Shown: positions 1-64,000 of the stretch, piece by piece
Layout of the letters: each line of letters opens with the position of its first letter
Numbering within the stretch: position 1 is the stretch's first letter
Assembly: GCA_015069615.1 (NCBI GenBank)
Contig: SVIF01000003.1
Span: 1-64,000 of the forward strand
Source of the DNA: Clostridiales bacterium
GTDB lineage: Bacteria > Bacillota > Clostridia > Christensenellales > Borkfalkiaceae
Length of the DNA: 64,000 nt
Direction: 5' to 3'
Made by a program: the position numbers and the translations under genes
Notes under the pieces: model-generated
What the model was told of the DNA's origin: nothing
Seen by the model: only the letters and a program-made list of their open reading frames with translations
Databases searched by the model: none

Positions 1-117
1 GGTTTCTCCTTAAAACTTGAAATTTTTTGTTTTTTTATAAATAAAATTGTAGCACAATATGATAAATATTGCAAGTGTATAAAAGAAAAATTTGTTTTTA
101 CCCAAAACGCCTTTGGT

Positions 118-163
118 TTAGATTCTCCGTGTTGTCCGTCAAAGTAGGTAGGCGAAGAATGAC
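118..163. repeat. Dispersed imperfect palindrome, family 'TTAGATTCTCCG...GGCGAAGAATGAC'
   Basis: Same sequence frame recurs at 1190-1235 and, inverted, at 63858-63903; ATTCTCCG / CGAAGAAT arms. Confidence 0.75.
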
Positions 164-183
164 AAAAGAAAATAATAATAGAA

Positions 184-218
184 CCCCGCCGTGGCGAAAC
201 GCCACGGCGGGGCTTTTT
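184..218. terminator. Intrinsic terminator CCCCGCCGTGGCG-AAA-CGCCACGGCGGGG + T-run
   Basis: Perfect stem plus CTTTTTT on the + strand; same stem recurs at 1252-1286. Confidence 0.8.
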
Positions 219-261
219 TGGGGTTGAAAAGTTTTCTCCCCTTTTGGGGTAAAAGTATCCT

Positions 262-729
262 TTATTCCCTTTCTTCTTTTTCGGTAATAGAAAATTCATG
301 CTTTTCGCTTATGATTACGCTTTCTTCCAAGCGTTCGGTAAGCGAAAGAACGGCATCCTTTACCGCGGTGGTTTCTTCCTTGCCTTCCACTACGTCCTTT
401 ATTAGGTCTGCGGCGGCAGAAGTTAGGGCGCTTTGGGTTGTAGGCAAGGCTTCCTTACTAAAAAACCGCTTGTAAAACACGTGAAACACGGTGGCGCAGG
501 TTCCCACCGAAATGGCGCGTTTTGGCGTTAGCAAGGTGATTGCAGTTTGGGTAAACAGTCCGTAAATAAAGGCAATGCCAAGCCCTAATAAAAAGGGCAA
601 AAACGTACGCGCCTTTTTGTTTGGAACGTAGCGCTTTACAACTGCCGTTAAAACGAACGCAATGCCACCCAAAAGCAAGGTGATAAGGTCGCTTTTTAGT
701 AGCTTTTCCAGCATTTGATATACCGTCAT
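262..729 (-). CDS. Small membrane protein (two N-terminal hydrophobic segments, charged C-terminus), holin-like, unknown function
   Basis: 155-aa ORF with hydrophobic stretches LITLLLGGIAFVLTAVV and FLPFLLGLGIAFIYGLF. Confidence 0.5.
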   Translation of the reverse strand: MTVYQMLEKLLKSDLITLLLGGIAFVLTAVVKRYVPNKKARTFLPFLLGLGIAFIYGLFTQTAITLLTPKRAISVGTCATVFHVFYKRFFSKEALPTTQSALTSAAADLIKDVVEGKEETTAVKDAVLSLTERLEESVIISEKHEFSITEKEERE

Positions 730-1189
730 GCTTCCTCCTAAGGGAAAGCGGACGGGTACGGCTAAAAAAGCGCGGAAAAACTATTCGCTTTTCGGTAGGC
801 GCTAAACCGAACGCGCTTGTGGTCCTTCTTGATATAAAACCGTTGCACCATTTTTCTGCTTTCCCCCCTATTTTTGCCCGCTTGCAATCGGGCGCACTAC
901 CATACTACCACCAAAAATACCGAATTGCAAGGTTTAGTACCGCCTTTTTTGGTTATAAGAAAATTTTTTACGGGCGAATCGAAGGGTCTCTCACATTTCC
1001 CCTTAAGGGGGAAGTTCCCCAAACAAGCCCCCCTTGTGTAAAGGGGGGAACGAAAGGGGGGATTGTTAAAAGACCTATCTTTTACAACCCTTCAGCCCCG
1101 CTTCGCGCGGCAGCTCCAACCACAACTTTTGTTAATTTTGTCGCTTTTAGTAGGTACTCCCTACGGTCGCCTTACATAGGGGAGCCTTT

Positions 1190-1235
1190 TTAGATTCTCC
1201 GTTTTGCCCGTCAAGGCGGGTAGGCGAAGAATGAC
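1190..1235. repeat. Second copy of the dispersed palindrome 'TTAGATTCTCCG...GAAGAATGAC'
   Basis: Matches 118-163 and 63858-63903. Confidence 0.75.
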
Positions 1236-1251
1236 AAACAAAAATAGAACC

Positions 1252-1286
1252 CCGCCGTGGCGAAACGCCACGGCGGGGTGTTTTTC
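1252..1286. terminator. Intrinsic terminator, same stem as 184-218
   Basis: ccccgccgtggcgaaacgccacggcgggg followed by tgttttt. Confidence 0.8.
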
Positions 1287-1335
1287 AGTTTTTTCTTACA
1301 ATATTACATTTTCCAAACGTGATTTTTTAAAAAGG

Positions 1336-2310
1336 CTATTCCCTTTCCTTTTCCAAATCCGAAACAATTTCGGCAATGCGTTCTAAATCGTCCCGCGTGT
1401 AGTAGTCTAAATAGAACCGCCCTTTGTTTTCGCCACCCATTAGGGAAACTTTGGTGCCGAACACCCGTTGCATACGGTGTACCAAATCTTTTAGTTCCAC
1501 CGTAAGTTCTTTTTTCCTTAGTTCCTTTTTTAAGCGTTCTTGCGCTTCCTTGGGGTTTAGGAAATCCTTTACGCGTTTTTCCACTTCCCTTACGGATAAG
1601 TTATGTTTCACAACCGCAAGCGCTAGGTTTTTTTGTTCTTCCTTAGGCAGGGGGAGTAGCGCCCTTGCGTGGCCAGAAGAAAGTTTCCCTTCCCTAACCA
1701 AAGGGATAACCCCTTTATGTAAAGATAAAAGGCGCAAGGTGTTGGCAACCGCGCTACGCGATTTGCCGATACGCCCAGCAAGTTCTTCTTGCGTAAAACC
1801 GTAATTCGCCATTAAGCGTTTCATGGCGTAGGCGGATTCTATGGGGTTTAAATCCTCCCTTTGCAGGTTTTCCACCAAAGCCACTTCCGCAATTTCCTTT
1901 TTGCCGTAATTTTTAATAATTACGGGAATACTTTCCAGCCCCGCCAAACAGCTTGCGCGGTACCGCCGTTCGCCCGCGATAATCATAAACCGCCCGTCCT
2001 TTTGGGGGCTTACCAAAATGGGGGAAAACACGCCGTGTTTTTTGATGGATTCGGCAAGTTCGTAAAGGGATTCTTCACTAAAATCCTTTCGGGGCTGGTT
2101 GGGGTTGCCGTACACCGCTTCTACGGGAAGTATCACCACGCGATCCCCCCCTTGGGGCGCGAACTCCCCTTCCGTAAAGGCAAGGGGGGCAGAATTTTCC
2201 TCCCCGTCCATAGGAGCAAAAGATTCTTCCTCATCAGGAAAAGGGATGCGCTCGGGCATCCCTTCTAATTCCAGTTGTACGCCGTGGCCGGCGAAATTAT
2301 TCCTTTCCAT
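1336..2310 (-). CDS. ParB/RepB/Spo0J family partition protein
   Basis: ParB motifs [47 protein letters not shown] and an HTH region. Confidence 0.9.
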
Positions 2311-4372
2311 TTTCTTCGCTTTCTTCGGGTTTTTCCGCAGTGGTTTCGGTGTTTTCCGCGGGGCTTTCGGTAGACGCTTCCGCAGATTCTACGGTGTTTT
2401 CCGTTTGGGCGGAATTTTCCCCTTCTACGGGGGCGTTATTTGCCCCGTTTTCGGGCGTTGCCACCTCTTCACCCATTTCCCTTGCCACCTTAATAAAGGG
2501 GTTCGTGCTGCCGTTTAAGCGTGCGTCCATTTCTTCGCATACTTCTTTGGCGGACTTCCCTTGCATAATCATTTCCACTTCTTCTTCGTAAATGGTTTCG
2601 CGTTCTACTAGGCAGCGCGCCATTACTTCTAACTTAGAAATGTTTTGAGATAGCAACTCGGTTGCGCGGGCATGCGCTTCCTTAATGATTTTTGCAATTT
2701 CTTCGTCAATTAAATTTGCTGTTTCTTCGCTATACGAATTCTTTGCAGCCATATCCCTGCCGATAAACACTTCCCCACCGCTTGCGTACGAAATGGGGCC
2801 TACCTTTTCGCTCATACCGAATTCGGTAACCATGGCGCGGGCAATTTCGGTTACTTGTTTTAAGTCCTGTTGCGCGCCCGTGCACACTTCTTTAATCACT
2901 AATTCTTCGGCAACCCTACCGCCAAGCGCCATAACGATTTCTTCCATCAGCATGCTTTTACTGATATGGCTATCGTCGTTTTGGGGGCGCGTCATGGTAA
3001 AGCCCGCCGCACCGCCACGAGGAATAATGGTAACTTCGTGTACCTTATTGCAATGGGGTTGTAGTTCGGCAAGAACGGCGTGCCCTGCTTCGTGATACGC
3101 GGTGATGCGCTTATCCGATTCGGTAACCAAACGGCTCTTTTTCGCGGGGCCTGCCAACACTTTATCTAAACCTTCGTAAAGGTCGGCGTTGGTGATGAAT
3201 TTACGGTTATCGCGCGCTGCTAAAATGGCGGCTTCGTTTAATAAGTTTTCAAGATCCGCGCCCGCAAAACCACTGGTCATACGCGCAATCACTTTAAAGT
3301 TTACGTCGCTTGCCAAGGGTTTGTTTCTTGCATGAACGCGTAAAATTGCTTCTCTACCGCGAACGTCGGGCAAGTTCACGTGAACTTGGCGGTCAAATCT
3401 GCCGGGGCGAAGAAGTGCGGGGTCTAAAATATCCGCACGGTTGGTTGCCGCCATAACGATAATGCCTTCGTTGGTATCAAACCCATCCATTTGCACCAAA
3501 AGTTGGTTTAAGGTTTGTTCGCGTTCGTCGTGTCCGCCGCCAAGGCCGGTTCCGCGTTGACGACCTACCGCGTCGATTTCGTCAATAAAGATAATGCAAG
3601 GCTGGCTCTTTTTCGCCATATCGAACAAATCGCGAACACGGCTTGCGCCCACGCCTACGTACAGTTCCACAAAGTCCGAACCGCTAATGGAAAAGAAGGG
3701 AACATTCGCTTCCCCCGCTACCGCTTTTGCAAACAGCGTTTTACCCGTACCCGGGGGGCCCACTAACAAAATGCCCTTAGGAATCCGTGCGCCAAGGTTA
3801 GAAAACTTTTGGGGGCTCCGTAAAAATTCCACCACTTCCGCAAGTTCTTCCTTTTCTTCTTCCGCGCCGGCTACGTCCGTAAACCGAACGCGAAGGCTTT
3901 GCGAAAGGCGTGCCTTGGTTTTACCGAAACTGTTGCCGTTTTTCGCGCCGTTTTGCGCCGAACGCATCCAGTAGAACAGTAAAAGCAATAGCAATAGTCC
4001 GCCTAAAATAGGCAAGATGGAAGACCAAATGGAACCCGCGTTAGGGTCGGTAAAGGAAAGTTTAATAGGCGCTTTCTCTTGGCCAGACCTAATGGCGTTT
4101 ACCTTTAATATCTCTTCCTTAATTTCGTTAGTAGAATCAGGGTTATCCCTATCGTAATACGTATAATACCTTGCGGTATTGCCAGAATACAAAACCACCT
4201 TATATTCGTCAACGGTAACTTTGGTGATGTTTGAATCGTGCTGAATTTTATCTATCATTTCGAAGTACGAAACTTTGGTAGACGTTAAATTGCCCCCAAA
4301 CAGGGAAAGAAGCAGTACGACAAGTAGTACCGCACCGATAATCCCCAAAATAACTCTGCCTGATTTTTTCAA
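2297..4372 (-). CDS. ftsH: ATP-dependent zinc metalloprotease FtsH
   Basis: Two N-terminal TM segments, Walker [25 protein letters not shown] region, HEAGH zinc motif. Confidence 0.97.
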
Positions 4373-4576
4373 AAGTAATCCCTCCTATATCCTAACGCCC
4401 TTTGGGCGAAAAACACACAGTACAATTAGTATATCACAACTCCCGTTTTTTTTCTACTGTTTTTTACAGCGTTTTTGTGTTTTTTGCCTAGTTTTTAGAT
4501 ATTTTTGGCATTTTGGGCTATTTTATCATGGGATACTGAAAGGAAAATTAAAAAATTGCGTAGCGCACAATTCCCG

Positions 4577-5137
4577 TTACGCGCATGGGGAAGACGGATT
4601 TTCCAAAGCGGAAAGCAAGGGAAACACCGCCCCGTAAATGGCAGAAGCCATTTTTTCCGCCATGCGGTATACCAGGCGCAAGCGGGTTACTTCCAGCATT
4701 TGAAACGCGTTTTCCCCACGGGGGGCAACCACCCCCATAAGCGCAATATCCCCCACTGCGGAAAGGTGCTTTCCCACCCCCTTGCCGGGGTATACCCCCC
4801 CTTGCTTTAACTTAATCAGCCCAATTTCTTCCACACTGCCCACGCACGCGTCTATGGCAATGACTGGGGCGGTTGGGTGTAGTTTTTTCAGCATTTGCGT
4901 AATAAGGGGCAATTCCTTTGCGGTTACGGGGTGGGCAAGTTCCCCGTAAATATACGCGGGCAAACGGTAAAATTCCTTTAAAAAACTGCCGATCATGGGG
5001 GAAAGACTATCCCCGATTACCGCATCACTGCCGATACATAGGATAACGGGCGCTTTCCCTTGTAACAAACGGGATAAATCACGCGCCAGCCCACCCACAC
5101 ACGCGGTAGAGTTTACGTTGAAATTATATTCTTGCAT
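4577..5137 (-). CDS. yyaC: YyaC-like sporulation protein (GPR-like fold)
   Basis: VILCIGSDAVIGDSLSPMIGSFL, IAIDACVGSVEEIGLIKLKQGGVYPGKGVGK typical of YyaC. Confidence 0.8.
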   Translation of the reverse strand: MQEYNFNVNSTACVGGLARDLSRLLQGKAPVILCIGSDAVIGDSLSPMIGSFLKEFYRLPAYIYGELAHPVTAKELPLITQMLKKLHPTAPVIAIDACVGSVEEIGLIKLKQGGVYPGKGVGKHLSAVGDIALMGVVAPRGENAFQMLEVTRLRLVYRMAEKMASAIYGAVFPLLSALENPSSPCA

Positions 5138-5258
5138 GGCAAAATCTCCTTACGTGGATTTCTTGCCAAATGTTTCCCCTTTTCCCCTTTTTTTATACTT
5201 ATAGAACGGGCTTTTCTGGTGATTCTGCACGGTGGTACAATGCGGTTTGAAGGGGGAG

Positions 5259-6092
5259 TTATTCTTCCATTTCTACGTCGCAAATTAGTCCTTCGCGAAG
5301 GGCGAATATCACGCGCGCCACCCCGCCGTTTTTACGAAATAACAGAACTTCCCCTTCTTCCCAAGGAAGGGCAAAGACAAATTCCCCCAAAAACGCGTAT
5401 AAATCACGAACGCGCGCCCCCATAGTTCGGCTTAAAAAATCTTCGGGATGCGCGCGTAAAAATAGTTCTTCCAAAAACAAAATGGGGGTTAATTCTTGGG
5501 GCAAAGATACGGGATTTTCCCACCGCGTGGGGCGTGCGGTATAGGATAGGATTTCCCCCGTTTTTAGGCTACGTTTCGTAACCGTTTCGTGCCGGCGGTG
5601 GGTGGGAAATACGCGCGTTACCGTAAAGGTTTTTTCTTCCACGCGTATCCCCTGCCCTTTGCCGTAAAAAATAAGTTCGTTTTTTGGGGAAAAAAGGGCG
5701 AACGCGTGCCCCCGAAGGAGGTTTTGTTCCCCTTTTTCACGGCTAAACGCATATAGGGTATACCCCCCTTCGGTTTGAGTTTTGCGCGTTTGCGGAAAAT
5801 TCCCCAAGGGGGGCAAGCGCTTATCTTGTACCCATTTTTCAGCCCCTTGCAACGCGGGTTTTACGTACAAAAAAACACACCCTTCCCCCTGCCACGTTTT
5901 TAGGTGGGGGGAAGAAAACGGAAAGCCTTCTTCTATGGCGAACGGGTACGTTTGCCCCGAAATAAGGCAGGTGATTTGCAGCGTTTCCCCACGGCGCAAG
6001 GTTAGGCGGGTTAGATAGCCGTTTTTTTGGGGCAGCGCGCCCCCACGGGAAAAAAGCAAGGTGTTTTCGGCGTTCAACAAAATAAGTTCCAT
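5259..6092 (-). CDS. Hypothetical protein, beta-rich, unknown
   Basis: 277-aa ORF in the same codon style as its neighbours; no recognised family. Confidence 0.6.
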   Translation of the reverse strand: MELILLNAENTLLFSRGGALPQKNGYLTRLTLRRGETLQITCLISGQTYPFAIEEGFPFSSPHLKTWQGEGCVFLYVKPALQGAEKWVQDKRLPPLGNFPQTRKTQTEGGYTLYAFSREKGEQNLLRGHAFALFSPKNELIFYGKGQGIRVEEKTFTVTRVFPTHRRHETVTKRSLKTGEILSYTARPTRWENPVSLPQELTPILFLEELFLRAHPEDFLSRTMGARVRDLYAFLGEFVFALPWEEGEVLLFRKNGGVARVIFALREGLICDVEMEE

Positions 6093-6172
6093 AAAAAAGC
6101 ATATGTGAAAGGGTATATTTTCTTTCCCGTTTGGGAATAAAAAAACTAACGAAAATAAAAGGAGTCCTTTTT

Positions 6173-6850
6173 ATGAATTTAGAAAAAGAAAAAACGCAAA
6201 AACGCGTAAAAGCCTTGGCCACTTTTCTTGCGCGTGGCAAAAAGGAAGGCAAAAATTTAAGCGAACTGTTTAGCGAATACGCAAAAAAAACGGGCAAAGC
6301 CAAGGGCAGTATTCGTAATTTATATTACGAATCGGTGGCAAAAACCGAAGGTAGCCCCCACCTAAAAACCCGTTTGTTTGGGAAAGAAGATTTTTCCGTA
6401 CAAAAAAAGAAAACTTTTTCGCAGACGGAGGAAGAAGGGCTACTTCTTCGCCTTTTCACCTTAAAAAGAAAGGGCGTTTCGGTACGAAGCGCGCTTGCCG
6501 TCATGGCGGAACATAGCCCCTCCCTTGCCCTTCGCTACCAAAATAAATACCGCAATTTGCTTACCAAAAACCCAAGTTTAGTGCTACGCGCGGTGGCACG
6601 GGTAAAGGAAGAAACGGGGTACTGTTTTAACCCCTACGAAGGGAAGAAAAAGGCGGAAATTTCCCCCGTGAAACAAAGAAAGGAAAGCGCCTTGGCTAAA
6701 AAGCTGAACCGCCTAAAAAAAGAAAACGCCCGCTTAAAGGAAAAATTATCCCTTGCCGAAAGCAAGGTTACCCAAACCGCCTTAGCCCTTTTCCCCGCCC
6801 CTACGAACGTTCCAACACTTTCCCCCACCCAAACGGAAAAGCAAGCGTGA
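6173..6850 (+). CDS. Hypothetical protein with N-terminal helical/HTH-like region and C-terminal coiled coil (RsfA-like architecture possible)
   Basis: ATG at 6173 preceded by GGAG; KKLNRLKKENARLKEKLSLAESK heptads. Confidence 0.6.
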   Translation: MNLEKEKTQKRVKALATFLARGKKEGKNLSELFSEYAKKTGKAKGSIRNLYYESVAKTEGSPHLKTRLFGKEDFSVQKKKTFSQTEEEGLLLRLFTLKRKGVSVRSALAVMAEHSPSLALRYQNKYRNLLTKNPSLVLRAVARVKEETGYCFNPYEGKKKAEISPVKQRKESALAKKLNRLKKENARLKEKLSLAESKVTQTALALFPAPTNVPTLSPTQTEKQA

Positions 6851-6853
6851 AAA

Positions 6854-7138
6854 TTATGCTTCTGGCTCGCACGCTACGTCAATCCCTAACTGAACACCTA
6901 TGCGAAAGCCTTGTTCATAACACCAAACGCACTCTTCCAACCAAAGGTTATCGGTTGCGCGTTCCAATTTTTCATATGCTTGTTTTACGTCGCACAAAGT
7001 AGAGATTTGCTGTAAAAATTCATCTTCTGCATTCAGCACCTCGTCGGTAAGTTTTTGGTAATCTTTTCCAAGTTTTCTACCCACAAAAAGATTTGCCCCG
7101 TTGCCAATTAATTTACGAATCGCTTGAAAATTTTTCAT
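6854..7138 (-). CDS. Small DUF6809-like protein
   Basis: 94-aa ORF, divergent from an XRE regulator; promoter TTGACA-17-TATAAT (minus) at 7187-7159; family name from memory of the pattern. Confidence 0.6.
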   Translation of the reverse strand: MKNFQAIRKLIGNGANLFVGRKLGKDYQKLTDEVLNAEDEFLQQISTLCDVKQAYEKLERATDNLWLEECVWCYEQGFRIGVQLGIDVACEPEA

Positions 7139-7243
7139 ATTTGCACCTCTTGTTCCATATTATAATAGTCTTTTTGACTACTGTCAAGTCATTTTGACCA
7201 CTTTCTGCTATAATATTTTTAACATGAAGGGGATATTGCGATT

Positions 7244-7468
7244 ATGAAAAATATTGAAGAAGTTTGCAAAACTAAATTTGTTACCGCCCTTAAGGAGTTA
7301 AGGGAAGAAAAGGGACTTTCCCAAAAACAAGTTGCCGAACTTTTAGGTTTACCAATCAGCACCTACGCTAATTGGGAGCAAGGAAGAAGGGAACCTTCCA
7401 TAACGGATATTTTCCGCTTATTACAAGTGTTTGATGCTACGGCAAATGAACTTTTTCCGCAAAATTAA
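7244..7468 (+). CDS. XRE-family HTH transcriptional regulator
   Basis: LSQKQVAELLGLPISTYANWEQGRREPSI. Confidence 0.88.
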   Translation: MKNIEEVCKTKFVTALKELREEKGLSQKQVAELLGLPISTYANWEQGRREPSITDIFRLLQVFDATANELFPQN

Positions 7469-7481
7469 AAGATAACACCGC

Positions 7482-7517
7482 CCCGCCGTGAATTCACGGC
7501 GGGGCGGTGTTTTTATT
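7482..7517 (+). terminator. Intrinsic terminator
   Basis: caccgccccgccgtgaattcacggcggggcggtg + ttttt. Confidence 0.8.
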
Positions 7518-7559
7518 TTTCTATTTTTTCCATAACTATCGCAGGGCGACAACGCTACG

Positions 7560-9581
7560 TTATTCTTCTATCTTTTCCATAACCACAGCGGTGCGACAAG
7601 GCAAGTACACGAAAAAGCCCAAGCCGTACTGGGTTTCCACCGCTTCGTATTCGTAGGAGGCATCTACACGGTTGTATCCGCCAAATTCTTCCGCATCCGA
7701 ATTTAGCGTTACGCGGTATTTACCCTTCCCCGTTTTGGCGCAAGAAATAAAGGTTGCTTCTTGCGAAATATAGGGGTGCAGATTAAAGGCGAATAAGTTG
7801 CCGTTTCGTTCAAAAATTAGCACCTTTTTGGCGTTATCCAGCCAAATACTTTGGGGTTTTTCCCCGCCCAAAAGGGTGGTTTTCTTGGCAAAGGCAATCA
7901 TTGCGCGGTCAAAATTATTTAGCCACTCGTATTTCAAAAATCCGTTTTCCACCAAAGACCATTGCCGCCTTGCGTGGTGGAAGGACCATCCGTTGCCCTC
8001 CCTTGGGAAATCAATCCATTCGGGGTGGCCGAATTCGTTGCCCATAAAGTTCAAGTACCCGCCCCGCGCCAAACTTAGGGTAAGCAAGCGGATAAGTTTA
8101 TGCATATCGATTGCGGTATCCATGGTGGGCGAGTGGTAGTCCTTGCACATCCCCGTGTACATTTCGGCATCCGCCAAGCGGAACATCACCGTTTTATCCC
8201 CCACCATCGCTTGGTCGTGCGATTCGGCGTAGCCTATCGCTTTTTCCTTATCTCTGCCTCCCGTAAGTTCGTTCCACAAATAGAACACGTCCCAATCTTC
8301 CATACGGACTTCTTTAATCAGTTTAATCCACATATCGGGAACGCCCATGGAAAGGCGGTAATCAAAGCCCATCCCCGCGCTTTCTAGGGGAAGGCACGCG
8401 CCGGGCATACCGCTCATATCTTCCGCAATGGTAATTGCCTTGGGGTTTATCGCGTGAATTAGGCGGTTGGCAAGCATTAAATAAACGCGCGCGTCCACGT
8501 TGGTGTTCAGCGAAAAATATTGCGCGTACGAAGTAAACGCAACCCCCAAGCCGTGGTTTTCGTACAGCATAGAAGTAACCCCGTCAAAACGGAAGCCGTC
8601 AAAGTGGAATTCTTCCACCCAATATTTTAGGTTGGAAAGCAAGAACTGTAACACTTCAATTCTGCCGTAATTAAACAAACGGGTACCCCAAGCGGAGTGC
8701 CATCCGCGTTCGCCCGTTAAAAAATACTGCCCGTCCGCGCCGTCTTGCATATTTAAGCCTTCCCCCACGTTGGGGCAAGCGTGGCTATGTACCACGTCCA
8801 GTAGCACCGTAATGCCCATACTATGCGCTTTGTTAATTAAATATTTTAGGTCCTCCGGCTCCCCAAACCAATGCGCGGGCGCGAAAAAGTTGGTTACTTG
8901 GTAACCAAAGGAAGCGTAGTAGGGGTGCTGCTGCACCGCCATCAGTTGCACGGTGTTATACCCCGCTCGCTGAATTCTGGGCAAGGTGATATCCGCAAAT
9001 TCGCGGTAGGTGCCTACGTCGTATTTTTCTTGCGCCATACCGATATGCGCTTCGTAAATCAAAGGGGTTTTGGGGCGCTTTTTCTTATGGAATTTTTCAT
9101 CCGTCCAAGGATAGGGGGTTTCGGGCGCCCAAATTCTTCCGCACAGTTTCCCCGTGCCTTTATCTTGCTCGGTAAAACGGATATACGCGGGGATGCGTTC
9201 AAACCCTTCCCCGTTTTTCACCACCCACAGTTTTACGTACTGACCGTGGCAAAGGGCGGTTTCCCCCGCAAGGGAAATGGACCAAACGCCGTTTTCCCCT
9301 TTATTTAAGGGGTGCGAACCGTGATTCCAACCGTTGAAATCCCCAATCAAATACACCGCGTCCGCTTCGGGTAGCCATTCGCGGAACACCCAACCGCCTT
9401 TTTCGCGGTGAAAACCGAAATACAGGTGCGCGTTTACCGCATCCGCCAAATTTCCGCCCTGCGTAAGTTCGGCGTACTTCCCGTTATAACGGGAAAGATG
9501 CATTTGGATATCGGATAGGTAGGGCGTTAAGTACGCGTCAATCTTTTGCAACTTTTTTATTGCCCGTTTTTCGTCTATCAT
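7560..9581 (-). CDS. glgB: 1,4-alpha-glucan branching enzyme, GH13 (eukaryote-like GH13_8 type)
   Basis: FREWLPEADAVYLIGDFNGW, DVVHSHA, DGFRFDGVTSMLYENHG, AEDMSGMPG, NFMGNEFGHPEWIDFPREGNGWS; start trimmed to MIDEKRAIKK. Confidence 0.9.
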   Translation of the reverse strand: MIDEKRAIKKLQKIDAYLTPYLSDIQMHLSRYNGKYAELTQGGNLADAVNAHLYFGFHREKGGWVFREWLPEADAVYLIGDFNGWNHGSHPLNKGENGVWSISLAGETALCHGQYVKLWVVKNGEGFERIPAYIRFTEQDKGTGKLCGRIWAPETPYPWTDEKFHKKKRPKTPLIYEAHIGMAQEKYDVGTYREFADITLPRIQRAGYNTVQLMAVQQHPYYASFGYQVTNFFAPAHWFGEPEDLKYLINKAHSMGITVLLDVVHSHACPNVGEGLNMQDGADGQYFLTGERGWHSAWGTRLFNYGRIEVLQFLLSNLKYWVEEFHFDGFRFDGVTSMLYENHGLGVAFTSYAQYFSLNTNVDARVYLMLANRLIHAINPKAITIAEDMSGMPGACLPLESAGMGFDYRLSMGVPDMWIKLIKEVRMEDWDVFYLWNELTGGRDKEKAIGYAESHDQAMVGDKTVMFRLADAEMYTGMCKDYHSPTMDTAIDMHKLIRLLTLSLARGGYLNFMGNEFGHPEWIDFPREGNGWSFHHARRQWSLVENGFLKYEWLNNFDRAMIAFAKKTTLLGGEKPQSIWLDNAKKVLIFERNGNLFAFNLHPYISQEATFISCAKTGKGKYRVTLNSDAEEFGGYNRVDASYEYEAVETQYGLGFFVYLPCRTAVVMEKIEE

Positions 9582-9773
9582 CCTTCTTCCCCCTTTTTTC
9601 TTTCTTTTGGGTTTGGCTTCCGCGCGTCCACGCGGTTTTTTATTCAGTATAGCACACGAAAAGCAAAAAAACAAGGGGGGAAACAAAGTTTTCCCCCCGC
9701 TTTCGTTGGTTTTTGGCGGTTTTCCACCGCAATTTCCACGGCTATTCATCAGAGCTTCGCTACCCCGTAACGT

Positions 9774-10898
9774 TTAAATGGTATGTTCCACCGTTACGAT
9801 AGGTTGGTACGTTTCATTTTCCGCCCGCACGAAATTTTCTATCCTTTCCCGTAAGTTTTCCTTTGTGAAAGCGTGGTCAAAGGGAACGGCTACGTCAAAT
9901 AATACGTTGGTACGCCTTTCCCCAAACACCATACGGAAATCGTGCACCGAAAAACGCTCGTCCAAGCTTTGAACGAATTCTTCCACCCTGGCTTTTAATC
10001 CGTTCACCCGTTCATCATCCGTTACGATAGGGTCTAAATGCCCCGTTAAAATTACGTTGGTTTCCAAGGCGAATTCGCGCTCAATAGCGTCTACCAGTTC
10101 GTGCGACGTTAGCACGTCCACGCTAGCGTCTACTTCTACGTGCACACTGGCAAAAAATTTGTTGGGGCCGTAGCAGTACACGCTTAAATCGTGTACCCCC
10201 AAAACCCCTTCGTGCTTTAGCACGCGCGCCTTAATTTCCGCCACCGTTTCTTCTTCGGGTGAACGTCCGATTAGGTTAGAAAACGTTTCTTTCAGCACCC
10301 CGATACCCGCCCAAGCGATGAACAGAGAAACGAGTACCCCCGCGTAGCCGTCTAGTTGCACGCCCGTCCACTTGCCGATCAGTAAGCAGATAAGCACCAC
10401 CGAAGTGGAAATACAGTCGGATAAACTATCCACCGCCGAAGCGCGCAAAATGGTGGAATTGATTTTCTTTGCCACCCTGCTATAATATAGGTAAAGCCCG
10501 CACTTTGCCAAAATAGAAGCGCCGAGTACCGCCACCGCCCAAATAGAAAATTCGGTTGCCGTACCCCCGAAAATTTTGCTTACCGATTCCTTTACCGTTT
10601 CAAAGGCCACCAGCAAAATTACGAACGCCACGATAAGCGAACAAACGTACTCCGTACGTTCGTGCCCAAAGGGGTGTTCCTTATCCGCGGGTTTTGCGGA
10701 TAGGCGAAAGGAAACCAGCGAAACCGCGCTACTGCCACAATCGGTTAAATTATTCAGCCCGTCTGCCAGCACCGAAACGAAACCGAAGATTAGCCCAACC
10801 GCCATTTTCCCCGCAGCCAAAAACACGTTTACGATAATACCGATAAGCGCGGTAAAACTGCCCGCCGCGCTCCTTGTTTTTTCTTGATTTTCTTGCAT
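9774..10898 (-). CDS. Cation diffusion facilitator (CDF) family transporter
   Basis: SVLADGLNNLTDCGSS, DKEHPFGHERTEY, DSLSDCIST; start trimmed to MQENQEKTR. Confidence 0.9.
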   Translation of the reverse strand: MQENQEKTRSAAGSFTALIGIIVNVFLAAGKMAVGLIFGFVSVLADGLNNLTDCGSSAVSLVSFRLSAKPADKEHPFGHERTEYVCSLIVAFVILLVAFETVKESVSKIFGGTATEFSIWAVAVLGASILAKCGLYLYYSRVAKKINSTILRASAVDSLSDCISTSVVLICLLIGKWTGVQLDGYAGVLVSLFIAWAGIGVLKETFSNLIGRSPEEETVAEIKARVLKHEGVLGVHDLSVYCYGPNKFFASVHVEVDASVDVLTSHELVDAIEREFALETNVILTGHLDPIVTDDERVNGLKARVEEFVQSLDERFSVHDFRMVFGERRTNVLFDVAVPFDHAFTKENLRERIENFVRAENETYQPIVTVEHTI

Positions 10899-11199
10899 AT
10901 GTTTTCTCCCTGCCTTGCGCGAAACACAAACGTAAACGCAAGAACTTACACAAAACGGGAATATTCCCCTTTTTTGTAGGTTCACTGCGCGCAAAAGATG
11001 GCTAAAGTATAGCACAAGCAAATAGAAAATGCAACCGCAAACGCAAACTTTTCACGCGCGCCCACTTTCAACGCGCAAACATAGCAATAATTGCATATTT
11101 TCTAGCAAGATATATACTGTTTTTTTCAAGAAAAATTTGGTATTCTTATAAATAAGAAATATTTGTTCTTGGCACATTAGCCAAAAGGAGTAACAAAAT

Positions 11200-12906
11200 A
11201 TGTTTATTCAGCAAATGAAAGATCCCGCTTTTTGGGAAAAGGTGAGAAACAGCGAAGTTTACGCGGAAACCGTGCAAACCATTTTGGATATGTACCAAGA
11301 AAGCACCGCAAAGGGCATTGAAGAACTACCCTTTACCGTGGCGGCGGATTTTGCTATTTCGGGGGATCGTAAAAAGGGGGAAGAAATTTATTTTAGGCGC
11401 AGACGCGCGCTTGCTTCTTCTGCCCTTTTAAGTATGATTTATCCAGACGAAAAGGAATATTTTAACACCTTGCAGGACTATATTTTTGCGGTGTGCAACG
11501 AATACACGTGGGAAGTGCCCGCGCATATTCCCAATATGATTGACTATAACCCCGACGATATTGATTTATTCGCGTCGGAAACGGGGTATTGCCTATCCGA
11601 AATTTACACCATTTTAGAAGATCGGTTAGACCCCTTAATCAAAACGCGTATCAAAATGGAAGTGGAACGCAGAATTATTCTTCCCTTTTCTAATTACGAT
11701 AGAAAGTTTGCGTGGATTGGCTATCACAGCAACTGGGCGGCGGTTTGCGGTGGAAGCGTAGCCGCGGCGTTTATGTACCTATTCCCCGAACGCTATCCCT
11801 TGGTAAAACCCCGCATTGACGAAGCGATTAACAACTTCCTATTATCCTACCGCGAAAGCGGATATTGCTACGAAGGCATTTCGTACTGGGAATACGGTTT
11901 TGGCTTCTTCGTATGCTACGCGCAAATGCTTTACGATTTTACGAACGGAAAAGAAAACTTATTTGATAGCGAAAAGGTAAAAGCCATTTCCTCCTTCCCC
12001 CAAAAGGTATTCCTTTCGGGGAACGCGCTGGTTAGTTTTTCGGACGGTAATATGAACGGTAAAGTGGCGCGCGGTATTTGCCATTATTTGGCGAAAAAGT
12101 ATCCGGACGCGGTATTCCCCGCCCCCCAAGGGGTTTCCTGCCCCATAGACCTTTGCGGTAGATGGGGGATTGCCCTTAGGAACCTTGCGTGGTTCGACCC
12201 CACCACCGAAGTGGTGCAAGAAACCCTTACCGATTACAGTTTAGACGCGCAATGGTTAATTTTCCGCACCCCCGAATACGGCTTCTGCGCCAAGGGCGGA
12301 TGCAACTGGGAAGCGCACAATCATAACGACGTAGGTAGCTTTGTAATTGCCACCAAGGGCAAGCAAGTGTTTGCGGATATCGGCGCGGGCGAATATACCC
12401 GTCAATACTTCCAAGACCAATACCGTTACGAATACTTCAACCCCTCCTCCCGCTCTCATAACGTTCCCATCTTATTCGGCAACTACCAAAAGGTGGGCAG
12501 AACGCACCGTGCGGATGGTACGGTGTACGACGGCAAAACCCTTTCCTACGACTTTGCTTCGGCTTACGAAATCCCCGAAGTAACTTCCTTAAAACGCGCG
12601 TTCACCCCCACGGTGGAAGGGGTAACTTTGGTGGACGAAATCACCTACGCGGAAGGGATAACCCCCAAAGCGGGCGATTACGTAGAACGCTTCGTTCTTA
12701 CCCAAAAACCCACCCTTACCGAAGGCGGATTTACGGTGGGCGGATTAACCGCTTCTTACACGGGGGCAAGTGCGCCCACGGTAACCGAACACACCTACCC
12801 CATTCGTACCGAAATAGGCGAAATGCCCTTGGAAACCGTGTACTTGGTGGACTTTGCAGTTACGGAAACCAAATTCACCCTTTCCGTATCCCCCCAAAAG
12901 AAGTAA
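11200..12906 (+). CDS. Heparinase II/III-like polysaccharide lyase family protein (paralogue 1)
   Basis: HSNWAAVCGGSVAAAFMYLFPERY, YRESGYCYEGISYWEYGFGFF, NWEAHNHNDVGSF. Confidence 0.85.
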   Translation: MFIQQMKDPAFWEKVRNSEVYAETVQTILDMYQESTAKGIEELPFTVAADFAISGDRKKGEEIYFRRRRALASSALLSMIYPDEKEYFNTLQDYIFAVCNEYTWEVPAHIPNMIDYNPDDIDLFASETGYCLSEIYTILEDRLDPLIKTRIKMEVERRIILPFSNYDRKFAWIGYHSNWAAVCGGSVAAAFMYLFPERYPLVKPRIDEAINNFLLSYRESGYCYEGISYWEYGFGFFVCYAQMLYDFTNGKENLFDSEKVKAISSFPQKVFLSGNALVSFSDGNMNGKVARGICHYLAKKYPDAVFPAPQGVSCPIDLCGRWGIALRNLAWFDPTTEVVQETLTDYSLDAQWLIFRTPEYGFCAKGGCNWEAHNHNDVGSFVIATKGKQVFADIGAGEYTRQYFQDQYRYEYFNPSSRSHNVPILFGNYQKVGRTHRADGTVYDGKTLSYDFASAYEIPEVTSLKRAFTPTVEGVTLVDEITYAEGITPKAGDYVERFVLTQKPTLTEGGFTVGGLTASYTGASAPTVTEHTYPIRTEIGEMPLETVYLVDFAVTETKFTLSVSPQKK

Positions 12907-12940
12907 CCCTTTGCAATTGACGCAGGATTAGGAGGCTTTT

Positions 12941-14632
12941 ATGCTATTAGAAAAAATGAAGGACGCCCGTTTTTGGCAAAAAGTAAAAACGGATACGGCG
13001 TACGCGCCCCTTCTTACCGAATTACACCGCCTTTACGCAGAAATTGAAACCGCGCCCATTTTGGAACTTCCCTACACGGTGATGATGGAATTTTCCCGTT
13101 CGGGGGACCGCAAAAAGGGGGAAGCGTTTTTTAGCGAGCGCCGTAAAATGCTGGTGGTTTCGGCAATTTTAAGTTTGATTTACCCCGAAGAACAAAAGTA
13201 TTTACAGCGAACGGAGGACTGTTTGTTTGCCATTTGCAATGAATACACGTGGGTAATCCCCGCGCATATTCCCGATTTGAACGCGTACATCCCCGATTTT
13301 ATTGATTTAACCGCCGCCGAAACGGGCTTTACCCTTGCGGAAATTTACACGGCGTTAGAAGGGCGGTTATCCCCCTTAATTAAAACGCGCGTTAAAATGG
13401 AAGTGGAGCGTAGAATCGTAATTCCCTTTGTAAACCAAAAGCACACCTTTTACTGGATTAACTTTCACAGTAACTGGGCGGCGGTTTGCGCGGGAAGTGT
13501 GGGCGCGGCGTTTATGTACCTGTTCCCCGAACGCTTTTATGAAGTAAAGCCCCTAATTGATAAGGCAATGGAAAACTTCCTGCTTTCCTACCGCGAAAGT
13601 GGTTACTGCTACGAAGGGATTTCCTACTGGGAATACGGCTTTGGCTTCTTCGTTTCGTACGCACAACTACTGTACGATTTTACGGGCGGTAAAGAAAATT
13701 TGTTCGATAGCGAAAAAGTTAAGGCGATTGCCACCTTCCCCCAAAAGGCGTTTTTATCCGGGAATTCTTTAATCAGTTTTTCGGACGGTGTTATGGAAGG
13801 CAGTATCTCCCTTGGGCTTTGGCATTTTTTGGCAGATACCTATCCAGACGCGGTATTCCCCGTTCCCCAGCCTTGCACTTCCCCCCACCTTGCAGGGGGC
13901 AGATGGCATTTGGCGGTTCGCGATTTCCTTTGGCTTAACCCCAAAGCGGAAAAAGAACAGCCCGTTTTAACCGATTACAGTTTGGACGCCGAGTGGCTGG
14001 TATACCGTACCCCCGATTTCGGCTTTGCGGCAAAAGGGGGCACGAACTGGGAAGCACACAACCATAACGACGTAGCAAGTTTCGTGTTTGCGGTAAACGG
14101 CAAGCAAGTGTTTGCGGATTTGGGCGCGGGCGAATATACCCGCCAGTATTTCCAAGAAGAGTTCCGCTACCAGTATTTCAACCCCTCCTCCCGCTCGCAT
14201 AACGTTCCCATTTTGTTTGGCAACTACCAAAAAACGGGTGGAAAATACCGCGCAAACGGTACGGTGTACGATGGCAAAACCCTTTCCTTTGATTTTGCTT
14301 CCGCCTACGATATCCCCGAGGTTAAGGGGTTACAACGCACCTTTACCCCCGACAAAGGCGGAGTAACGCTGACGGACGAAATTACCTACGCGGAAGGCGT
14401 AACCCCTAAAAAAGGAGATTTTACCGAACGCTTCGTTACGCTGGAAAAACCCGTAGTGCAAGGCAACCAAATTTTGGTGGACGGGGTTATCGCCACCTTT
14501 ACGGGGGCGGATGCTCCCACCGTTAGCACCGAACTTGCCACCGTTCTTCGCGCGCCCAACCGCACGGTGTACCTTTTGGATTTCCCCGTTACGGGCACGA
14601 AATTTACCCTTCGCATAGAGCCGAAAAAGTAA
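12941..14632 (+). CDS. Heparinase II/III-like protein (paralogue 2)
   Basis: Full-length similarity to 11200-12906; same core motifs. Confidence 0.85.
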   Translation: MLLEKMKDARFWQKVKTDTAYAPLLTELHRLYAEIETAPILELPYTVMMEFSRSGDRKKGEAFFSERRKMLVVSAILSLIYPEEQKYLQRTEDCLFAICNEYTWVIPAHIPDLNAYIPDFIDLTAAETGFTLAEIYTALEGRLSPLIKTRVKMEVERRIVIPFVNQKHTFYWINFHSNWAAVCAGSVGAAFMYLFPERFYEVKPLIDKAMENFLLSYRESGYCYEGISYWEYGFGFFVSYAQLLYDFTGGKENLFDSEKVKAIATFPQKAFLSGNSLISFSDGVMEGSISLGLWHFLADTYPDAVFPVPQPCTSPHLAGGRWHLAVRDFLWLNPKAEKEQPVLTDYSLDAEWLVYRTPDFGFAAKGGTNWEAHNHNDVASFVFAVNGKQVFADLGAGEYTRQYFQEEFRYQYFNPSSRSHNVPILFGNYQKTGGKYRANGTVYDGKTLSFDFASAYDIPEVKGLQRTFTPDKGGVTLTDEITYAEGVTPKKGDFTERFVTLEKPVVQGNQILVDGVIATFTGADAPTVSTELATVLRAPNRTVYLLDFPVTGTKFTLRIEPKK

Positions 14633-14710
14633 TTCTTTCCCCGCTTTGCGGGGAAAGTTTCCGTTTTACGTGAAACGGTTTTTACGTAAGCAAAGATAAG
14701 GAGAAAAAAT

Positions 14711-16411
14711 ATGTTCTTAAAAAAGATGAAAGACCCCGCTTTTTGGGAAAAGGTACGGACGGATAAAACGTACGCCCCCACCCTTGCCGCAATGAAGGAG
14801 TTATACGAAAAGGAGTGTAACGATCCCATCGTAGAACTACCCTACACCGTGGCGGCGGATTTCGCCCTTTCGGGGGACCGCGTTACGGGGGAAGCGTTTT
14901 ATTTTAAGCGCCGCCGTATGCTTTCCATTTCCGCCGTGCTTTCTATGATATACCCCGATGAAAAGTCCTACTTTAACAAAATGCAGGATTATCTTTTTGC
15001 GGTGTGCAACGAATATTCGTGGGAAATCCCCGCGCATATCCCCAATATGGTGGATTATATCCCCGACGATATCGACCTTTTCGCCGCCGAAACGGGGTAT
15101 TGCCTATCCGAAATTTACGCGATTTTAGAGGACAGGTTAGATCCCCTGATTAAAACGCGGATAAAAATGGAAGTGGAGCGCCGCATCATACTCCCCTTTT
15201 CCAACTTTGAAAGGCGGTTTTGGTGGCTGGGCGTACGCAGCAACTGGGCTTCGGTTTGCGCTGGAAGTGTTGCCGCGGCGTTTATGTACCTGTTCCCCGA
15301 ACGCTTTTACGAAGTAAAACCCCGCATTGACCAAGCAATTCAAAATTTCCTTGCTTCTTACCGCGAAAGCGGATATTGCTATGAAGGCATTTCGTATTGG
15401 GAATACGGCTTCGGCTTTTTCGTAACTTACGCGCAAATGCTTTACGATTTTACGAACGGAAAAGAAAATTTATTCGATAACGAAAAGGTAAAGGCGATTG
15501 CCACCTTCCCCCAAAAGGCGTTTTTATCGGGAAGCGCGCTCGTCAGCTTTTCGGACGGCATGACCGAAGGAACGCTTTCACGCGGGCTTTTCCACTTTTT
15601 GGCGCACCAATACCCCGAAGACGTGATTCCCGTTCCCCAACCCGATTTTAGCCCCATAAACTACGGGGGCAGATGGAATTTGGGTATTCGCGGTTTTGCG
15701 TGGTTTGACCCTTCTACCGAAAAAATCAGCGAAACCTTAACCGATTACAGTAAGGACGCGGAATGGCTAATTTACCGCACCCCCCGTTTCGGCTTTGCGG
15801 CAAAAGGGGGCACGAACTGGGAAGCGCACAACCATAACGACGTAGCAAGTTTTATCTTCGCCACAGGCGGAAAGCAAGTGTTTGCGGATATCGGCGCGGG
15901 CGAATATACCCGCCAGTATTTCCAAGAAGAATTCCGCTATCAGTATTTTAACCCATCTTCCCGTTCGCACAGCGTTCCCATTTTGTTTGGCAACTACCAA
16001 AAAACGGGTGGAAATTACCGCGCAAACGGTACGGTGTACGACGGCAAAAGTATGACCTTTGATTTTGCTTCCGCCTACGATATCACCCAGGTAAAAGGGT
16101 TGCAGCGCACGTTTGCGCCCAACGAAAGTGGGGTAACGATAACGGACGAAATTACCTATGCGGAAGGCGTAACCCCCAAAAAAGGAGATTTTACCGAACG
16201 CTTCGCCCTTTTAGTGGAACCGAGGGTACAAGGCAACCGCATTTTTGCGGGGGATGCCGTAGCCACCTTTACGGGGGCGGACGCGCCCACTATTTCGGTG
16301 GAAACGGTTGGCCGCCACAATAATTTGGGGGACCCCTACCCCGTATATTTGGTGGATTTCCCCGTAACGGGCACGAAATTTACCCTTCGCATAGAACCGA
16401 AAACCAAATAA
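14711..16411 (+). CDS. Heparinase II/III-like protein (paralogue 3)
   Basis: Full-length similarity to the two preceding ORFs. Confidence 0.85.
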   Translation: MFLKKMKDPAFWEKVRTDKTYAPTLAAMKELYEKECNDPIVELPYTVAADFALSGDRVTGEAFYFKRRRMLSISAVLSMIYPDEKSYFNKMQDYLFAVCNEYSWEIPAHIPNMVDYIPDDIDLFAAETGYCLSEIYAILEDRLDPLIKTRIKMEVERRIILPFSNFERRFWWLGVRSNWASVCAGSVAAAFMYLFPERFYEVKPRIDQAIQNFLASYRESGYCYEGISYWEYGFGFFVTYAQMLYDFTNGKENLFDNEKVKAIATFPQKAFLSGSALVSFSDGMTEGTLSRGLFHFLAHQYPEDVIPVPQPDFSPINYGGRWNLGIRGFAWFDPSTEKISETLTDYSKDAEWLIYRTPRFGFAAKGGTNWEAHNHNDVASFIFATGGKQVFADIGAGEYTRQYFQEEFRYQYFNPSSRSHSVPILFGNYQKTGGNYRANGTVYDGKSMTFDFASAYDITQVKGLQRTFAPNESGVTITDEITYAEGVTPKKGDFTERFALLVEPRVQGNRIFAGDAVATFTGADAPTISVETVGRHNNLGDPYPVYLVDFPVTGTKFTLRIEPKTK

Positions 16412-16488
16412 TCTACGAATTTTTGTTATTTTTTAGCATTTTTTTATCATTTTTCGTATCAAAAACGCTTGTTTTTTTACCGCCTATC

Positions 16489-16517
16489 TTGACAAACGCA
16501 AGAAAAGGCGGTATACT
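16489..16517 (+). promoter_or_regulatory. Sigma-70-type promoter TTGACA-17-TATACT
   Basis: Upstream of the 16565 surface-protein gene. Confidence 0.75.
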
Positions 16518-16564
16518 TTTTCCCATAAACCCTTTGCTATAAGCAAAACAAGGAGAAAAACACT

Positions 16565-19500
16565 ATGAAACGGAGATTGATCCAGTTAAGTCTTGCCACT
16601 TTGTGCGCGGTTTGCGCGGCAATTAGCGTGTTCACCTTAACTTTGGGCGTTCATAACGCCAAAGCGTGGGTTGCTTACACCGTTGGTAAGGACTTTAACA
16701 AGCAAGGCTATTACCACATGGAAAATAAGTTCAACCTTTCGGAGGCGGACGATTTTACCATTGACGCGGAAATTTGGATTCCTTCCGAACACTACGGCTG
16801 GCGAAACGGCGTTCTTTTTAGCGATTATTTAAACGACGGTACCACCATTCGCGGTTCGTACTTAGAATTCACTGCGCACGGGGAAATTTTGGTTTCCATT
16901 GAAAACGGCCCCGAATTTAAGTTTGCTACCAAGTACATCACTACCCATTACGATCCCACCTATTTCGGCGGGGCGAACGATCCTAAGTCCGCGCATTTCA
17001 CCTTCGTAATTGATATGGAGGACGTAAAGGGTTCTAACACCACTACCTATTCGCTGTATATGAACGGGCAGCTTCTAGAAACGGTGGATGAAAACAGCCC
17101 CTTAATGCTTAGAAAGAACGCGCACTTAAACCAAGGCGAACTATCTAACTGGGATACCGTTTGCATTGGTGGCGACCGCCGCCTTGGCAACAGTATGGCG
17201 CTTACGGGTAGAGTGCAAAGCGTTGCTATGTATAAGGACGTAAGAACGCCCGAAGAAATTGCGGCTTCGGCTTCCGCAAGCACCTTTACGGTAGACACCG
17301 CGGACACTAACCTTCTTGCCGCCTACGATATGACGGGAACGGACTTTGCAAAAGACTTATCCACGAATAGCAACGATTTGGTGTATCAACCCATCGTGGG
17401 CACTACCTTTACAAGCGATTATCCCTTGCAACAAGCGTCCTCTTCCGCGCCCCGCACGGTGGAAAGCTGGATTTACGTTCCCTCCGCAAACAGCGGTTAC
17501 GTGGGAAGTATTCTTGCAAACTATTCAGATGACGGAGATACCGTTCCCTTCTATTCTTGGGAAGTTTACTATAATGGTCAGCCCCGTCTAACCTACACTA
17601 CCACCACAGGAACCAACCGCGTTACGTTTACGGACGTGGACGTACGCACCAACGATTGGGCGCATCTTGCGGTAACGCACGACGGCACCAATTTGAAATG
17701 CTACTTAAACGGCGTGTTAAAACAAACCGTTGCATCGGCGGATTTCGCTACCAATATGACGAACACTCCCCTTTGCGTTGGTGGGGATATCCGAACGGGC
17801 AACCCCTGTAACTTTAAGGGATATATGCGCGATACTGCAGTATTTACGGATGCAAGAACGGATGCGGAGATTACCGCGGACTATAAAAACGGCCCCGCGC
17901 TTACGGATGAGGCAATCGCTTGCTACTACGATTTCACCAAGGTTACCACGGATACCCACGTTGTAGAGGATTCCTCCCCCAAAGGGAACGACTTAGAACG
18001 CCTGTGGCTTAGCGAAAGCCTTTTGGATTTGGATAAATACGCGTACTCCTTTGGGGTTATCGGCGACCCCCAAAAGCTTTTGTACTACGACCTGAAAAAC
18101 GGCACGGATAACTTAACCTACATCTTTAACTGGCTATCCAACCCCGACGTAATTGCGGAAAAGAAGCTAAAATACGTGTTCGGTATGGGAGACACCACCG
18201 ACTCCCGCAACGTGGACGCGGAATACGAATACGCCGCGCAAGAATTCCAAAAACTGACGGATGCGGGCATTCCTTGGCAATTCGTTCAAGGCAACCACGA
18301 CGAGCTTCCCTACTACGACAAATATTTTGGGGATAGCGAAAACTGGGATAATTTGGATATTCATTACTACACGGGTGCAAGCGAACGCCCCGGTCGCCAA
18401 GACTACTACATCAATAACCCCACCAACCTTGGTAGTTTCTACGTAAACTTTACCATTTGCGATACCGATTGGATGTTCTTCTCCTTAGACTACGGCGTAG
18501 AAGACAACATTTTAGACTGGGCAAGCGAAGAAATCTGGAAAAACCCCACCCGTCGGGTTATCATCACCACGCACGCGTATATCGACGGTAAAGGGGAATA
18601 CGTAAACGGAACACAAGAAAGTTGCCCTTCGGAAATTCACAACACCTATAACGACGGGGACGATATTTGGGAAAAACTGATTCGTAAGCACCGCAACATC
18701 TTATTAGTGCTTTGCGGACACTGTGGCGCGGACGACGTAATTTGGCGCCAAGATTACACCGATTGCGGTACCAAGGTTACCCAAATGCTGGTGAACCCCC
18801 AAAACTTTGACGCCACCATGGATTATAAAACGGGTATGGTTGCCCTTCTGCACTTTACCGAAGACGGCAGGGACGTAGGCGTAGAATACTATTCCACCGT
18901 GCGCGGTCAATATTTTAAACTGGTAAATCAATTTGAATTTGACTTAATCGATTACTACGGCAACGGCATTTACGAAGTGCAAACTATCCCCAATGCGGAT
19001 GGCACCACAACCCTTCGTTACCTTTACACCAACGGCACGTACGAAGACGTAGTAATTGGCGGTGTAGTAGAAGGCGCGGACGGTGAAGACGGAAAAGACG
19101 GAGAAACCCCCTATATCGGCGATAACGGTAACTGGTGGATTGGGGATACGGATACGGGCGTTAAGGCACAAGGGCCCCAAGGCGAAACGGGCGCGCAAGG
19201 CCCGCAAGGGGAACAAGGCCCCGCAGGTACGAACGGTACCAACGGCACAAATGGTACAAACGGCGAAACTCCCTATATCGGCACCAACGGTAACTGGTGG
19301 ATCGGCACTACGGATACGGGCGTAGCAGCCCAAGGCCCGCAAGGGGAACAAGGCCCCGCAGGTACGAACGGTACCAACGGCACAAATGGTACGAACGGCG
19401 TTACCCCGCATATCGGCACCAACGGCAACTGGTGGATCGGCACTACGGATACGGGCGTAGCAGCCCAAGGCCCGCAAGGGGAACAAGGCCCCGCAGGTAC

Positions 19501-19813
19501 CAACGGTACGAACGGTACCAACGGCACAAATGGTACGAACGGCGTTACCCCGCATATCGGCACCAACGGTAACTGGTGGATCGGCACTACGGATACGGGC
19601 GTAGCAGCCCAAGGCCCGCAAGGGGAACAGGGCGAAACGGGTGCGCAAGGCCCCCAAGGCGAACAAGGCGCAGTTGGTCCGCAGGGTCCCCAAGGGGAAC
19701 AAGGCCCCGCGGGTTCAAACGGCAGTTGTAAAAAGAACGCCACCAAAACCCTTGCCCTTTTGGCAAGCGTTATGGCTCTTGCAAGCGTAATGCTATTCGG
19801 TAAAAAACGCTAA
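16565..19813 (+). CDS. Secreted surface protein: signal peptide, two LamG/concanavalin-like domains, calcineurin-like phosphoesterase, collagen-like repeats, C-terminal Cys-TM-basic tail
   Basis: MKRRLIQLSLATLCAVCAAIS...; [33 protein letters not shown] repeats; [29 protein letters not shown]. Confidence 0.85.
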   Translation: MKRRLIQLSLATLCAVCAAISVFTLTLGVHNAKAWVAYTVGKDFNKQGYYHMENKFNLSEADDFTIDAEIWIPSEHYGWRNGVLFSDYLNDGTTIRGSYLEFTAHGEILVSIENGPEFKFATKYITTHYDPTYFGGANDPKSAHFTFVIDMEDVKGSNTTTYSLYMNGQLLETVDENSPLMLRKNAHLNQGELSNWDTVCIGGDRRLGNSMALTGRVQSVAMYKDVRTPEEIAASASASTFTVDTADTNLLAAYDMTGTDFAKDLSTNSNDLVYQPIVGTTFTSDYPLQQASSSAPRTVESWIYVPSANSGYVGSILANYSDDGDTVPFYSWEVYYNGQPRLTYTTTTGTNRVTFTDVDVRTNDWAHLAVTHDGTNLKCYLNGVLKQTVASADFATNMTNTPLCVGGDIRTGNPCNFKGYMRDTAVFTDARTDAEITADYKNGPALTDEAIACYYDFTKVTTDTHVVEDSSPKGNDLERLWLSESLLDLDKYAYSFGVIGDPQKLLYYDLKNGTDNLTYIFNWLSNPDVIAEKKLKYVFGMGDTTDSRNVDAEYEYAAQEFQKLTDAGIPWQFVQGNHDELPYYDKYFGDSENWDNLDIHYYTGASERPGRQDYYINNPTNLGSFYVNFTICDTDWMFFSLDYGVEDNILDWASEEIWKNPTRRVIITTHAYIDGKGEYVNGTQESCPSEIHNTYNDGDDIWEKLIRKHRNILLVLCGHCGADDVIWRQDYTDCGTKVTQMLVNPQNFDATMDYKTGMVALLHFTEDGRDVGVEYYSTVRGQYFKLVNQFEFDLIDYYGNGIYEVQTIPNADGTTTLRYLYTNGTYEDVVIGGVVEGADGEDGKDGETPYIGDNGNWWIGDTDTGVKAQGPQGETGAQGPQGEQGPAGTNGTNGTNGTNGETPYIGTNGNWWIGTTDTGVAAQGPQGEQGPAGTNGTNGTNGTNGVTPHIGTNGNWWIGTTDTGVAAQGPQGEQGPAGTNGTNGTNGTNGTNGVTPHIGTNGNWWIGTTDTGVAAQGPQGEQGETGAQGPQGEQGAVGPQGPQGEQGPAGSNGSCKKNATKTLALLASVMALASVMLFGKKR
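19083..19722 (+). repeat. Collagen-like tandem repeat DNA, unit [35 protein letters not shown]...
   Basis: Four WWIG-TDTGV modules visible in the translation. Confidence 0.9.
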
Positions 19814-19821
19814 CTTTATAT

Positions 19822-19846
19822 AGCCCCGCATTTCCGCGGGGCTTTA
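19822..19846 (+). terminator. Intrinsic terminator (AGCCCCGC..GCGGGGCTTT)
   Basis: Hairpin just after the stop codon of the 16565 gene. Confidence 0.7.
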
Positions 19847-19882
19847 CCTATCAAAAACCATTCATTTTCAGGAGAACGAATT

Positions 19883-22800
19883 ATGAAAACCAAGCGCATC
19901 ACTCAACTGTTTTTAACCTTCGCGTTTGCGCTGTGTATGGCGGTAGGCACGCTGTTGCTTACTTCCCTACCCGCAAAGGCTTGGGTTACTTACGATAAGG
20001 GTAAGGACTTTAACAAGCAAGGCTATTACCACATGGAAAACAAGTTAAATCTTGCCGAAGCGGACGATTTGACCATTGAAGTGGAAGCGTGGATTCCCGT
20101 TGTGCATTTCAGTTGGAACAACGGCGTTTTGTTTGGGGATTACAACAACCAAGGCGCTACCATGACGGGTTTTTACTTAATGCTTGCAGACCAAGGGAAA
20201 ATTAAACTTTCCACCATGTTTGCCCAGTCCTTTACCTTCCAAACGAACTACCTAGATTATATGGGTACCGAAGATAATCCCACGCCCGCGCGCTTTGCGC
20301 TTGTTATTGACGTGGAGGACGTAAAAGGCGCAGGCACCACCGTTTATAAACTGTATATCAACGGGGAACTGAAAGAAACCTTAACCGAAAGCGATCCCCT
20401 TATGGAACGCCCCGGGCAACACCTTTACCAAGGGCAATTATCCAAATTAGATAAGCTTTGCGTTGGTGGGGACTACTGTGCGAACAACGGCCATATGTTG
20501 CAAGGTAAAATTCAAAACTTTAGCGTGTATAAGGACGTACGAACGGATGCGGAATTACTTGCTTCGGCGCAGGCAAGCACCTTTACCGTAGACGCAACGG
20601 ATACCAACTTACTTGCCGCGTACGATTTAACCGCCACCAACTATGATACCGACTTATCCGCCAACTCCAACGACTTAATTTTTGAACCCGTCGTGGGCGT
20701 AAAATTCAACAAGGATTACCCCTTACAACAAAAAACCAAGGTGGTTCCCCGTACGGTGGAAAGTTGGATTCACGTTCCCGTGGGCTACACGGGGGACGTA
20801 GGCACCCTATTTGGTTGCTGGTCGGACCAAGGCTCCGCCGTGGATACCTTCAACTTTGAAGTGGTGAAAAACGGGCAACCTTCCCTAACCGTAAAAACGG
20901 TAAGCGAGGTTGAAGGTGTTGAAAGCACTATTAGAAAATACGCGTTCGATGGGGTGGACGTGCGCACCAATAACTGGGCGCATCTTGCCCTAACGCATAC
21001 GGGCACCGAACTGAAACTGTACCTAAACGGGGAACTGAAACAAACCCTTGCCGCCGCAGATTACGCAAGCGGACTTCCCTACACCCAACTTGCGATTGGT
21101 GGCGACCTACGAAAGGGCAACCCCTGGAACTTTAAGGGTACGATACGCGATTTAGCGGTGTTTACGGACGTAAGAACGGATGCGGAAATTGCCGCGGACT
21201 ACAAAAAATTGAACGTTTCGGCGGATAATTTGGCGGGCTATTACGATTTTTCGTACGTAACCCCCCAAATGAACTTCGTAGCGGATTTATCCCCCAAGAA
21301 AAACGATTTGGAACGCATTTGGCTTACCGAAAGCGGTTTGGATTTAAGTAAATATTCCTATTCCTTTGCCGTTCTTGGGGATACCCAAAAATTGGTGTAC
21401 TACGATTTAGCCAACGGCACGGATAACTTAACCTACATCTTCGATTGGCTTTCTAACCCCGAAACCATTGAAAAATACAACTTAAAATACGTACTTGGCA
21501 TGGGGGATACGGTAGATACCAAAGATTCTAACGAAGAATACGCGTACGCTTCGCAAGAATTCCAAAAACTGACGGATGCAAACCTTCCCTGGCAGTTCGT
21601 GCAAGGCGACCACGATTCGGTGCAAAACTACGATAAATTCTTTGGGGATAGCGAAAACTGGGATCGCTTGGATATTCACCATTATTCGGGCCCCTGCGAA
21701 CGCCCGGGGATTGGAAATTACTACGTGAATAACCCCGAAAGTTTGGGAAACTTCTACGTAAACTTTACCGTGGGCGAAACAGACTGGATGTTCTTTAGCT
21801 TTGACTTCGGTGCGGAAGATAACATCTTAAATTGGGCAAGTGAAGAAATTTCCAAAAACCCCACCCGCCGCGTTATCATTACCACCCACGCGTATATGGA
21901 TTCGGAAGGCGAATACGTAACGGATACCACCAACCGCGCGCCCTCCTCCTCCCACTACACCTATAACGACGGGGATGATATTTGGCTGGAACTTATCAAC
22001 AAACACCGCAACATCGTTATGGTTCTTTGCGGGCATAAATGCGATACCACGGGTAATATTGTTTGGCGGCAGGACCGCACCTATTACGGCACCAAAGTAA
22101 CCCAAATGCTGGTAAACCCCCAAGATTTCGATATGGAAAACAACTGGGAAACGGGTATGATTGCCATGCTGCACTTTACCGAGGACGGTAGGGACGTGGG
22201 CGTAGAATATTATTCCGCAGTTCGCAACCAATATTACAGCGCGGTAAACCAATTTGAATTTAACTTAATTGATTATTACGGCAACGGAATTTACGAAATT
22301 TTAACCATCCCGAACGCAGACGGCACCACCACCCTTCGTTACCTTTACACCAACGGTACGTACGAAGACGTAGTGATTGGCGGCGTGGTAGAAGGCGCGG
22401 ACGGGGAAGACGGTAAAGACGGCGAGGACGGCAAAACCCCCTATATCGGTGATAACGGTAACTGGTGGATTGGGGATACGGATACGGGCGTTAAGGCGCA
22501 AGGGCCCCAAGGCGAAACGGGTGCGCAAGGGCCCCAAGGGGAACAAGGCGAAACGGGTGCGCAAGGCCCGCAAGGGGAACAAGGCCCCGCTGGTACCAAC
22601 GGCACAAATGGTACGAACGGTGAAACCCCCTATATCGGCGATAACGGCAACTGGTGGATTGGCACCACGGATACGGGCGTAGCTGCGCAAGGCCCGCAGG
22701 GTGAACAGGGCGAAACAGGTGCGCAAGGTCCCCAAGGGGAACAAGGCCCCGCAGGTGCCAACGGCACCAACGGTACCAACGGCATTACTCCGCATATCGG

Positions 22801-23296
22801 TGAAAACGGTAACTGGTGGATTGGCACCACGGATACGGGCGTACAAGCCCAAGGGGAACAAGGCCCCGCAGGTACCAACGGTACGAACGGTACCAACGGC
22901 ACAAATGGTACGAACGGCGAAACTCCCTATATCGGCACCAACGGTAACTGGTGGATCGGCACTACGGATACGGGCGTAGCAGCCCAAGGCCCGCAGGGTG
23001 AACAAGGTGAAACGGGTGCGCAAGGTCCCCAAGGGGAACAAGGCCCCGCAGGTACCAACGGCACAAATGGTACAAACGGCATTACTCCGCATATCGGCAC
23101 CAACGGCAACTGGTGGATCGGCACTACGGATACGGGCGTAGCAGCCCAAGGCCCGCAAGGGGAACAAGGCGAAACGGGCGCGCAAGGCCCCGCGGGTGCA
23201 AACGGCAGTTGTAAAAAGAACGCCACCAAAACCCTTGCCTTTTTGGCAAGCGTTATGGCGCTAGCTAGCGTAATGCTGTTCGGTAAAAAGAGATAA
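19883..23296 (+). CDS. Secreted surface protein, paralogue of 16565-19813 (LamG x2, phosphoesterase, collagen-like, same C-terminal tail)
   Basis: Collinear with the preceding [32 protein letters not shown] repeats; [29 protein letters not shown]. Confidence 0.85.
22400..23215 (+). repeat. Collagen-like tandem repeat DNA (paralogue 2)
   Basis: Five WWIG-TDTGV modules. Confidence 0.9.
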
Positions 23297-23355
23297 TCTC
23301 AAAACACGAGGTATCCCCCTAAAAACACCATAGGAAACTTTTTAAAAAAACCAAA

Positions 23356-23402
23356 ACGCAGGGCGAAAGCAAAAAATTGCTTTCGCCCTGCGTAATTTTT
23401 AT
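23356..23402. terminator. Terminator-like hairpin ACGCAGGGCGAAAGC...GCTTTCGCCCTGCGTAATTTT
   Basis: 15-bp perfect stem; outer part shared with 34023-34062. Confidence 0.8.
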
Positions 23403-23451
23403 TTCTTCTTTAAACTGTCTATAATCGCATGCTAGCCGCTACGTATAAGTC

Positions 23452-23520
23452 TTTCAAAAAGGAAGGATTGTTTTTTACCAAAAAGCAAAAAAACAAGCCT
23501 TTCGTTAAAACGAAAGACTT
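23452..23520. repeat. Left copy of 69-bp direct repeat (carries a copy of the tRNA-Leu terminator)
   Basis: 67/69 identical to 24945-25013. Confidence 0.9.
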
Positions 23521-23898
23521 TCATAAATCATAGGGCTCCCAAGAAGATTTTTTCATAGAAAAAAGATTTTTGGGAAAAAGGAAAAGCAGGCCGTAACGTC
23601 CTTTGCTTTTTTGCAAGCAAAAAAGCAAGACCAAAGGCCTTGCTTTGACAAGGGAGAAAAGCTACATCAGCACCTTTTCACTATTCACTATTACTTATTA
23701 CTTGCCAAAAAACGACAAGGGATTTTAGTGAAAAGTGAAAAAGTAAAAAAGTAAAAACGACAACCTTCTGTCGAAGATTGTCGTTTTTTGTCTCTTCTGA
23801 CCTTAATAGATGCCGTTATTATTTTATTCCAAGTTCTTCGTTTTGGATACCTCCCATATAATAGCAACCGATCTCGGTTATTGATCAATGCTACAATT

Positions 23899-24339
23899 TT
23901 AATCAAGAAGATTGATATACAGACCGCCTACTACACTTCTGTTTCTGAATGCTATGTAATCAGCGGAACTTGTGTAGTACCAATCGGCAAGCGGTACGCG
24001 GTCAAGGGTTTCGTTTATCATATTGACTATAGATTGACAAACCGCATCGAAATATTCCCTGTCTCTCCATATGCAAGTTGACCACATGAGCCAGTCGATC
24101 TTTGTGTAATCGGCACGGTTATCAAGAGGCACACCGTAGCGGTTCATCTTTGACATATAAACCTTTATCTCGTTCTTTTTTATTTCATCCGAGAAAACAT
24201 TGTACCCGAGCAGATTGTCCCAAACCATGTTATATTTTAGACTCCAGCTATCGTCTACGTCAAAGGAAAGTCTTGTTCCCTCATGGTCTGCCTTAGCATC
24301 TATCTCCCACTGTCTTGCATACTTCTTTGCGATATCCAT
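23899..24339 (-). pseudogene. C-terminal relic of a glutaminase (GtaA-like, DUF4965/DUF1793) protein
   Basis: SWSLKYNMVWDNLLGYNVF, PLDNRADYTKIDWLMWSTC, NRSVVGGLYINLLD; homology-like reading ELSGDSSY continues upstream of the ATG, then hits stops. Confidence 0.7.
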
Positions 24340-24609
24340 GTAGGAAGAATCTCCTGAAAGCTCGGCATATCATCATAAAAAACAGGAATATCTTTTTGAT
24401 TGATACAAACAATCCATTTGCCATATTTTCCATATTATGCCTCTTTTTGATTCCTAGTGATTTATATTGTATCATAAATCGACAATCATCGTCAATTTAA
24501 AAAAATCACATAAATTCAACATTTATATCTTAAATATATTAAACTCCTCCATAAAACAAAATAGGCCGAACGTCTTTTGGGCGGTAAAGAGGTTCAACCT
24601 ATTAAGACT

Positions 24610-24702
24610 TGGTGCGGGTAATAGGATTTGCAAGGAGTGGGCTTGCCCTACGACGGATTAGCGAGAGCGTAGGCAAAGCCAAGCGAAGCGTCACGTTATT
24701 TC
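24610..24702 (-). repeat. 93-bp repeat ending in a copy of the tRNA-Leu 3' end (copy 1)
   Basis: 21 bp identical to the tRNA-Leu 3' end including CCA; 91/93 identical to 24818-24910. Confidence 0.9.
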
Positions 24703-24817
24703 ACCCTCCGTTTTTCCTGCGCCCTTTCGTAAAGCCTTTGCAAAATGCGAAGGGATATATTTTTGCCATAAGGCAAAAACAAAGCCCTTTGCTAAATAGC
24801 AAAAGGCTTTATATACG

Positions 24818-24910
24818 TGGTGCGGGTAATAGGATTTGCAAGGAGTGGGCTTGCCCCACGACGGATTAGCGAGAGCGTAGGCAAAGCCAAGCGGAGCGTC
24901 ACGTTATTTC
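24818..24910 (-). repeat. 93-bp repeat ending in a copy of the tRNA-Leu 3' end (copy 2)
   Basis: See copy 1. Confidence 0.9.
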
Positions 24911-24944
24911 GATATTCCGCCTTACTTACACGATAAGGCAAGGA

Positions 24945-25013
24945 TTTCAAAAAGGAAGGATTGTTTTTTGCCAAAGAGCAAAAAAACAAGCCTTTCGTTA
25001 AAACGAAAGACTT
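24945..25013. repeat. Right copy of 69-bp direct repeat; includes the tRNA-Leu intrinsic terminator on the minus strand
   Basis: AAGTCTTTCG-TTTTAA-CGAAAGGCTTG-TTTTTTT read on the minus strand. Confidence 0.88.
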
Positions 25014-25020
25014 GCCGTTT

Positions 25021-25107
25021 TGGTGCGGGTAATAGGATTTGAACCTACACGAAGTTGCCCCCACTAGAACCTGAATCTAGCGCGTCTGCCAGTTCCGCCA
25101 TACCCGC
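25021..25107 (-). tRNA. tRNA-Leu (anticodon CAG), CCA encoded
   Basis: Acceptor GCGGGTA/TACCCGC-A-CCA, anticodon arm CTAGA-TTCAGGT-TCTAG, T-arm GTAGG-TTCAAAT-CCTAT, long variable arm. Confidence 0.95.
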
Positions 25108-25242
25108 GTATTTGGCAGGAAGAAATCTTCCTTAACCAATCGCTTGCATATTATAGCCGTTTTTTTGCTTTTTGGCAAGGGTTTTAGCGTGTTTTTCGTA
25201 AAATTTCACAAAAAAACTTGCACCGCGCGTTTGGTTGCCCTG

Positions 25243-26046
25243 TTATTCTTCTTTTTTCAGTTTGGGGGTATCCGATTTAGAAGTAATATTTCTGCCAAAG
25301 GTTTTTTTGTATAAGTGGCTTACGTAGTTGGGGTCCTGATAGCCAAAGCGCGCGCACGCGTCCTTTAATTTTAGCCCTTCCTTTTCCATCAAGTTTTTCA
25401 CGCCGCTAAGCTTTGCGCGGTTGACGTACGACATCAAGGTAATCCCTTCCGCTTTCTTAAACTGACCGCATAAATACCCGGGCGATACCCCCAAATATCG
25501 GGCAACTTCCCTTTGGGTTAAGGGTTCGCTTAACCGCTTATGCACGTACTTTTTCGCGCGCTGGGCAAGCATCTGCCCTTCTTTGAATTTTTCGCCACCT
25601 TCCGCACGGAAAGTTTCATCAATTTTACAAAGAACGGAAAGCGCCGCGTACGTACTTTTCGTGGGGGAATCCAGATATAAGTAGGGCTTATAAATCAGCA
25701 AATCCAGCCACTTTTCAATTTCTTCGGTTAGGGCGGAAGCCTTGGTTAAAAAGGGCAATAACAACCCCTTTTCACCCTTATCAATGTGATCAAAACGGAA
25801 GCGAACGGTGTGATGACAGTGAAATTTTTCACTTTTCACCCGTTTTGCACCCCCATAGGAACACATAATATCCCCCTTACTAGCCACAAACATTTGCGCC
25901 CCGTCTTGAATTATCAATTCCCCTTCGGTTAAAAAGGAAATTTCAATTTCATTTTCGGCCATAGCAATGGTGTTTTCGTACCTTTCCGCTTTATACACGT
26001 GCGCAAAATCCACTACGGCGTTTCCTTTTAGTTCAATCGCTTGCAT
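25243..26046 (-). CDS. AraC-family transcriptional regulator
   Basis: C-terminal double HTH: LTQREVARYLGVSPGYLCGQFKKAEGITLMSYVNRAKLSGVKNLM...FGYQDPNYVSHLYKKTFG. Confidence 0.9.
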   Translation of the reverse strand: MQAIELKGNAVVDFAHVYKAERYENTIAMAENEIEISFLTEGELIIQDGAQMFVASKGDIMCSYGGAKRVKSEKFHCHHTVRFRFDHIDKGEKGLLLPFLTKASALTEEIEKWLDLLIYKPYLYLDSPTKSTYAALSVLCKIDETFRAEGGEKFKEGQMLAQRAKKYVHKRLSEPLTQREVARYLGVSPGYLCGQFKKAEGITLMSYVNRAKLSGVKNLMEKEGLKLKDACARFGYQDPNYVSHLYKKTFGRNITSKSDTPKLKKEE

Positions 26047-26170
26047 ACTTGCCCCCTTTTTTATTGTAGCATTTTAGATGAATTTTGTCAAGATTTATGA
26101 AAATTCTTCCTTTACTTTTTTCCTTCTACTTGCTATACTGTGTATAGAATTGGAATTAGGAGGCTTTTTT

Positions 26171-28282
26171 ATGAAGACTTTTCAAGCGTTACGCCAAGAA
26201 GTAAACGCGCCCCTTACGGGGGAATACGCGCCCTACTACTTCCGCTTTTTGGGGTATAAGGGCAATTTGGGTTTACCCACACCTCTCCTTCGCGCGCGCG
26301 GAATTGAAGCGTTATTTACCCTTCCCACCCCCTATATTTTCAAAAACGACCTAATCGTGGGCAACGTGCGTTGTTACGCGGTTTCGGTGGATAAGGAGGA
26401 GTTAGAATACGCAGCACGCGTGGTAAACGATTTTGGCCTTCGTGGTTTCGGCACGAACGCCGACCACTTTGCGCCCGACTATAAAACCGCCCTTTTTGAA
26501 GGGATTCCGGGCACTATTTCGCGCATAAATTCCGCATTAAAAACCTACGAAAAGGACGAAAAGAAAACCTTGACTTTAACTTCCATGAAAATCGCCATGG
26601 AAGCCTTTTATACGCGCACGAAAAACTATCGCGACGCCGCCTTAAAATTAAAAGGCGCGGAAGGCTACGATAACGAAAAGCTAAAATTTATTGCAAACAA
26701 CCTTTCCGCCCTTCTTTTGGGTGCGCCCCAAACCTTTGCCCAAGCCTTACAGTTGGTTTGGCTGATTCACACCGCCTTTTATTCGGAAGGCAGGGCGGCA
26801 ATGGCGCTTGCGCGTATGGATCAATATTTATACCCTTACTACAAAAAGGACGTGGGATCGGGCATTTTAACGGACGAATACGCGGTAGAACTGTTGCAAA
26901 ACGTGTTCACTAAAATCCCCACGAACGACGTTGTAAATATCGTAATTGGGGGTAAGGGACTAGACGAAAAATCGCAGGTAAACGAACTTTCTTACCTTAT
27001 TGTAGAAGCAGTAAAAACTTGCAATGCGCCCGGGCCCAACCTTTCGGCGCGCATCACGCCTGACGCGCCAGACGAATTTTTGATTGCTTGCTTAAAAAGT
27101 ATCGGCACGGGGCTTGGATATCCCGCTTTGATGAACGACGAAGTAAATATTCCCGCCCTGCTTTCGTACGGCTATAAAAAAGAAGACGTGTACGACTACT
27201 GTATGGTGGGTTGCATTGAAAACTTTATTACGGGCAAACAACCCCCGTGGTCGGACGGGCGATTTGATTCCCCCCGCTTTTTCGATTACATCTTCTTTAA
27301 CGGCGTAAGCAAGTTCAACCGTTCGGTTGGCCCCGTTACGGGGAATATCGAACAAATGGAAACCATGCAAGATTTTACGGATGCAATGGAAAAACAAATG
27401 CGCCTAGGCGTAGCCGAATACTACGCGTACTTTATGGCGCACAATAACCGCATCAACCAAGAATACTTTGCCGAACCCTTCCTTTCCTGCTTCTGCCAAG
27501 ACTGTATCGGTAGGGGGTTAGATATCAACAACGGCGGTAGCGTGTATCCTTCGGTACACGGAGCGGGGCTGATGGGGGTTGGCACGTTTGCGGACTCCAT
27601 GGCGGCGATAGAACACACCGTATTCGTGGAAAAAACCCTTACCTTACCCCAAATTCGGAATGCGCTTGCGGAAGACTTCGTGGGCTACGAAGACGTACGC
27701 GAAAAATTACTTGCCGCGCCCAAGTACGGCAATAACGACGATTTCGTGGATAAATACGCGGTATGGTATTTAGACGTGCTTGCAGACGAATTCAAAAAAT
27801 ATAAAACGCGGGACGGCGGCGGTGTTTACGTTGCCATGGCGGCGAATATTCACAACGTGCTGCTTGGTAGGGAAATTAACGCCACGCCTGACGGCAGAAA
27901 GGCAGGCACGCCCCTTTCGGATGCGGCAAGCCCCACCTACGGCAAGGACGTAAAAGGGCCTACCTCCACCTTAAACAGCGTTTCTAAACCCCACTACGAA
28001 AAGGCGGCTTGCGGTACGGTTATCAACCAAAAATTCTTCCCTTCCGCGTTTTCGGACGATCATATCCTAAAACTGCTTGCTTTGGTTCGCGCCTACTTTA
28101 AAAAAGGCGGGCAAGAAATACAAATTAACGCCACTTCGCGCGAAGTGCTATTGGACGCGCTTGCTCACCCCGAAAACTACCAAAATTTGGTGGTGCGCGT
28201 TTCGGGATTTTCGGACTACTTCATACGCTTGGATAAAGACGTGCAGTTGGATATTTTAAACCGCACCCAGCAAGGCGAATAA
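26171..28282 (+). CDS. Glycyl radical enzyme (PFL-like), substrate unknown
   Basis: Active-site VGCIE and C-terminal glycyl-radical loop RVSGFSDYF; activase gene follows directly; ATG 26171 after AGGAGG. Confidence 0.9.
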   Translation: MKTFQALRQEVNAPLTGEYAPYYFRFLGYKGNLGLPTPLLRARGIEALFTLPTPYIFKNDLIVGNVRCYAVSVDKEELEYAARVVNDFGLRGFGTNADHFAPDYKTALFEGIPGTISRINSALKTYEKDEKKTLTLTSMKIAMEAFYTRTKNYRDAALKLKGAEGYDNEKLKFIANNLSALLLGAPQTFAQALQLVWLIHTAFYSEGRAAMALARMDQYLYPYYKKDVGSGILTDEYAVELLQNVFTKIPTNDVVNIVIGGKGLDEKSQVNELSYLIVEAVKTCNAPGPNLSARITPDAPDEFLIACLKSIGTGLGYPALMNDEVNIPALLSYGYKKEDVYDYCMVGCIENFITGKQPPWSDGRFDSPRFFDYIFFNGVSKFNRSVGPVTGNIEQMETMQDFTDAMEKQMRLGVAEYYAYFMAHNNRINQEYFAEPFLSCFCQDCIGRGLDINNGGSVYPSVHGAGLMGVGTFADSMAAIEHTVFVEKTLTLPQIRNALAEDFVGYEDVREKLLAAPKYGNNDDFVDKYAVWYLDVLADEFKKYKTRDGGGVYVAMAANIHNVLLGREINATPDGRKAGTPLSDAASPTYGKDVKGPTSTLNSVSKPHYEKAACGTVINQKFFPSAFSDDHILKLLALVRAYFKKGGQEIQINATSREVLLDALAHPENYQNLVVRVSGFSDYFIRLDKDVQLDILNRTQQGE

Positions 28283-28283
28283 T

Positions 28284-29090
28284 ATGGAAGACGAAATTCT
28301 TGCGCGAAAAAACGCGTCTATCCCCCTAATTGCTAACGTGCAACATTTTTCCTTGGGGGATGGCCCAGGGATTCGCACCACGGTGTTTTTTAAGGGCTGT
28401 AATTTACATTGCCCGTGGTGTCATAACCCCGAAACCATACCCCTTACCCCCACCCAAATGACCTACGAACGGGCGGGCATTACCGAAATTTGCGGAAAGC
28501 CCGTTTCGGTGGATACCCTATTTAGCGAAATTATGGAGGACGCCGATTATTACGCCGAAAGCGGCGGTGGCGTTACCCTTAGCGGGGGGGAAGTTTTGTT
28601 GCAAGCGGATAGCGCGGCGGCGCTTGCCCGCAGAATAAAGGAAGGGGGCTTACACCTTATTGTGGATACCGCGGGGTGTGTTCCCTATTCTTCTTTTGAA
28701 AAGTTAAACCCTTACGTGGACGAATATTATTTCGACTATAAATCCGCAAACGCCGAACGCTTAAAAAAGCAAACGGGCGCGGACGTAACGCTGATTACGA
28801 ATAACCTTTCCCGCTTAATAGCGGAAGGGAAAAAAGTGCGCGTTCGCATCCCCCTAATCCCCGGGTTTAATACCGAAGAAGGGGAAATAGAAGGCATTGC
28901 TTCCGCCCTTATTCCCTTGGGAATAACGCACGTGGACGTTCTTCCCTTTCACCGTTTGGGGAAAAGCAAGTACACCGCGCTTAAAAAGACTTACGCGTAC
29001 GAAAACACCCCCTTGCTTACCCAAGAGGAAGTAAACGAAATCGTGCAAATTTTGGAAAAACACTTCACCGTAAAGGTGGAAAAACACTAA
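28284..29090 (+). CDS. Glycyl-radical enzyme activating radical-SAM protein
   Basis: GPGIRTTVFFKGCNLHCPWCHNPE, SGGGVTLSGGEVLLQ. Confidence 0.93.
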   Translation: MEDEILARKNASIPLIANVQHFSLGDGPGIRTTVFFKGCNLHCPWCHNPETIPLTPTQMTYERAGITEICGKPVSVDTLFSEIMEDADYYAESGGGVTLSGGEVLLQADSAAALARRIKEGGLHLIVDTAGCVPYSSFEKLNPYVDEYYFDYKSANAERLKKQTGADVTLITNNLSRLIAEGKKVRVRIPLIPGFNTEEGEIEGIASALIPLGITHVDVLPFHRLGKSKYTALKKTYAYENTPLLTQEEVNEIVQILEKHFTVKVEKH

Positions 29091-29175
29091 AAGTTGATTC
29101 AAACACACGCAACCAAACGGCTTTTCGCCGAAAAAATAAAAAAATCAATGGGCTTTTTAGCCGAAGGAGTTAACG

Positions 29176-30276
29176 ATGAGCAAAGCAAAAGCAGCAGTAT
29201 TCATGGGCCCCATGAAAGATTTTGAAGTAAGGGAATTTGACGTAGTTTCCGCCCCCAAAGGCTACGCACGTATGGACTTAATTGCAAGTGGCGTATGCGG
29301 TACGGACGTGCATATGCATAACGGCAAGCTTGCGGTTGGGTTCCCCAGTATTATCGGGCACGAATTCGTGGGTAGAATTACGGACATGGACGAAAAGGAA
29401 GGCGAAGCGTTCGGCCTTAAAAAGGGAGATGCGGTTATCGCGGATATCGCAGTTCCTTGCGGGGAGTGCTTGCTATGCAAAAGTGGGGACGACGCAAACT
29501 GCGTGAACATGAAAGTAACCAACGGGGGCAGTATTTTTGAATCCCCCTACCTTTACGGCGGTTATACCGAAGTAAACTTTACCCCCCTTGCCAACTTAAT
29601 TAAAATTCCCGAAAGCGTAGACCCCGTTGCGGCGGCGGCGTTCGCTTGCCCCGGCCCCACGGCAATCCACGCGTTTTCCTTAGCAAAACAAGCGGGCGTG
29701 GATTTTTCAAAAATCAACGTAGCGGTGGTACAAGGTCTTGGCCCCGTGGGTATGTTTGCAGTGGCTTACTTAAAGCGCATGGGTATTCCCAAGGTTTACG
29801 CAATTACCTTTGGTAAGGATGAAAAGCGGGAAGAACGCGCAAAATGTATCGGTTGCGACCGCGTTTTTGACTTAAAGGGAGAGGACGTAGCCGCGCTGTT
29901 ACAAGCGGAAAACGGTGGCCTTGGCGTAGACCTTTGCTTTGAAGCCTCGGGCGCTCCTACCGCAGTACCTATGGGCATCAACGTTTTAAGAAATCGCGGC
30001 GTGTACCTTGTTCCCGGGCAGTACAGTAACTCGGGCGGCATTGAAATTCAACCCCAACTGATTACCTTTAAGGCGCTACACATTATCGGGTCTTCCCAGT
30101 ATTCGGTTTGCGACGTAAAAACCTATCTTTCCTTCTTAGATGCCAACCAAGATTTACTACCCAAAATTAAAGCGCTTTCGGACCGCTATACGGTAGACCA
30201 AATTAACGTGGCTTTTGCGGATGCGAAAGCCAAAAAGAACGTAAAAACCTTGCTTGTAGCAAAAGAAAACTTATAA
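29176..30276 (+). CDS. Zinc-dependent medium-chain alcohol/polyol dehydrogenase
   Basis: ASGVCGTDVHMHNGKL, IIGHEFVGRI, PCGECLLCKSGDDANC. Confidence 0.9.
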   Translation: MSKAKAAVFMGPMKDFEVREFDVVSAPKGYARMDLIASGVCGTDVHMHNGKLAVGFPSIIGHEFVGRITDMDEKEGEAFGLKKGDAVIADIAVPCGECLLCKSGDDANCVNMKVTNGGSIFESPYLYGGYTEVNFTPLANLIKIPESVDPVAAAAFACPGPTAIHAFSLAKQAGVDFSKINVAVVQGLGPVGMFAVAYLKRMGIPKVYAITFGKDEKREERAKCIGCDRVFDLKGEDVAALLQAENGGLGVDLCFEASGAPTAVPMGINVLRNRGVYLVPGQYSNSGGIEIQPQLITFKALHIIGSSQYSVCDVKTYLSFLDANQDLLPKIKALSDRYTVDQINVAFADAKAKKNVKTLLVAKENL

Positions 30277-30429
30277 TTTTTATTCTTCTTCACGGGGACT
30301 TTGCGCTTTGCAAAGCCCCCGTGGTATTTTTAGTGGTATTTTTATTAGTCGCACGCGCATATAGTGTAAAAAGTAGAACGAAGTTTATGCGCCACCGACA
30401 GATGTCGCCGATACACACCAAAAAGGTGG

Positions 30430-30543
30430 TGAAGAAACAAGTTATGCAAGGCTCGCTGGGAATTTGGGGTGAGATGAACCTTGGGGGTTATCGAAGTCCA
30501 AATTTACAGCAGAAACGAAGCAGAACGAAGTTTATGCGCCACC
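30430..30543. repeat. Dispersed hairpin repeat family 1, copy A
   Basis: AAGGCTCG...AATTTGG-30 nt-CCAAATT; aligns with 30706-30800 and 42732-42836. Confidence 0.8.
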
Positions 30544-30547
30544 AAAA

Positions 30548-30650
30548 AGGCGGCATAGTTACAAGCAAGACGAGGCAAACGCGGATTTCGGAAAGGCGCA
30601 TACCACTTGGTATGTAACTGCACCGAAAACGCAAGTTTAACAATGTATTG
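30548..30650. repeat. 103-bp dispersed repeat family 2, copy A
   Basis: Identical to 30883-30985. Confidence 0.9.
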
Positions 30651-30705
30651 TGATGGTACAAACCACCGAAAAAAGACACTTGCACGCCACCAAAGGTGGT
30701 TTAGA

Positions 30706-30800
30706 AGCAAGCGATACAAGGCTCGCTTAGGAATTCAGGCGAGATAAACCTTGTTGGTTATCGAGATTGAATTCCGTAGCAGAAACGCAGTAGCGCGCCG
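30706..30800. repeat. Dispersed hairpin repeat family 1, copy B
   Basis: GAATTCA-30 nt-TGAATTC at the same offsets as copy A. Confidence 0.8.
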
Positions 30801-30882
30801 TAAATATGCCGCCGCAAGCAAAAGGCGGGCTAGAAACAAGCGATACAAGGCTCGCAAAAATTTGGAGTTCAACAACCCACCA

Positions 30883-30985
30883 AGGCGGCATAGTTACAAG
30901 CAAGACGAGGCAAACGCGGATTTCGGAAAGGCGCATACCACTTGGTATGTAACTGCACCGAAAACGCAAGTTTAACAATGTATTG
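30883..30985. repeat. 103-bp dispersed repeat family 2, copy B
   Basis: Identical to 30548-30650. Confidence 0.9.
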
Positions 30986-31026
30986 CGCCGTAAATATGCC
31001 GCCGAAAAAAAATGAAAAAATTTTTA

Positions 31027-31042
31027 GTTCGCATATGCGAAC
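31027..31042. promoter_or_regulatory. Perfect 16-bp palindrome GTTCGCATATGCGAAC (candidate operator 1)
   Basis: Sits 3 bp upstream of the feo -35 box; second identical copy at 31147. Confidence 0.75.
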
Positions 31043-31045
31043 TGC

Positions 31046-31074
31046 TTGACATTTAAAAATTTTATCGCTATAAT
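31046..31074 (+). promoter_or_regulatory. Consensus promoter TTGACA-17-TATAAT of feoAB
   Basis: Exact consensus hexamers with 17-bp spacer. Confidence 0.88.
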
Positions 31075-31146
31075 AGTACTCGGAATTGACAAAAAAAGGT
31101 GTTTGACAACCCTTTTTATTGCCTTCCTATATTTTTTTCACTGTTG

Positions 31147-31162
31147 GTTCGCATATGCGAAC
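31147..31162. promoter_or_regulatory. Perfect 16-bp palindrome GTTCGCATATGCGAAC (candidate operator 2)
   Basis: Exactly 120 bp from operator 1, in the feoA leader. Confidence 0.75.
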
Positions 31163-31215
31163 TTCCGCCTCTACGGATGCATTTCCGTAATCGCTTTTAT
31201 AAAAAAGGAGTATTT

Positions 31216-31461
31216 ATGCAAAAAAAATTATGTGATTTCGCCATCGGCGAAACGGGAAAGGTTACTAACGTACTTTCTAGTGGAGCAGAAGGGGTAAAAA
31301 TCCGCCGCCGTTTGTTTGATATGGGCGTAACCCCGGGCGCAAGCGTAACCTTAAAAAAGCGTGCACCCCTTGGTGATCCCATTGAAATTACGTTACGCGG
31401 TTATCAACTTACCCTTAGGAAAAAGGAAGCCAAAATGGTGGTTGTGGAGGTGGAACAATGA
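31216..31461 (+). CDS. feoA: Ferrous iron transport protein A
   Basis: IRRRLFDMGVTPGASVTLKKRAPLGDPIEITLRGYQLTLRKKEA; upstream of feoB. Confidence 0.92.
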   Translation: MQKKLCDFAIGETGKVTNVLSSGAEGVKIRRRLFDMGVTPGASVTLKKRAPLGDPIEITLRGYQLTLRKKEAKMVVVEVEQ

Positions 31462-33767
31462 TACGTTTCGCTCTTGCCGGCAACCCCAACAGTGGTAAAA
31501 CCACTTTATTTAACGTGCTTACGGGTAGTACGGCGCATACGGGCAACTGGCCGGGCGTTACGGTAGACCGTAAGGACGGTTTATATAAAAAATGCGCCGA
31601 ACCCATTTCCATTGTGGACCTTCCCGGGATATATTCCCTTTCCCCCTACACGCCCGAAGAAGTCATTTCGCGCAACTATATCTTGGACGAGCGCCCCGAT
31701 TTAGTAATCAATATCGTGGACGCAACCAATTTGGAACGCAACTTATACTTAACCACCCAACTTCTTGAAATTGACGTTCCCGTGGTGGTTGCCCTAAACA
31801 TGATGGACGCGTTAGAAAAGAACGGCGACCACATTGACGTAGAAGTGTTAGAAGAAAAATTAGGCGTTCCCGTTGTGGAAGTTTCCGCATTAAAGGGTAC
31901 GGGATTAGACAAGCTGATGAATCGCGCGTACGAGGCGTGCAAAAAGCCCCGTCCAGCGGTAACCGTTTTAGAAAATTCCGCCTTGCGCCATCTTATTGGG
32001 GACGTAAAAATTGCTTTGCAATCGCAAAACGTTCCCCACGCGCTATTCCACGCGGTAAAACTGATTGAACTGGACGAATTAGAAGTAGGGGCGCATAAAA
32101 ACCTTTTACCCATGGTAGAAGATTTTAAGAAAACCTTTTCGGACGACGTATTCGGTACGGATTTTGAAGCGGTAATTGCGGACGCACGTTATGCGTACAT
32201 CACCGCGAACTATTCTTCCGCCGTACATAAGCATCCGCACGAGGCAACTGAACTTACCCCCTCTGAAAAAGCAGACCGCGTGTTAACGCACAAGTGGTTT
32301 GGGCTACCCTTATTCTTCTTGATTTTGTTCGGGGTATTCCACCTTACTTTTAGCGAAAACTTTTTATATTTAGCATCCATCTTCCCTTCCTTTGGGGATT
32401 GGTGTGAAAAGATGAGCGCCACCACGGTGGGTAGCATCTTTTTTGCGGAAGGCTTAAATTCTCCGGGTGCAATCCTGTTTTACGCGCTGGACGTAGCCAT
32501 GGGCTATTTAGGCGACTGGGCAACCGCAGGGATGGAATCCCTTGGCGCAAGCGCTTGGGCGGTAGGCCTTGTTTGCGACGGGGTTTTGGGCGGCGTATTT
32601 GCGGTACTTTCCTTTATCCCCCAAATTATGGTACTGTTCTTACTGTTCTCCATTTTAGAAGATACGGGGTATATGGCGCGCGTTGCGTTCATTTTGGATA
32701 AAATTTTACGCAAATTCGGTGTTTCGGGTCGGGCGTTTATGCCCATGATTATGGGTTTTGGCTGCTCCGTTCCCGCAATCGCAAACACACGTACCTTGGC
32801 GGATGAAAAGGAACGAATTGCCACCATTCGCGTTATCCCCTTCTTTTCTTGCGGGGCAAAAGTACCCATTTTAACCGCAATTTCGGGGGGTATTGTAATG
32901 GCGTTTGGCATTGGCAACGCCGACCTAATCACCTACGGTATGTACCTGTTTGGTATGGTTGTGGCGGCAGTTACGCTGCTACTGATGCGTTCCACCACCT
33001 TGAAAGGGGAAATTCCCCCCTTCGTTATGGAACTGCCCACCTACCACGCGCCCCGCTTTAAAAACTTGATGCGCCTTTTATGGGATAAAGCCGAACACTT
33101 TATTAAAAAAGCGTTCACCATCGTTCTTGCCAGCACCATCGTAATTTGGTTTATGTCCAACTTTGGTTGGGATTGGAAAATGGTTTCTTCTATGAACGAT
33201 TCCATTTTGGCTTCCATCGGCAAGCTAATTCAACCGCTGTTTACCCCCTTGGGCTTTGGCTCGCAACTGGGAACGTACGGATGGGTGTTTGCGGTTGCCG
33301 CCATCACAGGGCTAATTGCAAAGGAAAACGTAGTTTCCACCTTCTTTACCATCGCGTGCGCGCTATCTAGCGTGATTATGGCAGGCACCGCCGTTGGCAT
33401 TCCCGAATCGGTGATGCTGGAAGTGCAAGCTATGCTTGCCTCGGGCGAAGGTAGTGAATCGGGCGCGTTAGAAGCGGTTGCTATGATTGCCGCAACGGGC
33501 GTTACTATTCCCGCACTGATTAGCTTTATCATGTTTAATATGACCACCGTTCCTTGCTTTGCGGCGGTTGCCGCGGCAAAAGCCGAACTAAAACAAGGCA
33601 CCTTTAAGTGGACTTTCCTTTTCTGGGTAGCAACTTCTTACGTGGTTGCCGCAGTAACCTACTTGGTGGGAACTTGGTGGTGGACGGTATTCCCCGCTTT
33701 GGGCGCGCTTGCCCTTGCCGTGGTTTACGCCTTGATTTTAAGTAAGGAGAAAAAGAAAACCAAATGA
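31458..33767 (+). CDS. feoB: Ferrous iron transport protein B
   Basis: GNPNSGKTTLFN, NWPGVTV, DLPGIYSLSPYTPEE, GFGCSVPAI. Confidence 0.97.
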   Translation: MIRFALAGNPNSGKTTLFNVLTGSTAHTGNWPGVTVDRKDGLYKKCAEPISIVDLPGIYSLSPYTPEEVISRNYILDERPDLVINIVDATNLERNLYLTTQLLEIDVPVVVALNMMDALEKNGDHIDVEVLEEKLGVPVVEVSALKGTGLDKLMNRAYEACKKPRPAVTVLENSALRHLIGDVKIALQSQNVPHALFHAVKLIELDELEVGAHKNLLPMVEDFKKTFSDDVFGTDFEAVIADARYAYITANYSSAVHKHPHEATELTPSEKADRVLTHKWFGLPLFFLILFGVFHLTFSENFLYLASIFPSFGDWCEKMSATTVGSIFFAEGLNSPGAILFYALDVAMGYLGDWATAGMESLGASAWAVGLVCDGVLGGVFAVLSFIPQIMVLFLLFSILEDTGYMARVAFILDKILRKFGVSGRAFMPMIMGFGCSVPAIANTRTLADEKERIATIRVIPFFSCGAKVPILTAISGGIVMAFGIGNADLITYGMYLFGMVVAAVTLLLMRSTTLKGEIPPFVMELPTYHAPRFKNLMRLLWDKAEHFIKKAFTIVLASTIVIWFMSNFGWDWKMVSSMNDSILASIGKLIQPLFTPLGFGSQLGTYGWVFAVAAITGLIAKENVVSTFFTIACALSSVIMAGTAVGIPESVMLEVQAMLASGEGSESGALEAVAMIAATGVTIPALISFIMFNMTTVPCFAAVAAAKAELKQGTFKWTFLFWVATSYVVAAVTYLVGTWWWTVFPALGALALAVVYALILSKEKKKTK

Positions 33768-33937
33768 TTTGGGATATTTTAATTATCGTGGGCGCAATTG
33801 CCGTTGTGGTGGGCGTTAGTATTGCCGCCATAATTCGCAAAAAAAAGGGATGTACGGGTTGCGCAGATTGCCCTTACCACGGCAAATGCCACGCCTGCCC
33901 GTCTAAACCCAAAGAAGAAAAAACGGACGAAAAATAA
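33764..33937 (+). CDS. FeoB-associated Cys-rich membrane protein (57 aa)
   Basis: MIWDILIIVGAIAVVVGVSIAAIIRKKKGCTGCADCPYHGKCHACPSKPKEEKTDEK*; overlaps the feoB stop by ATGA; below the ORF-track cutoff. Confidence 0.88.
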   Translation: MIWDILIIVGAIAVVVGVSIAAIIRKKKGCTGCADCPYHGKCHACPSKPKEEKTDEK

Positions 33938-34022
33938 CCCCAACCAACCAAAACTAACCCTTATCAAGGGTTAGCCCTAAAACCGAATTGCATTTTTACA
34001 AAAAAGCGAATTTTTTCTTAGA

Positions 34023-34062
34023 ACGCAGGGAGTGTGGAAAACCACACTCCCTGCGTAATTTT
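34023..34062. terminator. Terminator-like hairpin ACGCAGGGAGTGTGG...CCACACTCCCTGCGTAATTTT
   Basis: Perfect stem; outer stem shared with 23356-23402. Confidence 0.8.
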
Positions 34063-34079
34063 GTAAAACGTTATACCGA

Positions 34080-34117
34080 CACGCGGGGCATGTGGGAAAT
34101 CCCACACGCCCCGCGTT
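34080..34117. terminator. Terminator-like hairpin ACGCGGGGCATGTGGG...CCCACACGCCCCGCGTTT
   Basis: Near-perfect stem between convergent genes. Confidence 0.7.
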
Positions 34118-34208
34118 TAAGGAGAAATCCGTTTAGGGAAAACTTGTAATCAAACCTAAACGGAAGTAGTATAAACAAATGCTTTTACACGGCTTTGCCC
34201 GTTTCGCG

Positions 34209-36230
34209 TTAAAACACGTTGTTTAAGGCGGCTTCCGCTTGCTTGTTCGTAGCGTCGTTCAAGCATTTTAATTCGTAGAATTTGCCTTTCTTTTCCATCA
34301 GTTCTTCATAACTTCCCGTTTCGGCAATTTTGCCCCCTTCCATAACCACGATACGGTCTGCATCCCGAATGGTGGAAAGGCGGTGCGCCACGATAAAAGT
34401 GGTACGCCCTTTTACCGCCCTTGATATCGCTTGTTGCACGTGGTATTCGGAAACGTTATCTAAGGCGCTGGTGGCTTCGTCTAAAATCAAAAGAGAGGGG
34501 TTACGAATCAGTGCACGCGCAATGGTTACGCGTTGCTTTTGCCCGCCCGAAAGTTTGCCACCGTGTTCGCCCACGCTGGTGTTTAACCCTTCGGGCAGTT
34601 CGCTGATAAATTCGGTTAGGTTGGCGGCTTCTACCACGCGGTTTAGGTCTTCTTCGGTATATTTATCTAAGCCGTAGGTAATGTTTTCCCGAATGGTGCC
34701 GGGGAACAAAATACTATTTTGCGGAACCACCGAAATGTGGTGGCGGTATTCGGTTAAATTTAGGTCGGTAAGGGGAACGCCGTCTATTTTAATGCACCCT
34801 TTTTCGGGGGTTAAAAAGCCGATAATCACGTTCATCAAGGTGGACTTGCCCGAACCCGAGCTACCCACCACCGCAATACATTCGCCCGCATTTACCTTTA
34901 AGGAAAAATCCGAAACCACGGGTTCTTCCATACCGGGGTAGGTGTAGGTAACGTGTTCAAACTCTACGTCCCCCCGAACGGTGGTGGCGTTGTTTTTGCC
35001 CAAGGAGTACTCCATATCCGTGGAGGACATAATTTCCCCAATGGAAGTAACCGCTTCCAGCCCGTGGGTAATGGCGGGAACGCAATGCACCAAACCGATT
35101 ACGTTTGCGCTTAGCGTGGAAAATAAGCTTTGGAATAATAGCACGCTACCAATGGAGATTTTGCCCGCAACGGCAAGGTAAATACAAAACAGTAAACACC
35201 CTGCGTTGGTGGTTGCCGAAACCACCCAAAGGGCACTTGCAAACCAGCAGTTGGTTTTATCCAACGCGTATCCGCTACCCGAAAGGGTTGCAATTTCGCG
35301 GTGCATACCCGAAAATTCGCGCTGTTCTAGTCCGTGCGCCTTGGTTACGGGTAACATTTCCAGCATGGTATTCATATGGCTACTAACCGTTTCGTACTTT
35401 CTTCTAAAATCCCTGCTACGCTTGGCAATGCCCGTCCAAAGAACGCGCGAAGCCAAAACGTTGATGGGAACCACCAAAAGGAAGAATAGCGCCACGGTGC
35501 CACTTCTATTAACGGCTATCGTTGCCGAAACGATAACCGCAATAAAGCCGGGGATTAACTGATCCACAAGAACGGAAATTAGGGAATCCACGCTTTCGGT
35601 ATCTTTAATAAATTTACTTTGAATTTTGCCCGTTTCCATATCCTTGTGATAGGTAATGGAAAGCCCTTGCAGTTTTCTTACCACCGCGCTTCTAACCCCT
35701 GCGGAGGTGGTTCTTCTAAGCGTGCTGGAAAAATGCTGTTCTAACGAATAAGAAAAGGGGTTTTGTACGATAACGATAATTAAAAATAGAACGTTCCACC
35801 CAATGGAATTCCAAATGGCGTCCGTAATACCCCCAAGGGAAATGGCTTTTTCCGCTAAGTCGATAAGGTTGGCGGAAACAAGCGGAATTGCCCAAGAAGG
35901 GATGGATTTAATGGTAAAAAACAGGCAAGAGAGAAAAATCATCTTCCAGTTTAACCTGAAAAACTTTTTCAAAAAGCCGTTGCCACCCCGCTTTCTTTTT
36001 CCGTTTGCGCTTTCCTCTTGTGTAAAAAGCGCGTCGTATTGGGGAATGTACGCGTCAGTTCTTTTTAAAAACTTTTCCGCTTTCTTTTGCTCTTTTTCTT
36101 CTTGTAGATGTTTTTTGTGCTGCAGTTTTTCGCTTTCGCGCAGCACTTTTTCTTCTTGCTTTACGTGTTGCTTGGTTTCCTTTTGTTTCGCGCTTTCAGG
36201 CGAAACGCTTCGTCGGGGAAGGGGTTCCAT
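34209..36230 (-). CDS. ABC transporter, fused permease-ATPase (exporter type) with K/E-rich N-terminal extension
   Basis: VGSSGSGKSTLMNV, LSGGQKQRVTIARALIRNPSLLILDEATSALD, six-TM N-terminal half. Confidence 0.93.
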   Translation of the reverse strand: MEPLPRRSVSPESAKQKETKQHVKQEEKVLRESEKLQHKKHLQEEKEQKKAEKFLKRTDAYIPQYDALFTQEESANGKRKRGGNGFLKKFFRLNWKMIFLSCLFFTIKSIPSWAIPLVSANLIDLAEKAISLGGITDAIWNSIGWNVLFLIIVIVQNPFSYSLEQHFSSTLRRTTSAGVRSAVVRKLQGLSITYHKDMETGKIQSKFIKDTESVDSLISVLVDQLIPGFIAVIVSATIAVNRSGTVALFFLLVVPINVLASRVLWTGIAKRSRDFRRKYETVSSHMNTMLEMLPVTKAHGLEQREFSGMHREIATLSGSGYALDKTNCWFASALWVVSATTNAGCLLFCIYLAVAGKISIGSVLLFQSLFSTLSANVIGLVHCVPAITHGLEAVTSIGEIMSSTDMEYSLGKNNATTVRGDVEFEHVTYTYPGMEEPVVSDFSLKVNAGECIAVVGSSGSGKSTLMNVIIGFLTPEKGCIKIDGVPLTDLNLTEYRHHISVVPQNSILFPGTIRENITYGLDKYTEEDLNRVVEAANLTEFISELPEGLNTSVGEHGGKLSGGQKQRVTIARALIRNPSLLILDEATSALDNVSEYHVQQAISRAVKGRTTFIVAHRLSTIRDADRIVVMEGGKIAETGSYEELMEKKGKFYELKCLNDATNKQAEAALNNVF

Positions 36231-36302
36231 ACGCTCCTAACACTCCTTATTTTTCGGCTGATTTTATAGCCGTTTTTTTGCAGAAAATTTTCCCGCGGAT
36301 AG

Positions 36303-36336
36303 AAAAAACCCTACTCTTTTTTGAGTAAGGTTTTTT
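36303..36336. terminator. Short intrinsic terminator-like hairpin in the ABC exporter leader
   Basis: ACCTTACTC-AAAAAA-GAGTAGGGT-TTTTT on the minus strand (one G-T pair). Confidence 0.7.
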
Positions 36337-36346
36337 GCTTGCACAC

Positions 36347-36375
36347 GTTATACCATATGCGAAACGGAAAGTCAA
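36347..36375 (-). promoter_or_regulatory. Promoter TTGACT-17-TATAAC for the ABC exporter
   Basis: Hexamers with 17-bp spacing on the minus strand. Confidence 0.7.
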
Positions 36376-36411
36376 TACCTTTTTTCAAAATTTTTGAAAA
36401 ATTTTTTGCGC

Positions 36412-36580
36412 CCAAGCAAGACAAGGCAAACGCGGATTGGCCGACGGGCGCATACCATTTTCCCCCGTAACGAATCAAAACCGAGCAAGACAAGGAAGCC
36501 GAGCCCTTTGGGGCGGAAGTATACTTGCCGTATTCGACGGTCCAAACGGCGACGGCTGACACCGTATTGCGCCGCGTTAT
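36412..36580. repeat. Dispersed intergenic repeat related to family 2 (CAAGCAAGACAAGGCAAACGCGGATT...GTATTGCGCCG)
   Basis: Shares start and end motifs with 30548-30650. Confidence 0.65.
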
Positions 36581-36596
36581 CATCCATTACACGCAA

Positions 36597-37096
36597 AAAG
36601 GGGGCGTTTTTCAGCCCCCCCTATATATCTACCGTATTTAATTGTGAAGGATAGGTTTTCCGCGTTTCCCCGTTTTCCCTTACTTCACGCTTGGCCTTCT
36701 TGCCAAAATACCGGGTAATTTGCGTTTTTATCCTTTTAAAATATGTGCCATTGGACCGTACCCCCTAAGAGATTTTTCTACCGTAAATCTTTTTCATTAC
36801 GGTAACCTCCATGGACTTTTTCTTCCCGAAGAACTCTTCGGCGTTTTTGCTTGCGCACCGCTTTCCGTAAGCCTACTGCTTTTGTTTTTCGGAGCTTTGT
36901 ACGCGCGTTTCCATTTTATTTACTATAAAAGGCTTTTTGTTTCTTTGCGGAGACTGCCGCATCATCTTTTAACTAGTTGGGTGGTCTAGCCCTCCTTACG
37001 TTTTTTAGGGAATGAATTCTTACTTCATTGGAGTGTTCTCCTTTTTTATATTTTTTGTAAGATTTTATTGCATCGGAGTGCTCCTCCCTTTTTCTG
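36597..37096 (-). ncRNA. Candidate ~500-nt structured non-coding RNA, unclassified
   Basis: Consensus promoter 37130-37102, GC-rich terminator 36597-36619, no long ORF on its own strand, several hairpins and a predicted pseudoknot. Confidence 0.5.
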
Positions 37097-37101
37097 ACTA
37101 C

Positions 37102-37130
37102 ATTATATCATAGGAATAAAATGTTGTCAA
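37102..37130 (-). promoter_or_regulatory. Consensus promoter TTGACA-17-TATAAT (minus strand)
   Basis: TTGACAACATTTTATTCCTATGATATAAT. Confidence 0.88.
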
Positions 37131-37750
37131 TAGTCATTTTTATGTTATTTTTTAACATTTTTTTGTTGCGTTGAAACATTTTAGGAAGGAAACCCAAGCA
37201 AAAACACCCTTTTGGGGGCTTAGAAGCCGAATTTTCGCCCCGTATTTTTTGTAAAGAAAAATTTTACACGTTTTGTGAAAAACAAACGGGGATTTTGCAA
37301 AAAACCCTTTTACATAAATTTTTTATTTTTTTATCAAAAATTTTTAAGCGCTAAAAACGCCGTAAAAATACGCGATTTTTTATTTTTTGCTCTTTTCGCT
37401 GCATTTTCTTACCCCTGCGGTTTTTTCCGCTAAAAGGGTGCAAAAAATTTTTTTAAGATTTTTTTGCGATTTTTTTACGGGATTTTCGCAAAATTTCACT
37501 CAATAAAAAACTTTTTACCGCCGTATTTTTGTTTTTTCATGTGAAAAATCACAAACCACGTGCAAAAGTTTTTATCTTTTTTGTGTTTTGCGCCCCATAC
37601 GGGCATTTACGCCTTTTCCCTTTCTTGTTCTGCCCCAAAAGCAACGCGCGCAGACCGCCGAAAGGCAATAAAAACACCCCGGCTACCGCTTAAAAAGGGT
37701 AGTCGGGGCAAAATTTATTATTTTTCTTTCTGTATAATTACGAAAAGGTT

Positions 37751-38641
37751 TTACGCCTTTTCTTCTTCGGGGCGTTTTAGCCAAATCCGTAAAGCGTTAT
37801 GCACCACTTTTACTGCAAATTCATCTGCGTTGTACAATTCGCCATCCACGTTGACCACCATGGGGCTACCCGTGGTTACGCGTAAGGATTCCGCGCGGGT
37901 AAATTTAGTTTTCTTATAATTTAAAATCTTCTTTTTTAGTAGTTTAATAAACGCGCCGGGGATACCCAACTTTTTCACGTTATCCACGGTTACGATATCT
38001 AATAGCCCGTCGTAAGGATTTGCTTCGGGGCAAATGTAAATGCTACCCCCAAAGCGCTTGCCGTTGCCCGCAGCCGCAATAAAGCCCGCGTGCTCTTCGC
38101 TTTCCCCGTTAATTTCGGCGGTAAAAGTGTACGGCTTTTTATAGTGCAAAATGGAAGAAATCAAGCTTGCCATATACGCGCCTTTGGTTTTATTCTTCTT
38201 TTTCGCGTAGCGGCGCAATACGTCTACGTCTATGCCGTAGCTTGCCACGTTAATGCCACGGCAAAAGGGAAGCTCTAAATAGTCTACGTACGTGGGCGCG
38301 CCTTCTAACACGTGCGCAACCGCTTCTTCTACCTTTTCGGAAATCCCTAAGGAAGAAGCAAAATCGTTTCCCGTTCCACAAGGAATAATTCCAAGATTAA
38401 CGTTTTCAAAATTGGAAAAGCCGTTAATTACTTCGTGCAAAGTACCGTCCCCGCCCAAAGCAAGGATATTCTTCGCGCCCCCCGCTATCGCTTGTTCGGT
38501 GGCTTCCTTTATGCCACCACGGTGGGTGGATTCGTGCTTGCGGTAGGTGATGCCTCGCGCGTTAAATTCCGCTTCTATCACGGCAAGGGCTTTTAGCGCC
38601 TTACCCTTACCCGCAACGGGATTATAAACGATATCAAACAT
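37751..38641 (-). CDS. Diacylglycerol kinase family lipid kinase (YegS/DgkB-like)
   Basis: NPVAGKGKALK, GGDGTLHEVINGF, GIIPCGTGNDFASSL. Confidence 0.93.
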   Translation of the reverse strand: MFDIVYNPVAGKGKALKALAVIEAEFNARGITYRKHESTHRGGIKEATEQAIAGGAKNILALGGDGTLHEVINGFSNFENVNLGIIPCGTGNDFASSLGISEKVEEAVAHVLEGAPTYVDYLELPFCRGINVASYGIDVDVLRRYAKKKNKTKGAYMASLISSILHYKKPYTFTAEINGESEEHAGFIAAAGNGKRFGGSIYICPEANPYDGLLDIVTVDNVKKLGIPGAFIKLLKKKILNYKKTKFTRAESLRVTTGSPMVVNVDGELYNADEFAVKVVHNALRIWLKRPEEEKA

Positions 38642-38761
38642 CTTCGTTCCCCTTTGTAAAAAATTTTACTTCTCTGTTGCTTTTGTAAAACTAATTAAAA
38701 TTATATAATTTTTCCCCCTATTTTGCAAGCCATTTCCCTGAAATTATGGTATAATAACTCT

Positions 38762-40165
38762 ATGAGAGAGATTTTACCCGAATTTTTACGGCTTTTAGCC
38801 CAAAATTTACCCGCTCCGCTGTATTTAGTGGGGGGTATGGTGCGGAACTTCCTTGCCGGGCTACCAACCAAAACGGACTTGGACGTAGCCGCCGCCCTAC
38901 CCGTGGAAGAAATTGTTTCCGCCACTACACGCCTTGGCGGAAAGGTGCACGCAGTATACCCAAAAACGGGAACGGTGCAACTTTCCTTTGACGGAGGGGA
39001 AATTGAATATACGCGCTTCCGCACCGAACGCTACCCCAAAGGGGGCGTTCACACCCCGTGTGAAGTGTTACCCACCCAAAGCATAGAGGAGGACGCAAAA
39101 CGCAGGGATTTTACCATAAACGCGATATACTACGATATTGCCGGGGATAGGTTTTGCGACCCCTTAGGCGGTATGGAAGATATCAAAACCAAAAGCCTTC
39201 GCGCGTACGACGGTAAAAAGGTGTTTGAAAGCGACGGGCTTAGACTGATGCGCCTTGCCCGTTTTGCCGCGCAGTTGAATTTTAGCGTGCATCCCGATAC
39301 GCTTTCGGCGGCAAGGGAATATAAAACCAACCTTCGCGATATTGCGGGGGAACGGCTAAACAGCGAACTTTCTTTACTGCTTTTATCAGACACCGCATAC
39401 CCCGTCAGCGGAAAAGACGCACCCCTTCGCGGGCTAAAAGTTTTACGTGAAACGGGCGTACTGTTTGAACTGTTCCCCGCCTTAAAAAACGCAGACGGCA
39501 TGCCCCAAAGAAAGGACTATCACGACCACGACGTGCTAACCCACAGTTTGCGCGCGGTGTTTTACGCGCCACCCATTTTAGAAGTTCGGCTTGCCGCGCT
39601 GCTGCACGATATCGGAAAGCCCACAGCCTTTTATAAAAGTGGAAAGCCCACAAGCGAAACGCCCGCGGCGTTTGCAGGGCACGAACGTTACGGCGAACCA
39701 CTAGTTTTGGACTGCTTAAAGCGGATAAAGGCAAGCAATCACCTTACCCACGAAGTTTCCGCCTTATGCCGTCAGCACGGATACGTAGCACACGAAAACA
39801 CGCGCCAAGTAAAACTGCGCCGTTTTTTAAGTGAGAACGCGTGGCTGATTCCCAACCTGTTTTATCTAATGCAAGCGGACCACAGTGCGCAAAAAGGGGA
39901 AGAAACCCCTTCGGCTTGCCTATCCCGTTTAATGGCGGAATATGCGCGTATGTGCGAAGAAAACGTTCCTTTTAGCATAAAAGACCTTGCCGTAAGCGGT
40001 AACGATTTAACCGCCTTAGGGCTAAAAGGCAAAGAAATCGGGGAAATGCTAAACGCATTTTTACAGCACTGTATGATGCACCCGCAAGACAACCAAAAAA
40101 ACCTACTTATCTCGCGCGCGAAACGAATATATAAGCGCAAGCAAAAACAAAAGGAGGAAGTATGA
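38762..40165 (+). CDS. cca: CCA tRNA nucleotidyltransferase / poly(A) polymerase family with HD domain
   Basis: LVGGMVRNFLAGLPTKTDLDVA, RRDFTINAIYYD, LLHDIGKP. Confidence 0.93.
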   Translation: MREILPEFLRLLAQNLPAPLYLVGGMVRNFLAGLPTKTDLDVAAALPVEEIVSATTRLGGKVHAVYPKTGTVQLSFDGGEIEYTRFRTERYPKGGVHTPCEVLPTQSIEEDAKRRDFTINAIYYDIAGDRFCDPLGGMEDIKTKSLRAYDGKKVFESDGLRLMRLARFAAQLNFSVHPDTLSAAREYKTNLRDIAGERLNSELSLLLLSDTAYPVSGKDAPLRGLKVLRETGVLFELFPALKNADGMPQRKDYHDHDVLTHSLRAVFYAPPILEVRLAALLHDIGKPTAFYKSGKPTSETPAAFAGHERYGEPLVLDCLKRIKASNHLTHEVSALCRQHGYVAHENTRQVKLRRFLSENAWLIPNLFYLMQADHSAQKGEETPSACLSRLMAEYARMCEENVPFSIKDLAVSGNDLTALGLKGKEIGEMLNAFLQHCMMHPQDNQKNLLISRAKRIYKRKQKQKEEV

Positions 40166-41472
40166 AAAGTTCCATTTTAGCAAGTAACGGAAACGTACAA
40201 ACGCTAATCGTCGTAGCCATCGTTCTTTGCGGAATCGCAGCGATTTTTTCTCTGCTTGCCTATCTTACGGCAAAGAAAAAAAGCGCTACCCCTAGCGGGC
40301 AAGGCGCGGACAACGAAATGCTTCGCGAATTACTTAACCGCCAAACGCACGCCACCGAATTTACCGTGCAAGCGGTAAACAACGCTTCGCAATCGCAAAA
40401 GGAAAAAATGGCGGACGTGGAACGCCGCGTGTTTGAAAGTGCGCAAAGTACCGAACGCCGGCTTTTGGATACCGCAAACGCCACCGAACAACGCCTTACC
40501 AATATGCAAAAACAGTTGGAAAGTTCCCTTCGCTATTTAAATGAAAGCAATGGGCGCGCCATTGCCGAAATGCGAGGCGTGGTAGATGAAAAATTAGATA
40601 AAACGCTAGAAGCCCGCCTTGCTAAGTCCTTTGAAGTAATTTCCAGCCGATTAGAAGCGGTGTATAAGGGAATCGGCGAAGTAAACGCTTTGGCCGAAGG
40701 GGTTTCGGATATCCGCAAAATTTTCGCGGGGGTAAAACAGCGCGGTGTTTGGGGGGAACGCAATTTGGAATTGCTCCTTTCCCAAATTTTAGCGCCCGAC
40801 CAATATAAATCACAAATACCCGTGCGCCCGGGCAGTGATGAACGGGTGGACTTTGCGGTATTAATCCCCGGGAAGGACGGCAAGCAAACCCTACTTCCCA
40901 TTGATAGTAAGTTCCCCTTAGAAGAATACCACCGCTTTTTGGACGCAGCCGATACCACCGACCTTGCCGCCCGCGAAAAGGCGGAAAAGGGCCTTCTTAC
41001 CCGATTGAAAAACGAAGGAAAATCCATTGCGGAAAAATATATCGTATTACCTTATACTACGGACTTTGCGCTGATGTACTTGCCCAGCGAAGGCTTGTAC
41101 GCGGAAGCCGCAAAACACGCCGACCTTACCGAATTTTTGCTTTCTAAACGCGTAATGCTTGCAGGCCCCGGAACGCTTGCCGCCCTACTTACTTCGCTTT
41201 CCGCAGGGTTTAAAAGCGTGGCGATTGAAAAGCGCAGCGCGGAACTTTGGCAGCTGCTTGCCGCCTTTAAGGAAGAATTTATGAAGTTTACGGATATTTT
41301 ATCCCGCACGCAAAAAAAACTGGTGGAAGCGCAAAACACCATTGCCCAAGCCGCAACCAGAACGCGCGTTATCGGCAAAAAACTTTCTTCTGTGCAAGGT
41401 TTACCCGGCGGCGACCCGTTAGAATTAGAAGAACCCACAATTGAACCCCTTTCCCTGTTTGGCGAGGAATAA
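40162..41472 (+). CDS. rmuC: DNA recombination protein RmuC family
   Basis: Coiled coil plus VWGERNLELLLSQILAPDQY, LLPIDSKFPLEEYHRF, GPGTLAALLTSL. Confidence 0.92.
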   Translation: MKSSILASNGNVQTLIVVAIVLCGIAAIFSLLAYLTAKKKSATPSGQGADNEMLRELLNRQTHATEFTVQAVNNASQSQKEKMADVERRVFESAQSTERRLLDTANATEQRLTNMQKQLESSLRYLNESNGRAIAEMRGVVDEKLDKTLEARLAKSFEVISSRLEAVYKGIGEVNALAEGVSDIRKIFAGVKQRGVWGERNLELLLSQILAPDQYKSQIPVRPGSDERVDFAVLIPGKDGKQTLLPIDSKFPLEEYHRFLDAADTTDLAAREKAEKGLLTRLKNEGKSIAEKYIVLPYTTDFALMYLPSEGLYAEAAKHADLTEFLLSKRVMLAGPGTLAALLTSLSAGFKSVAIEKRSAELWQLLAAFKEEFMKFTDILSRTQKKLVEAQNTIAQAATRTRVIGKKLSSVQGLPGGDPLELEEPTIEPLSLFGEE

Positions 41473-41508
41473 TTCTATCGAACGCGAATTTGGAAAGGCT
41501 AAATCCTA

Positions 41509-41591
41509 ATATTGCCAACGGCAATATATCATATCCGTTAGGATATATCATAGGCACCCGCCTATATCATATGTCCAAAGGCATATATCAT
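41509..41591. repeat. Array of four short variable hairpins separated by constant ATC
   Basis: ATATTGCC-AAC-GGCAATAT ATC ATATCC-GTTA-GGATAT ATC ATAGGC-ACCC-GCCTAT ATC ATATG..CATAT ATC. Confidence 0.88.
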
Positions 41592-41593
41592 TA

Positions 41594-41624
41594 AAACACC
41601 CCCTTTTCATAAGGGGGTGTTTGT
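41594..41624. terminator. Intrinsic terminator AAACACCCCC-TTTTCATA-GGGGGTGTTT
   Basis: Hairpin between convergent rmuC and pnuC. Confidence 0.75.
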
Positions 41625-42334
41625 TATTTCGTTTCGGTTTTTTGGGCTTGTTCTTTTTGTTGTTGTTCGCGTTCGCGCTTATGCCAACAAATATACCCGT
41701 AAATATCGTTAAACAGGAATACCGCAAAGCATATGGTGGGGGAAAAACATGCGGGGTCCGAAAGCGCCGCCATACCCCATAGCGCAATCAACACGATATC
41801 GTTTAGCGCGTAGGCAAGCGCGTAGTAGGGGCTACGGCGAAAGGTTAAATACGCGGCAAAAAAGCTGGTGGCAACGGATAGGGTGCTTACCACTAAATTT
41901 GCGGTGTTTAGCGCGCCCAAAATAAAGTAAAACGCCACCGTTACCGCCGCGGTTATTAGGGGTAAAACCGCCCATTCGCGCTTTGGCAAGCGGTTAATTT
42001 TCACTTCCGTCAGGTTGCCGTTAAAGGGGTTTTTTAGCCACGTGATTAGGGCGGAAACCGCCATGGGAAGGGTCATCCCCACGTAGGTAATCAGTTCCCC
42101 GTAATAGCGCAAGGAAAAGGCAATACCCCCGTACACGGTGCTAAACACAATGATAAGCAAATGCCCCACAGGGTTGCCTTCGGCAAGGAATACAAGCGAA
42201 GTAACCCCCAAAAGGGAGGTTAGCACCATATACCATTTTTGCCCGCCGAAAATTAGGCAACTGATTAGCACCACGGCAAGCGAGATGATCCAAATATAAA
42301 AATCCCGCCCCGAAAATATAAATTTTTTGCGCAT
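41624..42334 (-). CDS. pnuC: Nicotinamide mononucleotide transporter PnuC family
   Basis: Multi-TM; SLLGVTSLVFLAEGNPVGHLLI, FLFNDIYGYICWHKRE. Confidence 0.85.
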   Translation of the reverse strand: MRKKFIFSGRDFYIWIISLAVVLISCLIFGGQKWYMVLTSLLGVTSLVFLAEGNPVGHLLIIVFSTVYGGIAFSLRYYGELITYVGMTLPMAVSALITWLKNPFNGNLTEVKINRLPKREWAVLPLITAAVTVAFYFILGALNTANLVVSTLSVATSFFAAYLTFRRSPYYALAYALNDIVLIALWGMAALSDPACFSPTICFAVFLFNDIYGYICWHKREREQQQKEQAQKTETK

Positions 42335-42350
42335 AAAGATTCACTCCGTA

Positions 42351-42417
42351 AAAAACGCATCCGCCCTTTTCCGCCCCTTCTAAGACCTAACGGAACGGAA
42401 ACCGCGAATGCGTTTTG
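42351..42417. terminator. Terminator-like hairpin directly upstream of the pnuC ribosome-binding site
   Basis: AAAACGCAT...ATGCGTTTTTT on the minus strand, inner TTTCCG/CGGAAA. Confidence 0.6.
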
Positions 42418-42519
42418 TTTTTTCTACCCGGTGGCAGATGTTAAGTTGATTTTGGTTTTCCCGCCTTTCCTTTGCAAAGGGCGAAAGAAAACCGTAAGGC
42501 GCGGGCATTTTCCCGCTAA

Positions 42520-42632
42520 AACTCCTTCCGTCAAGGCTTTGCCTTGCCACCTTCCCCGTAGGAGAAGGCTTTTGCCCCTCATCCGTCAAGCGGTGCTTGA
42601 CACCTTCCCCCCAAGGGGAAGGCAAGTTATAG
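42520..42632. repeat. REP-like intergenic repeats (CCGTCAAGGCTTTGCCTTG.. / CTCATCCGTCAAGCGGTGCTTGACACCTTCCCC)
   Basis: Two related palindromic units in tandem. Confidence 0.7.
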
Positions 42633-42731
42633 GGGGGTAAAACCCAACGCTAAAAGGTGCGATAGAAGCAAGCGATACAAGGCTCGCATTGCACTACCCC
42701 CCCTAACGGGGTGTGCTATCCTAAGAGGAAT

Positions 42732-42836
42732 TAGAAACGAGTTATGCAAGGCTCGACGGGAAATCGGGCTAAGACTAACCTTGTTGGTTGTCGCAGTCCG
42801 ATTTTGCGTCAGTAAACGTAGCAGAACGACGTTTAT
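42732..42836. repeat. Dispersed hairpin repeat family 1, copy C
   Basis: AAATCGG-30 nt-CCGATTT at the same offsets as copies A and B. Confidence 0.8.
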
Positions 42837-42840
42837 AATT

Positions 42841-45800
42841 TCACTTGAAATAACGAACAGCTGATTCAAACAACTTCATATCGTACTCGCCCACAACGTT
42901 TTGGTATAAGCCTGCGCCTTTTCTTTCAGCGTGGCCCATTTTACCAAATACACGGCCGTCGGGGGATAAGATACCTTCGATTGCGCAAACGCTACCGTTG
43001 GGGTTAAAGCGGATATCCATGGTGGGCGCGCCATCCAAATCCACGTATTGCGTCATAATTCTACCGCTATCCGCAAGTTCTTTTACAAGTTCGGGGCTAG
43101 CGACAAACTTACCTTCGCCGTGGGAGATGGGAACGGTGAACACGTCGCCAACCTTCACACCGCTAAGCCAGGGGGATGCGTTAGAAGCAACCCTTACGCG
43201 TACCATGCGCGACTGGTGGCGGGAAATATCGTTATAGGTAAGGGTGGGGCAATTTTCATCCGTATCAATAATTTTGCCGTAAGGCACAAGCCCAAGTTTA
43301 ATCAGCGCTTGGAAGCCGTTACAAATACCGCCCATAAGCCCGTCTTTGCGTTCCAGTAGTTCGGTTACGCGTTCTTTAATTGCCGCGTTGCGGAAGAACG
43401 CCGTGATGAACTTACCCGAGCCATCGGGTTCATCCCCACCACTAAAACCGCCGGGAACGAATACGATTTGGCTTTCACCAATCTTTTTCGCAAAGCTTTC
43501 CACCGAACGGGATACGTCTTCCGAAGTTAAGTTACGAATAACGAAAATTTCGGGGTTTGCGCCCGCATCACGGAAGACTTTTGCGGTATCAAATTCACAG
43601 TTCGTGCCGGGGAATACGGGGATAAGCACCTTGGGGGTTACACCGCCCTTCTTGCCCACTAAATTGCACTTACCGCTGTAAGAGAAGGTGGGAACGGCAA
43701 TTTTCGCGGTTTTCGCGTTGGTTGCGAATACGGGTTCTAACTTACCTTCGCTAATAGCAAGTAAATCCGCAAGGCTTACGCTTTCGCCACCGAAGGTAAT
43801 TTCCGCTTTTTCGGTTACCGTACCAACGAAAATAGCATCCGCCAAATCTTCTTCAGTTTCCACAAGGAAGGTGCCGTATGCGTAGTCAAACAACTGTTCC
43901 TTAGTTAAGCTATCTGCATATTTAAAGCCAAGGCCGTTACCGAACGCCGCTTTCATAATGGCTTCTGCAATACCGCCCATGCCGGGGGTGTAGCAGGAAA
44001 GCACTTTGCCCTTTCTCATCAATCCCGTCAAACGGGTAAACAGCGCTTGAATAGACGCGGGAACGGGCAGACCGCTTTCGGTAAATTCGGGGGTGAGAAG
44101 GTAAACCTTTGCGCCCGCCTTTTTTAGTTCGGGAGTGATAACATCCCCCGTTTTTCCCGTGGTTACCGCAAAGGAAACCAAGGTGGGGGGTACGTCCAAA
44201 TCTTCAAACGTACCGCTCATGCTGTCCTTACCGCCGATGGCACCGCAACCAAAGTCTTTTTGCGCCTTGAACGCGCCAAGAAGGGCGGATAAGGGTTGCC
44301 CCCAACGGGTACCGCTTTTGCCCGGCTTGGGGAAGTATTCTTGGAAGGTAAGGTATACGTCTTCAAAGCTTGCGCCCGCTGCAATTAGTTTGCAAATGGA
44401 TTCGGTTACCGCAAGGTAAGCGCCGTGATAGGGGCTTGCTTCGGTAACGAAGGGGTTGTAACCCCACGCCATGAACGAGCAATCGTCCGTATGCTTTTCT
44501 TCCACCGAAATTTTATGAACCATCGCTTGGATGGGGGTTAATTGGTTTTTACCGCCGAAAGGCATTAAAACGGTGCCTGCGCCGATGGTGCTATCAAAGC
44601 GTTCGGAAAGCCCACGGTTTAAGCAGCAGTTCAAATCGCCCGCGGTTTTTTCCATAGCGGTTTTGAAATCGCCTTCCACCTTACGGGTTGCTTTTTCGCC
44701 CTTTACGATATGCGCCACGGTGTGCTTTTCCGCGCCGTTAGAATTTAAGAATTCACGGGATAAGTCTACGATGACCTTGCCGTTCCAGGTCATTACCAAA
44801 CGGGGGCTAGCAGTTACTTCCGCAACCACGGTTGCTTCCAAGTTTTCGCTTTGCGCTAAGGAAATAAAGGCGTTTACGTCCTTATCTTCTACCACAACCG
44901 CCATACGTTCTTGCGATTCGGAAATCGCAAGTTCGGTGCCGTCCAAACCTTCGTATTTTTTGGGAACCGCGTTTAAGTTAATTTTTAAGCCGTCCGCAAG
45001 TTCACCGATCGCAACCGAAACACCGCCCGCGCCAAAGTCGTTACAACGCTTGATTAAGCGGGTTGCGTTGCCGTTTCTAAATAAACGTTGCAATTTTCTT
45101 TCTTCGGGCGCGTTACCCTTTTGTACTTCCGCGCCGCAAGTGGTAAGGGATTCAAGGCTATGCGATTTAGAAGAACCCGTTGCGCCGCCGCAACCGTCCC
45201 GCCCCGTTCTACCGCCAAGAAGGATGATTTTATCCCCGGGGGAAGGAACTTCACGGCGCACGTTTTCAGCGGGCGTAGCCGCGATTACCGCGCCGATTTC
45301 CATACGTTTTGCCGCATAGCCGGGGTGATACAATTCGCTAACCTGACCGGTTGCAAGACCGATTTGGTTGCCGTACGAAGAATAACCCGCCGCCGCGGTG
45401 GTAACGATTTTGCGTTGGGGTAATTTCCCTTTCATGGTATCCTTTACGGGAAGTAAGGGGTCCGCCGCGCCCGTTACGCGCATTGCCGCATAAACGTAAC
45501 TTCTACCAGACAAGGGATCGCGAATTGCGCCACCGATACAGGTAGCCGCGCCCCCAAAGGGTTCAATTTCGGTGGGGTGGTTGTGCGTTTCGTTTTTGAA
45601 AAGTAAAAGCCAATCTTCTTCTTTCCCTTCCACCGTAACCTTCATTTTTACGGTACAAGCGTTAATTTCTTCGGATTCGTCTAATTTTTCAAGTTTACCC
45701 GTCTTTTTCAAGTATTTCGCCGCCAAGGTGCCTACGTCCATCAAATTGATGGGTTTGGTGCGGTTTAAGAACTTGCGGGTTTCCAAATAATCTTCCCACG

Positions 45801-46527
45801 TTGCTTGAATTTCGCTATCGTCAAAGGTAACCGCGTCCACCGTGGTTAGGAAAGTGGTGTGGCGGCAGTGGTCCGACCAGTACGTATCAATCATGCGGAT
45901 TTCGGTAAGGGTGGGCGCGCGACCTTCGGAAAGGAAGTAATCGCGGCAGAACGCAACGTCATCCGCATCCATTGCCAAAGCGTACTTTTTAACGAAAGCG
46001 GCAAGTTCTTCCCCAGAAAGTTTCAAGAAATCGTGTAACGTTTCCACTTCGGTGGGAACTTCGTATTCCATTTTCAAAGTTTCCACTTCGGCAAGGCTTG
46101 CTTCACGGCTTTCCACGGGGTTGATTAAGAATTTTTTAATTTCCGCTAAAACTTCTTCGCTTACGTCCCCTTCCACCACGTACACTTTCGCGGTGCGAAC
46201 CAAGGGGCGTTCCTTTTGGGAAATTAACTGAATGCATTGCGCTGCGGAATCCGCGCGTTGGTCAAACTGACCGGGCAGATATTCCACCGCGAACACTTTA
46301 CCGCTTGCGGTAAAGGTTTCGGTTGCGTTATCCATTTGGGGTTCGCTAAATACCGTTTTTACGCACGAATCAAACAAGGATTTTTCAATCCCTTCTACGT
46401 CGTAACGGTTGATTACGCGAACGCTTTTTACTTGTTCTAAACCTAAAATTTCGCGGATTTCCTTGGTAACGCCTTGCGCTTCGTGGTCAAAACCCGCTTT
46501 CTTTTCAACGTAAATTCTATATACCAT
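42841..46527 (-). CDS. purL: Phosphoribosylformylglycinamidine synthase, single-chain (~1228 aa)
   Basis: THNHPTEIEPFGGAATCIGGAIRD; C-terminal glutaminase VLIPVFPGTNCEFDTAK, GGICNGFQALIKLGLVPYG. Confidence 0.96.
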   Translation of the reverse strand: MVYRIYVEKKAGFDHEAQGVTKEIREILGLEQVKSVRVINRYDVEGIEKSLFDSCVKTVFSEPQMDNATETFTASGKVFAVEYLPGQFDQRADSAAQCIQLISQKERPLVRTAKVYVVEGDVSEEVLAEIKKFLINPVESREASLAEVETLKMEYEVPTEVETLHDFLKLSGEELAAFVKKYALAMDADDVAFCRDYFLSEGRAPTLTEIRMIDTYWSDHCRHTTFLTTVDAVTFDDSEIQATWEDYLETRKFLNRTKPINLMDVGTLAAKYLKKTGKLEKLDESEEINACTVKMKVTVEGKEEDWLLLFKNETHNHPTEIEPFGGAATCIGGAIRDPLSGRSYVYAAMRVTGAADPLLPVKDTMKGKLPQRKIVTTAAAGYSSYGNQIGLATGQVSELYHPGYAAKRMEIGAVIAATPAENVRREVPSPGDKIILLGGRTGRDGCGGATGSSKSHSLESLTTCGAEVQKGNAPEERKLQRLFRNGNATRLIKRCNDFGAGGVSVAIGELADGLKINLNAVPKKYEGLDGTELAISESQERMAVVVEDKDVNAFISLAQSENLEATVVAEVTASPRLVMTWNGKVIVDLSREFLNSNGAEKHTVAHIVKGEKATRKVEGDFKTAMEKTAGDLNCCLNRGLSERFDSTIGAGTVLMPFGGKNQLTPIQAMVHKISVEEKHTDDCSFMAWGYNPFVTEASPYHGAYLAVTESICKLIAAGASFEDVYLTFQEYFPKPGKSGTRWGQPLSALLGAFKAQKDFGCGAIGGKDSMSGTFEDLDVPPTLVSFAVTTGKTGDVITPELKKAGAKVYLLTPEFTESGLPVPASIQALFTRLTGLMRKGKVLSCYTPGMGGIAEAIMKAAFGNGLGFKYADSLTKEQLFDYAYGTFLVETEEDLADAIFVGTVTEKAEITFGGESVSLADLLAISEGKLEPVFATNAKTAKIAVPTFSYSGKCNLVGKKGGVTPKVLIPVFPGTNCEFDTAKVFRDAGANPEIFVIRNLTSEDVSRSVESFAKKIGESQIVFVPGGFSGGDEPDGSGKFITAFFRNAAIKERVTELLERKDGLMGGICNGFQALIKLGLVPYGKIIDTDENCPTLTYNDISRHQSRMVRVRVASNASPWLSGVKVGDVFTVPISHGEGKFVASPELVKELADSGRIMTQYVDLDGAPTMDIRFNPNGSVCAIEGILSPDGRVFGKMGHAERKGAGLYQNVVGEYDMKLFESAVRYFK

Positions 46528-47804
46528 TAGTCCTTCTCCGTTTGGCTTAACGCCCGTTTGCCGATATCCGTACGCTTATACGCGTTTGCAAAAGTAATTT
46601 TTTCGGAAAGCGCGTACGCGCCCGCAACCGCTTCACGCAGTGTGGGGGCGGTTTTTACCGCGCCAAGAACCCTTCCGCCCGCGGTTTTTAGTACGCCATT
46701 ATCCATCTTTGCGCCCGCAACGAATACGTATTCGTCATCCGCCGTAGCAGGAAGCGTGATGGGGAATCCGCTTTCGTATTTTTGGGGATAGCCCTTGCTT
46801 GCCATAACTACGCAACAAGCGGAACCCGAAGAAAATTCCACGTTAATATCTTTCAGCGTTCCCTTTTGTACCGCTTGCATAACGGTGAGTAAATCCGTTT
46901 TCAAAAGGGGCAGTACTACCTGCGTTTCGGGATCGCCAAAACGGCAGTTGTACTCAATTACCTTGGGGCCACCTGGGGTAAGCATTAAGCCAAAGTACAA
47001 GCAACCTTGAAAGGTTCTGCCTTCCGCCTTCATTGCGCGAATAGTGGGCAAGAAAATGCGTTCCATACATTCTCCAGCAATAGCCTTCGTGTAGAAGGGG
47101 TTAGGCGCAACCGTACCCATACCGCCCGTATTCAGGCCCGTATCGTTATCCCCCGCGCGCTTGTGGTCCATAGAAGAAACCATGGGGACAACCGTTTCCC
47201 CGTCCGTAAAGGCAAGAACGGATACTTCGGGCCCGGTTAAGAATTCTTCCACTAAAACGCTGTTACCGCTTTCGCCGAACATCTTATCCAGCATCATACC
47301 GCGAAGGGCTTCTACCGCTTCAGAAGTGGTTTGGGCGATAACTACGCCTTTGCCAAGCGCAAGCCCGTCCGCTTTAATTACGATGGGGCAAGGCAAGCTT
47401 TCCACGTACGCTTTCGCTTTTTCAAAGTCTGTAAAGGTTTCGCTACCCGCGGTGGGAATATCGTATTTTTTCATTAAGTTTTTGGAAAACACCTTGCTAC
47501 CTTCGATAATCGCCGCGTTAGCGCGGGGGCCGAAGCAAGGAATTCCTTCGCTTTCCAAACGGTCCACCATACCTAAAACCAGGGGATCATCGGGCGCAAC
47601 CACCGCAAAATCCACGGGGTTGGCTTTACAGAACGCCGAAACGCCCTCCAAGTCCTTTGCGCCGATTTCAGGGTGGCATTCCGCGTCAAGCGCCATACCG
47701 CCGTTCCCGGGAAGGGCGTAGATTTTTTCCACGGTGGGATTTTCTTTTAATTTTTTGATGATGGCGTGCTCTCTACCACCGCCACCTACGACTAAAATTT
47801 TCAT
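46527..47804 (-). CDS. purD: Phosphoribosylamine-glycine ligase
   Basis: MKILVVGGGGREHAI, VIEYNCRFGDPETQVVLPLL. Confidence 0.97.
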   Translation of the reverse strand: MKILVVGGGGREHAIIKKLKENPTVEKIYALPGNGGMALDAECHPEIGAKDLEGVSAFCKANPVDFAVVAPDDPLVLGMVDRLESEGIPCFGPRANAAIIEGSKVFSKNLMKKYDIPTAGSETFTDFEKAKAYVESLPCPIVIKADGLALGKGVVIAQTTSEAVEALRGMMLDKMFGESGNSVLVEEFLTGPEVSVLAFTDGETVVPMVSSMDHKRAGDNDTGLNTGGMGTVAPNPFYTKAIAGECMERIFLPTIRAMKAEGRTFQGCLYFGLMLTPGGPKVIEYNCRFGDPETQVVLPLLKTDLLTVMQAVQKGTLKDINVEFSSGSACCVVMASKGYPQKYESGFPITLPATADDEYVFVAGAKMDNGVLKTAGGRVLGAVKTAPTLREAVAGAYALSEKITFANAYKRTDIGKRALSQTEKD

Positions 47805-47816
47805 TGACGCACCTTC

Positions 47817-49001
47817 TTAGTGGTGGAACAGGCGCATTTTGGTGAACGCCATTGCCATACCGTATTCGTCTGCTTTCGCAATAACCAAATCGTCGCGAAT
47901 AGAACCGCCGGGTTCCGCAATGTATTTTACACCGCTCTTTTTCGCGCGTTCCACGTTATCCGCAAAGGGGAAGAACGCGTCCGAACCAAGCGCAACCCCG
48001 TCAATCGTAGCAAGGTAAGCCTTTGCTTCTTCTTCGGTGAAGGGTTCGGGGCGAACGGTGAAGTATTTTTGCCAGTTGCCGTCCGCGCAAATGTCTTCTT
48101 CGTTTTTATTGATGTAGCCGTCTACCGCGTTGTCGCGTTCAGCTCTGCCAAGGTCGGGGCGGAAAGGTAAGGAAAGCACCTTATCGTGTTGACGCAAGAA
48201 CCAGGTATCCGCCTTAGTGCCCGCTAAACGGGTACAGTGGATACGAGATTGTTGCCCTGCGCCCACGCCGATGGCTTGCCCGTCTACCGCGTAGCAAACG
48301 CTGTTGGATTGGGTGTATTTTAAGGTGATAAGCGCAACGATTAAGTCGCGTTTCGCGCTTTCGGGCAGTTCCTTGTTTGCGGTAACTACGTCCGAAAGTA
48401 ATTCGCGGTCAATTTTGAATTCGTTACGGCCTTGTTCAAAGGTGATGCCGTAAACTTGCTTTCTTTCAATGGGATCGGGGCGGTAATTTTCGTCAATTTT
48501 AACAATGTTGTAATTGCCCTTTCTTTTGGTTTTTAAAATAGCAAGCGCTTCGGGTTCGTAACCGGGCGCAATTACCCCGTCCGAAACTTCGCGCTGTAAC
48601 ATTTTAGCGGTGGTTACGTCGCACACGTCCGAAAGCGCAACCCAGTCCCCAAAGGAGCAAAGGCGGTCGGTACCGCGGGCGCGCGCATAAGCGCAAGCCA
48701 AGGGGGATTCGTCCAACCCTTCGATATCGTCCACAAAGCACGCCTTTTTCAGTTTATCCGAAAGGGGAATCCCAACGGCGGCGGAAGTGGGGCTTACGTG
48801 CTTAAAGGAAGTAACTGCGGGAAGCCCAAGCGCTTCTTTTAATTCCTTTACTAATTGCCAGCTGTTAAACGCATCCAAAAAGTTGATATAGCCGGGGCGA
48901 CCGCTTAAAATTTCAATGGGAAGTTCGGTGCCGTCGTGCATAAAGATTTTAGAAGGTTTTTGGTTGGGGTTGCAACCGTATTTCAGTTCAAATTCTTTCA
49001 T
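47817..49001 (-). CDS. Stand-alone AICAR formyltransferase (PurH C-terminal-domain type, no IMP cyclohydrolase domain)
   Basis: LKYGCNPNQKPSKIF, SFKHVSPTSAAVG, GVIAPGYEPEAL, GAGQQSRIHCTRLA. Confidence 0.92.
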   Translation of the reverse strand: MKEFELKYGCNPNQKPSKIFMHDGTELPIEILSGRPGYINFLDAFNSWQLVKELKEALGLPAVTSFKHVSPTSAAVGIPLSDKLKKACFVDDIEGLDESPLACAYARARGTDRLCSFGDWVALSDVCDVTTAKMLQREVSDGVIAPGYEPEALAILKTKRKGNYNIVKIDENYRPDPIERKQVYGITFEQGRNEFKIDRELLSDVVTANKELPESAKRDLIVALITLKYTQSNSVCYAVDGQAIGVGAGQQSRIHCTRLAGTKADTWFLRQHDKVLSLPFRPDLGRAERDNAVDGYINKNEEDICADGNWQKYFTVRPEPFTEEEAKAYLATIDGVALGSDAFFPFADNVERAKKSGVKYIAEPGGSIRDDLVIAKADEYGMAMAFTKMRLFHH

Positions 49002-49012
49002 TTTCCCGCTCC

Positions 49013-49735
49013 TTATTTGTTTTTATTGATCACGCGCACGTCCGCCTTACCCGTTGCTAAATCGGTGTAGCGTACGTACAAGGAAATTTTATTTTCTTCG
49101 TTTAAGTTTTCCCAAATATCCTTGGTGAACGCATCGATATCCGCGGGGATTTCCACGCGTTCGGGTTCGCCTTGGAAGGTGGGAAGGGGGTTGCCGTCGC
49201 AAACGTAGGTGTGGATAAAATGCCCTACGCCCGCTTTGGGAACGTATTCGAAGAAAAAGCGGTTGCAAGCGGTGCCTTCTGCATCCGCCGATTTCAAAAT
49301 GCTCATTTCGTAGGTGAAATCACCCTTATCAAAGGTGAGCATACCGCTGATTCTGGGGGTTAAGTTGGGCGCGTCGGGTTCAAATTCGCGGGTGCGAAGC
49401 CCAGCGCGGAAATCTTTACCTTCTTTCAGCGCGTCGTACACCGTATCCGTTTGGTCACCATTAGTTACGATTAAGTTGTTTTCGTACGCGCGTACCGCCG
49501 CGTAAATGATTAAGGAAGGATCCTTTACCTTGCTTACGTCAAAGGGTTCGGTAAACACTTCTTCACCCTTTACCGTGAACACGCGGTTACGGCTGTTTTC
49601 GCTTCTGCCCATAATAAAGTAAGCGGCAACGGCGTTTTTCCCGTCCGCACTCTTACCAAGAACGATACCGCGGCCCGCGTAAGCGTTGCCCGTTAAACGT
49701 TCCCCCATCGTCTTTAATTCGTATACGTTCATCAT
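49013..49735 (-). CDS. IMP cyclohydrolase, PurO-like family
   Basis: GNAYAGRGIVLGKSADGKNAVAAYFIMGRSENSRNRVF; adjacent to AICAR formyltransferase; start trimmed to MMNVYEL. Confidence 0.9.
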   Translation of the reverse strand: MMNVYELKTMGERLTGNAYAGRGIVLGKSADGKNAVAAYFIMGRSENSRNRVFTVKGEEVFTEPFDVSKVKDPSLIIYAAVRAYENNLIVTNGDQTDTVYDALKEGKDFRAGLRTREFEPDAPNLTPRISGMLTFDKGDFTYEMSILKSADAEGTACNRFFFEYVPKAGVGHFIHTYVCDGNPLPTFQGEPERVEIPADIDAFTKDIWENLNEENKISLYVRYTDLATGKADVRVINKNK

Positions 49736-49743
49736 AGTTCTCC

Positions 49744-50358
49744 TTATTTTTTCGCCTTGTCGGCGCAAACCTTTTCTACCGAAAGGGGAAGGATAATCCA
49801 TTCCGCCTGTTCCATTACGCGGCGTTGCAGAACTTCGGGGGTATCCCCTTCTTCCACCGCCACCGCTTTTTGCATAATAATTTCACCGCCATCCGGAATT
49901 TCATTTACGAAATGCACGGTTGCGCCCGTCAGTTTTACACCGCGCGCTAGGGCGTGTTCGTGTACCCTTAAACCGTAAAATCCCTTACCGCAGAAGGAAG
50001 GGATTAAGGAAGGATGCACGTTGATAATGCGCTTATCGTACTTTTTGGTAAAACCTTCCCCCAAAATGGATAAAAAGCCCGCAAGCACGATAACTTCCGC
50101 TTGATATTTAGTTAAAACCTTGTCAAGCGCGTCGTCAAACGCTTGTTGCGAAGGGAAGGATTTTTTCACCAAGGTTTCGTGGGGGATACCCGCGTTTTCC
50201 GCGCGCGTAAGGGCGTAAACCCCTTCGCGGTCCGAAATTACGGCTACGATTTCCCCACTAGAAAGAATCCCTTCGTTTTGGGCGCTGATCAGCGCGCCAA
50301 GGTTGGTGCCGCCCCCCGAAACCAGGACGGCGATTTTTACCTTTCCGCATTCACTCAT
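49744..50358 (-). CDS. purN: Phosphoribosylglycinamide formyltransferase
   Basis: [41 protein letters not shown]. Confidence 0.96.
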
Positions 50359-51398
50359 ACAAGTTCAATCTTTTCGTCCGAACGAACGATTTCCCCAATG
50401 ATATACGCGTCTTCACCCGCATCTTTTAAGATGGAAAGGGCAAGGTCTTCTTGGCCTTTCTTTACCACGATGCTCATGCCAACGCCCATGTTAAAGGTGT
50501 TGAACATATCGCGTTCGCTAATACCGCCTTCTTCTTGCAAAAGTTTGAAGATGGGCAGAATTTTTACGCTTGCTTTATTGATTTTCGCACCTAAACCGTC
50601 CGGAATACTTCTGGGAATATTTTCGTAGAAGCCGCCGCCCGTGATGTGCGAAATACCCTTTACGGTAACCTTTTCCAAAAGGGCAAGAACGGGTTTTACG
50701 TAAATGCGGGTGGGCGCAAGAAGGGCTTCCCCTAAGGACTTACCGTTCAAAGCAGCCAAGGGGGTTTTCAAATCGCGATTTTCTACGTCAAACACCTTTC
50801 TAACCAGTGAAAAGCCGTTGGAGTGCACGCCGCTAGAAGCAAGCGCGATAACCACGTCCCCTTCTTCCATGGTTTTGTTGTCGATAATCTTGGATTTATC
50901 CACAACGCCCGTGCTGTAACCGGCCAAATCGTATTCGTCTACGGGGTAAAATCCGGGCATTTCCGCCGTTTCCCCACCGATGAGCGCCGCGCCCGCTTGT
51001 ACGCAACCTTCCGCAACGCCTTTTACGATATCCGCAATGCGTTCGGGTACGTTTTTACCGCAAGCAATGTAGTCAAGGAAGAACAAGGGCTTTGCGCCTG
51101 CGCAAATGATATCGTTTACGCACATTGCAACGCAGTCAATACCCACCGTATCGTGCTTATCCATAAGGAAAGCGATTTTCAGTTTGGTACCAACGCCGTC
51201 CGTACCGCTTACAAGTACAGGGCGGTTAATTCCCGTAAGGTCCAGTTCAAACAAACCGCCGAAACCGCCTACGTCCGAGCAAACGCCCTTGGTCATGGTT
51301 TTTGCGATATGTTGTTTCATAAGTTCTACTGCTTTGTAGCCGGCAGTAATATCCACGCCCGCTGCTGCGTAGCTATCCGATTTCGATTTTTCGTGCAT
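50355..51398 (-). CDS. purM: Phosphoribosylformylglycinamidine cyclo-ligase
   Basis: [39 protein letters not shown]; start trimmed to MHEKSKSD. Confidence 0.96.
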
Positions 51399-51403
51399 AA
51401 TTT

Positions 51404-52828
51404 TTACTCCTTTCCGTTCCAACAATAAGTGCAAAGTTTACATTTTTCAAGGCCGATAGCCTTTACAAGCCCCTCCAAGGACTGATATTCCAAGGAAGCA
51501 AAGTTTAGTTGCTTGCAAATTCTATCCCTTAACGCCTTACCGCGTTCGGTGGTGCCGTCCGCGTATTCTTCTACGTGCTTTATCGCTTCTTCCCCTTCCA
51601 GTTCAAACATCACTTTACGGGCAATCAAATCCATATCGTCCGTAGAGCGGGAGAAGTTTAGGTACTTACAACCGAACATAATGGGGGGGCAAGCCGAACG
51701 CATATGCACGGATTTCGCCCCGTTGGAATATAAGAATTCCACCGTTTCCCTAAGTTGCGTTCCGCGCACGATGGAATCGTCCACAAACAGTAAGTTTTTC
51801 CCTTGGATTAAGTCGTGCACAGGTACCATTTTCATTTTAGCAACCTGATTACGGCTTACTTGGCTGGGGGGCATAAAACTTCTGGGCCAAGTGGGGGTGT
51901 ATTTAATAAAGGGGCGCGCAAAGGGAATTCTGCTTTCGTTAGCAAACCCAATGGCGTGGGGGGTACCCGAATCGGGTACACCGCTTACCGAATCAATGCC
52001 TTCCAAAAGCCCGCGTTCTTTATCCGCTTGCGCCATAATTGCGCCGTTACGGTTCCGCATCACTTCCACGCTAACCCCTTCGTATTCGGCGGTGGGGTAA
52101 CCGTAGTACGACCAAAGGAAGGAGCATACGCGCATTTCCTTGCCGGGGGCTACTAATTGTTTGATGCCGTCGGGGGAAATTTCCACCACTTCGCCCGGGC
52201 CCAGCTCAAACTCGTCCTCAAAGCCTAATTTTTTATACGAGAAGTTTTCCAAGGCAACGCAGTACCCGTCCTGATTCTTCCCTACGTGCAAGGGAAGTCT
52301 ACCCACGCGGTCGCGCGCGGCAATCAGCGTACCGTCGTCCTTCAAAATTAAAATGTTCGCGCTGCCGTTAATTACCTTTTGCGCAAACTTTATCCCTTCC
52401 GCAAAACTGCTTTTTTGGTTGATCATTGCGGCAAGCAGTTCGGCAGAGTTAATCGCGCCGCCCGTCATGGCGTTCAAATGCCCACCCGAAAAGGATAGGA
52501 ATTGGTTCATTAAAATTTCCGCGTTGTTAATTACCCCAACCATGCAGATGCAGTACGTTCCAAGGTTAGAACGGATGGTAAGGGGTTGGGGACTTTGGTC
52601 GCTAATACAGCCGATTGCACTCGTCCCCTTTACCTGTTCAAAGATATGCTCAAATTTAGTGCGGAAAGGGGAGTTAGCAATGCGGTGAATTTCCCGCTGT
52701 AACCCACGCTCTTTATCGTACGCGGCAATACCGCCCGTCTTGGTTCCCAAGTGGGAATGGTAGTCCGTACCAAAAAACACTTCCGCTATACAATCCCTTT
52801 TAAGGACCGTTCCGAAGACACCGCCCAT
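51404..52828 (-). CDS. purF: Amidophosphoribosyltransferase
   Basis: [41 protein letters not shown]. Confidence 0.95.
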
Positions 52829-52842
52829 CTTGCGCCTCGCTA

Positions 52843-53529
52843 TTAAGCAAAGAACAGTTTAGAAAGGGTCATGGGATCTACGTACTTGCCATCCTTGTAT
52901 ACGCGCATATTGCCCGAAGCAATTTCGTCAATCAACATTACTTCGCCGTTTGCATCGTAGCCGAATTCAAACTTAATGTCGTATAAAACAAGCCCCTTTT
53001 CTTTTAAGTCGTCCGCAACGATTTGTGTGATTTTTCTGGTCATTTCCGCTACGTCGTCGTATTGCTTATCCGTCATAACGCCAAGAACAACCAAACCTTC
53101 CTTGGTTACCAGGGGATCGCCCTTCGCGTCGTTTTTGAAGGTCATTTCTACGTATGCGGGAAGATCTGCGCCTTCTTCAATATAATCACCGTAACGGCGA
53201 ATAAAGCTACCAACCGCTTTGTGGCGGCAAATTACTTCCAAGCCCTTACCAAAGGGTTTCGCAGCAAGAACTTCCATGGTGGTGTTTGCAAGGTCTGCCG
53301 AAACGTAATGGGTACGAATGCCCGCCGCATTGATTTTTTCAAAGAAATAAATGGACATACGAAGGTTTACGTCGCCTACCCCTTCAATGGTAAGACCAAC
53401 GCTGTTTTCGCCGGGGTCAAACACGCCGTCTTTTCCCGTGCAGTCGTCCTTAAATTTCAGCATATAATTCCCGTTGTCAAGCGCGAATACGTTTTTGGTT
53501 TTGCCGGTGTACACAAGTGCGTTTTTCAT
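52843..53529 (-). CDS. purC: SAICAR synthetase
   Basis: [48 protein letters not shown]. Confidence 0.92.
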
Positions 53530-53627
53530 AAATGAATTCTCCTTATCTTAAATAAAAATTTTTTTCGTTATTTTTGCTTACGGCTTTTAGGGAAGCGCGC
53601 AAGTTTTTTCTTGTTTTACCCTTTGCC

Positions 53628-54116
53628 TTACAGCGAAGCGCAAAGGTCTTTATCTTTTTTCAGCACCAACGCGGCGCCTTCCGCACGCATTTGGTCAAGT
53701 TTAGCGGCAAGGGTTTCATCCGTAACCGCAAAAATTTCCGCTGCGATTAAAGCCGCGTTGTAAGCCCCGTCAATCGCCACGGTGGCAACGGGAATCCCCT
53801 TGGGCATTTGTACGGTGGAAAGTAGCGCGTCCAGCCCGTCCAAATTCGTAGACTTACAAGGAATACCGATTACGGGAAGGGTGGTTCTTGCCGCAATTGC
53901 CCCTGCAAGGTGCGCCGCCATACCCGCCGCACAGATAATTGCACCAAAGCCGTTTTTCCGCGCGTTCGCAGCAAATTCACCCGCTTCGCCCGGGGTGCGG
54001 TGCGCCGAATAAATATGTACTTCGTAGGGAATTGCTAATTCCTTTAACGCGTCCACCGCTTTTTTTACAACGGGAAGGTCGCTATCACTTCCCATCACGA
54101 TGCCAACTTTTTTCAT
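53628..54116 (-). CDS. purE: N5-CAIR mutase / PurE
   Basis: [43 protein letters not shown]. Confidence 0.97.
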
Positions 54117-54226
54117 ATCAAAACTCTCCTTATTTTGGATAGGGCGCGATTAAGCGCAAACGCGTGCGCACCCTTCCCGTGCGCTTACACGCGCGCGAAG
54201 GGAAACGGCCCTTTTCCCACTCTTAT

Positions 54227-54256
54227 ATTTTAGCTTTTTTTACCCTGCTTTGTCAA
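54227..54256 (-). promoter_or_regulatory. Promoter TTGACA-18-TAAAAT of the purine operon
   Basis: TTGACAAAGCAGGGTAAAAAAAGCTAAAAT, ~110 bp upstream of purE. Confidence 0.7.
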
Positions 54257-54466
54257 GCGTATGGGGAAACAAATATCCGCCCTTTTCTTGCTTTTTTCCC
54301 GCTTTTTCGCACCCTTCCTTTCTTTCCCCCCTTTTTATGAAAAAATACGGAAAATATGTTCGTGTTTTTGTTTGAAAACGCCCGCTTTTTTCTTTATTTT
54401 CTTGCGCCCCCTTTTATAGGGAATTGTTTTAGCAAAAAGATAAAAGCCGCCTTTTTAGGTGGCTTT

Positions 54467-55030
54467 TTATTCTTCCGTTTTATAACAAATTGCATAGGCG
54501 AAATCCGTGCCGAATCCCGTTTGGTACGCATATCCCTTTTCGCTTACCGCTACGCCGTTTAAACCCACCCCGTGCGCTTTATATAGCGCTTCCTTTTTCG
54601 CCCACGCAAGGGCAAACGCGCGGGGAATATCGGGGGAAGATAGCACCGCTTTTCCTTCCCTTTCCCCTAGCGCGCGAAGAATTACTTTTTCTTCCACGGG
54701 GCGAACGGACTGCACGTCCACCCCCACGGGGGTTTCCGAAACCGCCGCCATTACGGCGGTATCCGTATGCGAAATATTCGCGTATAGCCCCCCTTTTAGT
54801 TGGGTGAAACTGCCTTCTTCATACTCGGGCAAAAGTAGGCTTCCCGTCTTGTTTTTTACCGCTGAAATTAGGCATAGGTAGGCGGATAAACTTTGCTGTT
54901 TTTTGCCTTCGGGCGCGCGCAAAATTTTATCCCTTCGTGCTTTGGGTAGGGCGGAAATTAGCCCTTCGTAATCCGCAATTTCCTTTGGTAAGGGCAGGGG
55001 AAATATAACGCTTTCCACTTGGTTTTTCAT
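54467..55030 (-). CDS. 4'-phosphopantetheinyl transferase superfamily protein
   Basis: ISHTDTAVMAAVSETPVGVDVQSVRPV, FALAWAKKEALYKAHG. Confidence 0.9.
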   Translation of the reverse strand: MKNQVESVIFPLPLPKEIADYEGLISALPKARRDKILRAPEGKKQQSLSAYLCLISAVKNKTGSLLLPEYEEGSFTQLKGGLYANISHTDTAVMAAVSETPVGVDVQSVRPVEEKVILRALGEREGKAVLSSPDIPRAFALAWAKKEALYKAHGVGLNGVAVSEKGYAYQTGFGTDFAYAICYKTEE

Positions 55031-55191
55031 ATGCTTTTCCCCCTCGTTTTTTCGGCTGAATCCGCCACTGAAAACAGTATAGCATTTTTTACAAAAAAAC
55101 ACAAGCGACAAATACGAAAAAACCGAAAAAAGCAAACGCCGCTGCCTAAAAAGGCAACGGCGTTGTTATAAAATTCTCCTTTTAACGGAAT

Positions 55192-55776
55192 TTAGCGTTT
55201 GTACTGACTCTTAAAGTCAAACCGTTTCCACTTAATTTTATCCCCTGTTTTATAATATTTGCCGTAGGACTTAAAACCTAATCCCATAGTAAAAAAGCCT
55301 CTTTCCCTCTTGCCTTCGGCTTCTTCCCACATTTCCTCCGTTGTGGTCAGCATTATGGTTAATTTCCCGTCAAAATACTCCCCGGCTACTTCATAACGTT
55401 CGCTGATTTCGCTAACCCGTGCCGATTCTCTTTCGGCATAATCCAGCTTGCCATTCCTATCCTTATCCTCAAAGTCCAAATAAAAGGTTTGTACGGAATA
55501 CCGGTCAAAAAAGCCCCGTTGGATTACGGTAATTGACGCGTCTTCCTTATCAAAGTATTCTACGGATGAAAAATACATATGCCCAATCTCCCTTTCAACC
55601 GTCACAAACGGCGAATATCTTACTGCACCGATTATTATAAAGATTAAAACACACAGTAGAATACCTATGATAGATGTTTTTTTCCCCTCCTTTTCCCATT
55701 TTTTCAAAGTTTTTTTTCTTTCTGACTCAGTCGCAGCAATGTACTGCTCCACTTCTTCTTTGTCTTTTTCTTCCAT
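55192..55776 (-). CDS. Membrane-anchored hypothetical protein, divergent from an XRE regulator
   Basis: One TM segment (SIIGILLCVLIFIIIGAV) and an extracytoplasmic-looking domain. Confidence 0.6.
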   Translation of the reverse strand: MEEKDKEEVEQYIAATESERKKTLKKWEKEGKKTSIIGILLCVLIFIIIGAVRYSPFVTVEREIGHMYFSSVEYFDKEDASITVIQRGFFDRYSVQTFYLDFEDKDRNGKLDYAERESARVSEISERYEVAGEYFDGKLTIMLTTTEEMWEEAEGKRERGFFTMGLGFKSYGKYYKTGDKIKWKRFDFKSQYKR

Positions 55777-55893
55777 ATTTCGTTCTCCTTTTGTAACTTT
55801 TCCTTATTATAAATCGCATAATATACGATTGTCAAGCAAAAATCACCCGTTGTGTGATATTTTGCGGCTACAAAATGCTTTAAGGGGGTCTTT

Positions 55894-56106
55894 ATGGAAC
55901 TAGCTAAAATACAAAAAAGATTGCGCGAAAGCATTGCACACGCACCCATTACGCAAAAGGAAATTGCCGCACGGATTGGCGTTTCCCCGCAAACCGTTTC
56001 CAAATATATGAAAAAAGATATTTTCCCCGCCTTAGATACCCTTGCCAAACTTTGCTTGGTTTTGGACGTATCTAGCGATTATATTCTTGGAATAAATAAC
56101 TTTTAA
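55894..56106 (+). CDS. XRE-family HTH regulator
   Basis: ITQKEIAARIGVSPQTVSKYMKKDIFPALDTLAKLCLVLDVSSDYILG. Confidence 0.88.
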   Translation: MELAKIQKRLRESIAHAPITQKEIAARIGVSPQTVSKYMKKDIFPALDTLAKLCLVLDVSSDYILGINNF

Positions 56107-56138
56107 GTAATTTTTTCACAAAAATAACATTACTTTGT

Positions 56139-56167
56139 TTGACTTTCCACCGCAGGTTTGCTATAAT
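56139..56167 (+). promoter_or_regulatory. Promoter TTGACT-17-TATAAT for the small Cys protein
   Basis: Near-consensus hexamers with 17-bp spacer. Confidence 0.8.
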
Positions 56168-56210
56168 TCCCCCGTTGAACGATAAAAGTTGATAAAAAGG
56201 AGAAGAAACA

Positions 56211-56396
56211 ATGAAAGTTACGAAATTGCAACAAAAATTAGATATCAGAAAGTGGCTGAAAAGTGAAAAGACGGGCGTAGACGCTTGCGGTAGTTTTGGT
56301 TACTGCGCGTTCTGCAACAAAGCGCTTGCAAACCCTTGCGATAAAGCGTACAAAAAACGTACCGTTGCTAACCGTTTAGCAAAAGAAAGCAAGTAA
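56211..56396 (+). CDS. Small basic Cys-containing protein (61 aa), unknown
   Basis: MKVTKLQQ...ACGSFGYCAFCNKALANPCDKAYKKRT; own promoter, RBS aaggaga and terminator. Confidence 0.8.
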   Translation: MKVTKLQQKLDIRKWLKSEKTGVDACGSFGYCAFCNKALANPCDKAYKKRTVANRLAKESK

Positions 56397-56410
56397 TTTT
56401 AACGAAAAGG

Positions 56411-56438
56411 AAACGCACCCGTTTGGGTGCGTTTTTTC
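56411..56438 (+). terminator. Intrinsic terminator AACGCACCC-GTTT-GGGTGCGTTTTTT
   Basis: Hairpin plus T-run after the 56211 gene. Confidence 0.85.
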
Positions 56439-56461
56439 TTATCTTTATTTTCCTTTTTCGG

Positions 56462-57130
56462 CTATTGATTTTTAGGTTCCCCTTCATCCGCGTGCAAAAC
56501 GGCGTTCATTTTTTCCACCGCGTCCGCGCGGGTGGTTTTGCCCACTTTATCGTAAATTGCGGAAATATAGTTACGGCAAGTTCCTTCCGAAAGCATCAGG
56601 GAGGAGGCAATTTGGCGGTTGTTAAACCCTTCCATCAGCATAATTGCAATGCCTGCTTCCCTATCCGAAAACTGAAACGCTTGCTTTAAGCGGATTTCCT
56701 TATCGTTTTTTACCATGGTTGCGGCAGAAACGATTTTCTTTGCCACGCGCATGGGAAGGATTACGTCCCCGCGCATCGCGTTTTTAATGGAAGAAATCAA
56801 GGTCGTTCCCAGCGAATCCTTCAATAAGTAACCGTTGGCACCGTAGTTAATTGCGTCCAAAATATATTCGCTATCGTCAAAGGTAGTCAAAATTAAAACG
56901 CACACGTGCGGGTAGCGCAGTTTTACTTCTCTGGTGGCAAGAACACCGTTCAAAACGGGCATTCTTACGTCCATTAAAATCAGGTCTACGTCCACCACTT
57001 TTAATAAATCTAAAAGCATTTGCCCGTTTTCCGCAACGCCCACTACGCGAATTTCACTATCCGTTTCTAGTACGTTTTTCAGTGCTTCGGTCAGTTCTTT
57101 TTGGTCGTCTGCCAGCATTACGCGAATCAT
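56462..57130 (-). CDS. Two-component response regulator, NarL/LuxR type
   Basis: MIRVMLADDQKELTEAL, DLILMDVRMPVLNG, C-terminal LuxR HTH FNNRQIASSLMLSEGTCRNYISAIYDKVG. Confidence 0.93.
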   Translation of the reverse strand: MIRVMLADDQKELTEALKNVLETDSEIRVVGVAENGQMLLDLLKVVDVDLILMDVRMPVLNGVLATREVKLRYPHVCVLILTTFDDSEYILDAINYGANGYLLKDSLGTTLISSIKNAMRGDVILPMRVAKKIVSAATMVKNDKEIRLKQAFQFSDREAGIAIMLMEGFNNRQIASSLMLSEGTCRNYISAIYDKVGKTTRADAVEKMNAVLHADEGEPKNQ

Positions 57131-58332
57131 TCCCGTTCCCCCTTTCGTTTTGCGTGAATTTGCATTTCAAACCCTTCCCCACCTTCCGAATAAAATTCCG
57201 CTTCGTATCCGTGGCTTTGTAACTGTTTGGTTAAGGAAGAAAGCCCAAACCCTTGGGTAAAGTTTTTCACGCCACCCCCGTTATCCGAAAGCAAAAATTC
57301 TGCTTTTCCCCCATCCGTCATGCGGATTTGGAATAAAAACGCAGTGGCTTTTCCGTGGCGAATCCCGTTGTTTAACCCTTCTTTCAGCGCCCTATGTAAT
57401 AGTAGCGCAATGGGATAAGGTAGGGCGGAAACTTCGGGGTCTATCTGCGCGCGTACGGTAATGTCCGTACCCGTTGTGGTTTCCGCAATTACCATATCCA
57501 GTTCACGTGCTAAATCAAACACGGTGGAATTTTCGGACAATAAGTGCACCGAGCTTCGCATTTGCTCTAACGCGGAAACGGCCTGCATATTTGCGGCTAA
57601 AATACAGCGTTTTGCCTTTTCCACGTCCTGTTCTAAGGAAAGTTTTGCCGCTTCGGTTTGCATAATAACGGTGGTAATCGCATGCCCCACGTTATCGTGA
57701 ATATCCTTTGCAATACGGTTGCGTTCGCGAAGAATGGTTACGTTTTCCAGTTCGCGGTACGCCTTTTGCAACTGTTCTTCCTTTTCTCGGCTTTGCTCAA
57801 CGTTGATTTTTTCATCCCGCAATTTTTCAATATATACTACGCAAAGGTTTACTAAGAAAAATACGAACCAAAATACGAACAGCGTAGAAATTAAATCGGA
57901 TAAAACCGCGCGGTTAAAAATGCGGAATACGTCCGTCGTCATTAGTAGGTAGGTAAAAAAGCATAGCATGGTGCCCACGCTTTTTATCCACAGTTTGGCA
58001 AGCGAAACGTAAAAGGCGGTAAGTATACAAAGGTTTAATACCAAAACCATGGGCTGTTCCAAAAAGAAGGAAAGCAGTAGTAGTAGCGCCCAGTCCGCGC
58101 CGAACAGCAGTAAAATCCGCTTGATGTTATCTTGCATAATAACCTTAATAAAAAAGGACGCGGTAAGCCCCACCCCCGTAAACAAGGGCAGGTACCACAC
58201 TTTGGCGCTAACCGTGGTAATATAAACACAAACCACAGCCAAAATAACGGCAACCGTAGTATATACTGCGGTTCTAAGCGCCTTTAAAGAAAGCGTTTCT
58301 ATGTTTAAATTATACTTTCTTTGCCATTTCAT
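57127..58332 (-). CDS. Sensor histidine kinase (HisKA_3 type)
   Basis: Multi-TM N-terminus; ERNRIAKDIHDNVGHAITTVIMQTEAAKL; ATPase DNGGGVKNFTQGFGLSSL. Confidence 0.93.
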   Translation of the reverse strand: MKWQRKYNLNIETLSLKALRTAVYTTVAVILAVVCVYITTVSAKVWYLPLFTGVGLTASFFIKVIMQDNIKRILLLFGADWALLLLLSFFLEQPMVLVLNLCILTAFYVSLAKLWIKSVGTMLCFFTYLLMTTDVFRIFNRAVLSDLISTLFVFWFVFFLVNLCVVYIEKLRDEKINVEQSREKEEQLQKAYRELENVTILRERNRIAKDIHDNVGHAITTVIMQTEAAKLSLEQDVEKAKRCILAANMQAVSALEQMRSSVHLLSENSTVFDLARELDMVIAETTTGTDITVRAQIDPEVSALPYPIALLLHRALKEGLNNGIRHGKATAFLFQIRMTDGGKAEFLLSDNGGGVKNFTQGFGLSSLTKQLQSHGYEAEFYSEGGEGFEMQIHAKRKGERE

Positions 58333-58385
58333 TTTCGGTTACCTTATAGTTAGTAAGGGCGCGAGTCCGCGCCCTAAAAGAAAAA

Positions 58386-59828
58386 TTATAATCTGTTTAA
58401 TGAGAAGTTTAAGCGTTTCAAGCTTTCTTCTTTTCCCAAAATATCCGCAAGTTCAAACGCACCGCCGGGGGTGGTTTCCTTTCCCGAAAGGGCTACGCGC
58501 ATGGGCCAAAGAACCTGTCCGTTTTTCATGGCAAGCGCTTCGGGAAGGCGCATAATATCGTCATGAATACGTTCAAACGTATATTCTTCTTCGGGAATCG
58601 CTTGTATTACGCGAATAATTTCGGGAAGCACCGCTTTTGCAACGCTTTCATCCGTTTTCATCTTCTTATGCGTGTATAACGCGTTGTCAAACTCCCCAAA
58701 CTCTTGTAAAAAGTCTAACTTTGCAGGGATTTCCGCCAAGGTTTCAATGCGGGTTTTCACCAAAAGTAACAACTTCTTTTCATCATACCCTTTGCCGTAC
58801 GCTTTGCTCTTTTTTAGGAAGGGCAGGGCGCGGTTAAAGTAGTCTTCTTCCGCCATATCCTTGATGTATTCGCCGGATAACCAACCAAGTTTTACGGGGT
58901 CAAAAATAGAAGGGGATTTGCTAATGCCTTCCAAAGAAAATTTTTCTTCTAATTCCTGCAAGGAGAATTTCTCCTGATTGCTTTTGGGGCTCCAACCAAG
59001 AAGGGCGATATAGTTGATAATCGCTTCCTTAATATATCCCTTATCCACTAAGTCCTGATAGGACGCGTCCCCGTTTCTTTTGGAAAGTTTTTGGTGTTCG
59101 TCCTTCATAATGGGGGGCAAGTGAATATATACGGGGCGTTCCCAACCAAAGCAATCGTACATGTGGTTATATTTAGGGGTGGAAGAAAGGTATTCCGTAC
59201 CGCGAATAACGTGCGAAATAGCCATCAAGTGGTCATCCACCACGTTGGCAAAGTTGTAGGTGGGCATCCCGTCCGATTTTAGCAAAATACCGTCTTCCAT
59301 ATCCTTATTTTCCACGGTGATTTCCCCGTACACTAAATCGGTGTACGAAGAAGAACCCGTGAGGGGGATATTTTGGCGGATTACGTAAGGCTTACCCGCC
59401 GCAATGTTTGCTTGAATTTCTTCCTTTGTTAAGGATAAACAGTGCTTATCGTAACGGGAAACGCCGTTCGCGTCCTTTAAGGATGCAATGCGTTCTTCAT
59501 CACAAAAGCAGTAGTATGCGCCGCCGCGTTCTACTAATAGTTCGGCGTACTTTTTGTAAATATCCTTTCTTTGGCTTTGCACGTAAGGGCCGTAATTACC
59601 GCCTACGTCCGGGCCTTCGGCATAAATAACGCCACTATCTTTTAAGGTGTTGTAAATTAAGGACACCGAATCTTCCACGTAGCGGGAAGTATCCGTATCT
59701 TCTAGGCGCAAAATAAACTTACCGCCTTCCTTTTTCGCGTAAAGATAGCCGTAAAGGGCGGTTCTAAGCCCACCGATATGTAAATACCCCGTGGGGCTGG
59801 GTGCAAATCTGGTCCTTACTTCTTTCAT
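58386..59828 (-). CDS. gltX: Glutamyl-tRNA synthetase
   Basis: RFAPSPTGYLHIGGLRTALYGYLYAKKEGGKFILRLEDTDTSR; HQKLSKRNGDASYQDLVDKGY. Confidence 0.97.
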   Translation of the reverse strand: MKEVRTRFAPSPTGYLHIGGLRTALYGYLYAKKEGGKFILRLEDTDTSRYVEDSVSLIYNTLKDSGVIYAEGPDVGGNYGPYVQSQRKDIYKKYAELLVERGGAYYCFCDEERIASLKDANGVSRYDKHCLSLTKEEIQANIAAGKPYVIRQNIPLTGSSSYTDLVYGEITVENKDMEDGILLKSDGMPTYNFANVVDDHLMAISHVIRGTEYLSSTPKYNHMYDCFGWERPVYIHLPPIMKDEHQKLSKRNGDASYQDLVDKGYIKEAIINYIALLGWSPKSNQEKFSLQELEEKFSLEGISKSPSIFDPVKLGWLSGEYIKDMAEEDYFNRALPFLKKSKAYGKGYDEKKLLLLVKTRIETLAEIPAKLDFLQEFGEFDNALYTHKKMKTDESVAKAVLPEIIRVIQAIPEEEYTFERIHDDIMRLPEALAMKNGQVLWPMRVALSGKETTPGGAFELADILGKEESLKRLNFSLNRL

Positions 59829-59930
59829 TTCGGGTTTTCTCCTGAAAAATTTTCAAAATGTTTCTAAAAACATTTTACCACAAAATAAAAAAAGTGTATA
59901 ATGTTTTTAAGGAAAAAAAGGAACTTTTTT

Positions 59931-61205
59931 ATGAACTATTTCAATTCTTCGCTAAAATTTTTAGAAAAACTGATAAAAATCCCTTCCGTGGAAGGGGTTC
60001 CTGAAAAAAACGCACCCTTCGGCAAGAACGTGGCAAACGCGCTTTCTTTGTTTTTAGAAGAAGCGCAAACCCTTGGCTTTGGGGTAAAAAACTACGAAGG
60101 CTACGCGGGGGAAGTTATTTTCGGAAACCCCAACGCCACCCCCGAAAACTGCGTAGGCATTTTGGCGCATTTGGACGTAGTGCCCGAAGGGGAAGGCTGG
60201 TCGGTGCCCCCTTACGCGTTGACCGAGCAAGGGGAATACCTGATGGGTAGGGGCGTATTGGACGATAAAGGACCCGCCGCCGTAACCCTTTACGCAATGA
60301 AAAAACTGTTGGACGAAGGGTTTACCCCCTCAAAAACGGTAAAGTTAATTTTAGGTTGTAACGAAGAAACGGGGTGGCGGTGTATGGACTACTATACCAC
60401 GCACGCAAAGATGCCCGAAACGGGGTTTTCGCCTGACGCGGAATTCCCCGTAATTTACGCCGAACGGGGGATACTGCACGCGCGGTTCTTTTTCCCCCTG
60501 CCTAAGGGCGTTGTGTCCTTTACCGCAGGGGAACGCGCGAATATGGTGCCCGCCAAAGCGCAAGCGAAAGTTAATGCGGAAATCCCCCTTTCACTCCTTG
60601 AAAAACACGGCGTGAAAATGGTAAGCGGACTTTTACAAACCGAAGGGGTGCAAGCGCACGGCTCTACCCCCTGGGAAGGAAAAAACGCTTGCGTTCCTAT
60701 GCTAAATTTTCTTGCGGATGCGGGTATCAATTTGGGGGCTTTACCCCACTTTTTCGCAGATGGTAACGGCGTTAGCCAAGCGGCGGACGAAACGGGAAAT
60801 TCTTCCTTTTCCCCCAACGTGATTCGCGTGGAAGGAAACACCTTATGCGTTACCGCGGATATTCGCTATGCGCCAAGCAAAAGAAAAGAAGTGGTGGATA
60901 AACTAAACGCATACGGCGTTCGGTACGAAATTTTGCACGAACAACCCCCCTTACTGCAGCCCGTGGAAAGCAAACTGATTCAAACGTTGCTTGGGGTATA
61001 TAACGAGTTCACGGGGGAAAACGCAACGCCCATCGCGATAGGGGGTGGCACTTACGCCCGCGCAATGAAAAACGGCGTAGCCTTTGGCCCTTGTTTTTTA
61101 AGCGAGCCTTCCACCGCCCACCAAGCGGATGAAAAAATAAAAAAAGCGCATCTTTTCTGCGCTTATCAAACGTACGGGGAAGCCATCAAACGGCTTTCCA
61201 AATAG
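59931..61205 (+). CDS. M20 family dipeptidase (PepV/Sapep-like)
   Basis: GILAHLDVVPEGEGW, GRGVLDDKGPAAV, LGCNEETGWRCMDYY. Confidence 0.92.
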   Translation: MNYFNSSLKFLEKLIKIPSVEGVPEKNAPFGKNVANALSLFLEEAQTLGFGVKNYEGYAGEVIFGNPNATPENCVGILAHLDVVPEGEGWSVPPYALTEQGEYLMGRGVLDDKGPAAVTLYAMKKLLDEGFTPSKTVKLILGCNEETGWRCMDYYTTHAKMPETGFSPDAEFPVIYAERGILHARFFFPLPKGVVSFTAGERANMVPAKAQAKVNAEIPLSLLEKHGVKMVSGLLQTEGVQAHGSTPWEGKNACVPMLNFLADAGINLGALPHFFADGNGVSQAADETGNSSFSPNVIRVEGNTLCVTADIRYAPSKRKEVVDKLNAYGVRYEILHEQPPLLQPVESKLIQTLLGVYNEFTGENATPIAIGGGTYARAMKNGVAFGPCFLSEPSTAHQADEKIKKAHLFCAYQTYGEAIKRLSK

Positions 61206-61214
61206 GAGAAAGAA

Positions 61215-61772
61215 ATGCAACCAGAAAATTTTAACGTGGCAAGTTTGGTGGCGCAAAGAATCGCACCCCCTTTCACCGAAAGCGAGGCAAAAAATGCGGT
61301 TTATACAAAACTAAACGACCTTGATATTCCCTTTTACGCCATTGACCATCCCCCCGTGCACGGCGCGGATTGTGTGGAAAATTACGTACCCGTGGACGAG
61401 CATACCGTGGTGGTAAAAAACTTGTATTTAAGAAACGATACGGGCACGAAATCTTGGCTGGTTACCGAATGTTACCACAAGCACGCGGATTTGATAAACC
61501 TTCGTGCGTTTTTAGGCAGTAGTCGCTTGGGGTTCTGTTCGCCCGAACGGCTTTGGAAGGGCTTAGGAATTCGCCCCGGCTCGGTTTCCCCCCTTTGCTG
61601 TATGAACGATACCGAAGGGAAAATTCCCTTGATTTTGGATGCGGATTTAGCAACATACGCGTACATTTGTATGCACCCCAACGATAACACGGGCTCGGTG
61701 TACTTAAAGTATGAAGATTTATTAAAATTTGCGCGCGCCACGGGGCACGAACCCGTGTTTTACCGCGTGTAA
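61215..61772 (+). CDS. YbaK/ProX-like aminoacyl-tRNA deacylase
   Basis: VKNLYLRNDTGTKSWLVTECYHKHADLINLRAFLGSSRLGFCSPERLWKGLGIRPGSVSPL. Confidence 0.85.
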   Translation: MQPENFNVASLVAQRIAPPFTESEAKNAVYTKLNDLDIPFYAIDHPPVHGADCVENYVPVDEHTVVVKNLYLRNDTGTKSWLVTECYHKHADLINLRAFLGSSRLGFCSPERLWKGLGIRPGSVSPLCCMNDTEGKIPLILDADLATYAYICMHPNDNTGSVYLKYEDLLKFARATGHEPVFYRV

Positions 61773-61831
61773 CTGAGGACAAAATTCCCTCTCCTCAGGA
61801 GGACACCCAAGTACGTCATTCTTCGCCTACC

Positions 61832-61913
61832 ATCATATTTCCATAGGAAATATATCATATCCGTTAGGATATATCAAAACGCAGTTTATATCATACGCCC
61901 ACGGGCGTATATC
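61832..61913. repeat. Second array of four short variable hairpins with constant ATC linker
   Basis: ATATTTCC-ATA-GGAAATAT ATC ATATCC-GTTA-GGATAT ATC AAAAC-GCA-GTTTAT ATC ATACGCCC-AC-GGGCGTAT ATC. Confidence 0.85.
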
Positions 61914-61961
61914 ATTTTACTATTCATTCTTCGCCCAATACCCTTTCAAAGGAGTTTTCAA

Positions 61962-62645
61962 ATGAAAAATATAATTAAAAAATACCTTTCTGCAACCCTT
62001 TGCGCGTTGCTACTTTGCGCGTTCCCCCTTACCCTTACCGCGTGCGGAGATAACCCGGCACCTTCCACGCCTTCGGTTACCCCTTCGCTTACCCCTTCCG
62101 CTTCCCCTTCGGTAAGCCCTTCCGTTCCCACAGCGCCCAAACCCGTTATTGAAATCACCTTGGCGGACGGACGTAAAATGACTGCCGAATTATACCCGGA
62201 TATCGCCCCTCAAACGGTTGCGCGCGTTCTTGCTTTGGTAGACCAAAACTTATACGACGGGGTAATTTTTCACCGCGTAATTGAAGATTTTATGATTCAA
62301 ACGGGGGGCTTTATTCCCAGCGCGCAAGGCTTACTGCAACTTTCCGCCCCCAGCCTTTACGGGGAATTTTATTTTAACGGCTTTGCCAACGATTTATTAC
62401 ACGAACCGGGCGTGCTTTCTATGGCAAGAACCAACGCGTATAACGGCGCAAGCACACAGTTTTTTATCTGCACTGCGGTATGCCCGCATTTGGATGGATA
62501 CTACGCCGCGTTCGGCAAGTTAACGGATGCGGAAAGCTTAGAAGTTGCCATGGATATTTCCCGCGTAACAACGGACGCAAAATACGTGTTCGCCTCAGAC
62601 GTTCCCCAAGAAGATATCGTAATTCAATCCATAAGAAGAAAGTAA
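61962..62645 (+). CDS. Peptidylprolyl isomerase (cyclophilin type), lipoprotein
   Basis: Lipobox LTLTACG; MTAELYPDIAPQTVARVLALVDQNLYDGVIFHRVIEDFMIQTGG. Confidence 0.93.
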   Translation: MKNIIKKYLSATLCALLLCAFPLTLTACGDNPAPSTPSVTPSLTPSASPSVSPSVPTAPKPVIEITLADGRKMTAELYPDIAPQTVARVLALVDQNLYDGVIFHRVIEDFMIQTGGFIPSAQGLLQLSAPSLYGEFYFNGFANDLLHEPGVLSMARTNAYNGASTQFFICTAVCPHLDGYYAAFGKLTDAESLEVAMDISRVTTDAKYVFASDVPQEDIVIQSIRRK

Positions 62646-62695
62646 GGCTTTTAATGGATAAAAAGGTTTTGAAAAAATAATAGATGAAAACAAAA

Positions 62696-62735
62696 CCCGC
62701 CCGTGCGAAAAAACGCACGGGCGGGCTTTATTTTA
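62696..62735. terminator. Intrinsic terminator CCCGCCCGTGCG-AAAAAA-CGCACGGGCGGG
   Basis: 12-bp perfect stem. Confidence 0.85.
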
Positions 62736-62747
62736 GCGATAACCTAA

Positions 62748-63353
62748 TTATTTTTTACCGAATAACTCGCCTTTCATAGCGGCAAATTCTTCTTCGGTAA
62801 TCACTTTTTGGTCTACTAGTTTCTTCCACTTTTTCAGTTCTTCCAAGTCGCCTACGTTTTTATTAGCAACTTTTAAAGTTTTTGTTTTTAATTCTTCAAA
62901 TTCTTCAGCGGTAATGATGCTTTCTTTTTCCATTTCCTTATACTTGTTCAAAACGGAAAGCACATCTTCGCTAGTGGTTGCTTTGCCTTTCTTTACAAAA
63001 CCAAGAAGGGTAAGCAATTTAACAGAATAATACAAAAGCGCTGCAACCGCCATTACGGCAAAACCTACGTCAATAAAGCTAAAGAATTCGTAATATGCGA
63101 ACATTTCGTCAGGATACAAAATTCTGGTGATTGCGGCAACGCCTGCAACAACCATAATTAAATAACCAAGGCTTACAGCTCCTTCTTTCTTGCTGAAAAT
63201 TAAAACAAGGGACGCAATTGCTACTGCAAACGAAAGATCCATAATGCTAAATGCATACGCGGGCATTTCCAGTTCCATTGCGTCAAGGAAGATGCCAACA
63301 ATGGCGATAAGCATACCAATAACGGCAATAATTTGTGATAGTGTTTTCTTCAT
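62748..63353 (-). CDS. Membrane protein with two C-terminal SHOCT-like motifs
   Basis: TM segments then MEKESIITAEEFEELKTKTL and KLVDQKVITEEEFAAMKGELFGKK; start trimmed to MKKTLSQ. Confidence 0.75.
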   Translation of the reverse strand: MKKTLSQIIAVIGMLIAIVGIFLDAMELEMPAYAFSIMDLSFAVAIASLVLIFSKKEGAVSLGYLIMVVAGVAAITRILYPDEMFAYYEFFSFIDVGFAVMAVAALLYYSVKLLTLLGFVKKGKATTSEDVLSVLNKYKEMEKESIITAEEFEELKTKTLKVANKNVGDLEELKKWKKLVDQKVITEEEFAAMKGELFGKK

Positions 63354-63435
63354 TTTCTTTTCTCCTTTATAGAAAATTTTTTCGGGGAAAGGGGTAAACC
63401 CACTTGCAAGGCTTTCTTGCCCCGTCTTTATCCGC

Positions 63436-63464
63436 ATTATACTACACATTTTATCTAGTGTCAA
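63436..63464 (-). promoter_or_regulatory. Promoter TTGACA-17-TATAAT (minus) overlapped by operator-like repeats
   Basis: Minus-strand TTGACACTAGATAAAATGTGTAGTATAAT. Confidence 0.85.
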
Positions 63465-63498
63465 GACATTTTGTGTACTTTTTGGGTAAACTTTTACT

Positions 63499-63699
63499 AT
63501 GGATAAATTATTTTGTAACAATTTAAAGGAAGCAAGGAAGGCTTGCGGTTTTACCCAAAAGCAAGTGGCAAACAAATTAAGCGTTGTGGAAAGCTGTTAC
63601 GCTAACTGGGAACAAGGCAGAACCGAACCCAACGTGGATATGCTTAGGAAGTTAGCAAAAATTTTTTGCGTTTCCTTAGACGAACTAATTAACGGCTAA
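63499..63699 (+). CDS. XRE-family HTH regulator
   Basis: FTQKQVANKLSVVESCYANWEQGRTEPNVDMLRKLAKIF. Confidence 0.9.
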   Translation: MDKLFCNNLKEARKACGFTQKQVANKLSVVESCYANWEQGRTEPNVDMLRKLAKIFCVSLDELING

Positions 63700-63756
63700 C
63701 CTTTGATAGCGCTATCCTTTTGCTTTTTTGCAGTAAATTCCACGATTACGTAACAA

Positions 63757-63786
63757 AACCGCCCCGTTGTCCGGGGCGGTTTTTCG
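63757..63786 (+). terminator. Intrinsic terminator ACCGCCCCG-TTGT-CCGGGGCGGTTTTT
   Basis: Hairpin plus T-run after the XRE gene. Confidence 0.8.
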
Positions 63787-63857
63787 TTTTTTGGGGTTTT
63801 TCTATCGTGCGAAAAGAACTTTTGCAAGCCCCCGTGTGTAAAGGGGCCTTATTTTTT

Positions 63858-63903
63858 GTCATTCTTCGCCTACATGCCTTGACGGGCTAATCGGAGAATC
63901 TAA
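63858..63903. repeat. Inverted copy of the dispersed palindrome seen at 118 and 1190
   Basis: gtcattcttcgcctac...gacgggc..cggagaatctaa. Confidence 0.75.
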
Positions 63904-63929
63904 AAAAGTCCGTTGTAAAAACGTTCCGC

Positions 63930-64000
63930 TTATCCAAGCAAAACGTCCATTACCATCATCAAGCAAAAGCCGAAAAGTAAGGCGTAGGTTGCACCCCGTT
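63930..64000 (-). CDS. C-terminus of a ZIP-family metal transporter (partial, truncated by window edge)
   Basis: Minus-strand reading ..RGATYALLFGFCLMMVMDVLLG* typical of the last ZIP transmembrane helix. Confidence 0.55.
   Translation of the reverse strand, partial: RGATYALLFGFCLMMVMDVLLG

Follow-up and report, generated by a model that had tools for sequence, protein, structure and literature searches.

What is made from the stretch of minus strand between a diacylglycerol-kinase-like (DagK) gene and an ABC exporter, where a promoter and a terminator enclose nothing that resembles a protein gene? At 37102–37130 (−) of the window, by which we mean the whole 64,000-nt stretch of DNA that was analysed, we observed a sigma-70-type promoter that agrees with TTGACA-17-TATAAT at 12 of 12 consensus positions, as the first-pass annotation had claimed, and that carries a TG before the −10 box, making it an extended −10 site. 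Exact TTGACA-16..18-TATAAT sites occur five times in the window versus none in 100 shuffles, and the remaining four lie ~20 to 140 nt upstream of plausible gene starts. Because all four precede genes, the orphan unit is probably transcribed as well; judged from the sequence, exact sites in this genome are good indicators that a transcript is really made. The GC-rich hairpin with a T-run described for the other end is also present, as the putative intrinsic terminator GGGGGC-TGAAAAAC-GCCCCC-TTTTT at 36595–36619 (−). Its stem consists entirely of G-C pairs and is followed by T5, yet it is absent from the list returned by a consensus scan, in which the number of terminator-like sites in the window is not enriched. 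With the start placed at 37095, 7 nt past the −10 box, the predicted transcript spans 36595–37095 (−), or ~490–500 nt.

The unit looks free-standing, as had been proposed. Upstream, the DagK gene has a terminator-like hairpin of its own, and the ABC exporter downstream is served by a promoter of its own (TTGACT-17-TATAAC, 36375–36347, −), the second promoter that the first reading had placed between the unit and the exporter. Its own promoter and terminator, together with the lack of a long ORF, are the features by which an independent small RNA is recognised, and the sequence supports a free-standing transcription unit that has neither a known RNA family nor a convincing protein.

The judgement that the unit holds no convincing protein stands: within it, no ORF on the minus strand reaches 40 aa. 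The best synonymous-codon score, obtained over 36966–36624, is −0.06 per codon, where true frames range from 0.07 to 0.31 and wrong frames from −0.34 to −0.01 (5–95%), and genome-like codon use is absent from every frame of the unit. One frame deserves mention, as it runs from the ATG at 37073 to a TAG at 36624, is interrupted only by TAA and TAG, never by TGA, and ends right at the terminator; a TGA-free run of equal length occurs in 31% of shuffles. We considered recoding of TAA and TAG as glutamine, which would open a 233-aa frame, but that frame has neither relatives nor a codon signal, and recoding was dropped because 27 of the 36 long genes of the window terminate with TAA. The read-through product has no relative in Pfam, PHROG or NCBIfam, nor by tblastn. 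Neither of the two marks of a protein gene or a recent pseudogene, genome-like codon use or a homologous protein, was found.

The local hairpins that had been pointed out are present, GCGG-CAGTCT-CCGC at 36960–36947 (−) and TTGGC-AAGAA-GGCCAA at 36706–36691 (−). At 36770–36805 (−), TACCGTAA and TTACGGTA can form a hairpin with a possible 4-bp pseudoknot, AGAT/ATCT. The H-type pseudoknot proposed there does not rise above chance, since a 6-bp plus 4-bp H-type arrangement occurs in 12.7% of shuffles; an 8-bp hairpin such as this one occurs in 5.2%. The unit as a whole folds with z = −3.4 (−2.5 once the terminator is removed), and 12 of 128 window stretches of the same size fold as well with the terminator and 28 of 128 without it. 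Fold and pseudoknot are both at background level, so structure gives no reason to propose a new class of RNA.

Nor does the unit match a known class, in agreement with the earlier reading, which could not match it to common RNAs. A cmscan against Rfam, whose families include ROOL, GOLLD, OLE, raiA, 6S, RNase P, tmRNA and SRP, gave nothing in the unit at gathering scores and only tRNA-Leu in the whole window. Relaxing the filters and accepting E up to 10, with 521 or 901 bases as query, brought only chance-level matches in the unit, and ARAGORN found no tmRNA in the window. The 6S RNA (RF00013) of this genome is on another contig (C14), outside the orphan unit, which would share with 6S RNA independent transcription and a non-coding character but does not match its model. 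ROOL, GOLLD and OLE (PMC12286853), like raiA, are also independently transcribed, hundreds of nucleotides long and without a long ORF; they differ in being conserved families with covarying structure, whereas the orphan unit has no model match and no detected homologue.

Conservation in relatives had been named by the first-pass annotation as the test of its own reading, and as far as this test could be run the result was negative. Searches with blastn found no second copy in the unit's own genome and no homologue in the same-genus genome, where the one match falls in a galactokinase-like gene. In 150 other genomes of the family and 395 others of the order we obtained only short patches, many of them in ORFs or A-rich leaders. 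One 32-nt match at the order level (L130) pairs KKPFLVNKKE with KKPFIVNKME in frame; the similarity ends there and was taken as chance. A single-sequence covariance model of 36905–36770 retrieved nothing convincing from 250 family genomes, and phage and plasmid collections yielded nothing. Synteny gave the same picture, in that the unit was not seen at the DagK-homologue or ABC-exporter-homologue loci examined, where other genes adjoin; in the same-genus genome another gene comes directly after DagK, and a scan of GTDB contigs for DagK returned only three loci, at 43–49% identity. The genus sample comprises just two genomes, both incomplete (86% and 79%) and with no more than 60% identity between their DagK proteins, a sampling in which an RNA that evolves fast could escape notice. 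No homologue was found on which purifying selection or covariation might be demonstrated, and a conserved structured RNA of the ROOL, OLE or raiA sort is not supported.

The 5′ end of the unit holds a feature that the first reading overlooked. Two Shine-Dalgarno hairpins, each followed by a two-codon ORF, lie at 37087–37065 and 37041–37020 (−), in the arrangement AGAAAAAGG-GAGGAGCACTCC-G-ATG-CAA-TAA ... AAAAAA-GGAGAACACTCC-A-ATG-AAG-TAA. The first comprises hairpin GGAG-GAGCA-CTCC (37075–37087, −) and ORF ATG-CAA-TAA (37065–37073, −), and the second hairpin GGAG-AACA-CTCC (37030–37041, −) and ORF ATG-AAG-TAA (37020–37028, −). The layout is the one usual at the start of mRNAs in this genome, with a short leader, a Shine-Dalgarno sequence and an ATG, except that the frame ends after two codons, twice. 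A similar G-rich/C-rich element, GGAGGGCTAGACCACCC, lies at 36979–36995 (−) with no ATG right behind it, and in the minimum-energy fold it may pair with hairpin 1. A weaker third copy, at 36764–36749 (−), repeats hairpin 2 at 75% and forms the leader of a further mini-ORF. A simple origin for the paired hairpins would be that one copy was duplicated in tandem.

Within the 1.43-Mb genome, the pattern GGAG-N(3-6)-CTCC-N-ATG has two matches, both in the orphan unit and 46 nt apart, and the reversed-pattern control has none. A pair of GGAG/CTCC Shine-Dalgarno hairpins appeared in 0 of 2000 shuffles of the unit, and 4 of 2000 had at least as many Shine-Dalgarno sequences with very short ORFs as observed; because the motif was picked after the sequence had been seen, these shuffle statistics are weakened, whereas the side-by-side position of both genomic copies is unaffected. 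The minus strand here is rich in A and G, a composition that favours Shine-Dalgarno-like sequence. With the two-codon ORF included, more than one match occurs only in this genome among the 398 of the family. The family total is 6 versus 11 for the reversed-pattern control, so the motif is not a family-wide element, and single matches in family genomes were dropped as relatives for want of any excess over that control. In viral contigs two exact patterns had no match, and a tandem pattern had one, judged to be chance. As a separate observation, GGAG-loop-CTCC-A-ATG-NNN-TAA also occurs in two gene leaders (loci L119 and L120, around position 1500, in family genomes G330 and G012), and the products of both genes start like secreted proteins.

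The reading that we prefer, though only tentatively, is a lineage-restricted small RNA gene of ~490–500 nt, non-coding or nearly so, with ribosome-binding mini-ORFs at its 5′ end. The RNA would be made from the exact promoter to the terminator. Ribosomes would bind at both 5′ sites and depart after reading two codons, and the occupied sites could shield the 5′ end from decay, by analogy with Bacilli and with axe-txe. The RNA level might then track free ribosomes and the opening of the GGAG/CTCC hairpins, while the remaining roughly 400 nt would serve as non-coding RNA, in the simplest case by base-pairing to targets. In Bacilli, untranslated RNA is stabilised by a 5′-proximal hairpin or by a strong Shine-Dalgarno sequence, even one that lacks a start codon (PMC3997798), and expression of txe is raised in cis by a two-codon minigene, possibly through mRNA protection (PMC8708949).

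Both precedents resemble the orphan unit in part. The 5′ stabilisers of Bacilli (the aprE, gsiB, ermC and cryIIIA leaders; PMC3997798) share the 5′-proximal hairpin, the strong Shine-Dalgarno sequence and the fact that translation of the body is unneeded, but they protect mRNAs, whereas the body of the orphan unit does not look protein-coding; any stabilisation here would be by analogy. As in axe-txe-type minigenes, a Shine-Dalgarno sequence stands at proper spacing before ATG-NNN-stop, and the two-codon ORFs end in TAA, are two in tandem and lie in an A+U-rich leader. The axe-txe type regulates, in cis, the gene that follows it, whereas the orphan unit has no protein-like frame before its terminator and, unlike minigene regulators, places each Shine-Dalgarno sequence in a GGAG/CTCC hairpin. 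Given the absence of a downstream gene, we do not file the unit as a member of the axe-txe type; it is at most similar in one step.

The explanation that competes most directly with a small RNA gene is a decayed or never-functional locus, either a former small gene that has lost its frame or neutral sequence past a promoter, whose transcript has no function. The promoter, Shine-Dalgarno and ATG succeed one another as in normal genes here, the TGA-free frame from 37073 to 36624 finishes at the terminator, no homologue turned up in any sample searched, structure is at background level and dispersed repeats are piled up directly downstream. Yet nearly a third of shuffles yield such a frame by chance, and this one has no codon signal or protein relative; promoter and terminator are both intact, where decay should also bring frameshifts and promoter loss, and the tandem motif occurs nowhere else in the genome. 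We consider such a locus rather unlikely, although the mRNA-like 5′ end and a frame that ends right at the terminator keep it in serious consideration. Translation itself could instead be what matters, in a dual-function or polycistronic transcript encoding MQ, MK, MKKIYGRKIS, MAHILKG and a 30-codon ORF, MMRQSPQRNKKPFIVNKMETRVQSSEKQKQ. GGAG precedes 37073 and 37028, and GGAGG and GGGGG lie at the usual distance ahead of 36797 and 36751, the predicted starts of mini-ORF 3 (MKKIYGRKIS, 36765–36797, −) and mini-ORF 4 (MAHILKG, 36728–36751, −); the ATG of mini-ORF 3 also sits within the 8-bp hairpin at 36770–36805 (−). The shorter peptides, at 2 to 10 residues, are of no recognisable type and are not conserved, and the 30-codon stretch does not show gene-like codon use, which makes functional micro-peptides a distinctly less probable account of the locus.

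A divergent ROOL, GOLLD, OLE, raiA, 6S, RNase P or tmRNA overlooked by the Rfam models would fit the size of the unit and its own promoter and terminator. The permissive search gave no credible match, the genome's 6S lies elsewhere, and the cross-species conserved blocks typical of such classes were not found here, and we regard this as the most improbable of the explanations. Scarcely more probable is an RNA acting in trans, in which the tandem minigenes with sequestered Shine-Dalgarno sequences would capture initiating ribosomes or tie up tRNAs by peptidyl-tRNA drop-off; if true, the product would be an RNA that senses or damps translation, not an mRNA or antisense RNA.

Returning to the lineage-restricted small RNA, we see a real-looking, lineage-specific orphan intergenic unit with tandem minigenes as its one odd feature. 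To our knowledge, two-codon minigenes of this kind are described as cis-acting leader elements. If those of the orphan unit are functional, their presence on a free-standing RNA that has no gene to control would broaden the cis-acting minigene concept; as it stands, the locus is one further intergenic orphan unit, from a Clostridia lineage that has not been cultured.

Several features of the surrounding DNA were also observed. The predicted transcript of the ABC exporter has an attenuator-like hairpin, ACCTTACTC-AAAAAA-GAGTAGGGTTTTTT, right after its promoter (36375–36303, −), and 36251–36400 folds on the minus strand with z = −6.6. At the 3′ end of the exporter, toward FeoB, 34001–34466 folds well beyond shuffled sequence, with z of −7.8 and −7.2 on the two strands, which suggests a long inverted repeat. 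Dispersed intergenic repeats of two types, A and B, occur in the window at 36412–36597 and 30400–31000, and at loci L093–L113. Type A is about 120 nt long (36479–36597) and has about 8 copies in the genome; type B is 44 nt or more (36412–36456) and has over a dozen, some in arrays. Both types are bordered by sequence resembling GGCGG-TTAGAA-C-AAGCAAGACAAGG and, on the 3′ side, by sequence resembling AGTATTGCG..TTATAAACCGCCG, and their interiors differ.
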